A program made the translations under genes and the position numbers. DNA of 64,000 nucleotides from positions 16,025,318 to 16,089,317 of the forward strand of contig CM055097.1 in the NCBI GenBank assembly GCA_029204225.1. The letters are read 5' to 3'. Positions 1 to 64,000 of this stretch are shown one piece after another; positions within the stretch are counted from its first letter, which is position 1, and each line of letters begins with the position of its first letter. The DNA comes from Diphasiastrum complanatum (Eukaryota; Streptophyta; Lycopodiopsida; Lycopodiales; Lycopodiaceae). Under the pieces are notes generated by a model. That model made no database searches. It saw only the letters and a program-made list of their open reading frames with translations, and had not been told where the DNA came from.

Positions 1-82
1 CACGAGACTCCAGAGCAAGGACTACCCACATTTGTAGGCTACAGTTGGGATTCAGTTTACAGGATAGAGACTCGATCAACGA

Positions 83-825
83 GTGGCAGAGGTTCAAGTG
101 GAGTGGCATGTCTTTATCGAGTCATTACAGTCAACGATAGAGTTTATCCGACATGATGGACAGGCACGGTGCATATGGGTCCACATTATTGGACGAGCTA
201 TTGGTTTGGATAGGGATCTGTTCATTGCCGCCTGCTACTTCCCTCCAGAGTCCTCCTTTGCGGATGGATCAGATTCTCCTTATGCTGATCTTTCAGCAAA
301 CATTGTCAGATTTACAGATCGAGGTTATGTCCTTCTCACTGGTGACTCAAACAGGTGGATTTCCATGGCACTACTGACATCTTACATACACAAGCTCTTG
401 ATTGTGAGGACATTGGTATCACCAGGACCTCAGAGGACAGGATGGGCCCTATCACGAGCTATGGAGAGTACCTTTTACAGATGGGTGAAGCTCACGATTT
501 GGCCATTTATAATGGCTTAGCTTGTTGGCCACATTCTAGTAGATTCACTTGCCACCCACACAGTGGAGGACACAGTGTTGTTGATTATCTCATGGGGTCA
601 CCAGTTTTTATCCTACTCATGTCTGATTTCCAGATTCTACACACCACCCTATCCGATCACTCCTTCCTGTCTTTCAGTATGGGCTCCATCCCGCAGACCT
701 CCCAACCACCCACTATTCCACTCATCTCCTGTGCACCCAAGTACACTTTTGATTGTTCCTACATCCAGATGTACCGGGGGTCGTCAACTCATTTCTTTGT
801 TGTTTTCCACACCACACACCGTTAG
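83..825 (+). pseudogene. LINE endonuclease domain, frameshifted
   Basis: Two overlapping frames together give an APE-like endonuclease. The first frame (83-520) holds LLTGDSN, the counterpart of the family's GDFN metal-binding motif. The second (355-825) holds SVVDYLMGS and, about 25 residues later, LSDHSFLS, matching the SxIDY and SDH motifs near the end of these endonucleases. The active-site His of SDH is present. A frameshift lies between about 345 and 500. In life this domain nicks the target DNA to prime reverse transcription. Confidence 0.75.
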
Positions 826-986
826 AAACACAAGCTACCTTCCTTACCACCTCACTCCATGATGGTACGTCATCTTCCTTTCCCTCCAAACCACATCGGC
901 ACCCACCCACTTCGCCACACCCTATCCGACCTCCCTGGTTTGATGCCGAGTGTTGTTCTCTTAAATTATAAGTCACCCAAGCTAGA

Positions 987-3250
987 TTGCATGACCCACA
1001 TCTTCTCCGTCAGAAGAAACGGGTGTATGAAACTCAAAAAGGGAAAAGCTCAGTCGATTCCCTTTGCAGTTCCTCTACCGGTGCCTTCTGGAGGGAATTC
1101 ATTCCCCGTACCCCTCCTCCTTCCCTCACAGACCTTCATACCTGGACCACATATGCCACTACCTTATATACTGTTCCCACAGATGAGCCCATCTCCATTT
1201 CTCTCCGACCATCTACTTTCACTTTCTTTACCTCGGACATGGTCTTGACAGCCATCAAGAGAATGAAAACCCGTCGCACCCGTGATATTGATGACCTCGA
1301 ATCCGAACTATTAATCCATGCTGCAGACACACTATCACCTACCCTAGCCACTTTGCTCAATCGAGTAGTTGTCTCCGGTTTCCCTTCCTCCTGGTGTACC
1401 AACATTATCCATCCCATTCATAAAACTGGTGACCCCATGACTCCTGGTAATTATCGCACCATTATGATTGGACATATCATTACTAAGTTATACGACACCA
1501 TCCTCCAGTCAGCAGTCAGTTTTGAGGCAGAGTCTAGGAGATTACACGCATTGGGCCAAGCGGGTTTCAGGGCACACTACTCCACTACAAATCATATTTT
1601 CACCCTTCGGACCATTATTGAGGAGGCTAGACATAGGAAAGAGCAGATCTATTGTTGTTTTGTTGACTTCAAGAAAGCCTTCGACTCTGTTCCACGTTCC
1701 CTTCTCATTCAGCGGCTACGTGACCTTGGTTTTTCTACTGACACGATCTTGGCAGTGATGGCACTATATGAGAGAGTCCTTGGCTGTTTTCGGAGTGACA
1801 CTGACATTTCAGATCATATCTGGAGCACTATTGGCGTGAAATAGGGTTGCTCTTTATCCCCAACCCTGTTTGGACTATATATTGATGAGCTTGAGAGAGT
1901 CATTGAGAGATGTGGAGGCACAGGCTGCAGGCTTGGGAGTATCTTGATTGCTATACTTTTATATGCAAATGACGTGGTTCTCTTATCTCCTACCAGAGAG
2001 GGTTTACAGCGACAGCTAGACAGCCTCCATGCCTTCTGTAGTAGATGGGGATTGGGGGTTAATATATTGAAAACCAAGGTTATGATTTTCAACACATTGA
2101 GAGCCTTTATGCAGCGCCATGAACTCATCTTTGAGGGACAGCCCCTGGAGGTTGTATCTTCTTATACTTACCTTGGTGTGCTTTTTACAGGACCTATTTT
2201 TGGCATGCGATCGGCAGCCTCCACCAGACTTGGGAAGGGTCATGCCTCCCTCGTCCCGTTAGAGCGTTTTCGTTTCAGACGATTTATTCGGATGCCCCGA
2301 GTAAATGTCAGCTATTTGATACACTCGTTACCCCCACAGCCCTATATGCAGTAGAGATATGGTGTACGGATCTCACATCATCTGATTGGGCCAATATTTC
2401 ACGACTGCAGATTCTCACGCTATCTCGGATGATACGAGCTAAGCCGTCTGTTCCACATCAGATTATCCTGACGGAGTTTGCGGTTCCACCCATACAGCTA
2501 GCCGCCATCTTCCAGCTTATCCTATATATACAGCGTATGATGATGCTACCCACAGATGAGCAGAGATATATACAGACGACACTTACCTCATCACGACGCC
2601 TTTATAACCAAGGGCACCGACTATCATGGTTTTCTCAGGCCTCCCAGCTATTGGATACACTTGGCATCTCTATCACAGACCTTCCATCGAGCACCCATGA
2701 GTATATTAGACGCTTTCTCTATAGAGCATATCTGAGCAGGACATGGCAGGGACAGCTTGGGGTCAAACCCGACTATTACAAGACACACTTTCTGGAGCTA
2801 GACACATTGGGATTTCCAGTTTTACCACACTATCTTACCTCAGGACTATCTCACGGGCTTTGGTTTCTACTAGGCCAGTTTCGAGTTTCTTTACACCTGG
2901 CGTTTGAGACCGGACGCTTTCAAGGTACTGCGCGAGAGGAGCGGCTCTGCCAGTTGTGTTCATTATCCATGGTCAAGTCCGAGGAGCATTTCCTATTCAT
3001 ATGTCCAGTTTACTATGAGATTAGAGGGAGATACCACTGTCTTTTTCGTCAGTCACCAGCTACATTGCGGTCCCTTATCTCATACGAGGACCCCCGCTGT
3101 GTGGCACTTATGATATGTGAGATGTCCCTCCTGCGACAGGATCTATGTCAGACAACTCAGCATACTTATCCAAACACACAGTCTCAGATTACATCATTCT
3201 TCTCTCGAAGAAGATCACGCTCTGATGCAGACATGACTGACAGCGATTGA
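987..3250 (+). pseudogene. LINE reverse transcriptase with C-terminal zinc motif, broken
   Basis: Frame 987-1844 shows RT blocks PIHKTGDP, NYRTIMI, GQAGFRA and motif A FVDFKKAFDSVP, ending at a TAG at 1842-1844 exactly where the family has GVKQGC, so a Gln codon has become a stop. Reading continues with GCSLSPTLFGLYID. Frame 1944-2354 carries motif C as YANDVVLLS; the family has YADD, so the first catalytic Asp is Asn. Another frameshift near 2345 leads to 2429-3250, where CQLC followed by EEHFLFICPVY forms the usual CCHC near the LINE C-terminus. Confidence 0.85.
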
Positions 3251-3420
3251 GACGACACTCCCAGACCCAGGATGCAGAGACGACGCACCACTCGGCCTCC
3301 GGTGACCATGCGAGTCACACGTCACACCAGATCTCCTACACAGAGATGCACTATATCTCATGCTCACAAAAAATCCTAAACTTGCTACAAGGTGATCTGA
3401 AGATGGATAGCTGAATAAAA

Positions 3421-4060
3421 ATGCTTTCTTGAGATACCGGACAATTATGACTCTGGTGCTCTAGTTATTTCTCATGCAAAAAATCAATCTCAACAAAAGG
3501 AGAAAGTGAAACAAGAAAATATACTAACGGTACAGAGAAGTGATAACCGTGGTCTTTTAGGGGAATGAAAAGACGCTTGGATGCCCTTGTCAAAGACAAG
3601 GCAGGACTGGTGATACGAAATCTACCATCGGTGATAGTAGATGTTGTAAGATATGGCTTGAATGACATTGAAGGAGAAGGTACTATTCCCATTAGTATCC
3701 TTCGGAATAGGAGATTCATAAATGAACCTCTGTCTAGATTTCCGATTTCTCAGAGTTGTTTCGTGATATGCATTGAGTGGAAATCTCATCAGAAAGTGGA
3801 GACATATAGATTTGAGGGTGCAGGATTGCAGAGAAAGGGTCAATTCCCTTAGGAAGGTGCTCTGTTCTGGGAATAGTAGCAGGTGACGGAATATCTGTTT
3901 TCTCTTCGTCTTGCAATTAGTCATTTCATATAACGTCTATGTTTGATTCTGGAACTGGTGTTGGTTGTGGTAATGTAGAAGTTTGCAAGAAACTTCCCAA
4001 GTGAGCAGCAGGTGTAATGGTGGGTTGCTATTGTGCTCGTGTTGTGTTGTCGTGAGGGTC
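3421..4060. other. Junction between LINE and gypsy remnant, no clear gene
   Basis: Overlapping short ORFs occur on both strands (3565-3852 +, 3622-3924 -) but none shows a domain I recognise. The minus-strand sequence may be the decayed continuation of the gypsy gag-pol to its right, because it lies directly downstream of that frame and no terminal repeat separates them. Confidence 0.3.
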
Positions 4061-5417
4061 CTATCGGGATTCATAATGGACGTGTCGGGCAGGTAGGATC
4101 TTAGGTGGTTGTTGTGGACAGTCTTTGAAACTGTGTTTTCTAACACAGTCGGGACACTCGGCATGGTACTTGGTCTTGACTGGACAATTAACCATGAAAT
4201 GGCCGGTTTCACCACAGATGAAACATCTTTTGTTCATTGGCCCTTGCGTAATGGCATAGCCATCTTGTATGGCTAGTGGTTCTGGATTTTCTGGGGGGTA
4301 CTCATGATAATGCAAGGAATGTCCAGATTGTGAGAGTTGTTCTTCATATCGTTGGATGGCATTTGCTTGGATAGGCTGATATGAAGGGCAAGCATCAGTA
4401 GGATGCATAGCCCGGTAGTGTGGGCACCAGATGGGTTTTCGTCTATAAGGTATCTGGGCAGGGTTTGGCTGACCAGGCATATTGCTTTGGATAGACTTCA
4501 GGGTATTTCGAAACTCATTGGTGAGTTTCTCCATTTGTAGTTAATGTTGTTGATTAAGCAACTCCAACTAGGACTTCCAAAGCTGATCTCAGGTGTCCTC
4601 ATTTAGCTTCGTTTCCTAGACAACAACACGATGTGCTTTCCTTTCCCTAGATTCGTCAACATTGGAGCCTTCGTCCTCCTCCCGGATGGCATTAGACATA
4701 GCTAACTCTAGGCTCGTATATTCGTCATTGGATCTAAGCTCGCGTCTAATCCATCTTGGAAGTCCTACTAAGAACCAGATGATGAGCATGTGTTCGGTGG
4801 GCTGTTCTTGTACTTGACCTTTTAAGCGCTTGCTTGAAACGCTCAATATAGTCTCGTACGCGTTCGTCTTTTGCCATTTTGATATTGCTCAATTTGACAA
4901 AAGGACTCTCTATCAAACGAAAGGGCTTAAAATGCGTGATAAAGGATTCTTTCAGATTAGACCAATCAAGTTCATCTTCATGATCCAAGTTGAAGAACCA
5001 TTCACGTGCTCGATCTATCATGGTCATCGAGAATAATTGGACCATTGCTTCGTTGGATGTTTTGCCATAAACGTCGCAAGCATTCTCAAAGACTTGTAAA
5101 AATCTCTGAGGGTCCGAGTTACCATCGTATTTAGGAAGATCTAGCTTCGGGGTACGTTTTTCAGTACGAGGTCCATGGTTGGCAAAAGCCCCATTGAGGT
5201 GAGCTCTTGCGTGTGAGGATTCAGCAGCATGAAAATGTGCTCGTTCATGTGATGCTTCTGGTCTAGTGGGTTCCCATCTGTCGAATGGGTTGGTAGATGG
5301 TTCATGGACCTGTGATTTCATTCGTGAGAACCAATGATGTCTGACTTGCTCAGTTGTGGGTGATACCATGTCTGGCGGATAGTCTGCTGTGGTATTGGGA
5401 TCAGGATGGTGTTCCAT
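4061..5417 (-). pseudogene. Ty3/gypsy gag with CCHC zinc knuckle, frameshifted
   Basis: The first frame (5417 to about 4830) begins at a Met and contains PKLDLPKYDGNSDPQRF, AREWFFNL and LKESFITHFKP, the hallmark blocks of the retrotransposon gag family. A frameshift near 4835 moves to a second frame (to 4616, GLPRWIRREL) and a further break leads to 4534-4061, where CFICGETGHFMVNC is a C-x2-C-x4-H-x4-C knuckle, followed by a second Cys cluster. Gag packages the element RNA. The primer-binding-like site at 6605-6630 lies upstream on the same strand, as expected. Protease, RT and integrase are not found downstream. Confidence 0.85.
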
Positions 5418-5629
5418 TGTGTACTGTCTTGTATTTTGTGGTTTGTATGGGTTTTTGTTGTTTTATTGTTTTTTGATTTTTCAGGGTTTTTTTTTTTTTT
5501 TTTTGGGTAGTAGGTAAGTCAAGGGGGAGACTCGGTGTCCGAAGGGCTTTCTATTGGTATAAGTTGTGTTTTTTGGTTTTGTTTTTTGAGCTCTTGGCTC
5601 GGTCAGAGGTTCAGTCGAAATTGGGAGCA

Positions 5630-6150
5630 GAAGGCTCAGTAGAGATGGTAATGGAGAGTGTCGGTTGAGAGTTGATGGAGAGGCTCGGTCGAAAATTGAG
5701 GTGTGGGCAGGACTCGGCTCGGTCCAGATCTCAGGGACCAAGACTTTGCTCGGTTGAGATCTCAGAGACTGGATTGGGCTCAGTCGAGATCTCAGAGAAG
5801 ACAAGACTCGGCTCAGTCGAGATCTCAACGCGGGACTCGATCAAGATGGCAGAGAAGGGCTCGGTTGAGATGGGAGTCAGAGGACTCGGTTGGAGTCGGA
5901 GGACTCGGTCGAGACTGGAGTCAGAGGACTTGGTCGAGATGGGACAGAAGGACTTGGTTGAGATGGGAGTCAGACAGGACTCGGCTCGGTCCAAATTGCA
6001 TTCAATAGAGACCCGGTCGAGATGGCGTTCAACAGAGGCTCGGTCGAGATTTTTGTTTTTTTGTTTTTCCTTTTATCTGGACTTGGGCGAAGTTCAAGTG
6101 GAGGGACTCGGGCGAAGTGTGAGTGAAGGGGCTCGGGCGAGATGGTAAGG
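5630..6150. repeat. Degenerate GA-rich minisatellite, core CTCGGTCGAGAT
   Basis: Variants of the core CTCGGTCGAGAT (or CTCGGTTGAGAT) recur roughly every 20-35 bp, for example around 5755, 5815, 5860, 5885, 5910, 5930, 5950 and 6010-6045. Spacing is irregular, so the array is old or made by unequal exchange. The Arg/Ser-rich ORFs on both strands here are products of the repeat. It lies between a gypsy gag and its primer-binding-like site, so it may belong to that element's leader. Confidence 0.7.
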
Positions 6151-6604
6151 GGAAGAAGGCTCGGTTAAGATGGCGATGGAGGCTGTTGGTTGAGATGTTG
6201 AAGGAGGAAGGCATGGGTGAGTGCAGGGAGAAGCGTGAAGGAGAGGCTGAAGGAAGGCGGCTCGTTAGCGTGGAGGTTGATGCAGGAGTTAAGAGGGATG
6301 TTGTGGATGGAGGATGAGAGAGCGAAGTGGAGGTAGGTTTGCAGGTCGTGTGCAGGTGTTGGCAGGTTTGGGAGCGTAAAACAGATCTGCAAGAGGTGTT
6401 TCTTGTAGGTGTTTTTGTGTTTTATTGCAGGTCGTTTGCAGACTAGGGATATAGACTGAGGAACAGGGGAGACCAAGAATGTTGCAGATGACAGAGTGTT
6501 ACATTCTCTGTAGAGCTCAAAGGTGTTCAAAGATGTAGAGGTTTTGGACAGGAACTTGAGCATGGGCAGTATTGCAACACTCACAGATTTAAAATGTGTT
6601 GGTT

Positions 6605-6630
6605 CAAGCAGCAACGGTGCCAAATGTTGA
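6605..6630 (-). promoter_or_regulatory. Primer-binding-site-like sequence (tRNA-Asp type) of the gypsy remnant
   Basis: On the minus strand the sequence reads TTTGGCACCGTTGCTGC. Plant gypsy elements commonly have TGGCGCCGTTGCCGGGGA here, complementary to the 3' end of tRNA-Asp. Position (about 1.2 kb upstream of the gag start on the same strand) and orientation fit. It is one or two mismatches from the usual form. Confidence 0.5.
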
Positions 6631-6639
6631 CAGATTCTC

Positions 6640-7440
6640 TGGCTGGAGATTCTGTTTACTAATTTTTCTTCTTCTTGTTTACAGATCTGCCTGTTACCGG
6701 GCTTCTTGGGCACTTCTTGTAAGTTTATCTTTCTTGTTTAAGGCCCAAATCAGGCAGAGAGGGACTGATAAACATTGTAGTATTTGTCCTTCCTGTCAGA
6801 GGACAATCCAGGGACGTCTCTCTTGAACCGTATCACATGCAATCAGAACCAAACATGTAATAAATAACGTTCAACCATTAAATCAGCTTGCAGAACCGTT
6901 GAACAATGAATGAAATCCTACTCTACTGCTACAAAAATGAGATTGAAACAGATCCTTACCAACTAAAACTAATCTATACTTGCATTAACCCACAAAACAA
7001 GAATAAGAAACTCATCTAAAAGCATATTGATAGAGTTACGAATACAGCCACATCTGATCTAAAGCTGAGCTATGAAAGCATCACATAAGCAAGACTTAAG
7101 CTATGAAAGCAGCACATAAGCAAGACTTAACCCTAGAAAGCAGGAAAGAGAGAGATTAAGGAGACTAAAGAGAGAGATCAATATCATCAGCTGAATAACA
7201 AATGACACAGTTTCCCTACTTATAGCCAAGAGGAAGCCCTAAAAGGAAGCTTCCGGTGGCTAGGGCCCAACTGGGAGGGATAATAGTGCGCCCTCCAAGA
7301 AGGCCCCCACTCTCCAGTAATATGTCCAAATGGCCTAATAATGAATAATAAGGCCAAAGGCCAACCATATAGTCTAAGTGTCACTAATGAATAAAAAAGG
7401 GCCCAAGGCCTGCTTATGCATAAAGTAAAGTAAATGTAAA
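6640..7440. other. Possible LTR sequence between two gypsy remnants
   Basis: No coding domain is visible. The stretch lies upstream of the gypsy primer-binding-like site and downstream of the chromovirus pol end, both on the minus strand, so LTR sequence of one or both is the simplest reading. A short near-repeat, AAGCTATGAAAGCA/TCACATAAGC, occurs twice near 7067-7120. I could not define ends. Confidence 0.3.
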
Positions 7441-7519
7441 TGGACGCGGCGAATGTAATGAGCCGAGTCCATAACTCTCCCTGGCACAAAAGAAAAAGAC
7501 CCAACTGCCGAAAAGAAAC

Positions 7520-8256
7520 TGGATCAAGTAGCAGCAAGCCTTGGTGCATCAACAACCAGAACAACATCTGATGTAGAGGAATCAACAAGTGTAGCAAGAG
7601 CACGAGCCTGATCCGCAAGTGATGGTGTATGATAAAAGACATCAATAGGCTCCCATGTGGCCTCCTCAATAGGACGGCCATCCCACTGGACCAAAAACTG
7701 AATCTGCCGGCGGCATCGACTATGGTATAGACGAACCTGTAATATAGCAGCAGGTAAAAATGGAAATAACTCTGGAGCAGTAGGAAACTCAGCATCACAA
7801 GGAGCGTCATCCTCAATAGATTATAACAACACGTAATAAACTGACATGGAATACATCACAGGCGCGTGTGGAAGCAGGAAGCTATAACCGATATGTAACT
7901 GGACTAAGAACCTCCAAAATGCGATAAGGCCCATAATAACGTGGTGCAAGCTTCTCAGTAGAAGCATGGCCCTGGACAAAATGATGACGTGCAAACCGTA
8001 GGCGTAGATAAACCATATCTCCAAGCTGAAACTCAACATGGTGGCGGTGACGATCAACTGAGGTCTGATAACGCTGCTGAACATGCTGTAAATGAGAACT
8101 GGCCCGGGAAATAAGCTCTCGAGCACCAAGGTATCGAAAAAGCCCGAGAAGGTAGAATTGCATCAACAACAGGAAGCCAATAAGGAAACTGGAAAAGAGA
8201 TGGACACTCATCGCGAATAGCCGCATGATACACGTAACCATCAACCATATGTGCAA
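7520..8256 (-). pseudogene. Chromovirus integrase C-terminus and chromodomain, frameshifted
   Basis: The 8256-7882 frame contains FQLGDMVYLRLRFARHH and KLAPRYYGPYRILEVLSPV, the GPY/F-type end of chromovirus integrases. After a frameshift, the stretch from about 7815 contains IQFLVQWDGRPIEEATWEP, a chromodomain core with the aromatic and acidic residues in the usual places, and stops near 7525. In active elements the chromodomain steers integration towards particular chromatin. Confidence 0.85.
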
Positions 8257-8859
8257 GGTGCCCCAAGAAAAGATAGCAGCATCGGAAGACTAGCACCAAG
8301 GAGATCATCCTGACAAAGGATAGCTTAAAATGGAGAAATATGCACCAACATGGTCAAAAGCCCAAGGTATCCATAGGGCCCATGAATGAGAAGTAGCAAT
8401 GGCATACGGTACCCTCAAGGCCGATATCACGAGAAGAGCAGCATGCCAAAAGCTCCAGAAGGTCCAAGAAATCAATGCATCATCTAAAAAGACATGATGC
8501 ATGAAAATAGTAGCAACAAATCTAGAAATAGTAGAGATCCCAACTGACAAAATGTAGCCGAAAAACTCATCCAGAAAGGCCTCATATGGACATACCAATC
8601 CATCATAGGATACACTAAAAACGGATGGAGAATCGGATGACCCATCGGAACTGGCCACAAGTGTAATCCCAACGTACACACCAGGCGCACAAGTGAGGAA
8701 TAGAAGAAATGCACTGGAATGAGCAACAGGTTCCGCAACATCAGTAGCAAGCATCGGAGCAATATCCACGTGTAGCTGGGAATGAGTATCAAAGCACATA
8801 TGAGCAACACTGAAGTATATGGCGGCAACATCCCCAAAAACTATCCAAGAGAGGGGAAG

Positions 8860-9693
8860 GAATTCTCTCAAGGTACCCTGATGGTCTCGGACATCATAAC
8901 GTAAAGCACCACGAAGCCCAGCAATGTAACGAGAAATAAGCTCAGTGGGCTGTAGATCTGTGAAAAGATAAGAAAGCTCCATAAACTGATCTGTATAAGA
9001 AGCAAGATCACTGGTCTGAGTGAGACTACGGAATGTATCACGTTGGCGGTCGAGCCACTGAGGGTCAATCATAGCATGACGGAGGTCACGGCGAAAAGCA
9101 TGCCATAAATGGAGCCCTTCCCGATCAGGATCAGCTCTATAAACTCGCCACCACGTGGCGGCGCGTCCATCTAAATGTAAAGCAGCCAACTGGATCTTCT
9201 GAGGATCAGTCTTAGGGTAGATCTGAAAATATGTGTCAAGCTTAGCAAACCAATTCTCTAATAAGTTCCCGTCAGAGGAACCGGAATAGGTAGCAAGCTG
9301 TACCCTATCACGAAAGTCTCGAGCAAAGTTTGGCTCAGGAAGTGGGGGACGTGAAAAGAAACCAGGAGATGGGTTAGGTGGAATGAACGGTCCACCACCA
9401 GGCTGACTAGCAGAGGAAGATGGAAATCCAAATGGAGGGGGAGTCCCAAATGAAGGAAAAACAGGAGCTTTATCAGGACCATGAGGCTGTAAAGAATCAA
9501 TCTGTGACTGCATAGTAGCAAAGCCGGTCATAACGGTATCGAAGCAAAGAATGAGGCCAGAAAGGGTCTCATCCATACGACGAAACTTATCGGATAAGGT
9601 TTCTTGAGTAGTCTCACTCAGGGTAGGTGAATGTGCCATAATGATAGTGGACGGAATTGACGAAAACTTGAGAGAGCGGACTCTTGTTGTCAC
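8860..9693 (-). pseudogene. Chromovirus gag
   Basis: An open frame starts at 9693, with a second Met at 9639 (MAHSPTLSE) that is an equally good start. After a Pro/Gly-rich stretch come LATYSGSSDGNLLENWFAKL, AALHLDGRAATWWR, FRRDLRHAM and LISRYIAGLRGALRYDV, the ordered blocks of the retrotransposon gag family. The same frame runs on to 8305 but past about 8870 loses any resemblance to gag, so I end the call there. No CCHC knuckle is left. Confidence 0.85.
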
Positions 9694-9699
9694 CCCGAA

Positions 9700-10317
9700 T
9701 TAGTCTATTAAAACCACTATTATCACAACTAAGAAAGGACAGCAATCAGCAAATGAAAAAAAGTGAAAATGAAGGCTGTTGCATAGCTTGGTTATATCAA
9801 AAAGCTTGCGATAGAATAAATCTTTTATCCTATATTGGCTGATTTTATGGATGAAGGAATTTTGTTCTGGACAGTGGTGTGCCATAGCAGCTAATATTGT
9901 ACTTTCTCCCTAAGCCTTTTACTCTTGCTACTACTATTGGTACCTTTCACTTCAGTTTGTAGTTTTGGTGCTACTCTCTCCAAATTCATTTTTATTATTA
10001 TTGTGCTACAGGTGCATATCCAAATACTAACATTAGGATCTCTACTCTTGATTATTCAAGTATACTATCTTTTCAATTCTTCATATAGGCATATGTAATC
10101 TTGTGGATTATTCCTCAAAATTCAACTTCATACACATTTCATTGAACTAGAAAGCATAGTTTTAAGAATCATGGTTGAAAGATATTTTTTTTTGATGGTG
10201 AACGTTGATAATCTAAGCCAAATCGATAGTAGTGGTAAAGCATTCCAGTTTAGTACAAGTATTAATACATTGTGATCCTTTTGCATTAACCATGTTGCTC
10301 TATTGTTTACCTTTCAG
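9700..10317. other. No gene seen; P450 intron sequence
   Basis: AT-rich sequence ending in a plausible 3' splice site (CTTTCAG at about 10311-10317). I see no P450 N-terminal exon here. Confidence 0.5.
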
Positions 10318-13300
10318 AATCATTTTGAGAGCATCTTGACGAGTGCTTTGAAAGTCACAGAAATGTGGGGAAATGAATTGGAAAACAACTGTAGAGAAGT
10401 GGACATCAACCAAGAATTTCTTGACATAATGGTGGAACTGATAGGAAAAATTGCATTTGATGCTGATTTAAGTATCCCCTCGGGCAATCTAAGCATGATT
10501 AGCAAGAGCTTTAAGCGTTACCTTCACAATAAGTGGCAGATTTGCTTTGGACCTGCTGCCACCATTCCATGGTATAAGTAAGTTCTTTGAAAGCTAAAAC
10601 CTTCTTGTGCAATTGACTTTTTTTAAATCTTCTTTATTCCCAGAAAATGAAACTGTTTTAGTATGGTTCAGAAAGAAAAGAGATTTTGAGCATTTAAAAA
10701 AAAAGAGGAAAGATGACAAACACTTGCATTTACAAAGAATTTTGAGTACATACAATGGAAAATATAAATCTTTGATGCCGCAACATCAAATTATCCCTTA
10801 AAGAAGCTGGATTTTTATCCGCGTAGTCAGTTAACGTAAGTCTCTAATGACGTACACAAAAAAGGATGAAAGAAGTCTAAATTTCCAAATAACCAGTGGA
10901 ATTGCTAGTAATATAGAACGCAAGCTTCCATGTGTTTACATTTTACCTAAATATTAGGAAAATGGATATCCCCTTTGTAGAAATTGTGGGCTCCAATCAA
11001 AAGCAAGATGCTGGAGGTGATTCATAGGGTATACGTGTTAGGACTCCCCTTTGATATGATAGACATGTAAGAGCAACACTAATCACAAGGACACCAATTA
11101 GATTGCCCACACCATAGTTGCAACAGATTGTGATTTGCGAATCATGAATATGCGAGTTGCAGCAAATCGCGAAAACACTAAAGTGCCAAAAAAAGAAAAT
11201 TCAACTCAAATTTTTTGGCTTCTGTGAGAGAATAAGTTAAAGTTACGCAGCTGAAACTATTGGAAACCCGTTTAATTTGATGCTAGTTAGATCAAGTTTA
11301 CGGCATGCATAGTTCATTTCATATAAACAATATCTCACCTAACTGCATAAAACTACTGGGAACCCATTTTTCTGATCCCCTTTGTTTTCTCTTTCTAATG
11401 ATACCCACATATTGCATGTATTCACCAAAAAACAATTCTAGATTCACCCATGTATCTATGGCCCATACATACACATCCTCATGCAGTGGGAATTACATCA
11501 ACTTCATTGATTGATCCCATAAACTATAGCTATGGTGTCCCATGTCACCAAAATCCACCTCAATACTAGAGATGCGTTGCCTAGGTGTTGGATGACCTCA
11601 AGACACACACACCATGTCAACAACATAATACTTACCAAATGAATGTCGAAAGTGTTCCACGCCCTACTATCATAGTTGCAGCGGGACACATTCCGCTGCA
11701 ACTACGTTCCAGACGCAAATTTTTTTATTTTCTACTTTTGATTCTGATTTATCAAAGAAAAAGTCAATATTCTACTTGAAATTTTTTGTTAGTATGCTGG
11801 AAATTTTTTTGTTTGTAATACAGATAGGTGCCTGCGGATGGCGCTGTATCTATTGCAATGGCACCTTTAGCAGTACAACAATGAGGATTAGGCCACATTC
11901 GCTTGGTTTGACCAGGCCAAATGGGAGATCATGGGCATTGCCCCGTGCATGACAGTTCTTGCACCTGAGCAAGAGTGCCTACTAAGCACATATGGAGGAG
12001 GAGCAACTGGGCTACCTCTTGGGCCCAAACTACAAATTAGCAGGTGGCTGGGTTCTTTTGACATAGGATTAGGGTCTGGCAACAATCACCTTCTAGCACC
12101 AGGGTTGGTCCGTCACGATCTATTTCACCATCAGCCGTAGGGCCATCACGGCCTAGTTCATCATCATCATCAATAGTAGGGCCATCATGGCCTAAATATC
12201 GGTAGCAGGGCCACCATGGCCTCCAACAACAGCAGCAGTAGCAGAATCGCCATCTATGGGAGAGGCATTTCCATCAAGGGGGTCAGTTGGGGCATGGCAT
12301 ATTGAGCTTAATGGCGTAGGAACTCGCCCACCTCTAAAACCAGTTTTCCAGCTCCAGTTGCCAGGATCCTCTCCTCTCGTGCATTAAGTCACCGTGGCTC
12401 GAGGGTGAAGCGGTTAGGATTTTGACTATTCATTGCTAGTTGGTTGGGTGGCTTTTGCTTCACAGACATCCTTTTGGCTCATGGAAAAGGATCTAGGAGA
12501 TTTTCACTTGGCGATCGTTACAGTGGTATCAAAGCAAGGCTTTGCATCGATCATAAGGTGGAGTCGGTTGTTTGCTTTTTTGCAGCTTTTTGGTAATATC
12601 TCCTTGCTTTTTACTTCTTGGTGGTGGAATCGACCTCAAAGTAAGTGGATTTTCTGATTCTTGATTGCTTTCAGCCTAGTGATCAGTAGTATGGATTTTC
12701 TCCATAGATAAAGCTGGAAATCGTTCAATTTTTGGCCGTTTTTTAGGGTTTTTGACTACTACTCACTCTTTTAGCTTGAAATTCATCGAATCTACTGTGT
12801 ATAAAGCTTTTTGAGATTTTACTTGCTGTTTTACAGTCATTAGGACAGGTTCTAATGATTGCATGCCAGTATTATGGTCAAAGTCAAATCGAGACAGTGT
12901 TTTGGTCGAAATTTGATGTTTCTGGCTAGAATCGATTGTAAGAATCGATATTGAGCCTTATAAAAACTTTTGATGCTTGCATGTAGTTGAATTACAGTGG
13001 GTAGGGTCTGATTTCACTTGCATGTGGATTTGGTCCATCAGAAGAAAATGGTCAAAAAACAAGGTTTTTTTTTTATGATTTTTTCACTAGTTCAGACTTT
13101 TTTTTCTCAAATCTTTGTATGAAACTTTGCATGCATATTCTCAGGTGTGTATTGAAGCTGTCCAGAGGCTGTGACCAAGTTTTGTAGGAATCGGTCACTG
13201 TTAAGGTCTCGAAAAGTCAAAATTTAGTGTATTTTTAGTGATTTTTGAGCATGAATAACTCTTTGTAGTGGATCTGAAACCTCTGAACCTGTATACAGTC

Positions 13301-16300
13301 AAAAAGATAGGTAGTATTGCCTCTGGTTTGAGCCCTCGTGCACTTGGTTTGGTGGTGGGAGGCTTAGGCACCGATCTCCCGAAGTTTTGCTTGATGGTGC
13401 CCTCCATAGAAGCAATTTTCGGTGGATCTGAGCCTATGGATGCTTGCTGGACCTGATAAAAGCTTTTATTGCTCTCTAATGAACCTAAGTAGAGTGCTTT
13501 TAACCTCTTATGGAATGCACGTAAGGCTGAAATAGGATTTTTGAGAAATTACCCCTGTAAAAGTGCACCCTCCTAAGGTTTTTTTGGTCATTCACAGCTC
13601 GCACATGTGAATTGCAAGTGGCAGGTTGACATGACAATCATCTTGCTAACCTACTCTCCCTCTATATTGTGCTTTATTGCGACCAATTTGGTGTCTGTAG
13701 CAAAAGTTATGATCATTGAAAGTTTGGCAGTTTTTAGTTCAAAATTTGCCAAAAATTTTAATCGTTCTGATTGCATGTCAGTATGTGAAGCGGTAGTGTA
13801 CTTATAGACAATAAAAAAGACTTTTTTGGAATCACTTTGCATTTCTATGGACATGGTACTGACTATTACAATAGTTTGATTAATGAAATTTCATGGTTGG
13901 ATACAGTTTCAATAAAAGCAGTTCGAACTTCCAGTTTATTTAGGTAAAAAAATTAGTTTTCATTAAATCACTGCATGTTAAATTGGATGCATGTCTGATG
14001 TTTTGCAAAATGGATTGTGACAATGTAACTAAAAACTCGATGGTTGAAATCGATTTTCACAATTGGATCCATATTGACCAGAGTTCGAAAATCCTAGTTA
14101 CGTAAGTTTTTGAAAGGCCCATAAAAGTTTCAAAATTGTCCAAATCTGTCGGTTATTGATTTAAACGTAATTAGCTTATAGAGGGAATGACCTTGCTGAG
14201 ACATAATCGAGCGATTGATAAAGTCACAATGCTTTTTCAAGATTTCAAATCTGTCAACTGATTTAAGCAATTTCTCGCTTGAGGTAGTTAATAATGGCCG
14301 AGGATAACACAAGTATTGAGGGAACGGTACCCATGCCGACCTACTTGCAGATTTGCTAACAGGATAACATGAGTATTGAGGGAACGGTACCCATGCCGAC
14401 CTAATTGGAGATTAGCAGGTGCGGCACTTAACAAAATGAACAATTGGAACAAGCTACGAGATCAACAAATGGAAGTGTTTTAGAATCAAATTCTTCGTCG
14501 AATTTGGGCTTTCAGCTAGAACTATATTCGGGGTAGAAGAAAGAGAAGAAGCCTAAGGTAGTAGACAATTGGTTGACCAAGTGGACCAGTTATTTGAGTC
14601 TACATGGAATTTTTGAAGAGAAAAAGATTGAGAGTGTGGTTCTGTTTTCTTCATCGTGGTGGCAGAACTTGCAACCGAAACCTGCTACATGGGAAGAAGT
14701 CATGAAAGTTTTCAGAAAATCGTTTATGGTTTTGGACAATTAAAATTATTACCAAAGATTCAGAAATTGCAAGTTGGGGACGAAGAGTTTAGACTCTTAT
14801 CTCCAAGAGTTAATGGATTTATGGACTAAAGCTCCATCATTCGCTTTGAAACTGACTCTTTGGTATTTTATCCTAGGTTTGTCAGCGGATTATCAGAACG
14901 AATGTAAGCAAAACTCGCTTTAGATTTTTGGTGATGTCTTACAAGTCACGAAAGCAGTTTCAGGCTAATCCATCAATGCCCAAACCAAAGAAAGTAAAGA
15001 AATGAGTTCGTGACAAAACACAAGTCAAATACTTTGACGAACTTGAGCATCATAAGGTAAGCAAAAGAAGCATATGTCTCAGAAAAAGGGTAAGAAGGTA
15101 AATTTATGTTTCATTTGTTCTATTAAACAGTGAATTCACATTACATTTCATTGCATAAGCCACGTTCTTCATTGGAATAATTGACAGTGTTGTGTCCTTG
15201 AGAGGAAATAATCAGTTACTGTTCAAAAATTGATTAGAACTAAAATTTTCCATATTTGATGTCTTTGATTGAAGAAAAGCCTTCAAATCGGAAGCTGGAC
15301 TCGCTGACTAGCGCCAACTTTTGGAGAAAATTTGAGGAGGAGCACAAGAAATGGCTTGATTCTTTACATTGGAAGCAAAATAACATCAGGTGTTGAAAGG
15401 TCAATGTGAACTAATAGGAAAACTATGAATACAATAAGAACATAGATCCTTGAAAGAACTATTCTAAAGCTTGAGGATGAGGCAACACCAATATGTTAGA
15501 AGGGCTAATAGTGGAATGCTGACAGGCGGAGCACATTCAACCTGCGCCTTCAGTTGCTCTACTTGTCACTTCAGTCGTTGAAATAAGATGATTGCTTGAA
15601 TGGAATTGGACATAGTGAGACTCCAAAAGAAGTGGAACTCACAAGGAAATTTTTCCAATTTTCTAACAAGTTGAGAGATTTTTTATTGTATAACTCACTC
15701 ACTCTCTCTCTCTCTCTTGGCAATCTAGCAGCGATGGCTCTGATGGCAATCTAGCAGCAATGGCTCTCATAGCTGCTGCAGCGGATCCTGTCTGCTCCAG
15801 CGGACTAGCGGATCTTCCAGTCTAGTGGACCCCATTCCTGCTGAAAATTTCCAACGGACCATTTCTTCCAGCGCTGTGAAGGCTTCTCTAGCTTGCTTTA
15901 TCTTGGTCTCTCTCTCCAGGTCTGCCATCGCTCCACCAACCTCTCTAGTCTGCCATCGCTCCAACCTCTCTGCCATCGCTCCAATCGAGGAAGCAAATGC
16001 GAGAGGAAAAAAGGCTATTTTTTGGGATGGACGACACTTTCTGGTCACCCCATCCGGAACTGATCGCTCAGTGATGTCTCCTACGTGAGAGCCTTTTAGT
16101 CAAAGAGAGAATTTTTGCCTTTCATTGATGCTTGTTAGAGATTGTTTAGAGTTAGGTTGAGAGTTAGAGCACTGAGGAGATATTTTTTCTCTTCTTAGTT
16201 AGTTTGGTTTTAGTTATGTTGTTTTGACGGCATTGCTCCGTCTTGGTGCCATCCATTTTGATGTACTTGTTTGTCTTATATGCCTTTTGGCATGGAAAAG

Positions 16301-16315
16301 ACGTTAATAAAGCTT

Positions 16316-16361
<46 letters not shown>

Positions 16362-17395
16362 AAAAAAAAAACCATTTCAATCCCTAAACATTTTACTTGT
16401 ACCTTCCATTTACAGGATATTTCTTGACCTACACAATGGTTTTAGCCTGTCTGTATTTAGATGACCACAGATTTGAGTGTTAATGATGCAGCTCTACACC
16501 AAATGAATGTTATCACCCTACTTGGTAAATGATTTCTTTTCTCAACAATGTAGGTATGTTTTCACAACTTCCTCTGATGTTTATTCTGTGATTGCAGAAT
16601 TTTGAATATGCATCTTGTTAAAGAGATTTATGAGGACGAATGTCAACTATCCAATCTGGTAAAGGAAGTCATCAAGAATAGGCAGTGTTCAAATGCTTCT
16701 ACCTTGGATGAAGTTGATCACGATCCAATTCTCATCGATCGACTGTTGGATGCAAAAAGCCTTGTGTCTTCCTGTAACATTTCCACTGGACAAGTGCTAG
16801 ATAATTGCTTGACATTTCTTCTAGCAGGACATGAAACCACATCAAGTCTCCTCTCTTGGACAGTATATTTACTTTCACTAAATCAACTGTGGCAAGAACG
16901 TGCACGGGCAGAAGTGCAAGAGTTTTTCTCCTGGCATATGCATTGGAAAAACTTAACGAATCTGAAGCTTATCAATATGATACTTTTTGAATCCTTACGG
17001 CTTTTCCCGCCTCAGCCTGTCATTGGTAGGCACTGCATGAAAAAGAATCTGGTGGGTGAATATGAGGTTGATAAGGGCATGGAGATTTTGATTCCCATAG
17101 CTGCTTTACATCGGGATCAAGATTTATGGGGAGATGATGCCAACGAGTTTAGGCCTTCTAGATTTGCCAATGGCATAAATGGTGCATGTAAGGATCCTTC
17201 AGCATACCTTCCATTTGGAACAGGTCCAAGGACATGCATTGGCCAAACTCTTGCATTGACAGAAGCCAGAACAATCTTGGCTGTCATGCTCGACAACTAT
17301 GCATGGGAGCTTAGTCCAGCTTATAAACATTATCCTCATGTAACTTTAACCCTTCAACCGAAATTTGGCATGCCAATACTTATCACTAAGCTATA
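10318..17395 (+). CDS. Cytochrome P450, CYP72 clan; two exons visible, N-terminus missing
   Basis: A mono-oxygenase of the CYP72 clan, normally anchored in the ER membrane. Exon one visible here (about 10318-10579, GTAAGT donor) encodes the B'-G region, including EFLDIMVELIGKIAF and ending IPWYK. The large exon (about 16597-17395) contains the I-helix AGHETTS, K-helix ESLR, FRPSRF, haem loop FGTGPRTCIGQ and a C-terminal LTLQPKFGMPI typical of the clan. Key residues including the haem Cys are present and the 3' exon is open to its stop. The 6-kb gap holds a gypsy remnant. The usual exon after WYK (about 25-30 codons with YLPT) was not found, and no membrane-anchor exon is visible leftward. It may be a live gene with distant exons or a pseudogene. 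Confidence 0.88.
10580..12520. other. P450 intron sequence, no gene recognised
   Basis: Contains only short ORFs without recognisable domains. The sequence from about 11.9 to 12.5 kb could be the LTR of the gypsy remnant whose primer-binding site follows at 12521, but I could not place the LTR start. Confidence 0.4.
12521..12537 (+). promoter_or_regulatory. Primer-binding site (initiator-Met tRNA type)
   Basis: TGGTATCAAAGCAAGG is one base from the common plant TGGTATCAGAGC. It is preceded by TTACA, consistent with an LTR ending in CA. A gag remnant follows 2 kb downstream on the same strand. Confidence 0.6.
14302..14418 (+). repeat. Tandem duplication of about 58 bp
   Basis: The phrase GTATTGAGGGAACGGTACCC followed by ATGCCGACCTA occurs twice (from about 14312 and about 14371), with near-identical flanking bases, so it is a single local duplication. 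It lies just before the gag remnant, probably in its leader. Confidence 0.75.
14535..14920 (+). pseudogene. Ty3/gypsy gag remnant inside P450 intron
   Basis: One frame gives VVDNWLTKWTSYLSLHGIF, SSSWWQNLQPKPATWEEV and, after a TAA, SLDSYLQELMDLWTKAPS and LWYFILGLSADYQNE. These match the retrotransposon gag blocks (W, TWEE, L..ELMDL, FI.GL). At least one in-frame stop is present. No knuckle or pol was recognised downstream to 15.4 kb. Confidence 0.75.
15000..16320. other. P450 intron tail, possible LTR sequence
   Basis: Around 15728-15760 and 15940-15985 there are short local repeats (GGCAATCTAGCAGC and TCTGCCATCGCTCCA). Near 16305 AATAAAG precedes the (CT)n tract, as at the 3' part of some LTRs. 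No coding domain recognised. Confidence 0.3.
16321..16359 (+). repeat. (CT)n microsatellite
   Basis: About 19 CT units followed by an A run, 240 bp before the large P450 exon. Confidence 0.95.
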
Positions 17396-18071
17396 AATTG
17401 TAGTGAGTTATAAGGTTTATCCTGCAGCATGCTATCTGTTATTCTATCTGTTCTTCACCTTATTATGGTGGTTTCTGCTTTGATGAAAGATCTTCAAACT
17501 TTTGTGGGGAGGGGTCGTTTGTTACTTATTTGTCAGAATTGCAGCTCTAAGATACTTTTTGTAAAAATGTTGGATGCAGTTGCAACCAAGCTATAACTCT
17601 TCTGCAAATTTCGAGATAGGAAATATAATGTAACATGGAAGATTTAGCAATATAGCTGTATTTAGGCTTTATCATCAAGGATAAGTGAGTTCCTGATGGG
17701 GAAAGAAGTGAGCTAGCAGATCAAATATGGCCCTTGATGGACCTGTTCGTGAAGACTATTGACTGTAAGATACAATGTTGATCAGTAATACACTTAGCCC
17801 AAAGTTGGGTTGTGGCAATTCACCAGAGATGGGAGTTGAGGGTTATTGTCATGTAAAATGGTTATCTGGACCCCATGATCACTGTATCAAGTCGAGGCAC
17901 GACAGGGGTGGCTGCTAGTCATGGAGATCCTGCAGGGGACCTAATGCCATCAAGGGTTTTGCAACTGAAGGACGAAAGGAAGATAAAGAGCATTAGTAGC
18001 AGCCTTTTCTAGGGAGGAACTTCATTAATATCAACTCCTAGTTTGAGTTCACGAGCTTTCCAATGCCCCCC

Positions 18072-18122
<51 letters not shown>

Positions 18123-21100
18123 GCGCGCGCGCACAGTAGTCAATTTGCCATTTGTGGCTGACATTTTCATTCAAATCCCACAAACTCTGAAATGTGGTTA
18201 TTTTAATGTCATGCAGAGATTCTAGGAAAGTGCAATTAATGTCATGCATAGTTTCAAGGAAAATGCAATCATTGGCAGAAATCATTTTTATTTTATCTTT
18301 ATGTGACATGTGTACATTGTTCTGAAAACCAAGGCGCCATGATACCAAAAGACACGTGAGAACTGATCGTACTCTGCAAGAGATCTTGCTAGAGTCATTG
18401 TGGTAATTTTTGGCTTGGCACCATGAAGGTTACTATCTACCTTTGGCACTCACGTGTTTCAAAGTTAATTGGCTCTTCTGGCTGACATCTTTGATCAATC
18501 CCCTGAAACACGGTCATTTCCATGCTGTGTAAATCGCAAGAAAGTAGTCATTTACAAAATTGATCTTTTTTCTGTAATTTTGCAAAATGTCGTACTGCTT
18601 ATGAGTTGAAGCACAAAATCAACTTGATACCTAAAAGTACGGAAAAATAATCTTAGATTTGCAAAAGTTCTTGCTAGAGTTACTAGGGTAGTTGGTGGTG
18701 CAAGGTTGAGAACCAATACCATCTGTGTTGCACTTTGTGTTTTGTCATCAGCTCAAAAATGTGCAAAAGAAGCTACAACTCTACAACATTCCAAGAAAAT
18801 TTAAGCTGATTGTGGGGAACAAAAAACAATCAGAGACATTTGACATGCCAGAAATGCATCAAAACTCTATCTTTTATGAAAATCACCATATTTTTATCAC
18901 CAAAAAGGTGAAGTTAGAACCCAAAAGTGACCAGAAAGGCTGTTTCTTTATAATTGAACTCATGAACATGAAAAAAAGTTGGGGGTAAATTTAGATTGAA
19001 ATTAAGAGGATATAGCAGATATTTACCAAAAACTGACCAAAATGCCTGGTAAATCAAGCAACTTAAAGCCTCAAATACCATTAAGTTTATAACAAAGTGA
19101 ACTTTTAGCTTCGTTTCAACAAAAACCTACCAAAAATTCTGTGAATTTGCAATCATGATTGTCCTTTATGTGCATAATCCATGGACCCCAATAATGGTGA
19201 TGATCAAGGTTTCCATGTATGCAATAATTCCAAAAAATTCAAACTACATATAGTTCTCGATTGACAAGTTTTAGGCATGAATTCATCAAAAACACAAATG
19301 ATCTCAAATTAATGCATTCAAAATTTAGAGCTATGGATAATATTTTAATTTGCCAAACTAGTAATATGTCAATAAAAGTCCCTTTTAAATCGTGGAATGC
19401 ACCCATTCCCTCTTTGAAAAGAGAATATTGTTGGCCACTTTGTTTAGAATTTATTTTCTATTTCAAAAAGCTTATGCTCAAGTTTCAATGAGCTCTGATT
19501 CAGGTTTTTTAGAAACAAGCTACTTTGATATATTACAGAGCGTTAATGAACTTGTAGGAATTGTGAATGCATTGACCCTTATTCATCTATGCCTCTAGTT
19601 AAGCTAATTAAGCAATGCACCACTTGTTAGCATTTTTTGCACCTTGCATGTGACAACATTGGCCTCCAAGGCACCAATTCAATTGTACTGTTTTTTAATT
19701 TTGAAAAGTTTTGCCAACACTTATTCATATTCTAAAGGCATGTCAAATATTCAAAACATTAATGAATTCTATAATTGCTCTACTTACGCATGATTGTGAC
19801 AACTATAAAACATTAGGTAGCAAAAGTTATAAGCACACAAACAAGTGCTTTGCTTCTAATTTTTAAAAACTACATAGACTTTGACATTTCAAAGGGAAGC
19901 GTTCAAACCTAGGTAAAATACCACTAGCCAGTTGAGATCATTTTTATAGTGAAACAAGAAAGGAATTTGCATCAAACTTGGATTTCTCTCATTTGTCTTG
20001 CAATATTTGTGATCTAATGTGGTAATCATTGTTAGTACATTATGATCTAACCTATGTCCATACATTAGGCTATTACCACAAGTGTGAAGCCTATTTAGGC
20101 CATAAACACCTTGAAATTGATTGTTCTTGCTCATTTTTTGATGGTAAGACAATTCTAGCTTGTGTTAGATGGTAGAATCCTTGAAAGTAATACATCCAAT
20201 CCTTCTTGGGGATTAAATGAATCCTTTCGAGCTCCTTTATGTCTGAACTTCAACATTTTCCAATTTTGTATCGATTCACAATATATTGCATGTTGTACCA
20301 CACTTCTTAACATTATATGCAAATATGGATCATTGACTCATCAACTCAATGGTGTGGTCAATTACCGTGGATATAACATCACACACAGAACGTCTCCTCG
20401 AACTTAAGCATTAAGACATACTCTTCAAATTTCTTTTGATTGCCTTGACTAGGTTACTTGTCATACTGAATACCAAATTTGGAAATGAAAACTTCAAAGT
20501 ATTTTGACACACTCATTTCTAATAGTGACCCTAATCCCATTCACACTTTTTCTTTTCAAAAGTTGTCACCAAAGCTTGATAGATATGGTGGAATATGATA
20601 TAATTTGGACACATCTATATACCTTCAACCTCTTAGATTGTATAACATCCCTCACCAAGGATACAATAGCGAAGCAAACAACAAAAAGTAACACAGGGAA
20701 ATCAAATATGGTCAACAAACCAACCCAACCAAACCTAGATTGAATGGATCTAGCCCCCAAGCTATGGATCAATCACTCATAAGGGATAGAGTCATCAACA
20801 TGATGTGAGATAGTTGTTGATGTGAGATATTGTCGATCGTTTAGCTATAAGAGTTGTTGATTAGATTTCGTGGAGCATTACTGAGGCAATATGCTGCTTA
20901 ATTTGAGTAACATAAAGAAGATCAACATCAAATTTGAGTAGCATATCTGCATCAATGGTTAACCCATATAGTTCGAATATGTCCCCGTGCACCCCACAAG
21001 GCAACGATCGTGCTTTCACCTACCTAGGCAGTATTTTGTCTCATCTGTCCTACATGCGCAAAAGGTACCAGGCCTGAACCGCGAGAACTAACCTTGCTTA

Positions 21101-21266
21101 CACCTCGAGGACAACACCTTGTTGCATCAAGTCCCCTATCCTACCGACCACTCGGACCATGGATGCTCATGTTTACACTATGAACAACACCTTGCACAAC
21201 GGTTTTCCTGACGAGTCCTCGGGCAAAAAGTGGACATCCATGTGAGACTCGCGTAGTTGATTGACT
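17396..21266. other. Long stretch without a recognisable gene
   Basis: Begins with the presumed 3' UTR of the P450. Beyond about 17.7 kb only ORFs of 60-87 codons occur, none with a domain I recognise. Confidence 0.5.
18072..18119 (+). repeat. (CA)n microsatellite followed by short CG-alternating run
   Basis: About 24 CA units, then TACGCGCGCGCGC. Alternating purine-pyrimidine of both kinds in one block is a Z-DNA-prone composition. Confidence 0.95.
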
Positions 21267-21282
21267 AGTTGGCTTTGATACC
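21267..21282 (-). promoter_or_regulatory. Primer-binding-site-like sequence (initiator-Met type)
   Basis: The minus strand reads TGTGGTATCAAAGCCAAC. The matching LTR would lie to the right. No coding domain of such an element was recognised to its left, so this is an isolated remnant. Confidence 0.45.
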
Positions 21283-21689
21283 ACATAAAGCACTGGCGCC
21301 TCAAAGGGTGCTAGGACTTGAGCTGTTTTTCCAAAACACACTTAAGTCTAACATTCATCCGACATGAACTCACTAAGAAGCCAACTTAGAAAGCGCAACA
21401 CGTTAGAATCCATCTCCAAAAGGTAACCAAAGGTAAAGACAAGTCACTCATGAAATCGCAAGGCATAGTGGTTGCCAAAAACTGATCAAATGGCATAGTG
21501 GTGGACCACACATCAGTGACATGGACCCTTAGGCGCTAGTGATGCAAAAAGGTTGTAGTAAGGGCCCTTCCACTTGGACCAGCCTCGAAGGTGTAACCGA
21601 AATGGTAATCATCCCCAAGGATTAACTTTAAATCTAGAAGAGGTTACATTCATACATAGACTGACTAGCCTCGAGGCCACCAACACATA

Positions 21690-23063
<1,374 letters not shown>

Positions 23064-23529
23064 CCCACCAACCGACCCGCAACTAGTGAATCCCTTAGGG
23101 GGCAGTTAGCTCCTTGTAAGGGATAGCTAACTGCCCACCATCAGACCTTTAATACACTGTGGTAGATCCTAGGCCAAACTCGGAAAAGTATTAGTCAAAA
23201 GCAGTTTTTTAATGATAAGGCAAAGCTTTTCCCTCATAAAACCATTTTTCTAAAAAGCGTCTAGCAAGATTGCTACCTCTTTTATAAAAGTATCGTGATT
23301 GTTGCAGCAATACATAGCTAAGAAAACCTGGGAGATAATTACTTTGTACGAGTTGTAGACTGACCTATTTAAGCCAAATGTATGTACTATAAGTATTGAA
23401 AAGGTAAGTCTCTTCTTTTATCAAACTTTGAGAGCTGATAAACACTGGTGTCAGGATTAAAAGTAATCAAAATGTTCAAAAAACTAGTGGTGTTTGCTTC
23501 ACAAGACTTTTTTTAAATATAAAGAAATT

Positions 23530-24875
23530 CTAGAGGATTAATCCAGAAAGGGTTTTCTGGTTTCTGATCTGATTTTTATCCATAAACGCATCAATATTGG
23601 GATTATTAATGAAGCAAATGTCATCAATATATCTAAACGAGTGACATAAATCATTCATATCTTTTTTGAGACCTAACTTGGCTAGTCTCTTAATAAATTG
23701 AGCTTCAAAGAACGCAAGATACCAGTTACACCATGTAGGTGAGCATGAAAAGCCCATTGGTATACCACGAATCTGTCTCCAGGTTTTCTAATCTGACAAT
23801 ACAATTGTCTATTAGGAAGGCATTCCACAAGCATAAGAGATTTTTATCGATATTGGACCACCCTTCCGACTTTTTATTTTCCCATGACCCTTTAAACGCG
23901 TCCCTTTCTTGTTCCCACTTGAAAATCAGAAACATCTTATTAGAATGTTTGAATGCATAAGTAATGGATTTATTCATGATAGTTTTCAACCCATCAATGC
24001 CATCTAAAGGTATGTTTTCATAGCACTTAGAGATATCTGCAACCCATACATTGGTAATCTTTGATGGGGGGATTGAGATAAAAATCAATCGAGGACTCGC
24101 ACTGCCAAAATAAGCATGTATACATTTAGGATACCCTTGTATGTTTTTGCCTTAAGGCCTACACCCTCCTTGAGGAATGGTGACAGCATACCAAGAGCTC
24201 TTGTTAGGAATTTTGCGAGTTTAGTAAAGCAACAATCATGCACATTGGTAATCCATCTAAAAGATTCCTTGTGGGCTTTGTACGTACATAGTAGATATGG
24301 CAAAGAGTCGTTCCCCAAGAAGATGTTGGGTAAAAACCCAGTTAGCTTTTCCATGACATATGTGATAGTTTCTGTAACAGAGTTTTCCTGATCATTAGGA
24401 AAGGGGCTGAAGTCAGGACTGTTAAGCCTATCTAGCTTCCGAACAAGGAATTTACATATGAAACTGGGATTGTGTTGTGCCTTGTCAATGCCATTGATGT
24501 GGAGCAGATTTTGAGCCATAATCTTTCATTTTTAGCAGTTTGTATTTTTGCAGTTGTGTCCTTATTGCCATATAGCCAGGTTCTTTTTTCGATGAATTTC
24601 ATGGCAATGTTTTTACAAAAAGTTGCATGCTCCCTTATAGTTTCTTCATTTAAATGTTCATGCGTAGGCAAGAGTTTGATTAATTTGAACCATCCATCAT
24701 AAAGTTCAGAAGCCACCTCATTCATATTATTCTTTCTTAAGGTAATATGATTGAGACCCATCTCTAAAGATTTACATAAAATCGGGCTTTTAACAATACT
24801 GCTATCCGTAGAAATAAAATGCCCAAATTTTTTTGCAACAAAGTTCTTGAATCTATTTAAGAGATAAGCATTCAC
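23530..24875 (-). pseudogene. Penelope-like reverse transcriptase, frameshifted
   Basis: Reading leftward through four frames: 24875-24432 with STDSSIVKSPI and a helical region; 24519-24085 with LPYLLCTYKAHKESFRWIT and LTRALGMLSPFL; 24088-23726 with VADISKCYENIPLDG (motif A); and 23757-23530 with MGFSCSPTWCNWYL and FRYIDDICFINN (motif C). The DIS-x-x-Y-x-NIP and RYIDD forms, and the K-x-HK-x2 block before them, are those of Penelope-like elements and not of LTR or LINE enzymes. No GIY-YIG endonuclease is seen after motif C; the sequence decays past 23530. Confidence 0.72.
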
Positions 24876-24973
24876 ACGAATATAAGTTAATGAATGCTTT
24901 CTTTCTATGGCTACATAAACCCGCCAGAGATGTGGTTAAGGCACACCTTATCTTTCTTTTCATTTGACAGTAC

Positions 24974-25330
24974 ATGGTTGATGCCTCTATTGAGCTTGCC
25001 AAAGATTCTTCTGCCAAACTCTTATCACACCTTGGCGATGCTGAAAACATACGAGAGATAGAGCGTCTCCTTAAACGACCAAGCTTTTCCACTCTCCAAG
25101 ATAAATACTTTCAAAACACAAGCAAACGAATGAGCAATTTTAATCTCAACAATCCAAACTCCGTAGTATCTGCATCAGGGACAGGGAAGAGAAGACGGTT
25201 TACTGGAAAGGAAGGACAAAGTAGCACAAAGAGTGACCTACCTATTAAAAGGCTGAATTTTTACCGAGTGCAGGATGGGAAAAGGACAGAAAGGAGAGAA
25301 GTCAGTATCTCAGCGACAGAACGTCTATAG
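24974..25330 (+). other. 118-codon ORF, not recognised
   Basis: An open frame with basic, Ser/Lys/Arg-rich C-terminal half (GKRRRFTGKEGQ). It runs opposite to the Penelope-like remnant and occupies a gap where that element's minus frame is closed. It could be chance or a fragment of another element. Confidence 0.25.
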
Positions 25331-25599
25331 CTGACCACTAGCAGTGATTCATGGAGCTCTTTTTTACATCTATGTTACCGCAATAGAGTTTTTGAAGTAA
25401 TCCATGTGGAGACTTTTTACGCTCAAGTTTTATTCAGACTATTCGATGTTGTCGATGAATGCTTTCATGATATTACATTCGGTTGGACTTACCTACCAAG
25501 TGTCAAAAGTGATTGGTATTTTTCCTATGATGTTTTCTGTGATTTTGACCAGAGAAGAACTTGCCTAGGTTGTTCATCATATACCAAATGGCGTGGTCA

Positions 25600-26500
25600 A
25601 ACCAGATAATGGATGAATTGTTTTTGCATTTATCACCACATCTACATTTAAAGAATGGTTGCTTCCAGTTCTAGATTCTTGCTTGGTGAAGGTTCATCCG
25701 ATTAAAGCCAGCCTCAAAGTGTCCTCTGATTTTGGACCAGGTCTGCTCATAAGGGCAATGGGAAGGCTCAAATTTGTTCATGCGAATAACAACATCAAAG
25801 GCTATAGGAGCTTCAAGAGAAGGATTTTTGTGTAAAGCAGCGGACTTACAAACTTCTATTTCTTTTTCAGTAAGATGTGACATTAAGATCCAAAGGTCAA
25901 TAGGCACATGGGCAAGAAAGTTGACAGTAGGAAGGCTCCAAAGCTTATAGGCGGTAAATGCATATTTGAACTCAATAGTTCTATTGGGTACAAAAGGGAT
26001 TTGACAGTTTTTGGATTGGCAGAAGTCATATGAAGATTGGTCAACAATATCACAGATATTTTGAGAAAACAATTCAAGCTGGGAAGCACTATCCTCATCA
26101 AAGGGTGTGGTGAAAGCGGTGCATCAGAGAAAGTATGTGGCACATCAACAGAGAAATTACCATTCTCATTCTCAAGGCACGCAAAGACTTTCCTAATATC
26201 TAGATTAATTTTTTTTTCATCTTCTTCAAATCTATCGACAAATTCATTGAGCTGGCCATACAGATCTTGTACCAAACTCAAAGTATCCTTCTTTTTAACA
26301 AACTCCAGATAGATCTTAACCCAGTCCAAAGTGCCCAACAGATCAGTCAAACATAAAGCCTTATCCTCAGGTCCAACAGAAAAACAAGTAGCCATATCAA
26401 TGTCAATGATAAAAGAATGCATCATTACGGCCTTTTTCATACAACAAATAAGCGTCTGAATAAAATGGTTAGGTGGAGGTAGGGGCTCCCTATAACCCAA
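25600..26500 (-). pseudogene. Unrecognised protein upstream of the Penelope-like RT
   Basis: Two minus-strand frames (26500-25883 and 26072-25671) join near 26070 into one protein of about 270 residues. Visible features are a helical acidic stretch (NEFVDRFEEDEKKINLD), VPNRTIEFKYAF and, past a stop at 25671, CRCGDKCKNN, a possible metal site. Since the same strand continues into the Penelope-like RT, this may be that element's N-terminal ORF. I do not recognise a family. Confidence 0.4.
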
Positions 26501-28394
26501 AAGAGTAGCATCTTGAAACTATCCTGTGGACTAAAACATGAAAACAGACCTTTGTTAGCTTATGAACCGGATAAAAGGTAAGGGTTTAGTACTATCCCAA
26601 CCAAGGAATAGTCGGAGTTACACCACAAGGATGCAGAGAGAGAGATACACAATTTCACATAGTTCCTCTTGACAAAGCAAGACCAAACCCTTTATTCATA
26701 AATCAACAAGGTACAATAAAGTTGAAAAGCAAAATACAGTATAGTAAAGCACCATATAGCATAACCACTCTCAAAACGTCCAGCTGATACCTGCCACCAT
26801 CCCACAACACAAAACCGCACGAGTTAGTACAGTGGGGAAGATAGGTGTGATAGCTGAGCGTTAGTTGTTATCCATGTCCAAAAGAAGTTATACTACTTAT
26901 CAGCATAAATAGCATTTTAAATCATAGTCCAGTCTTCCCAAACGCAAAGACGATTTTTTAGCGATAGGCCAAGCCCCTCCGTTACCGTATCAGGGCCAAT
27001 GCCATGTTGATCAGCTTTTTGGGCATTGGTCTGTATCAGTTCATTTTGTTTACAACAAAAGTATGAAAAGTTTTCACCGTATATATTGCTTATCACTGAA
27101 AGACATGGTGTGAACATGTGTGCTGGTGTTAGAGCAAATCCATGCTATTCTAACCCTGGTGACTTAAGAAATGTCACGCACTACTGTCCATACTCCTGAG
27201 CATATCCATGCTTTCTAGTTGTATCTCACCATAATCTGAATTGAAAACTGAATGGGTAATAAATTTGCACAATCCATGGTTGAATAGTGTAGTTACGAGT
27301 GAACTCACGTTTATCGTAACTCCATATCCAACCCGTGGTTTTTTAAGGCCTTGTATCGGATAGGCTTCATCTTATTGGTGAGGTTCTCATGGTTTTTACA
27401 AGGTATTAGGGCAGATCCCCTAATCCTTTTGTAAGAATCGTTTATCTTATGCAAATCCATGCTGTCCAAGATAATTTGAAGAGAAACTTGCTTCGGGATA
27501 GCGTGGGTGTCATCATACGCAGAATAGTTTCATTATTTATGAAGTGATATAGTCGAACTGAGTAAAATCCAACTAATTTCTGTATGTAGGATCAGTCACC
27601 TAGAATGGAATATATTTGTAAATAGACACCTTACCTTTTGAGCATAGGTGATTCTTGCAAAGTCTAAACACTATTCGGAAAACTCATACCTGGATGATCA
27701 TAGCAGTGACTTCTTGTGAGGATGCCATGTTTAGTCCCTCGAGTGCTCTTGCCTTCCTTAGACTTAAACCGTTCATAACGTTATTGTCAGATATTGTGAA
27801 AACGATAATAAGCACGTTAAGGAGAGCCTACCACTCATTACTTATTTAAGTATGAATCGAATGGTTTAATGTGCATACCTGTGCAAATGCTTATAGCTTT
27901 ATGGTTTGAAACCAAACCTAATCGAAAACGAAGATAGTTGTAATATTCGATGCTACAAAGAGTGCAAGTTTTATTTGTTAGTGCTTAGACACAATAATAT
28001 TCCCTTTGAAATAGCATTCATTCAAAAGTATGATAGCAAACAGGTTAAAGCATGAGGTATACTAATCATAATCAAAACATGCCAATGTTTGAGTTGTATC
28101 TTTTGTATAATAGCATGATACTATAATGGCTTCATCTCTGAAGTATGTATGTAACCTTTCGTTACTTATGGAACAACCAAACATTCATATTGTCCTTTGA
28201 AGGATAGTAAAGCCTATTGTATACTGTAATTATCAAACCAAACTTCATCCTTTCATATCTATGATAAGCAGTTTGAATCCACACAACCATTCATAAGGTA
28301 AGAAGTGCTTCATCGCTGGCCATGAAGAAGCTTTTGTCTCAACCTACCACATGTGATGCATACCTATCATTATCATGCTTACAAAGTATGTGGA
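26501..28394. other. No gene recognised
   Basis: Only short ORFs (26917-27117 -, 27655-27849 +) without domains. Confidence 0.5.
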
Positions 28395-28566
28395 AGGAAG
28401 CACTGGTTCATTGCTGGTCCATCGCTGGACAGCTTACCATATATATCCATTTTTTGAGTATCTAACTCAAGACAAATCGTTGCAGGTCCATCGTTGGACA
28501 ACAACTCATATATCTTCAAAAAACTTCTACACAGTTGAGCATGCTACATCGATGGTCCATCGCTGG

Positions 28567-29236
<670 letters not shown>

Positions 29237-29692
29237 TGAAGGCTCACATGATTTCTTTTCTATCTTTTTACTTTTGTTTGTAGTTAGAATCTTTGTTTAT
29301 TATGGCAGACCAGCCATTTCTATTATGTAAATAGACTTTTAGAGTTTTTAGGCTGAAATAGGATTCCTAATTAAACATCGCTACTGTATCAGATCAGTTG
29401 TTTAGTGAAATATATTGAAGAGAGAAGTGTTGAGGACCTTATATGGTGTATGATCGTGTCTCACGCTTGTTTTCTGATGATTATTTTCAGGACTATGCTT
29501 TTGCGAATGAGTTATAAGTGTAATCTGTTTGTTCAACTAAATATTATGGAATGTAACGTGGTGAATGCACTTCGTAGTACATAAATCTAATGATCTAAAT
29601 TGGACTGTAGCAAGAATAACTCTGTCTCTCGTCTTTTATGGATATGCATAATTTGCTATTGCCATTACAATATCACGGTAACTGGTTTCATG

Positions 29693-29884
29693 TCATCTAG
29701 TCCAACGAAATTCTCCTTCTTCTAAATTTAGAAGACACCCTAGAAATATAATTTCCTTTTCACACATGGGAATAAATCTTCTAAAATAGCCAACCTGTCC
29801 CAGGAATATTCTAAGTGACTCTCGACTTTCGATACTTCTAAGAAAATTCCTTCTAGACATCGTGATTTGGGTTCTTTGAACCAC
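29693..29884 (-). pseudogene. Ty3/gypsy RT-RNase H junction fragment
   Basis: The frame contains LGQVGYFRRFIPMCEK and ends EGEFRWT, the short conserved stretch between RT and RNase H of gypsy elements (family form GYYRRFI...F.W). Nothing further of pol is legible on either side. Confidence 0.75.
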
Positions 29885-29924
29885 TACATAATACCTTTAT
29901 CATTAACAAAAACAAATTCCGATC

Positions 29925-29945
29925 CCCGACAACGGTGCCAAAATT
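29925..29945 (-). promoter_or_regulatory. Primer-binding-site-like sequence (tRNA-Asp type)
   Basis: On the minus strand TTTTGGCACCGTTGTCGGGG, closer to the canonical gypsy Asp-type site than the one at 6605. It lies about 40 bp upstream of the gypsy pol fragment in the same orientation, so nearly the whole interior is deleted between them. Confidence 0.6.
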
Positions 29946-29949
29946 CAGC

Positions 29950-31265
29950 TTATGTTGCAACCTGTTGAACTCAATTTGCTAGATTTTGTGTAGTATATAT
30001 GATATTGTTCCCCAAAGAGATCATAATTCTAGTTAATATCCAATGAAAAGGTTCATATAGTGAAATTAATGTTAAACTGGTCATCAACAAATGTTCTTGT
30101 TAGGCGGCCAATACTGCCTATTGTTCATAGTTTAAATGTTTATTTAATTTACACATCATTCCAATATATCTGATTGTCTTTTGCATACAACATTGCACTA
30201 TCAACATTGAATCGAATTAGAGACCCCTCTAATTACACAAGCCATAGCAGCAAATCCATATAGTTCCAATAATCTATGAGAACAGATTTGAATAAGTAGT
30301 TAAGCCAACGTGCAAATAACTTGGAGGATCTACACCAACAATTATTCTACTTATCAAAGCGGCAAACATACAACCAATTGGTAAGTTTTTTATGTCAAAA
30401 TTTTGGTTGATGATTGGTTCAAAAAGTATGTACAAGTTCTGATTACGGTCAGTGCACTGGGACACCTCTGCAGCCTATTTGGGCCACGTCATCCAGTTTC
30501 TCAATGACTCACTGATAGACCCATATAAATCCACCATCATCACTACAACCATTAATTATGACCATATACAAATAAGGGCCCCAAAATTAAGAGTCGCAGC
30601 GATAACGAATTCTCTTTTATATATTGTTTTTCGCAAAGTCATTACATCAAAGATACCCCGTGGTGCAACATCATGATTACACTATAAAACCAGAGACTTG
30701 CGCAGATTATTAATGCAATTTTCATAATTCACTTGATGCACTCCAACGGGATATCAACCGGTTCTGGTTCTCTGGAAGAAATCTCCTCAATATTTTTGAA
30801 GTGATTAACAAGAGGAAAACCTTCAAAGGTGATGCTGGAATCATAATCAACATCAAGCATCATAATCACTCGTCGCCTTCGTACCAAACGACCACCTCTG
30901 TTGATAACTCATTCAGCCACATTGTCAAACTTAGAAGATTTTTTAAAATTTTGACAGAGTAACTAGAGCGAGCATAAGGTCGAATTGTAATAGATTAATC
31001 ATCAGAATATATAGAACAAGAGCTATTAATGCTAAATAAATCTTTCAAAGATTTAAATTTATGTGATTAATTATTCTGATAAGACTACGTAGTGCCTAAA
31101 AAGACATAAGTAATTATCAAGAAAATATACTACTCTTGCATACGAAATTAGTGATGTAGGCACATGTGAGAATCAAGGATCAAATCAATTCGATTATGTA
31201 GCAGAAAATCTCGATTCTTCCAACTTTGATATTATGAAATCAATTCTTCTGTCTTTTTATGTCCG
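29950..31265. other. No gene recognised
   Basis: AT-rich, probably LTR or leader sequence of the flanking gypsy remnants. Contains a 35-bp segment shared with 42465-42499. Confidence 0.4.
30455..30490 (+). repeat. 35-bp segment shared with 42465-42499
   Basis: ACACCTCTGCAGCCTATTTG followed by GGCCACGTC, preceded by CACTGG, is present at both sites with one inserted base. Flanks differ at once. Confidence 0.85.
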
Positions 31266-31269
31266 AAGG

Positions 31270-31897
31270 TCAAGATTGGAGAGATAGACGAGAAAGATAG
31301 AGGAAAGAGCAAGAAGAAAGATGGAGGCGTAGAGAATGGGAAAGAGAATTAAAGTGGGATAGAGATACTCGGCCAGATCGACGAAGGAAACCTGATACTA
31401 AGGAACCTCTGTTACCAGATCCCGAATCAAAAAAGAAAGAATCATCCAATCCATCCCATTCAGACAAAGGAGGCAATGATCAAGACGAGATGTCGGCTCC
31501 AACTTCAACTTCCTCTAAGATTCGGCATGATTATTTTAAGGGAAGAGCCTCGGAGGATGCTGATAGTTATGTCTCTCAATTTGAGTCCATAGCAGTCAGC
31601 AATAAAGAAAGTCTCGATGTGGCCAAGTTGCGGATATTTCCCGTTCTATTAAGAAAATAGGCTAAACCTGGTTCAGTCAAATAGAACTAGCCTTGGTTTC
31701 CACCTGGACCGACTTAAAGAGCTAATTTTTGAAACAATTTTGAGAGATTGGTTATTCCACTCACATTCTTTCTTAATTGAATTCAATTAGAAAGAATGAA
31801 AAAGAGTCCTTAAGGAAATATACTAGAAGAGTAAAGAAACTGATTGGTCAATTGACAGGGCACTACCCTATTGCAATGCAAATCGAACGGTTCTTGG

Positions 31898-31934
<37 letters not shown>

Positions 31935-33647
31935 GGGGGAGCTACCAAAAAGAATAGATAGATATTGTAGACAAGGACTAACCGATACATTGGAACATGT
32001 CATATCGACGGCTGAAAATTACGAAACTTTATGAATATCTAGAAGTCGTAGATTCGATAAACATTCTTCTTCTTCTTCTTCTTCTAAGGAGAAAAGACAT
32101 GTTTCATTGTCTTCAGATGACTCGAGCAATGATTCTGACTCTGACTCGAGTTCTTCTTCGAGTTCAAGTTCAGACTCGAGCTCTAGTTCAAGCGAAGATG
32201 AGAAATCAAGAAAGCAACACAAAAAACTTCTGATCAAAAGCAAAAGAGCTTATGGAAACGAGAGGTATTGGATCAAAGTAAAAGAGCTTATGAAAACGAG
32301 AGGTCTGATCAAAAGCAAAAGAGCTTATGGAAACGAGAGGTATTGGATCAAAGTAATAAATTCGATGAGCTCAAAGTTGAACTTCTTCAGCCCAAGATTA
32401 AAGGGAGAACTGCTATCGTAATTGGTAAGTCAAATGTATGGTGTACCAGGTGTAAGCAAGACATTACACAGAATGCAAGAATAGACTACAGGTCTCTTAT
32501 ATCGAAGAAGCTGAAGAGAAAAGTTCCGATAATAAACTAGTATATCTTATGGAGGTTGAGACAAATGAGCCTATTTATGAAATTCATGTTCAAAATTCAA
32601 AGAATAATTATCAACCAAGAACAAGTTTTAATCAAATTAAAAAAAAAAAAACAAAGAAAGTTTGTTCCAGTTCAAAATTTGTACCGTCCCAAACAAAGCC
32701 TACAAATTCTAGGGGTAGAACTAATGTTACTTGCTATAATTGTGGAGTACCAGGACATTATTCCACAGAATGTCCTAAACCTAAGAAACAAATTGGTTAT
32801 GTACCCCTATGTGGAAATTGTCAAGGGGAAGGACATATAACTTTTGAATGTCCTAAACCACCAGTCAAAAAACTGATGGTGAAGTATGTTAAGGTCAGTC
32901 TAAAGATGAAGTGGTTCAGAGAATTGAGTTATGTACAGAAGATTCTACTTGGCCTAGTGACTTGGATTTACAAGTTAAAAAAATATCTACTAGAAGCGAA
33001 GTTAAGAAGAACAGACAAATCCAAATACGGCCTGCTACAGAGTCAAAAAAGCAGGCAAAAAAATATAAGCAATCTTCACCTGTCAAGAATAAAACTAACA
33101 AATCTCTCACTCAAGAAAACATAAAAGATGATCATGTTTATGATCGGAATGATAAGAAATATTTTGCCCCTGATATAACTGAGCAGTTTGAGTCATTGCT
33201 TTCAGAAGAATTAACTCAATCAAAGAAAAATGTCTCATTTGAGGAACCTACGAGTAGTAAAATTCTTTCTAAAGCAAAAGTTGACAAACCCATTGGCTCT
33301 CGCACTAGCTATGATATTATTGAAGATCTCGGGAAGTTGCAACCAACTATTGCTTTAAGAAATTTCTTGAAGACTATGTCTTTTATCAAAAACAACTTAA
33401 AGAATTGTTGGTGAAAAAGAGAAGAAGGAAATCAAAATTACCGGCAGTTCATGTGAATAGGATCAAGGTAGATGACAAAGGAGCTCTAGAAATCGAGGTT
33501 CAAATAAAAGGATGTATTATCTCAAATGTGCCTATCGATTTGGGCTCTGCATGTCATCAAAATAGAACCTGTCTAACTCAAATCCGAGCTACACTAGAAG
33601 GATATGTGCTCAATTCACACTCCTTTTATGTACAACATGAAATTTAG
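31270..33647 (+). pseudogene. Ty3/gypsy gag and protease start, multiply frameshifted
   Basis: Blocks in order: a charged N-terminus (31270-31480), gag core fragments (RKYTRRVKKLIGQLTGHY near 31820), a Ser/Asp-rich tract (32107-32210), two zinc knuckles CYNCGVPGHYSTEC (about 32740) and CGNCQGEGHITFEC (about 32812), a Lys-rich linker, and NVPIDLGSACHQN (about 33520), which fits the D-x-G-S aspartic protease site. The sequence KSKRAYGNERYWIKV is duplicated (about 32240 and 32310), a local tandem repeat. There are several frame breaks. RT is absent; an opposite-strand copia follows at 33727. Confidence 0.82.
31902..31933 (+). repeat. 32-base G run inside gypsy gag
   Basis: Uninterrupted poly-G followed by TGGGGG. 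It sits in coding sequence and is far longer than any other homopolymer in the window. Confidence 0.95.
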
Positions 33648-33726
33648 TGGAAATCACCATGGACATGGCCCCAAACTCGAGATAGGAAGATAATATTTTA
33701 ATAATCTTCACACTCCTTCTTAAAAT

Positions 33727-35613
33727 TTATGTTCCTATCAACATAGATTTCGAAATTAGGCCAAGGTTTGACCTCATCTTCATAAAGACATTCTTTAGTA
33801 GAGGTTTGGTGAGAAGATCTGCAACACAATCTGAAGATGAAACATGTTCCAATGAGATCTCTCTCCCAATGACTTTTTCTCTTACAAAATGATGAGCCAC
33901 TTCAATATGCTTGCTCCTTGCATGAAAGATTGGATTATTTGCAAGAGCCTGAGCAGAAAATGTTATCATTCTTGATAATTGGAAGATCTTCATTTGCATA
34001 ACACTTTAGCTCCAAAAGTAGCCTTTTGATCCATAAAACCTCCTTAGTTGTGGTTGTAAGAGATTTGAATTCAGCTTCACAGGATGATAAAGAAATAGTT
34101 GCCTGCTTCTTTGATAGCCAAGAAACCAAGTTCCCTCCGAGAAATATAGTATAAGCACTTGTGGATTTCCTATCCAACCTGTCTCATGCAAAATCTGGAC
34201 CTGAAAAAGCAATTAAAGTCAGATCTTCTCCTTCATAGGACCATAATCCAAGGTAGAAGATGTATACCTCAAGACTCTTCTAGCCAACTTCCAATGATAT
34301 AACTTTGGATCCTGCATGTGTTGACGTAGCTTCTGAACACAAAACCTTAGATCAGGCCTAGTCACTGTTAACCAAATAAGTGAGCCAATAAGACTCCTAT
34401 AAAGAGTGATGTCCTCAAAGGATTTTTCATCATCTTTCATAGGAACTTTTACAGTGTGCTCCATGGGTGTATCTATGCCTTTACAGTTCTCTATATGGAA
34501 TTTCCTGAGCATGGAAAGTGCATATCTACTTTGGCTTATAAATGCATGACCTTTCCAAAAATCTATTTCAAGGCCTAGAATATAGTGAAGAACTCCTAAG
34601 TCCTGCATCTTAAACTCAATACCAAGTGCATGCTTAGTTTCTTCAGCTAACTTCTCATTGTTTCCACAAAGAATGATATCATCTACATAGATGAGAAGTA
34701 TAATTACAAAGTTATCTACAAACTTATGATACAGAGAAGGGTCATATTCACTTAGACAAAATCCGAGTGATATGAGATAGGAGTTGAGCCTTGCATACCA
34801 AGACCTTGGTGCATGTTTCAGTCCATACAAACTTTTGAACAAAAGACAAACTTTTGATTCATCACCTTCCTTCACAAAACTTGGAGGTTGCTCCATGTAA
34901 ATCTCCTCCTCAAGGTAACCATTGAGAAATGCATTAGAAACATCAAGCTGGAACATACTCCATTTGTGAAAACATGCAAGAGAGACGAGTATTCAAATTG
35001 TTACCATCTTTGCAACTGATGCAAAGGTGTCTTCATAGTCAAGACCTTTGATCTGTGAGTAGCCTTTGGCACAAAGTCATGCTTTATACTTATTGATAGA
35101 TCCATCATGATTATACTTGATTCTGAATACCCACTTACATCCAATCACATGCATGTTGTTTGGTGGCTCCACAAGCTCCCATGTGTTGTTTGACATCAAG
35201 GCTTCAAACTCTTGGGTCATTGCTTCAACCCACTCTTTGGATTGAAGTGCTTCTTGAACATCCTTAGGCTCTTCATCTGATATAAAAAGTGCATGATAGG
35301 AAGTTTCACCTTCCACTTGCCTTCCTTCAGCATCATGTGTGGCCTACTTGGCTCAGATCTTGCTCGTGTAGATCTTCTTTGTGTGGTAGACATCCAATCC
35401 ACTATCAAACAACTATCCTACACTTATGAGATTCTTGGTTAATCTAGGTACATACAGTACGTCATGTAAGCAAAAAGATTTTGATGATGATGCATGCAAT
35501 GGAATACTACCTATTCCTTCAATTCTACACTCTACATCATTAGCATTATAGATTGATCTTTTTGCACCTAGATATGGCATGCGATTAGTGAAAGAGTTTT
35601 TAGAACTAGTCAT
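33727..35613 (-). pseudogene. Ty1/copia pol: RT and RNase H, integrase deleted
   Basis: Minus strand, in order: 35613-35413 with VLYVPRLTKNLISVG (protease/pre-integrase border); 35316-35077 with NTWELVEPP and GCKWVFRIKYN (start of copia RT); 34956-34219 with FQLDVSNAFLNGYL (motif A), SLYGLKHAPRSWYARL and IYVDDIIL (motif C, intact YVDD); then SAYTIFLGGNLVSWLSKKQ, SSCEAEF and NPIFHARSKHIEV of RNase H ending at 33727. The integrase is missing between 35413 and 35316. Frame breaks lie near 34960-35080 and 34180-34220. Confidence 0.92.
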
Positions 35614-37294
35614 ATATTAATTTCTTAATTGCATTTTATAAACAACTGTAAGATTGTATGTATGTATTTCCTTGGGATATATTTTTTTATCACTCAGTGT
35701 GTTATTATAATTATGATACAGATTGGAATTTTATTTTTTGGTATCTTAACAATAGAATTATCAATTTATAAAAAAAATGTCGATCAAATTATAGCAATTG
35801 TATTTAAATTATAAAAAATAGTCCTGATATAGTTTTATTATATTATTAACATTAAATTCTTTATCATTGTCCTCACATTATAGTGTTAATACAATCCGAC
35901 TGAAAGATAGATTCTAGGTTGACAAGTTTAAAATTAGATAACATAGAAAAAGGACAAATATCTCCTTATATTCGGTGTAAAGAATGTTAATTAGACATCC
36001 CATTGTTTTAAATTGTGTTTGTTGTTCTTGTAAAAATTTCAAACTTTAGTAGATTTTTTATTGCTTTTATTTTTTAATGTTGTTTCAATTTATATTAAGA
36101 ATTTTAATTTTCTTCTATTGCTTTTTAGAATATGTATTCTTTCACAATTTTATACACAATATGAATCATTGATTTATTTTAGGTTCATAAATTTTTTTAA
36201 ATAAAAACAGAATATGCATTTTCTAAAATTGACTTTAAAGTGCCAAATTCTATCTAAAATCTATTTTAGGTAATCTTCAACATTACCCATTTGATACGCA
36301 ACGGTTTTTACTAATGAGGCCATGGTATCCATGTTTGATTAACATATATTATCATTTCTCCATAAAGGTCCAAGCCATAGTGACTAGTATAGAGTCCTTA
36401 CTTTGGATAACACTACATTTTCATTTTTAGATTGCATCCCGCATGTTGAAAAATTATAATCTCTCTCATATCTTTTCAGCAATGCTATCAATCCATCAGT
36501 CATACTGCAAACTTTGCGTAAGGAAGTAGCTATCATGTCAAAAAAAAAAGCTTCTTATAAGGAACTTACTTGGCCATCAAGCATAGTATCTCTTTGATTA
36601 AGTTGCTACATGCTAAATGTCACCAACAAATTGGTGAAGGGTTTTGTAAAACTACTTACCCTTTTAATATGTAAGCAACATAATTTCTACACCATTTGTT
36701 ACATTAATCCAAAATATAAGTTTGATTTTTTTTGAAATTTGTGGTTAGTGGTTAATAGATATATTGAGGCCATCTTGTGTAGAAATGTACACTTTAAGCA
36801 TTGTTTAAAAAAAGCTCATTATGAATTATAGGGAGTGACTATATGATCTAATATTTGTGTATAGTTTGGTTAAAGAATTGATGAGGCAAGTAGCAAAATT
36901 AATGGGCTCCAACTTTCAAGGTTCATCAAAATGGGAGACAATAATCATTTGTACGATTCCACCAAAGGGAGAGTTCCTTTTTTATTTTGTTGGTGGTGGA
37001 ATCTTGATAATGGGGGCATGAGATGCCATCACTCTTGGTTGAGGATCAAAGTGGTTAGCATATGAGCACTAAGTAGTTATAAGTTTGTGCTAATTGTTCT
37101 ATGTTTTGTGAGCAATTTGGCACTATATCTGTGTTAAGTTTGTGAATTGTTTCAATTATATGGAGAAAGGAATGTGGGGGATGGTGGGTGTGTTTCCTCT
37201 GGTGCTTTCATGATCCTTGCAACCTTGAGAAACGAGAAGCGGCGCACGCCACCCTCGAGCCTGCTGCTCCTGCCTGCCTGCAGCTGTATCCTGT

Positions 37295-37298
<4 letters not shown>
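35614..37298. other. AT-rich, no gene recognised
   Basis: Very AT-rich to about 36.9 kb, then a more balanced segment. No ORF with a domain. Confidence 0.5.

Positions 37299-37357
<59 letters not shown>
37299..37357 (+). repeat. (CT)n microsatellite
   Basis: About 29 CT units. Confidence 0.97.
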
Positions 37358-37361
<4 letters not shown>

Positions 37362-40300
37362 GTACTATTGGATGCAGTAGATAACACTTTAGTATCTACG
37401 GAGAAGTGAGAAGGCTGTGTGTCAGTCCTTCTCTCTCATTGTCTTCTTGCTGTCGCCAAGCGGAAGCTTGACTTCCCCATAAATATGCTCCATTCTTGCT
37501 TACTTAGAAACTTCAAAACTACCCATGTCAAACAAGACAGTTCTGGAGAAGTACCAGACCATGAGAATGGTTTTCAGTTGTTCTTATTTATAATGCTTTG
37601 GAATGTGCAGGTGGGCGAATTAACGAATGCCATAGTCTCAGATGTTTTGTCTTTCTTCTCAGATTCTGAAGTTGCCTTTCTGGTATAATCTGTGCTGCGC
37701 GCTGGAAAACTCTATTTCGTTGACGTATATATCAAGATCGGCTGGAGAGTGTTGTTCAAATATGATCGTCAGTTTGTATAGAAAGTTCGGACTAAATGTT
37801 CGAAAAGAAGTAGGTTCATCCTGTGATCTGATTGTGATTCTTTGCTTCATAGACGGGAAAACAAAATGTCTCAAACTGCAAAAAAGCTGCAGTTGGAGCT
37901 CATTTCAGTTCAACTGAGGTTTGGGCTAGGATTATCCTGCTGCTGGCTCAAGCAATCGGCTATCATGTCTAAACGGAGTTCGTCCAAACATGATAGCCAC
38001 GTGCCTGATACAGGAGCTGGTATTATCTAAGCCTTCACCTTACTTGGACTGAAGGGAGCTCCTGTTGCAGCATTATGTGTAAACGTCTAATGATTTCTAC
38101 TGTCTACTTAAATAACTAGCGATCGGTATAGCCACATGCAAATTTGTAGATAAATTTATGTGCAAGACTATATACCTTTCAGTACTTTTATTCTATCTAA
38201 GCTTTATGAATGTGTGCAGATGTTACTCCGTATCCACGTCCTCATTATAACAGATGCTTTTTATGGAGATGATTAAACAAAAGCCTGATGCTCAAAGATG
38301 GTTCTACGTGATTAAACAAGCTGCTGAAGGTTCAAAGGTGGAATATGGAAACATTCAATGGCTTTTGCATAGTGAATAAATGGGATCATTCTTCTCACTT
38401 GTAAATTGCAGTCCGATTTCAGCTGATAAAAAGCCCTTCGCGAAGTAATCTGAATACTGTTCTCAAAACCACTGTTTGCAATGATCTGTGAGCAATTACA
38501 GCACATTCTGTAGTGATCTCTATGAAGATCAGCCTAGAAAAAAGGCCGTTGTACAGTAAGACGTTTTCGTAGATGCGATATCATAATAAGAAGGTTTTAC
38601 CCGGTTTGTGACTAGAGATTAACTAGGCCAATTCAGTTGATTTTAGAAACTCTATTCGTTCTCTTGTCTGTTACATTCGATGTTCCATTAATTATTTCTT
38701 GTGCATGAAGTTCATTGCATATCGCAGATACGGATAGTCTGTGTGCAAGTTTGGCTCCTAGATCATGAGATCTGGTTTACTTGTATTTGTATAGCCTGTG
38801 TATAATACTAATTTACTCTACTGAGTTGAAGCAAGCTTTATAGACTAAGTTCTTTTGGATTTTATAGAACAAAAAAAAGTTCAAATTTCAATTAAAGATG
38901 CAAGAGACTCTAATAAGATCCGATCATGAAGCGTTGAGGGCGTCTCTAGCCACTCTCAGAGACTGCAGGTATGACACCGAACTCTCTCATCCCTACGCAA
39001 AAAATCTAGCCATTCATGTAGCTTCAGTGGCTTTCTACGATTCGTCTATGGATAGTTGGACATATGAATTTAGAATCAAATGAATGTTTATGATCTGTAA
39101 CCACAGACAAAAAATTGATGCTTCCGACAATTATGCTGATCAAGTTTTGACTATGCTCACAGAAATATCAGAAATAATTAATATTAAACAACTGCAGCAA
39201 AGACGTAATGTAAGATCTGCATTGTGCTAATGTGGGCAGCGTGCAATATTTACACAGCAAAATGTAGATCGTTCTATACACTTTGACAGTGATTTCAACA
39301 AAAAATCAAAGAGACATCCTGGTTCCGGAACCATGATTCCGGACCGCATATGATGGCTTCAGAACATCCCTTGTGGATATAAAAATTGGCGGAACAAAAA
39401 CGAAACGTGTTCTTTTATAAATTTATTGTTTTTGCAATCTGCTGGGGAAAGAAGCAGTTGTTTTCACAGGAAAATGAAATCATTTTCAGAAGAACAAAGA
39501 GTGACAAAGAACAAGAGTATGTATTATGATTGTGATCAAGGGAATGGTTTTGCAACTCACTTTCTCTACAACAGGAGCAGGATACTTCGAATAACATAAA
39601 TATGGTAATAATCATGGTTTTTTTAAAACTGAATTCAGTATACATAAAATGAAAGATAGATTCAGATCTGAATCATTCTTTGGATCTGCAACAAAGCTCA
39701 CGCCAAAAGAAACCACCATTGTTCCTGCTAACGTCACCAGATCAGGAACGATTTGTTTTTAGGTGGTTTTCTTTTGGCCGAAACTTCGTAGCAGATCTAA
39801 AGAATGATTCAATAATTTGAAGCTATCATATGCCCATTGATCTTCACGAACTAAATTTCTCATCTCCAGTGATCATGTCCCATAGTTCTTTATCATCAAA
39901 ATAATTTTCACTTTAAACTTCATACCGAATGATTTATCGCACCTTCGAGCTTGCTAGTTTTACTGAAAAAGCTATCGCTCATGGTAGCCTTCAGAATAAC
40001 GTCAAAATTACACGTAATTCAACTCTTCAATGACAGTCCTCATGGTCGCACTAAGCTTCTATTGGCCTAAATCCGATTCCATATCGACAAATTAGACTAA
40101 TTTTTTACATGGACGCATTAACTTTGCTGTTGGCTACAAATTCGATGCAAAAGTGGACAGGGCATGGCATGCTTCAAGTTTGGAGTCAATTGCCCCAAAG
40201 AGTCAAAATACTAGGCCCTTTCTAGTGAAAGCTAGCCCTCTCTCAACGAAAATACACTATTTTTGCACTTTGAAATGAAAACAATTAAGAATTGAGGGAC

Positions 40301-40499
40301 CTTAAACCCTTTCAACGCGATTTTGCTTGAAGTTTGAAAAAAAGGAAAAAGTCCGTTGGGCCTCCTGACTTTAAAAAACTGGAAGCTGTTAAACTTTAAA
40401 TCAATGCTCCTCACATTTGAGCATTGAAAAGCCCTAATTGCTCCAAGAGTAATCGTTTACACTCTGAAAACCATGGCTTGAGTGTCCCAAGCTGTTTTC

Positions 40500-40501
<2 letters not shown>
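37358..40501. other. No gene recognised
   Basis: Short ORFs at 37419-37917 and 38898-39083 (+) have no known domain. The text around 37.4-38.1 kb is less AT-rich than its neighbours and could be part of a host or non-coding transcript, but I have no direct support. Confidence 0.35.

Positions 40502-40561
<60 letters not shown>
40502..40561 (+). repeat. (GA)n microsatellite
   Basis: About 30 GA units. Confidence 0.97.
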
Positions 40562-40989
40562 CAATGTAGAGAGATAAATACAAGCGATGTGGACAATTGG
40601 AGCAAATTGTAGTGTAACTTATTCGGTCCAATTGTTAGGAATTTCTTAAGGCATTAAGCTTGGGAAAATACGCCTAAATGATACACAACATGGTGGAGGA
40701 AGAGTTTGCACTTGGAAAGGTATATAGTGTTTTCTTCCAGGTATCAATTCAATTGTTTAGTATTGATAATTATTAGACAAGTTGCACTTTTAATGAAAAA
40801 GCATGTAACTTTTTGTAATTTTTCACTTTTGCATAGATGTTCTTTGGGATGATCTAATAAACAAAATCAAAGGCATTGATTTTGGATATTCTTTGGCATT
40901 AGATGATGCTCTAGATGAGGATGATGTCAGTAGTCACTATACACCTCATGTGGATATTTTTGGACTCCACATTGATTCTATTCACTCCA

Positions 40990-41405
40990 CCCATAGCAGC
41001 AACAAAATGATTAGGTTATGCGAAATGCAGTTATGCCGATTGAATTCTTGATACCATCTTTATGCATAGCAGCAACAGAACGATTAGATTATGCGAAATC
41101 CTTACAACTATGTCGTGAGGCTTTACAAAAACTTTGTGAAATCAGATTGATGGTAGTTCATGCATTAGCGGCAAAGAAAGCTCGTCGTAAGGCATGCCAC
41201 GATTGTTGATTACACAAAAAAGATCCGAAGGAAGGAGATCTAGCACTGATATACAAGACGAAACTGATCAAAGGCAAATTGAAATTTACAGGTGAAGGAT
41301 CGTACAAGGTCAAAGAGATAGTGAACTATGGAGCCGTTATTTTAAAACACTTGGATGGAAAATGATTTGATACTCCGGTGAATGGCAGCCGACTATGAGC
41401 AATGG
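40990..41405 (+). pseudogene. Ty3/gypsy integrase C-terminal end
   Basis: The frame at 41018 reads MPIEFLIPSLCIAATERLDY, a helical stretch, then past a TGA at 41207 KKDPKEGDLALIYKT, KLKFTGEGSYKVKEIVNYGA and HLDGK, with a further stop. The GD.AL, the G.Y.V and the final LDG blocks are the recognised end of gypsy integrases. Only this end of the element survives. Confidence 0.82.
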
Positions 41406-42400
41406 TGCAAGATTCTATTTCTCTTAGAATCTCATTAGAGACATCCATTTAATGAAGTGTAGAGCCATCCTACCTCTCTTCCTATACTTTGGTGTTTCAA
41501 GTTGTGCTTGAGGCTCCTCCTCAATACCAAGTACTATGTCCATAACATCTTGGAGTATAAGAACAGACTCCATCCTAACCTTCCATATTGAATAATTGGA
41601 GGTACTTAGTCATTCACTAGGTTTTAAGATATATCCTCCTACAGGTGCCATATTGTGAAGATTTCTTGTTATTAGACAATTATATGTTTGAGCTTGTTCC
41701 AAATGATGTTGCTACTCTATTTCAATATAGGAATTTTCAAGGGTGTGCTACCAATCCTATGTGAAAAACTTGCAACTGTATTTGAGATAGATCTCAAATA
41801 TTCCACAAAACAGGATAATCTAGATCAATCTCTCAAAATGAATTGAGGAGTATAGACAAGTTTTGATTCTACTTTTGGCACGTGTTAGATGCTTCAAAAG
41901 AAAACACTATTGATTCAAAGAAGGCTCAAATTGTTCAATAACTCCAAACTATGTCTTGATCAAGTTTCTTGTGTTGATTACTCAAAACAATGGATTGTGA
42001 ATCAAGCTAAATTGGATCAAATCAAAAAGTGGTCACTCAGATTTTGGAGCTCTCCCTACTCTATTTAAGAGCTTATAACTCTTGATAGACACATCAAATT
42101 GATTTGAAATTAATTGCAATGGAAAGTACTCCTTATAAGCTTTCCATCAAGCTATAACTTCAATATCTTTGGACCAATGATGAAGAAAATAAAGAGGTCT
42201 GAAAATCTTTGATTTTCACACATGTGGAATTCCTGAATTCCGTACAATGTCAATATTGATCTGAAAATCTTAATTCTATCCTCTTTGATCCAAACACTTT
42301 TCAAGAAAAGGTAAAGAAAAGTGATAAATAATTTTTTTGCTTGAATTAAGCTCACAAATTCTTGCACAAACAGAGATAATAGCATGCAAAGATTAATTTG
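41406..42400 (-). other. Leader or interior of an LTR element, no domain legible
   Basis: Lies downstream, on the minus strand, of the primer-binding site at 42401. No coding blocks recognised. Confidence 0.35.
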
Positions 42401-42463
42401 GCTCTGATACCATGATAAAATTCCAGCAAGCTCACACGTGTGAGCTTGCTGGAATTTTATCAT
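42401..42463 (-). promoter_or_regulatory. LTR end with primer-binding site and perfect 52-bp palindrome
   Basis: On the minus strand TGGTATCAGAGC (42401-42412) is the standard plant initiator-Met primer site. Directly beside it, 42412-42463 is a perfect inverted repeat with 26-bp arms meeting at CACACGTGTG. Trimmed by one base at each end it begins TGATAAAATT and ends AATTTTATCA, so it has TG...CA ends like an LTR. It could be the tail and head of an LTR brought together, or a very short LTR end. Confidence 0.65.
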
Positions 42464-42464
42464 C

Positions 42465-42499
42465 ACTGGACACCTCTGCAGCCTATTTGGGCCACGTCT
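42465..42499 (+). repeat. Segment shared with 30455-30490
   Basis: Second copy of the ACACCTCTGCAGCCTATTTG segment, immediately after the palindrome. Confidence 0.85.
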
Positions 42500-43609
42500 G
42501 TCGCAGAAGCTTTTTCTTTCTTGTTTTTCGTGTTTGTCCTCTATTTCTGATTCACGAACAATTTTCTATCTTTGAATTTTCTTTTCATGCGGAAGCTCTT
42601 ATGGGATCCCAGACACTCGACTACGCATCACAGAACATATTTTATTCTAGCAATCAAGAGACACAACACAAGGCTAAGAGATACACGAAATAGAGCGACT
42701 ATATTGTCAGTTTGGTTTTAGAGTGGGATCGTCAGTGTCTCGCTCGTTGGCGGATTGACTCTCTGCTCTTTCGCTGTGTTATGCTCGTTGGCAGACTTTC
42801 ATGCACAACTATGGTATTTTTGCTTTCTTACTCTATTCGCTACGTCTCTCTCTGTTTTTTATAGATTTCTGTATTCACTATGTCTCTTCTTTTTCTCTTC
42901 TTGGTTATGATCCAGAGAGGATCGTTTATACCTCCACTGTGTGAAGTTTACAAGATAGCTAAACGTAGAATCACAAGACTATTAATGCTAATCAACTAGT
43001 TAGTTAGTCTTCGTCGTTGCTATTCATTTTAGCTCGGCATAAAGCCCGTTGAGTTGCCAGCTGGCAGCGCAAAATATTTCTCTTCGTTTGATTGATTCGC
43101 GAATCGTTCATGCTTCGAGTCAAAGACACGTTGACTGTCGCGAATTGTTCTCGTTCGACCTTCGTGTCTTGTTCGTGCTGCGACAAAGTTGTAGGAGTTC
43201 ACCATTTCTGACAACGTCATCCAATTGGATCATTAGATCAGCCTTAGTAGTGGCTATTAGACTGCATAATCAAAACTTCAACATTTGCATGTAGATTTGG
43301 AATCGTCAATCTTTTGTGATTTTGACAAAACCCTAATTTTGATTGGATCTCTACATAGTGAGGTTGCTAGACTTCATTTGAGTGTGTTCCAACCTTAGGA
43401 AGTGGCAAAAGTCATTAGATTGAGGATAGATCATAGGTTGATCAAGATTCCATGATTCTATGTGTTGATTTGCTTGGTATAAGTGCTAGAAGAGAATTTT
43501 TGAGATAGTTTCAAATATTTGTGATTTCTTTTGAAAGCATTTGTTGTTGTTCAAAGGAGTGCTTTGTGCATTGAAATAGGTTAAAAAAAGAAAATCAGGT
43601 CATTGCTAC
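42500..43609. other. Probable LTR and leader upstream of copia gag
   Basis: No coding domain. The position before the gag at 43610 suggests LTR plus leader. TTGGTATAAGTGC at about 43477 may be a degenerate primer-binding site. Confidence 0.35.
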
Positions 43610-44737
43610 ATGGCAACCTCAATTGGAATTATGTTGGAAGCCAATGATAGGCTTACCTCAAGTAGCTATTCATTGTGGAAAGTGAGGATGGAATCACTTC
43701 TTGAGATGAATGATGTTTTGGATATTGTTGTAGGTTTGGAGGAGAGACCAACAATACAACAAGATCAAGTGAGGTATGACAAGAGGACCAAGAAGGCTCT
43801 ACACATGATCAAGATGAATGTTACCAATGAGCTTCTCAAGGAAGTTGGTAAGTGCACATCATCTTTGGAAGCTTGGAATTCATTGAAGAAGCTTTATGAA
43901 TCCAAGTCTATTTCTAGAGTGTTGACTCTAAGAAGGCAAATCTTTTCTTGTTTGCAAAAGAATGAAGAAAGTCCAAGTGCTTTTGTTTTGAGGATGAAAG
44001 CATTGAATGATGAGTTGGCTTGCATTGATGAAAGCATTAAGGAATGAGAGCTTATTCAAGTGATTCTTAATGGCTTGTTGGATGCTCATGCTAACATTGT
44101 TCAAAGTATTTCTATTCAAAAGACTTTGCCAAGTTTGATGGATCTTCAAGAGATCTTGATCAATGAAGAATATAGGCTTCAAGCAAGAAGTGGATCTACA
44201 TCGACACTTCAAGAGGATGCTATGTTCACAAAGGGCAAATTCAGGGGATAAACCAAAAGTAAGTGGTCTAAAGTGCAAGATCAAGTGGAAGCTTCTTCAA
44301 GTGGCAAAAAGAAGGATAGATCAAAGCTCAAGTGCTTCTATTGTGACATCAAAGGACACTTTGCAAGTGAGTGCTACAAGAAGAAGAGAGATCAAGGAGA
44401 CAAGCAAGGTAATCTTACTCTTGATGAGGATGGTTTCGATGTTCAAGATGCAAATGATGATGCTTTTGTGATGTCTTCATGTATGCTTGCTAATGATGGA
44501 GATCTACATCCTTGGTGGATTGATAGTGGAGCAAGTTCACACATGACCTTTCACAAAGAGTACTTCACATCTTTGTTGGCATATGGAGATGACAAGAGGG
44601 TTATCTACATGACCAATGATGGCGAGTGTGCAACCAAAGGGATTGGGACAATTCCTATTTCTCTTTCTACAAATAGGAATGTTCATCTGGAGGATGTCTT
44701 GTTTATTCCAACTATTACCAAGAATTTGCTTAGTGTG
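43610..44737 (+). pseudogene. Ty1/copia gag-protease, truncated by another LTR element
   Basis: Starts at a Met with LTSSSYSLWKVRMESLLE, the usual copia gag opening, then WNSLKKLYES and MKALNDELACI. A TGA at 44045 and another near 44250 interrupt it. Then KCFYCDIKGHFASEC (CCHC knuckle), WWIDSGASSHMT (aspartic protease site, intact D-S-G) and TITKNLLSVC, where the frame stops because an LTR begins at 44738. Integrase and RT are not seen in this window. Confidence 0.92.
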
Positions 44738-45016
44738 TGTTAGAAATCAATGATAAACTTCATTGTTACTCTTTTTAGTTACTGTTCACGATGTATTTTA
44801 TTATTGATAGCTATTACCAGCTGTAACTAGCCGTAGGCTAGTCTGGTAGTCTACTTTTAGGTTTTATCTCTCTATCAAGGTTCAGGATTTATATGTATAT
44901 TTTTATATTCAGTATGAAGTTAGTGTGATAGAATGATATTGTGTGTTTTTCTTTCGCCTCCCTACTTGGTGATTGCTTCTGGTGAATGCTTGATGTTGCA
45001 TGTTTGATTGTTTGAC
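44738..45016 (+). repeat. 5' LTR of the second copia element (279 bp)
   Basis: Begins TGTTAGAAATCA and ends TTGTTTGACA directly before a primer-binding site, giving TG...CA ends. It cuts the preceding copia in its protease/pre-integrase region. The partner LTR is not in the window. Confidence 0.75.
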
Positions 45017-45030
45017 ATGGTATCAGAGCT
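45017..45030 (+). promoter_or_regulatory. Primer-binding site (initiator-Met type) of the second copia
   Basis: TGGTATCAGAGCTAC directly abuts the LTR end. Confidence 0.85.
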
Positions 45031-45572
45031 ACAACAATCCTGCATGCCTGATCAGTGGATACAATTTGTCACAGGCTCCGAAATGAAGTGAGAAAGTCCT
45101 TCACAAGAGGTGAAAGCTTGGGGAGACAAAAATGGCTGGAAGAAATCCTTTTTGATGTATTTTGTAGGTTTTGGAGCTCACAATTATTAGTGGGGAATGA
45201 AGACACGATCTCGGAGGCATCGGAAAGGCCAGGGCTGCATTAGACAGATTGAAAATCTGTTGAGTGAAAAAAGTTTTACAATATTTTTTCTTAGTCTTTG
45301 GGAAGTGTGATTTGTCAGAGAGTTGTGCCAAGAAATCTCTCATCTATTTGTTTGGGGTACTATAAGTCACACTAGATAGTGTCTAGTACTGTCATTCAGA
45401 GTTTTGAGGCTTCATACTTTTCACATTACTGATCTCTGTTTGTTTGAACGATCACTCGTTTTGAAATCTTTGCAAAGAGGAGGCGACGTAGTCGCCGCGC
45501 CGAAGTGGAGAATCTAGAATATTCCCTTGAAAAGTTCTCATATTCTCTCTACTTTTCATCTTATCTGTACCA

Positions 45573-45807
45573 ATATCGGATCCATGCGAGCGAGCTAGAG
45601 AGAATTTTGAAGTCGTACATCCTCGTCTCATTCTGATATCGCATGTCCATACCAATATCGGATCCATGCAAGCAAGCTAGAGAGAATTCTGAAAAGTCAT
45701 ACATCCTCGCGTCATTCTGATATCTCATGTCCGTACCAATATCGGAACCACGCGAGTGAGCTAGAGAGAAACTCGAACAATTGTACATCCTCGCGTCGTT
45801 CCGATAT
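45573..45807. repeat. Three tandem 69-bp inverted-repeat cassettes, copia leader
   Basis: Period about 82-84 bp. Units 45573-45639 (67 bp), 45655-45723 (69 bp) and 45739-45807 (69 bp), each starting ATATCGG and ending CCGATAT or CTGATAT, separated by 15 bp. In the third unit the left arm ATATCGGAACCACGCGAG pairs with the right arm at 17 of 18 positions. Loops contain AGCTAGAGAGA. They lie 115 bp before the gag start codon. The same cassette form occurs in units A and B. Confidence 0.85.
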
Positions 45808-45921
45808 TAGGTGTACAACCAAAAAAAAAAATTTATACAGTTCAGTGGTGTGATAAAATTTGGAGACAAGTTGTGTGCTCAGACTGAGCCGTTTTTGTGA
45901 TCCGGACTCGTCTATCCAGTA

Positions 45922-47041
45922 ATGGCAACTCTAAGCGAGAGTGTCCTCAATGAGTCAAGCAAATTGGAAGGAGCCGACAACTATGCAGTTTGGAAATTCA
46001 AACTAAAGAATATTTTGATGAAAAAGGAGCTATGGAAGACCGTGACAGGTGAAGAGACAAGGCCAGTGATTGAAGAAGATCAGCAACCATTTGACAGGAG
46101 AAAACAGAAAGCACAATATGTCATCAACTTATCAGTTAGAGATGCAATTATTCCTTACATTTCAGATTCAGAAGGACCAAAAGAAGCATGGGATACGTTG
46201 AAGGCATTGTTTGAGACCACAAACACATCTTGAGTGCTATTCCTGAAGACGAAGTTGCACACATTGCGGATGGATGACGATGCAAATGTTGCTGATCACC
46301 TACTAAAGATCAAAGAGATTCGTGACCAATTCACACGTGTGAGGACTTCTCAAACAATGTGAACAATCTCCTAAGATGTGTGTGATTGCACATAGATCAA
46401 TCTAGATTGAGATACAAAGATACTAGCTCAAAAATCTAAGGCAAGAGCACTTCTACATGCATCAACCATCAACGATTTATCTCACATAATGAAAGCACAC
46501 TTTCCATGAAAAAAACTAAGTATAGATTTGGCTTGCTCTCAAGTAGAGAGAGAATACAACAAAGAGCTCTCGGGTAGAGAGAGAATGTCATAAAAAATTA
46601 GAGCTTGCTACATCAAAATCTTGCTACAAAAAACTAAGTATCAATTCTCTCTCACTCCCACTCCCACTCATAGTAGCTCGAGATCCAAGAGTGTGAAAAT
46701 GAAGCAATTTTATTGGACCACTAAGATCACCACCTCTTACAATGATTGGACCTCCTACATGACACTTCTTACATTGCATCGTTGTAGGAGTGCATTTAGA
46801 ACCCGACATTACGAGAGTAACACAGCCCAAAGTCCTTCATCTGACGATAGTGTAGGATTTGCTTCGCGATCTTCCAGTGTGTCCAACCTGGGTTCGAGCA
46901 CCTTGATCACAAGGATGCCTCTGAACAAGCTCTCTACAACAACAAGGAGAAGCCAAAGAAGCAGTTCAAGCCTAAGAGGGAGTCAGATCGAAAGCATGAT
47001 CAAGATCAACAAACAAAGAGAGCCAACAAAGGCAGATAAAA
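45922..47041 (+). pseudogene. Second copia: gag, interrupted by an insertion
   Basis: Starts MATLSESVLNESSKLEGADN with YAVWKFKLKNIL and ends its first frame at 46233; LHTLRMDDDANVADHLLKIK follows past a TGA. From about 46343 to about 46850 lies foreign sequence beginning ACACGTGTGAGG. Gag-like text resumes with YNNKEKPKKQFKPKRESD up to 47041, where unit A begins. Reading resumes in the same frame at 54684 on the far side of unit A, so this is one element split by insertions. Confidence 0.85.
46343..46850. other. Insertion of unknown type in copia gag
   Basis: Separates two gag segments. It starts near ACACGTGTGAGG and contains repeated AAAAAACTAAGTAT (about 46505 and 46627) and TCTC-rich text. 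Ends and class are not resolved. Confidence 0.4.
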
Positions 47042-47076
47042 CATTAGAGAAAATATGGGCTCAAAATGGGCCCTTT
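47042..47076 (+). repeat. Unit A left terminal inverted repeat
   Basis: Starts CATTAGAG and ends TGGGCCCTTT. Pairs with 54649-54683, and shares CATTAG...CCCTTT with the ends of the 370-bp derivative and unit B. Confidence 0.85.
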
Positions 47077-47448
47077 AAGAAATTTCACTTTTGAGAGAGT
47101 TTACGTAGAGAGAGAATGCAAACCGGTAACTTCTGGTCGTCGTTTTCTGAGTTTTCGGCCTTGCCCGACGTCTAACTAGTATGGTTAACTTCAGACAATA
47201 GTCAGTTTAACATGAGATGTAATAACTTCTCTTCATGCTCGTTCCAAAATTTGGGACTAGAGCTTTAAGACTGAAAATCTTGGTGTGCTCAATGCAAAAA
47301 CTGAAGCAGGAGAGGCAAAATTTTTGAAATCACTGTATGCTTATAGTGAAATATGAGGCGGGACGATTTTTCAATGCGACATAGACATTACAAAAGTAAG
47401 GAATGCTAGATCTATTCATATTGATTTACTGTAGGTAGATTCATTTAC

Positions 47449-48559
47449 ATGATTGTAGCTTTAACAATGGCAATGTTCCATTTGCATGTTGCTCTTCCGA
47501 TGGAATGCACTCCAATTATTAAGAAAAATGCAAAAGTTGTAGAGAATGCTGCAACAATAGTTAGAGAATTGAGAATGAATAATCATATGAATATAGATTT
47601 GTGGGTGGATGGATCAATTTATCCTAATGATCTAGCTACCAATTTGTGTCCAGATTTTAAGTCCGTAACTCATCTTTTTAGATATGTATGTGAAGAAAAT
47701 AGCGGATTACTTGGATATTGTCAAAGGTTGCGTGATATTGGAATGCATAGCATATCTTGTCTGAATCAACAATTACAGGTTGCTAATCAACAATTGCAAT
47801 GTGCAAATCAACAATTGATTCATTATGTGCAACACACTAGTGCTGAAAACAATGCACTCAAGAATGCTATGTCAGAGTTGAATGCAACTGTCACTACTCT
47901 TTGAGGATCAAACCAAGAAATGTTAGAATCCATGGAAAAGTTGCGATCCGAGAGTTTAAAATCTGCTGTTGATCTAAAAGTTGTCAATAGAAGATATGAG
48001 GACTTTGCAAAATCATTGCACCACATTTGTAAAATCTGTACATGATTGTTGGGGAAAAGACAACGTTACTCATTACATGGTGCTAATCTTTATCATTATC
48101 TAGTACTTTTCTCATTCAGGCTTATATTTTTGTCTACTGATGTAACTAATCAAAATTATTGTTTGTAGCACATCCTTTCTTATCATGCAACTTAGCTTAA
48201 GTATCTGGTCATCACAAGGCATGAAAAAATCTCATTGGCAAGCAAGGGGAGCATTTCATAGAGCAACAAATCATAGAGGACACAATTCAAGAAATAAATA
48301 TTTAGTTCAACTTTTTCAGTGGTTTTACAGAAGAGCACAATTAGATATCAAGCTAAAAACTCGTCAAGTATTACGATATTTTGAAAGGCATTCAAATTCA
48401 TTACAAAAGAGAGATCCTTGTAATATATCAAAAATCTATTACAGAAAATTATTTAATTATCATCATTATCCTCTTCAAGATTCAGACGGATGGTATTGTC
48501 ATGAAGGAATAATCTCCTTTCATATGGATCCAAAAATTCTAAATTTTTCCTCTTGCTAA
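47449..48559 (+). pseudogene. Unit A transposase-like gene with internal deletion
   Basis: The N-terminal block (47449-47904) carries MNIDLWVDGSIYP, SVTHLFRYVCEENSGLLGYC and a Gln/Asn-rich coiled coil (three NQQLQ-type repeats). After a TGA a few coiled-coil residues follow, then the sequence jumps to the C-terminal end: DCWGKDNVTHYM, an intron (about 48055-48170), and SIWSSQGMKKSHWQARGAF with LVQLFQWFYRRAQ. Unit B has 1.2 kb of sequence between these blocks that is missing here. I do not recognise the family with certainty; transposase is inferred from position and from unit B. The gene ends tail to tail with the leftward gene, overlapping about 20 bp. Confidence 0.6.
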
Positions 48560-50003
48560 ATCAATGTAACCCGAATAAAGGGCCATTGCAGATGATCTTT
48601 TCGTAGTCTCATTAGGAGTATAACCCAATATCTTAATAGCCAAATCTCTCTTCACAAAAATTATTTTATATGTTCTTCTTGCGTACTTATGACCTCCTAA
48701 ACAAACTGATAATGATTTGATGGCCATAATGACAGTGGTTGCATATGGATTATAAGATGAATGATATATACAAATCTCATTATTTTGAAAGTTTTTCAAA
48801 TAATGAGATAGAGAAACATCTTTTCTCTTGGTTGATACACCTCGGATGCCTCCATGTCTCATACCAAAGGCATCTATTTCAATAGCATCCTGTAAACAAG
48901 AAAAGAAAATAAATTTATGATGATACATAACACTGCAAACTCAATAAGAAAACTGAACAATATCAATACCAATAAGAAATAAGAAAACCGAACAATATCA
49001 ATACCAATATAATATCTACTTACCAGATCATAATCATCATAATCAACGACATTTGTTCTGCTGATGTCATGTCCTCCAATGGCCTCTACATTTTCGGAGG
49101 GGATATATCTAGCCCTAGGGGGATATCTTTTTTGAAATTCCAAAAATTTCTCCTCTATAGGCAAAGTCTTTTCATGAGCTTTAGATTTTTCAATCATGGC
49201 CTCCAAGGCCTCATTGCCAGATTTCCAATTGCCATCTTTATCATAATCTATCTCACTTTCAAGGTCATCATATGAGTAATCAACAATGTCAGAAAATTTT
49301 GATAAATTTTGAGCAAAAATTGAGAGGATTTCATCCTCTCTCAAATTCAATACGTCTTCTATATCATTAAATGAAATATAACATTCATTATTTATAAAAT
49401 ATAAAGGAACATCGAGTAGAGTTAATTGATTAACAGGAGATGCAGATGAAAGAGAATCAGAGAGGATTATAGAACGAGAGAGAGTTTTTTGATAATCTGA
49501 AGCCATAGAAGCTTCAGCTTCAACCCCTATATCAGTATCTGCATCAGTCACATCAACTGGAGCAGGTGCAAATGCTTCGATCAATGGAACAATTGAAGAT
49601 TCAACAGACTCATCATCTAGAATTTCAGCAGATATGTAGAACACAAAAGCCATTCCTTTGATTAGAAGGCGACATATTCTTTTGTAGATATCACAGTATA
49701 TATTTCTTTTGAAATGGTCATGCAGGTTAGAGTACTTTCTATTGTGTTTATGCTTAGAGGATGGTTGGGAATGTACAAGGTCCTGAAAATGAACGAAACA
49801 AAAATTATCTATATCCAAAACAAGAGTACTAATAATCTGAGAAAAATTATCAAGATAAGAAATTAAATTATAACGATTCTCATAAACTGGCTTATCGATA
49901 TCGAAGGAAGCAAAAAAAACACTAGCAAAATACTCCAATGAATGTCATTGGTATTAAAAGAATCCACAAGTTTGTCATCTAAGGACATGGAGGAACTAGC
50001 CAC
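48539..50003 (-). pseudogene. Unit A leftward gene: acidic protein of unknown function, start codon lost
   Basis: Homologous to the intact 452-aa protein of unit B. The first codon aligned with the unit B Met is GTG (50003-50001), followed by ASSSMS versus ASSSGS in B. A frameshift of one or two bases near 49940-49990 leads into the long frame, which has DLVHSQPS, a DDES acidic linker, LYFINNECYISFNDIED, LREDEILSIF and SDIVDYSYDD. An intron (GTAAGT at 49023, AG at 48890) joins to DAIEIDAFGMRHGGIRG and SLSVCLGGHKYA, ending at 48539. The intron position is the same as in B. No known domain recognised. Confidence 0.65.
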
Positions 50004-50013
50004 ATTGAATCCG

Positions 50014-50201
50014 ATATCGGTTCAATGCGTCAGATAAATATCGGTAGAGGAATAAAGCAAAGTGCGCGCGCTGATCCGATATGGTAAGGCCAAGAATAAA
50101 ATTTTCTGAAGAGCACTGGTCGGAAGTGGCTAATATCGATTCATCGCGCCTGAATGAATACGAGCATGCACAACAAGGGATGGCGCACGTCGATTCGATA
50201 T
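50014..50201. repeat. Unit A cassette pair 1-2, abutting the leftward gene start
   Basis: Two 69-bp inverted-repeat cassettes, 50014-50082 (ATATCGGTTCAATGCG ... CGCGCTGATCCGATAT) and 50133-50201 (ATATCGATTCATCGCG ... CGTCGATTCGATAT), 50 bp apart. The first ends 10 bp from the presumed original start codon of the leftward gene. Confidence 0.85.
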
Positions 50202-50675
50202 CGGGAGAATGAATAAAAACAAGAAGGCTAGAGAGTTCAGAATGAAAGGTTACAGAATTGAAATATGGAAGGTGGTGCACATATTTATAGCCAATTCTTG
50301 TTGATCACAACCATACATTTGTCAAATTCCAAATTGTGATTTACAGCTTATATTTATCCACCAATCAGAATGAGACTAATTTGTACCTACGCCGAAATAC
50401 ATTAACTAGTCTAGTACTAGATTCAACGAATCATCATTAGCCCTACGCCGGAATACATTAAATAGACAATCACTAGCCTCCTAGAATAATCATTAAAAAA
50501 ATTATAAACAATTGATCAATGAATATCATTGAAAAACATGAACGAGGAGAATTATTACAATCTCTCGCCCTATTTAAGCACCGTAAAGACAAATTTTTTT
50601 CTTTTGAGATAATGTTCATTCAGAACATTTTCATAAGTCTTTCATTATGCGTTCTAGTATGATTCTGCGTATGGG

Positions 50676-50952
50676 ATATCTAATCAACGCGCCTGGTAGA
50701 CGATGTATTTGCTGCATTTGGATTGTGCGTCGAATCGCTATTCCAGGATCAAAAGATTATCAAATTTTTTGAAACTATTGGATCCTATATGCATGATCAA
50801 AGCTTGATTCGGAAGACTCTTTATACTGGCCAAAGTTATGCAAAATCTATCGAATCAAGCTCTGATCATTCATATTGCGTCCAATATTGGATGAGCGCGC
50901 GAGAATACATACTACGGTTGTCAAATGCTTTATATGCGAGTTAATTAGCTAT
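50676..50952. repeat. Unit A cassette pair 3-4, mid-intergenic, degenerate
   Basis: 50676-50741 (ATATCTAATCAACGCG ... GTGCGTCGAATCGCTAT, 66 bp) and 50884-50952 (ATATTGGATGAGCGCG ... GCGAGTTAATTAGCTAT, 69 bp). Arms are more diverged than in the other pairs. Confidence 0.6.
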
Positions 50953-51302
50953 CGGGTGAAAATCTGGCCTTTGGAATTTTTCAAAATTATAATTATTGGA
51001 TATAAAAAAGGTCTTATAACTAAAGCTTAACGTTGTCAATTTCAGCATTAAATGGTAGAAGTGTGTTTAAATGTAGATGTGACCATACTTTATTTGAAAT
51101 TAGTTCTGGTTAATTCAATATGGACTAATAATTTTGATGACTATTTAGATTGATTTGATTGACAAGCCTCTGAGTAATCATCATCGTAATACAAGCCACC
51201 ACATTTGCAAACTACCATGTTTGCAATCATTCCTGATTTTCTCTATATATACTGATCGACGACGTTGAAATTTTTTTTCTTATAGTTATTTGTATCCATG
51301 TG
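50953..51302. other. Intergenic part between divergent unit A genes
   Basis: AT-rich with no ORF. Presumably promoter sequence for the H3-protease gene and its divergent partner. Confidence 0.4.
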
Positions 51303-51465
51303 ATATCGATTCAGCGCGCTCGAAAACAACTTCCTTCAATCCGTTCCTACTCGCTCTCACTGATCCGCTACTAGCTAACGGAATTGTTTAGCTCAGGTAT
51401 CGCTTCGACGCGTCCGACCTGAGGTCTGATTCTGAAATCAACATTATCGTGCGCTAATCCGCTAC
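51303..51465. repeat. Unit A cassette pair 5-6, abutting the H3 gene start
   Basis: 51303-51371 (ATATCGATTCAGCGCG ... TGATCCGCTAC) and 51397-51465 (GTATCGCTTCGACGCG ... GCGCTAATCCGCTAC), both 69 bp, 25 bp apart. The second ends 9 bp before the H3 gene ATG at 51475. Confidence 0.85.
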
Positions 51466-51474
51466 TACACAGTA

Positions 51475-53487
51475 ATGGCGTGGACCAAGCAGACAACACG
51501 AGGGCATTAAGGTGGAATATCAATTTCAGGTGCGGGTCAGGGAAATCCACAACCACCACCTCCTCCTAGGCCAAGGGGCAGAAGAAGAGACCCACCTAGG
51601 CTCAAGGATATTCGGAAGCTTCAGAAGACAAATAATCTTCTGATTCTGAAATCTCGCATACAGAGGTCCATCAGGCAGGTGACAAGAAGTCTATCTGCAG
51701 ATGTGAGATGGACGGTAATGACAATTGAGACGCTGCACACAACATATGAGGATTTTGAGGTGAAATTTTTTTCTGATACTGTTGTTGCAGCTGTCCATGC
51801 CAAGAGGGTGACCATCTTGCCCAAGGATTTCAACATTGTGTTCAGGCTTCGGGACACATATGACAAGTTTGCTGAATACCTTAGACCTGCTCCCTCCTCT
51901 CCTCCAAAACAAGATTCAGAGAGGAGAAAACGAAAGCAATCTCAACCAACCCGACTTGTTATTCATATATAGAGCGGGAGTGTTTCAAAGAAGAGGAGGT
52001 CTCTCTACCCTCCATCTAAAGCGAGGGATTTTTCCAAGCCATCTCCTCTGAATACTATTCTTTCTTCTAGGCATTCTCCTCCTAACTCTCCTTCTTCTCC
52101 TTTCACTCCAGCTTTAACTTCTCCTACTAAATCTTCCTCTCCTAACCAATCTCCACCTCCTAAATCTCCTCCTCCTCCTAAATCCGTAAATATTAGTTCC
52201 CCTCCTCCTGTTGTTGGAAGTGATTTAGATGATTTTGTTAGTGTAAAAGTAGAATCAATTTTGAATGACAATTCTTTACGTGGTTTATCAGTGTTACTTC
52301 CGTCACCCCCTGCACTTGCCTTTGTAAATAGTTCTCAATATGTACAGTATGACTAATTGTTAAACACGTATGTCCTCGATACAATTTTAGGATGCCGAAG
52401 ACCAATGATGGTCTCCCCCTTTCTAGTTTAGATACTGGTGAATTAGAAAGTAGGGTTAAAATTCTAGGGGACAATGTAGGAGGTGGGGCAATTCAGTACT
52501 GGATGGAGTTCTTCCAGACCCCATTGTTTATAGATGCTGCATTGTTTTCCCTTCAATTCATGGCTGCATTTGATTTTCCTGCTTTCAAAAGTCTGCACAA
52601 TAATATGCTCCAATACGTCAGACAGGGGACTTCAATTCTCGTGCTGCCATACATAACAAAGTAAGTTTCTATTTTTTGAATTTGATTTTATTGAATTTTT
52701 CATATGAATTTTGATTTCACATTGATTTTCATAAATTTCTTGTTTTTAGATTTCAGTGATCATTGGAGCTTATATGTGTTGTCCCTGTAACGATGAGGGT
52801 GTGTGTAATCCAGTTTGTTTGAAGATGAACTCTATTACACACACACACAAAATTGCCAGGACCCATATATAGAAAATACTGGAACTCTTTTCAGTACCAA
52901 ATGCAAAAGCATACTCGAAGCTGAAAATGGTTGATGCAGAGGTATAAATTTTTCAATATCGGTTCGACGTGCCCTTGTAGTTATTGATTGCTCTACTTTT
53001 TCAACGTGCGCGCTGATCCGATATTCAATCAAATTTTTTTGATATCGGTTCGACGCGCGCTTGTTTCCATTGTAGATTTTATTCTTACATCCTACACGTT
53101 GATCCGATATCTCATAATGTTCAAATTTGGATTCTGCAGTCCTCCCAGTAGGTTGATTCTGTCAACTGTGGTTGGTATATCGTATGCAATGCCAAACACT
53201 TTTTTAATTGGCTTGCATTACAAGATGGACTTCCAAATTTGGAAGAAATAATATTCGATTAATTACTTTTAATTGTGTTTTTGTTTTTTATATATACAAA
53301 CTCCTATTAACTGATCTTTGATTAATTACATTTAACCGTGTTTATGTTTTTTTTTTTTTTTCAGTTTAAATGCCCGAAGGTCTCCCCAATGGAGATAATG
53401 CACTTCAGACAGGAGACCATAAAGCTTCTGATCAAAAATTCATATCCAGTTGCAGTGGCCGAGTGTTCTCCACCCAAGCTACAGTAA
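51475..53487 (+). pseudogene. Unit A histone H3-like / Ulp1-like protease fusion, five exons, with stops
   Basis: One frame from 51475 gives MAWTKQTTRGH, a TAA at 51508, GG, a Pro/Arg stretch, then a gap-free H3 fold from LKDIRKLQKTNNLLI through VRWT and SDTVVAAVHAKRVTILPKDF to the end of helix 3. The start matches the H3 tail MARTKQTARKSTGG, the TAA falling on T11. The frame continues (TAG at 51970) through a Lys/Pro/Ser-rich linker to about 52340. Exon 2 is 52391-52660 and ends LVLPYITN; exon 3 starts 52757 with NDHWSLYVLSL then a frameshift; exon 4 (from 53149) has VDSVNCGWY with TAG replacing the catalytic-site Gln; exon 5 is 53365-53487. Introns match unit B. Ulp1 enzymes cut SUMO-type conjugates; the substrate here is unknown. 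Confidence 0.88.
52956..53110. repeat. Unit A cassette pair 7-8, inside intron 3 of the H3-protease gene
   Basis: 52956-53024 (ATATCGGTTCGACGTG ... GCGCTGATCCGATAT) and 53042-53110 (ATATCGGTTCGACGCG ... CACGTTGATCCGATAT), both 69 bp, 17 bp apart. The corresponding unit B intron has none and is shorter. Confidence 0.88.
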
Positions 53488-53569
53488 AAGGTAGATACCA
53501 ACTTAATCTATTATTCTTTGATCCAGTGCTCCATTTTAATATACTCTGAATATCAATATATAGCCTAGA

Positions 53570-54234
53570 TCAGTAACTTTTTGAAATTGCTGCATCAGGA
53601 GAAATCCATTCCTCACTCGAAAAATCTGGTAGAGGATATGGCTCTAATCTACCAACTAAACCATTTTTATCAGGAAAATCGATGTGATCATAAAAAAAAA
53701 CTCCTGACTCTAAAACTGATTTTGGAGAACAACCTTTATATTGTAAAATATCAATATCCGAATGTATGACATCGATTATTCCTGCAATCGATTGAACTGA
53801 TTGCCATTCAAAGAAATTTGATGGATACAAATTTTCAAAACCAACAAAAACATCTCAAGAAAGATATAATTTAAAGAAAATGCTAAATCTAAAAAAATTG
53901 AATCTGAAAACTTACAATTGCATTTTCTTCTATCATTTGGATTCAGATCATGAATGTTGAGCCCATTGTGAAGATAAGCATGCTGAACTAAAACTTCCGT
54001 GATAGATTGACCGGTAGGTGATACGTTAAAATCCATTATCCTACCTTTCCAAGAGCTTCTATATATGTTATGTGATCTTTTTCTTTTTCGGAATGAGCCT
54101 TTTGCAAAGGGATGCATCAAGATCCATTGATATTTTCGATATATTCTTGGTATCCATTGATCTTCTGCATTTTTTTTATTGCAAATATTGATTGCATCAA
54201 TGGTTCCTCTTGGTCTCCGATTATGTGTAGCCAT
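53570..54234 (-). CDS. Unit A leftward 200-aa protein, two exons, unknown
   Basis: Exon 1 (54234-53916) starts MATHNRRPRGTIDAINICNK and contains a basic stretch FRKRKRSHN and QSITEVLVQHAYLHNGLNI. A GTAAGT donor and an AG acceptor at 53854-53855 join it to exon 2 (53853-53570), with FENLYPSNFFEWQ and PLPDFSSEEWISPDAA before the stop. Joined length is 603 nt, exactly in frame, with no stop. It ends 82 bp from the convergent H3-protease gene. No family recognised; the basic N-terminal half could bind nucleic acid. The counterpart in unit B would lie at or beyond the right edge. Confidence 0.6.
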
Positions 54235-54648
54235 TAGTCAAAAATATGAGTACGCAAGCTGAGATCGGAGAGAATGTAGAGATTGCGAGGTAAACCTAAG
54301 AATGACAAGAAAATGAGAGATAGAATGAAGAAAATGAGAGATATACCTATGAATGACAAGAAGTTCCTTAACTACAAGGATTAGTTAATCACAGTTTATG
54401 ACTATTGACGTCAAATCAACCTCGAGTGAACAATGACGAGCAACATAAGAGTATTCGGGTAGTAACTGTGTTCCAATCACAATTGTTTGTTCTGCCTGGC
54501 GGAATATTTAAAAATCATGAAAATTTGGCTGGGAAAGTTAAATACAATTTCCGTCCATCAACCACTGTTACATTTCATCACAGATGGACACCATTCATTG
54601 GGATACATAAGCGTTGAAAGCGTGCAAAGTCAAAAACAACATCTTGAC

Positions 54649-54683
54649 AAAGGGCCCATTTTGAGTTCTAATATCCCCTAATG
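54649..54683 (-). repeat. Unit A right terminal inverted repeat
   Basis: On the minus strand it starts CATTAGGGGATATT and contains CTCAAAATGGGCCCTTT, identical to the inner half of the left repeat. Confidence 0.85.
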
Positions 54684-55764
54684 GAAGAAAGAAAAGTTGA
54701 GGCAACAAAATGGTGACAAGAAAACCTGCATGAGATGCAAGCTCAAAGGACATACTGTCGATTTGTGTTGGCTAAATCCAAAAATTGAGTATGTCCATTG
54801 CCACAAAAAGGGTCATGCAGCCATGGACTGCTACCAAAATCCGAGGAACAAGTAGCCTCAAAGCAAACGGGAGAACAACAATAGTTCATCCTATGTTGAA
54901 GAGCCAGAAAGCTTGAAGATGGACAAAGAATAGCCAAGCAACAGAAATGCGAGAGCCTATCTATGTACAAATGTGTGTGCAGCCTCGACATTTGACACAC
55001 TAGAGGTAATCCTTGATTCAGGAGCAACCTCTCACTTCATTACATCGAGATGCATAATGTCTCACTTTTGAATTAGTACAGATCCATCCAAATACATAGT
55101 TCTTGGAGACGGATCAAGACATCAAGTGAATGGCACTAATTCGCTATGGCTCAACACAAACGACAAAGACCGATGACTAGACAATGTTCTATTTGTGCCC
55201 ACATTGTAGCAAGATTTGCTATCAGTCGCAAGAATAGCAGACGTTGGAATGCATGTGACATTTTCAGACAAAACATGCAATGTCGTTGATGCCAGCACCA
55301 GCACACTTGTCACGCAAGGAAGATGAAAAGAAAATCTGTATCATTTGAAGGTACACCGACCCCGATAATGGTACAAGAAGAAAGATCTCGTCTTGTGATC
55401 CATAGGTTTCGAGCCACTGATAGCCGATTCCAATGTTTATGTAAGGATCACAGATTGGGAGATCATCATTGTTGATGTGTGCATGGACAACACACTGATA
55501 CTATGCAGAAGCGAAGAGCTAATTGCTAAAGTGAAGAGAGAGATCTCGAAGCATTTCAAGATAAAGACTAGGAGAAGCCATATGTTACCGCAAGTATGAT
55601 GAAGGAAAGTTATACATTCATCAGTCCAAGTACATCTAGAATATCCTAGATGATTTTGGGATGACAGATTGCAAAGGGGGCAACACCCAATGCTTGCAAG
55701 AACAATTATGACAAACGAAGATTGTCCGAAGACTGACGAAGAGAAAGAGACAATGCAGCACACG
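54684..55764 (+). pseudogene. Second copia continued: zinc knuckle, protease, RT fragment
   Basis: Resumes the gag frame broken at 47041: KKEKLRQQNGDKK, CMRCKLKGHTVDLC (CCHC), a second knuckle with one Cys lost (CHKKGHAAMDC), VILDSGATSHFIT (protease site), FVPTL.QDLLSVARI (pre-integrase border), then after deletion of the integrase VYVRITDWEIIIVDVCMDN and ELIAKVKREISKHFKIK from RT. It is interrupted at 55764 and continues for 36 bp at 56135-56170 (YKRLIGSLMYIADN) before unit B. Several stops. Confidence 0.85.
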
Positions 55765-56134
55765 CATTAGAGGAGTTCTAAATCCAAAAAAGACCCTTTG
55801 TGAAGATTTTTTTTTTCTCAAATTTTTCTTACACATGGAGCAATCAAAACACTCAAATTTGAAATCCACGTAACGTAACTTTTGAGTCCACATTTGGATT
55901 CCATACTAAAAATGGCATAACTTTCTAGTGGTAAGTCCGAATTTAGCAAAGTTTAGTGCATTGGAAAGCGCTCAACAAGGGCTTTCCAATAATCTGTTAC
56001 ATGACATACTTTTGAGCTACGATTAAAAAGTTATGGCAAGTCAAAAGTATTAGTGTTATATTATTTTAATAATAAAAAAGACATCTTGCACAAATTCTTA
56101 AAAGGTCTTTTTGGAACTCAAAACTCCTCTAATG
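55765..56134. mobile_element. 370-bp non-autonomous (MITE-like) member of the CATTAGAGGAG TIR family
   Basis: Ends CATTAGAGGAGTTCT on the left and, reversed, CATTAGAGGAGTTTT on the right, continuing as AAAAAGACC(C/T)TTT on both sides, so the repeats are about 35 bp. The interior is AT-rich and non-coding. It interrupts the copia RT at ...QHT / SYKRLIGSLMY; the reading frame is intact across the joined flanks, so no target-site duplication is visible. Confidence 0.88.
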
Positions 56135-56170
56135 TCTTACAAGAGGCTGATTGGATCACTGATGTATATA

Positions 56171-56205
56171 GCAGACAACACATTAGAGGAGTTCTCAATA
56201 TCAAA
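56171..56205 (+). repeat. Unit B left terminal inverted repeat
   Basis: The first 15 bases are identical to those of the 370-bp derivative, followed by the shared AAAAAGACCCTTT. Confidence 0.82.
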
Positions 56206-56752
56206 AAGACCCTTTAAGGAATGCCATGTAGGATATAGAAAAATATCAAAATAAAAAAAACAATATTGTTTATTTGCTTGCCCCACCACTCCCGAGGCCT
56301 CCCCAACTCCCAATGATCTAACCACAGTGTCTATAGTCACAATTAAGAACTATTAACAGTTTGCAGTATAACTTGACTAAATTCAAAAATATTCCCTCCA
56401 TTGGTTAGAAAAAGGGCAATATTTTCACTAAATCTAAAAAATGACCACCATCCCCAAATTCGAATCAGAAAAAATTGCAAAATGTTTACATATGCATTCC
56501 TTCCATGAGAATGGAAATATGGGTGCCATCTCCAATTATGAACGCCATCATCACTTTGGAATGGAAATATGAGCGCCAACTACGTATTGCAATGAAAAAA
56601 TGAGTGGCATTTTCAAATTTGAATCAAGCATACAAGCATGGAGATTGGATTGATCGTACATAGTATATAACATAATCGAAGATGAGTATTTTGTTTTGCT
56701 TCATAGAATCTGGTCATAGTACTTTGATGCAACTGATTACTCTATTAGTTTT
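56206..56752. other. Unit B left subterminal region
   Basis: Non-coding. A short direct repeat AATGGAAATATG(G/A)G(T/C)GCCA occurs at about 56510 and 56560, possibly a subterminal binding site. Confidence 0.4.
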
Positions 56753-58980
56753 TTGATGATGACATTGTATCATCTACATGTGGATATCCCTATTGATTTG
56801 GCACCTTTGCAGAGAAGAGGAGGCAAAGGAATTCAAATATCTACTGAGGATCGTTCTCGTTACAGGGCAGAAGGAAAAGAAAAACTTGGATTTGTGGATA
56901 GATGGAACATATCCACAAGATCCAAGCACTTTCACACATCCCACATTCTCTTCAATAACTCATTTCGTTATATGGATATGCAATGGGCATAGTGGATTAC
57001 TAGGATATTGTGAAAGATTGCAGAACCATGGAAAACAACTTTATATGAATAAAGTTTACTTTTTAGAACGTGAGTTAATTCGGATATTCTCTTATTGTCA
57101 GAATAGAGATTGTCATCTCCAAAAGACGTTAGAAGAAAATGAACAAGCTAAAAAAAATAATGAATCATTATAGAAGATAACAATTAATATCAAATCAGAA
57201 CTAGAGCAAATGCAATCAGTCTTACAGTCTATTCGTATTGAGAACTTACAATTATTGAAGGATGTGGATTTGACAAAGAAGAAGGCTGAAAGTAAGAAGC
57301 GAAAGCGACAAAGTTGCAAGGATATTCAAATGCTTTCAAAAGGAGGTTATCGAAATAGAAGGATCCGTGCATTCAAGTAAGCATATTCTGATTTTTGTAA
57401 GGCTTTCAATGACATTTGGATTTAATTTCATCTATGGTGATATTCTGTTAACTATCTATTTTTTTTGCAAATCTGCATTAGTAGCTCCTCGGAATATTAA
57501 AGACAATGCTTCACTAGGAATGTCATTGGGCACAATATTGACTTACAAGTCCACTGAGCGTATCATGATGAACAATAGGATTTCAAATGTAAAGTGTAAA
57601 ATAGCAGAGTCTTTGATGGTGGACATTCAAATTTTTTTAGATAAGATTATAGTTCATGGTGCTTGTGATTTTGCAGGTATTAGCAGGGAAGCATATTGAA
57701 TAATATTTAAACTAATTAGAGAAGCTTTTAAGCAAGTTCAAATTAGAAAAGTCCCAATCCCTAGGAAATATCACTTGAAGAAAGAGAGAGATACATTAAA
57801 CATAGGTATGCATAAGATCACTGGAACTCCATTTCATATTGGAGAGGTGTATGAAACTAATGGAAGATCGATATTCTATAATTCATCAAACAATCTATTT
57901 GTTGATCTAAATTACTTGCTAAGATACATCGTCACATTCTATGATATAACCTATGAAAAGGTGAATGACAAAATAATCATAGTACTTAAGCTAGATGAGT
58001 CAAAAATTGTGAAAGGGCAGAAGATGGAGAGGGTTAGTATAACTCTCATGATTGGTGCTCTATCACAAACAGAGAACCAAGAAGATTTCAGATTCAGTGT
58101 CCAGTCTAGCCTATCCCCTTGAAAAATGTGCATGTTTGCACTCTTCATGCAAAAGTTACATTAATAGAAAAGATCATTTATCTTCATATAGTTTTTGCTT
58201 GGAATACTAATCCAACATCATTAGCAAAGGAAGCTATCTCTCGATCAAAAGATGTTTTATCAAAAGCAGGATTCCATAAAGGACATGTCAAAATTCAAAA
58301 GATGAAAAGCTTTCAAGAAAGAATGGGAACATGCCAACTAAGCCGAGCATAAGAGGAGCAAAAGCACGTCGTTTCCTATCAAATCATACTGGTAAGGGTT
58401 CTAATATTCAACACTAAGTCTGGACAAATATTATTGCTGCCACTCAGGACTTCGAGAAAGACGGAAAAACTAGAGTAAAAGTTGATGTATGAAAAAAGCT
58501 TGATAGTATGATTGCTATTTTAAGAAAAGAAAAATACTCTGATATTGATAAGAAAGCTGTCCAAAGGACTTGTATCGAGTTTGTTAATGCGATATCAAAA
58601 GCATGGGGAGAAGATCACATCATTCATTACATGGTTAGTATAAAATTTTCAAAATGCTTTCAATTTTTCATATATATTTAGATCCAAACATAAGACTAAC
58701 ATTATGATTTTGACATATGCAGCACATACTAAGAGATATACAACATTTTTTGCAAATACATATGGAAGCTTGAGTGTATGGTCATTACAAGGGATGGAGA
58801 AGTCACATTGGCAAGCACGAGCAGCATTTCACATGGAGGAACCAATGAAAAACAAAACTACATTTGTCAATTGTTTCAGTGGTTCTACCGCAGAGTTCAG
58901 ATTCGACATATAACAAAGTCCACACAATACAACAAGTTTAGAAAAGCATGCAAGTTCATACAAGAAGAGAAAGTTAGATG
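56753..58980 (+). pseudogene. Unit B transposase-like gene, decayed but with more of the core
   Basis: N-terminal block as in unit A (YHLHVDIPID, then KNLDLWIDGTYPQD, HSGLLGYCERL) with a frameshift near 56880, a coiled coil, an intron (about 57380-57477), then GISREAY, FKLIREAFKQV, KKERDTLN, PFHIGEVYETNGRSIFYN and IIIVLKLDESKIVKGQKMER. The D-E in LKLDES could be the first catalytic Asp of an RNase H-fold transposase. The core after DFRFSVQS is lost or scrambled. The C-terminal end has FVNAISKAWGEDHIIHYM, an intron, SVWSLQGMEKSHWQARAAFH and QLFQWFYRRVQ. Family not certain. Confidence 0.6.
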
Positions 58981-59115
58981 ATTGCTGAGTAGAAGATCAT
59001 CATTGTCATCAAATCATGACATGTTCAGAATTGCTTTGCAAATTCATTGAACAAGAGAGGAGAAATACTCAATGTAAATGTATTGATTGTATTATAACAA
59101 AATACAAAGTGTCAA

Positions 59116-60583
59116 CTATTCATCATCAGATCTTGTGTCAGATTCTATGGCAGTATTGTCATGAAGAAATTCTTTGCTAGCGTATGCATCTAATAGATGT
59201 GCATTATCCTTATTTCCACTAAGCTCAATATAAGTGGAATACAACGAATAATGGGAGCTCCTTAAAGGAACATTCCCATCAGTAAAACCTAAAATGTTCA
59301 GAACATAAGATCTTTTGACAAAAATGATCTTATTTGTCTTAACAAATTTATGTCCTCCTAGGTAAAATGATAAAGCCTTAACTGTCATTATAAGACTCTC
59401 CCCAACTGGGCTCAACTTGGAATGAGCAATACAGATCTCATTCTTCAGGAAATGCCTAAGATAGTGGCCAAGTCCACTATCCCTCTGGAACGAGGATGCG
59501 TGTTGTTTGAGACCACCTCGTCTCGTAGCAAAATCATCAATTATGAGAGCATCCTACAATAGGAAATATGTTAGCAAAACCACATTCAGTGATTAAAAAC
59601 ATTCTAATACAAGGAAGTTTAAACACTTACACATTCATCATCATCGGCAGCAACCAGATTAGGATGATCAATATAATGACCACGTATTGCAGTGGAATCA
59701 TCAGTGAAATGCATTAATGATGGACGAGGGAAGCCCATCTGGGATTGAAATGCCGTGAATTCTTCATCGGATGGTCTGCCTCGCCCATCCTCAACTATAT
59801 TTGATAAAGTCTTAGTCAGGCATTCTTCACCGGTCATAAGTTCCTCCTCATCGTCAAAATCAATACTAGCAACAAAGTCATCTGTTTCAAAATCTACAAA
59901 GTCGGAGAATTCAAAAATTGTGTCGAATAATAAACATAAAACCTCGTCTTCACGATAGTAAAAAAAACTACATAAATCAGCAGTAGTAAAATATACATTG
60001 TCATTAATATAATATACAAGCAAATTGAAAAGACGTTTAGACTCCTCTATAGGGTTGGATTCATCAGCAGATGTATTTTGGCCAATAAAAGAATCTCGGA
60101 GAACATCAGTATTTACATCAATAAAGTCACTTTCCTTATCAAGAGTGTCAATAAGAAAGTGACTAATATCCTTAATAGCTGACTGAACAGAGGATGATGC
60201 AAAAGGAGGGTCAGCAACAGAAACTTCCTCATCATCTGAGATCTGAACTAACAGAAAAAGTACGAAACCACTCTGATATTCAACCAATCGACATTTCTTG
60301 TTGCAAGAAGGACACATTGAACTGCTTTTGAAAAGATCAAACAATTTGGTGAACATTCTATCCAGTCTATGTCTGAAAGTTGGGAAGAAATGAACAAGAT
60401 CAGTATAATGCATGTACTGGAGTGAACCTATGGAGAAAACAAGCTTACTAAGTATATATCTGAATCTAACATAATGTTCATAAAATACGTCAAAATTTGG
60501 TTGTACAGATTTTCAGTAATCCCAAATTCAGTAAAAAATGAACTCAAGCCTGAATCTCGTGAGGATCCTGAGGAAGAGGCCAT
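59116..60583 (-). CDS. Unit B leftward gene: intact 452-aa acidic protein, unknown function
   Basis: Three exons join in frame with no stop: 60583-60449 (45 codons, MASSSGSSRDSGLSS), 60416-59631 (262 codons) and 59553-59116 (145 codons plus TAG), with GTAAG donors and AG acceptors. Exon 2 has DLVHFFPTF, a Cys cluster CPSCNKKC, an acidic Ser-rich linker, VYFTTADLCSFFYYREDEVL and SDFVDFETDDF. Exon 3 has DALIIDDFATRRGG and ALSFYLGGHKFV. Unit A has the same intron before DAI/DALIID. Conserved blocks in both copies (YFxxxDxxxxxxxREDE, SDxVD, GGHK) show constraint. It is divergent from the H3-protease gene and preceded by a cassette pair. No known domain recognised. Confidence 0.75.
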
Positions 60584-60596
60584 GGAAGTAACGTAG

Positions 60597-60757
60597 ATAT
60601 CGCACTTGTGCGCGAGGGAGAACTGAAACAAAACTAATTCTCAAGATCACGCACAAGAGGGATATGTACGGCAGGTAGATCCCGAATATCGCACTTGTGT
60701 GCAAGTAGGTATAGCTGCATACAAACGGACAACAATGCCCGCGCACAAGAGCGATAT
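60597..60757. repeat. Unit B cassette pair, abutting the leftward gene start
   Basis: 60597-60665 (ATATCGCACTTGTGCGCG ... CACGCACAAGAGGGATAT, 69 bp) and 60686-60757 (ATATCGCACTTGTGTGC ... GCGCACAAGAGCGATAT, 72 bp), 20 bp apart. Arms pair at about 15 of 17-18 positions. The first lies 13 bp upstream of the leftward ATG. The arm sequence differs from unit A, the architecture is the same. Confidence 0.88.
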
Positions 60758-60769
60758 GCCGTCAATTTT

Positions 60770-61600
60770 GATAACAAAAAAGGTAAAAAATTAATCGGGT
60801 TTCGTGCCATTTATACTATTTTTTCACACGTGTGTGGTCAACGGTCAAAAGACACGTGTATACTTTCAAGTGGACTATAGGCACTGGCACGTGTTGTGAA
60901 AGATTTTAGATCCTTAAGATCCAATCTACTTGAATGATCTTTGGTTAGAAAGAGAAATACACTACCAATCTCACCAATGTAGAAAAATCAGCATCTACAC
61001 ACAAATTGAGATGAAAACATCAATAGAACTTGATCAACTTGAATGAAATGATTATGTACTGTTGCTTTCCGTACAAAACCAGCAAGCTATTGTATTTCAC
61101 ACGTGTGGATCCAAAAATAACAAATATAGATCATTCTACACATAGAATTGCAAGCAATCACCAAGATAGTGCACCAATGGATAGTAGAACCCAAGAGAGC
61201 CATGTATAAGCATGAAATGAAATAGAGAAGAAAGAAGATCACTCTCTCCATGAGTTACATCCTTTAATAGTAGGTCCAAACCCTATTTGGCCACTTGGCT
61301 TTCCCACCAAAATGCTAACCCTACTAATTTTGGGTCTAGATTCAATGTACCCAACTATTCAAATTGAATCTACTCAAACTCGCATTCTAACTTACTAATG
61401 AACTTTGAAAAAATCAACCTCTAAATCTAAAACAAGTTTTTGGCCTCGATATGTCAAATATGAAAATATTGCAAAATGTGATGAAACTAGTTGAATCTTT
61501 CACACATGTGAGGTGACACTGAGCACGTGTGAGGTGACACCTAGACACGTGTCTCGTGTTCATTCGTCGGATCGACAACACATTTCACTCTCGCAATGGC
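60770..61600. other. Intergenic sequence between divergent unit B genes, possible insertion
   Basis: No ORF. CACGTGT-type motifs recur (about 60832, 60855, 61101, 61523, 61546), as does GTGAGGTGACAC (twice near 61510-61530). The CACACGTGTG core also occurs at 46343 and in the palindrome at 42412, so an unrelated repeat may have inserted here. Confidence 0.4.
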
Positions 61601-61602
61601 CC

Positions 61603-61763
61603 GTATTGCACTTGTGTGTCTTTCTTCTAAACTAAGCGCTCTCTCTTATACTCGGCTCGCACAGGTCCGATATACCGTACACTCTGTCCGTACATGTCGG
61701 TCCTCTGTGAGGTCTTTATCATCCTTCCCTGATCTTCCTAGCCGTCACGCACAAGTTTGCTAT
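61603..61763. repeat. Unit B cassette pair, abutting the H3 gene start
   Basis: About 61603-61673 (GTATTGCACTTGTGTG ... TCGCACAGGTCCGATAT) and 61694-61763 (ATGTCGGTCCTCTGTG ... CACGCACAAGTTTGCTAT), about 70 bp each, 20 bp apart. The second ends 16 bp before the H3 gene ATG at 61780. Confidence 0.75.
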
Positions 61764-61779
61764 CCCATAGTACACATCC

Positions 61780-63522
61780 ATGGATAGGAGAAAGCAGACA
61801 AGGAGGGACTTCTTCTCTGTTGGCTCGTCCTCAGCTCCTGCGGTTGCCATTACACCTCCCACTAGACCTAGAACGAGCAACCGTAGCAGGTGGCTCTCTG
61901 AGATACGCAAGTATCAGAGATCAACCGCTTTGTTGATTCCAAGAGCTCCATTCTACCGTGCTGTCCGAAACATAACAAGAAATGATCTTGGACGGTTGGT
62001 TAGATTCACACCCAATGCTCTTCAGTGCCTTCAGGAGGCTGCTAAAGATTACATGAGCCTTTTTTTGAAGATTCTTTTTTGCTTGCAATCCATTCCAAGA
62101 GAGTCACCATAATACCCAAGGATTTTCAACTCATGATGAAAATGAGGGATAGGTTTTGCAGGTTACACGTATCTCAGCCTGCTACTCCCAGACCAACTCC
62201 TCTAGATAGGACTGATGTTCCTACGAAGCGTCCTAGGAAGCAGACAGCCCCCAAGAGAGCTCCGAAGAAAGTAAGGAGGGTAGACACCACAGATTCTGTA
62301 AAACCTAACCCGGAATCAATTGTAGATAATGCTGCTGTTGATAATGTTGTAAATATAGCTACATCTATTTTGGATACCCCTTTAATTCCTGTAGATACTA
62401 CACATCCACTTCCTCCTCCTCCTCCAAATTTTTATACATATATAGATTTGGATGATTATCTTAAATTGAGAAAGACATATCTGATGCTATAGATATAATT
62501 GTCCTTTTTGTTTTAGACTAGATGAACTTGATTTTAGTATAAATTATAGAGTTCTTGATTGTTTGGATCTCAAAGACAGACGCTTTTCTATCAGTGGTCC
62601 TGTGATAGAGTCCGGGCTTACACTCTTGCAATATGACATTGCAAGAGATTCATCCAATGAGTTGCTGGTGCTGAGTAACTTTTTGCTTCGGGCCTTCAAG
62701 GAGAATAATGACACATTGTCATAGTGTCTGACTAGTGGATTCACACAAGCAACAAAGTATCTGCTAATCCCTTATCATACCAAGTAAGATATATGAAATG
62801 CTTCTTGCTGTATAATGCTTTAACATTGGCATTTTCAATGGAAATAGTTCTCAGAATTGCAGCTAAAGAAATTTCAATCTTATTTTGCAGTGACCACTGG
62901 AGTTTAAACCTGATCTCTATTAATAGATTTGTAGATAATAGTATTAAAGGTTTTTGTGTCAAGATAAATTTGGCGAGCAATACGCATAAGGATGTAGACA
63001 TATACCTTCCTTATTTAAGTAAATATATTCCTACAGATGTTCCCCATTCCGTGGACTGGCAGATCATCAGTTTGGAGGTAAATTCTGTCTTCTTAATAGC
63101 ATTTTGAAATCAGTATTCTAATGTATTTGTTTCATTCTGATTCATTCTGTTTCATAATTGATTTTTTGTGTGCTGAATTTTACTGCAATCACCCCAGCAA
63201 AATGATTCATTCAGCTGTGGGTGGTACACATTATACTTATTTTTTAAGTGGTTTAGCCTTCAGGAAGATGTTGATATTTCTAAGGTAGTAAATTCTGTTT
63301 ATTTTTATTTTTGAAATCATGATTAGTTTTTTATTTTGTTGATGTTTTCAGCCATTACTAATACATGAATATTCTATCTTGCAGTTTACACTTCCTGAGT
63401 ACACATCAAGCCAGATGTACAGACTTAGACAAGAAATTATCCTAAGTATACTGGCTAGAGCAAGGTTTCAGCCTCTCGTTATTGATGATGGTGCAAAGGA
63501 TGATGTAGTTATACTAAATTAA
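61780..63522 (+). pseudogene. Unit B histone H3-like / Ulp1-like protease fusion, two lesions
   Basis: Starts [12 protein letters not shown], keeping K4-Q5-T6-x-R8 of the H3 tail, then [39 protein letters not shown] and, after two extra bases in a T7 run (62060-62066), [21 protein letters not shown] basic tail (KRPRKQTAPKRAPKK) and Pro-rich linker follow. The exon 1/2 junction is not resolved. Exon 2 (62517-62783, one TAG at 62722) ends YLLIPYHT; exon 3 (62891-63077) starts NDHWSLNLISI and has FVDNS; exon 4 (63198-63284) QNDSFSCGWYTLY; exon 5 (63385-63522) ends at TAA. His, Gln and Cys of the C48 site are present, Gln six residues before Cys as in Ulp1. Apart from two lesions it is complete. 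Confidence 0.9.
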
Positions 63523-63717
63523 GATTAGAACAAATATAGATAGCATAGAACAAAAATATATGTATAGAATTCATAGTTAAATATACATTGATATATCAAA
63601 TGTTGCTCCATTTTATGAATTTGGGAGCACAAAATACATGTACTGATGCCCAACTTGGGCTTTCATTTATTGAATGAAAGAGTGTATACACAGATTTTTA
63701 CTAAAGTTTATTTGAAA

Positions 63718-64000
63718 CTATTGTTTTCCCACAATGGTGATTGTTGTAGGTAGACCTTTGTAGCACGTTATCAGCTCTTGTCTTTTTCGCATCTGTGACA
63801 TGACAAATATTAGTGAATGTGCAATTGTAAATGATGACATTTTCAATTACTTTGTTCTATTTTGAAATGGCAATAAACATAAAGTACTTACGAGTCTTCC
63901 GTTGATGATAAATCTGAAATATGTTGGTAGATTGGTTTGTAATAGCATGAGCTCTGTTATGATAAAATCAAGCTTCCAATGCTCATCCACCTCAACCATA
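63718..64000 (-). CDS. 3' end of a leftward gene at the window edge, unknown
   Basis: Exon ending at 63892 (GTAAGT donor) reads VEVDEHWKLDFIITELMLLQ and YFRFIINGRL, and joins in phase with 63792-63718 (MRKRQELITCYKGL ... stop TAG). It occupies the place of the leftward 200-aa gene of unit A but shows no clear similarity to it. The upstream part is outside the window. Confidence 0.4.

Follow-up and report, generated by a model that had tools for sequence, protein, structure and literature searches.

A predicted gene joining a histone H3 variant to a Ulp1/SENP-type protease in two disabled copies of a probable DNA transposon of Diphasiastrum complanatum

Organization of the locus

The window analysed here, a stretch of 64,000 nucleotides of Diphasiastrum complanatum, carries the same predicted gene twice, composed of a histone H3-like part followed by a Ulp1-like part and referred to below as H3-Ulp1: copy A at 51475-53487 and copy B at 61780-63522. 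Only the latter appeared in the earlier note on this DNA; the gene of copy A was found by the listing of open frames, in which a second H3-like ORF is located at 51511-51969. Frame-against-frame comparison within the window revealed three corresponding genes in A (about 47.4-53.5 kb) and B (about 56.8-63.5 kb), with a common order and orientation: gene 1 on the forward strand, a divergent gene on the reverse strand and H3-Ulp1 on the forward strand. Apart from the exons of H3-Ulp1, the features of this region are as follows:

47042-47076, forward strand: candidate terminal inverted repeat at the left end of A, its 35 nt being 80% complementary to 54649-54683
47425-48560, forward strand: remnant of gene 1 of A, most of its middle gone
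48542-49988, reverse strand: divergent gene of A, counterpart of 59119-60583 in B, candidate ATG at 49988-49986
54649-54683, reverse strand: candidate terminal inverted repeat at the right end of A
55765-56134: MITE-like insertion of ~370 bp, whose ends are the same type of terminal inverted repeat as in A and B
56181-56218, forward strand: candidate left terminal inverted repeat of B, whose right end would fall beyond the window
56763-58978, forward strand: gene 1 of B, a transposase-like remnant with a coiled-coil-like stretch and LKLDE, CTLH and GMEKSHW blocks, its middle missing
59119-60583, reverse strand: divergent gene of B, read in three pieces in different frames, separated by introns or breaks, candidate ATG at 60583-60581

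Both copies are pseudogenes. In B, the H3-Ulp1 gene shifts frame inside the H3 fold, at seven consecutive T residues (62060-62066), contains a TAG codon at 62722-62724 and is missing the donor of intron 1; these defects together define it as a pseudogene. A and B are likely two diverged, disabled members of one DNA transposon. An ordinary H3 gene that merely stands beside a transposon can be ruled out, as two diverged copies occupy the same place of the same element. By eye, no clear target-site duplication was seen beside A or the MITE-like insertion.

To the left of A, a copia gag begins at 45922 (Pfam, 1.3e-11), and to its right lie a zinc-knuckle-like stretch, without a Pfam match, and farther on a reverse-transcriptase-like stretch. 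Both right-hand stretches were identified by visual inspection alone, and we therefore regard it as no more than likely that A, the MITE-like piece and B are nested within one copia. Visual inspection places the MITE-like insertion itself within a copia reading frame (MQHT / SYKRLIGSLMY). An additional ORF (53776-54237, reverse strand, 153 aa) is located at the right end of A; it matched no Pfam family and might be the element's fourth gene. Elsewhere in the window, amid many retroelement frames, part of a host-like cytochrome P450 gene was recognised at 16578-17396 on the forward strand (Pfam, 2.3e-51).

Exon structure of the H3-Ulp1 gene

The predicted exons of the two copies, all on the forward strand, are as follows:

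61780-62489: B exon 1, H3-like tail, histone fold and Pro/basic linker, frame break at 62060-62066
62517-62783: B exon 2, Ulp1-like part, with the in-frame TAG at 62722-62724 and a donor GTAAGA at its end
62891-63077: B exon 3, His of HW at 62895-62897 and candidate Asp at 62934-62936
63198-63284: B exon 4, Gln at 63198-63200 and Cys of CGW at 63216-63218
63385-63522: B exon 5, running to the stop codon
51475-52346: A exon 1, H3-like tail, histone fold (ORF 51511-51969) and Pro/Ser linker, two in-frame stops
52391-52660: A exon 2, Ulp1-like part, opening with an in-frame ATG and continuing the frame of exon 1 across a phase-2 intron
52757-52941: A exon 3 (NDHWSL), frame broken inside
53140-53250: A exon 4 (SSQ*VDSVNCGW), donor not found and end approximate
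53365-53487: A exon 5, running to the stop codon

Copy A can be read in one frame, with two stops, from the H3 part through a Pro/Ser-rich linker and a DLDD stretch, and then across a GT-AG phase-2 intron into exon 2 and on to YITNDHWSL. The DLDD stretch of exon 1 is common to both copies. In B, the acceptor of intron 1 together with the donors and acceptors of introns 2-4 yields YHTNDHWSL and QNDSFSCGW. The acceptors of introns 1-4 correspond between A and B; splice donors were not found for intron 1 in B and for intron 4 in A. Judged from this exon arrangement, the H3 and protease parts were likely fused in one spliced protein, and the suggestion made in the earlier note, that a mobile element here combines H3-like and Ulp1/SENP-like parts in one predicted gene, is supported by the two diverged copies with their corresponding introns. 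A search with the joined B protein found no intact H3-Ulp1 fusion among 6,612 candidates; only two H3 fusions, both of other build, were among them. None of the 41 histone-domain proteins among 3,907 candidates was listed with a protease domain.

The H3-like domain

Exon 1 of copy B matched the Pfam Histone family (PF00125, cutoff 26.4 bits) at 4.1e-14 (53.3 bits) before the frame break and at 2e-5 (25.3 bits, just below the cutoff) after it. When the break was bridged by X, the match reached 8.9e-24 (84.5 bits), and the ORF 51511-51969 of copy A gave 1.5e-18 (67.7 bits), both above the cutoff, which rules out a chance match. In a search of the PDB with the B domain the best 60 of 176 matches were all histones, H3 by name in all but one. 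The structure model of the A domain (pLDDT 80.1, 31 aligned rows) predicts a histone fold, and its best 50 PDB matches listed were chains of nucleosome structures (best E 3.3e-8). The H3-like nature of exon 1, proposed earlier from B, is thus borne out, and the expectation of at most one extra residue in loop 1 relative to H3 proved accurate, B having exactly one and A none. In the plant CENH3 rows used for comparison, loop 1 exceeds that of H3 by one or two residues.

The start of the A domain, MAWTKQTTRGH followed by a stop, lies in the same frame as ORF 51511-51969 and is recognisable as the beginning of an H3 tail; the tails of A and B both open with MxxxKQTxR. The canonical H3 tail carries K4, K9, K14 and K27. 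Of this set only K4 is retained in A and B, and it is the sole lysine ahead of the fold, over 37 positions in B and 41 in A (one of them a stop). The position of K9 is occupied by Asp in B and by Gly in A. By its predicted sequence, the H3 part of both copies is therefore an H3 variant and not canonical H3. As read off the alignment by H3 numbering, the His, Arg and Asp of the H3-H3 contact, as well as several arginines that contact DNA, appear to be kept in both copies.

Within the H3 fold, A and B are only 37% identical. Identity to H3.1 is 49-51% for B and 38-39% for A, and identity to plant CENH3 is 48-52% and 32-40%, respectively. In a tree of 41 rows A groups with B (93/79), a grouping that may be false given the very long branches, and the placement of the pair is left open. 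With near-equal identities to H3.1 and CENH3 and this open placement, the identification of the H3 part as a CenH3 gene is not supported.

In the two parts of the H3 domain the four-fold sites differ between A and B in 7 of 10 and 5 of 7 cases, so the copies probably split long ago. Differences in the H3 core by codon position were 45/28/48 in a DNA alignment (p=0.066). A protein-guided alignment of the H3 parts gave 64/42/78 over 125 codons, a count biased towards conservation because of the way in which the alignment was guided. Given this bias and the DNA-level p value, the evidence of selection on the H3 part is modest.

The predicted protease part

Copy B contains the blocks IPYHT-NDHWSL, FVDNS and Q-x5-C-G-W that the earlier note had listed, and GT donors and AG acceptors are present at introns 2-4. 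In B, His, Asp, Gln and Cys follow one another in the order of the Ulp1/SENP active site: the His codon starts at 62895, that of the candidate Asp, 13 residues later, at 62934, and those of Gln and Cys at 63198 and 63216, respectively. In copy A, the interval between His and Gln is disrupted.

Comparison of B with Pfam Peptidase_C48 (cutoff 20.7 bits) gave 21.5 bits for a join with one extra Gln and 16.6 bits for the canonical splice, and copy A alone gave no Pfam match to this family. Of the two domains named in the earlier note, the histone domain thus scores above its cutoff in both copies, whereas the C48 domain does so only for B, and only in the join with the extra Gln. When a two-row profile of A and B was searched against the PDB (E up to 10), six sequences were retrieved, of which five were SENP2 or SENP5 (E 0.016-0.05) and the sixth was a thiol peroxidase (E 1); SENP2 aligns to the profile through P-x(5)-HWSL. 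The B protease alone gave weak ubiquitin matches only. Taken from these motifs and matches, the downstream part of the gene is likely a remnant of a Ulp1/SENP-type protease.

Gene 1 and the divergent gene

Among 7,994 scored candidates, the sole relative of gene 1 of B was P0003, an unbroken protein of 727 aa (E 5.8e-79, 42 member sequences). By eye, LKLDE, ADLKTL and CTLH blocks can be made out in P0003, to which gene 1 of B adds GMEKSHW in a later piece. This pattern of blocks suggests that gene 1 may encode a DDE transposase. In Pfam, gene 1 of B remained without a match (E up to 5), and P0003 without one that exceeded its cutoff (E up to 10). A PDB search with P0003 returned one match (E 0.16), and its predicted structure was useless (pLDDT 32.7). 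Scans of viral and genome contigs with P0003 found no relatives.

The divergent genes of A and B share 47% amino acid identity over 116 aa of their C-terminal part and 28% over 287 aa. The codon-position differences in the C-terminal part are 36/40/63 (DNA alignment, p=0.012), a clearer sign of protein-level constraint than that seen in the H3 core. The divergent gene of B gave no Pfam match, and no relatives of the C-terminal part were found in a scan of viral sequences.

Paired ATATCG modules

Both elements contain inverted pairs of an ATATCG-type motif. The scan for such pairs (span 40-120 bp, at least 11 of 17 arm matches, core chosen after the data had been seen) returned 16 pairs, of which 11 span 66-72 bp, seven of them exactly 69 bp. 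In 30 Markov sequences the number of pairs with a 66-72 bp span was 0.23 on average and 2 at most. One of the 11 pairs, at 56909-56979, is probably due to chance; it was dropped and four weaker pairs were added, to give a final set of 14 modules, nine of exactly 69 bp and the others of 66-72 bp. Eleven of the 14 are located in the two elements:

50014-50082 (A1) and 50133-50201 (A2): adjoining the candidate ATG of the A reverse-strand gene
50676-50741 (A3): 66 bp, in the middle of the divergent promoter of A
51303-51371 (A4) and 51397-51465 (A5): directly ahead of the H3 ATG of A
52956-53110 (A6 and A7): within intron 3 of the H3-Ulp1 gene of A
60597-60665 (B1) and 60686-60757 (B2): adjoining the candidate ATG of the B reverse-strand gene
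61603-61673 (B3) and 61694-61763 (B4): directly ahead of the H3 ATG of B

In both copies, 10-26 bp separate the end of a module from the H3 ATG or from the candidate ATG of the reverse-strand gene. The remaining three of the 14 are found in the copia leader (45573-45807), where three tandem 82-84-bp repeats each contain one inverted ATATCG pair of 67-69 bp.

The consensus of the arms is ATATCGGTTCAACGCGC in A (14 arms), ATATCGCACTTGTGCGC in B (7 of 8 arms) and ATATCGGAACCACGCGA in the copia leader (6 arms). The copia modules are of a type close to those of A, while the module core of B, CACTTGTGCGC, is unlike the cores of both A and copia. As the modules are common to copia, a host factor may be their reader. 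RNA hairpins are a less likely reason for their presence, because the eighth arm base differs (T versus A) in all seven A modules and these bases would not pair.

The divergent promoter of B (60820-61520) additionally contains CACACGTGTG-type palindromes at 60822, 61095 and 61498, and a similar one lies near 46330; the palindrome stretch is perhaps a separate small insertion.

Comparison with known systems

VANC, a protein of the Arabidopsis VANDAL transposons, binds to short motifs that recur in noncoding DNA of the element, including its introns, and removes silencing marks; both the motifs and the VANC proteins diverge between VANDAL families (PMC5735166, PMC10398659). Some VANC genes also bear a Ulp1 domain (PMC13317346). 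The elements described here resemble VANDAL in having three genes, in carrying short repeated motifs in noncoding DNA, introns included, and in the change of motif type between related elements; we treat the 14 modules, 11 of them in A and B, as a working likeness only. Unlike in VANDAL, the N-terminal part of the H3-Ulp1 protein is a predicted histone H3 fold, and the sites are inverted pairs, mostly of 69 bp. By analogy, the layout may be called VANDAL-like, without a detectable relation of the parts beyond Ulp1.

Kaonashi/KIU, which are MULEs with Ulp1-bearing VANC-type genes, are likewise three-gene elements in which one gene contains a Ulp1-like domain (PMC13317346). Here, in contrast, the partner of Ulp1 is H3-like and the other genes are without a Pfam match. 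The element frames scanned gave no match to the MULE transposase, DUF1985 or DUF287 domains, and membership in Kaonashi or the MULEs was rejected on the lack of the MULE transposase and DUF1985 in these frames.

Selfish elements with a core histone of their own are represented by Marseillevirus, Medusavirus and Clandestinovirus. Viral histones were matched in a viral structure library (best E 8.6e-5), but identity was at most 26% among the best 20 matches listed, and these were by name single histones or histone doublets, none being named a protease fusion or a transposon protein. CenH3/CENP-A is likewise a divergent H3, which shares some residues with B, but the tail start of our copies is of the H3 type and loop 1 of A is of H3 length. 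P0002 also joins an H3 fold to other sequence. In this protein of 600 aa the fold is C-terminal, behind a long acidic/Pro-rich region; it differs from H3-Ulp1 in that its H3 is nearly canonical (128 bits) and no protease domain was matched.

A search of the open-licence literature found no transposon-encoded H3 among the matches listed, and this may be the first known case of a core histone encoded by a transposon.

Possible role of the H3-protease protein and alternative explanations

Based on our observations, we suggest, tentatively and with somewhat less than even confidence, that the predicted H3-protease protein acted as the element's own anti-silencing factor. Its H3 part would pair with host H4 and enter, or dock on, the chromatin of the element, where the factor would replace or shadow H3. 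As the predicted tail keeps K4 and has no lysine at position 9 or beyond, the H3 part would be free of methylation at K9 and K27. The protease joined to it would strip SUMO from nearby silencing factors. The ATATCG modules that lie between the divergent genes, as well as those in the protease intron, would serve as docking sites confining the effect to the element, a role modelled on the target motifs of VANC in the Arabidopsis VANDAL elements, and the product of the divergent reverse-strand gene would be the first candidate for their reader. The idea of countering silencing had been raised in the earlier note and is strengthened by the paired modules and by the fact that both tails have lost K9.

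The removal of marks by VANC-type proteins is not fully understood, and a histone variant devoid of K9 and K27, linked to a SUMO protease, would, if the suggestion is true, provide a direct physical means. It would also offer a system for testing how far silencing runs through K9 and K27 of an element's own nucleosomes. An (H3-H4)2 tetrasome wraps about 69 bp of DNA. In a bolder version of our suggestion, which we consider unlikely, the transposon would build its own chromatin, laying a SUMO-protease-linked H3 variant, markable at K4 and not at K9/K27, at the paired 69-bp sites, so that its nucleosomes escape silencing.

A quite conceivable alternative, to which we give slightly less credence than to the anti-silencing role itself and which is compatible with any reading of the protein, is that the modules are host transcription-factor sites common to several mobile elements and unrelated to the H3-protease protein. 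The three copia modules, close in type to those of A, fit this explanation, whereas the different core of B, CACTTGTGCGC, gives the impression that recognition changed together with the element.

It is unlikely, in our opinion, that an H3 gene of the host and a Ulp1 gene were picked up as mere passengers (transduplication) that play no part in transposition. Plant transposons are documented to take up host genes, Ulp1 included (PMC13317346). Such a capture would also agree with the broken state of both copies and with the DNA-level codon test of the H3 core, which was not significant. On the other hand, despite 37% identity of the fold and the many differing four-fold sites, A and B have both retained the start of the H3 tail, the fold, the positions of the linker and of the introns, and the protease motifs, and the protein-guided differences by codon position (64/42/78) also argue against mere passengers.

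That the two parts formed separate proteins, either as an H3-like gene with a downstream protease gene or through cutting of the linker by the protease, which would free the H3 part, seems rather unlikely. The closing of B exon 1 by a stop, with no evident intron-1 donor, points in this direction, and the in-frame ATG opening A exon 2 would allow a separate protease start there; but A reads from the linker into the protease through a GT-AG phase-2 intron, exon 2 of B has no in-frame Met, and the order of the H3 and protease parts is the same in both copies.

Finally, we find it distinctly improbable that the H3 part served as a CenH3-like module, guiding the element, or the protein that it encodes, to the chromatin of centromeres as a safe insertion site where the protease would act. 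Copy A has no extra loop-1 residue, the identities to H3.1 and plant CENH3 are about equal, the long-branched tree leaves the placement open, and the tails match H3 (KQTxR) and not the start of plant CENH3. What speaks for such a module comes from copy B, which has one extra residue in loop 1 and has LIPRAPF, R-F-T-x-x-A-L and KDF in common with plant CENH3 sequences, and whose nearest row, P0007 (56%), has a CENH3-like loop.
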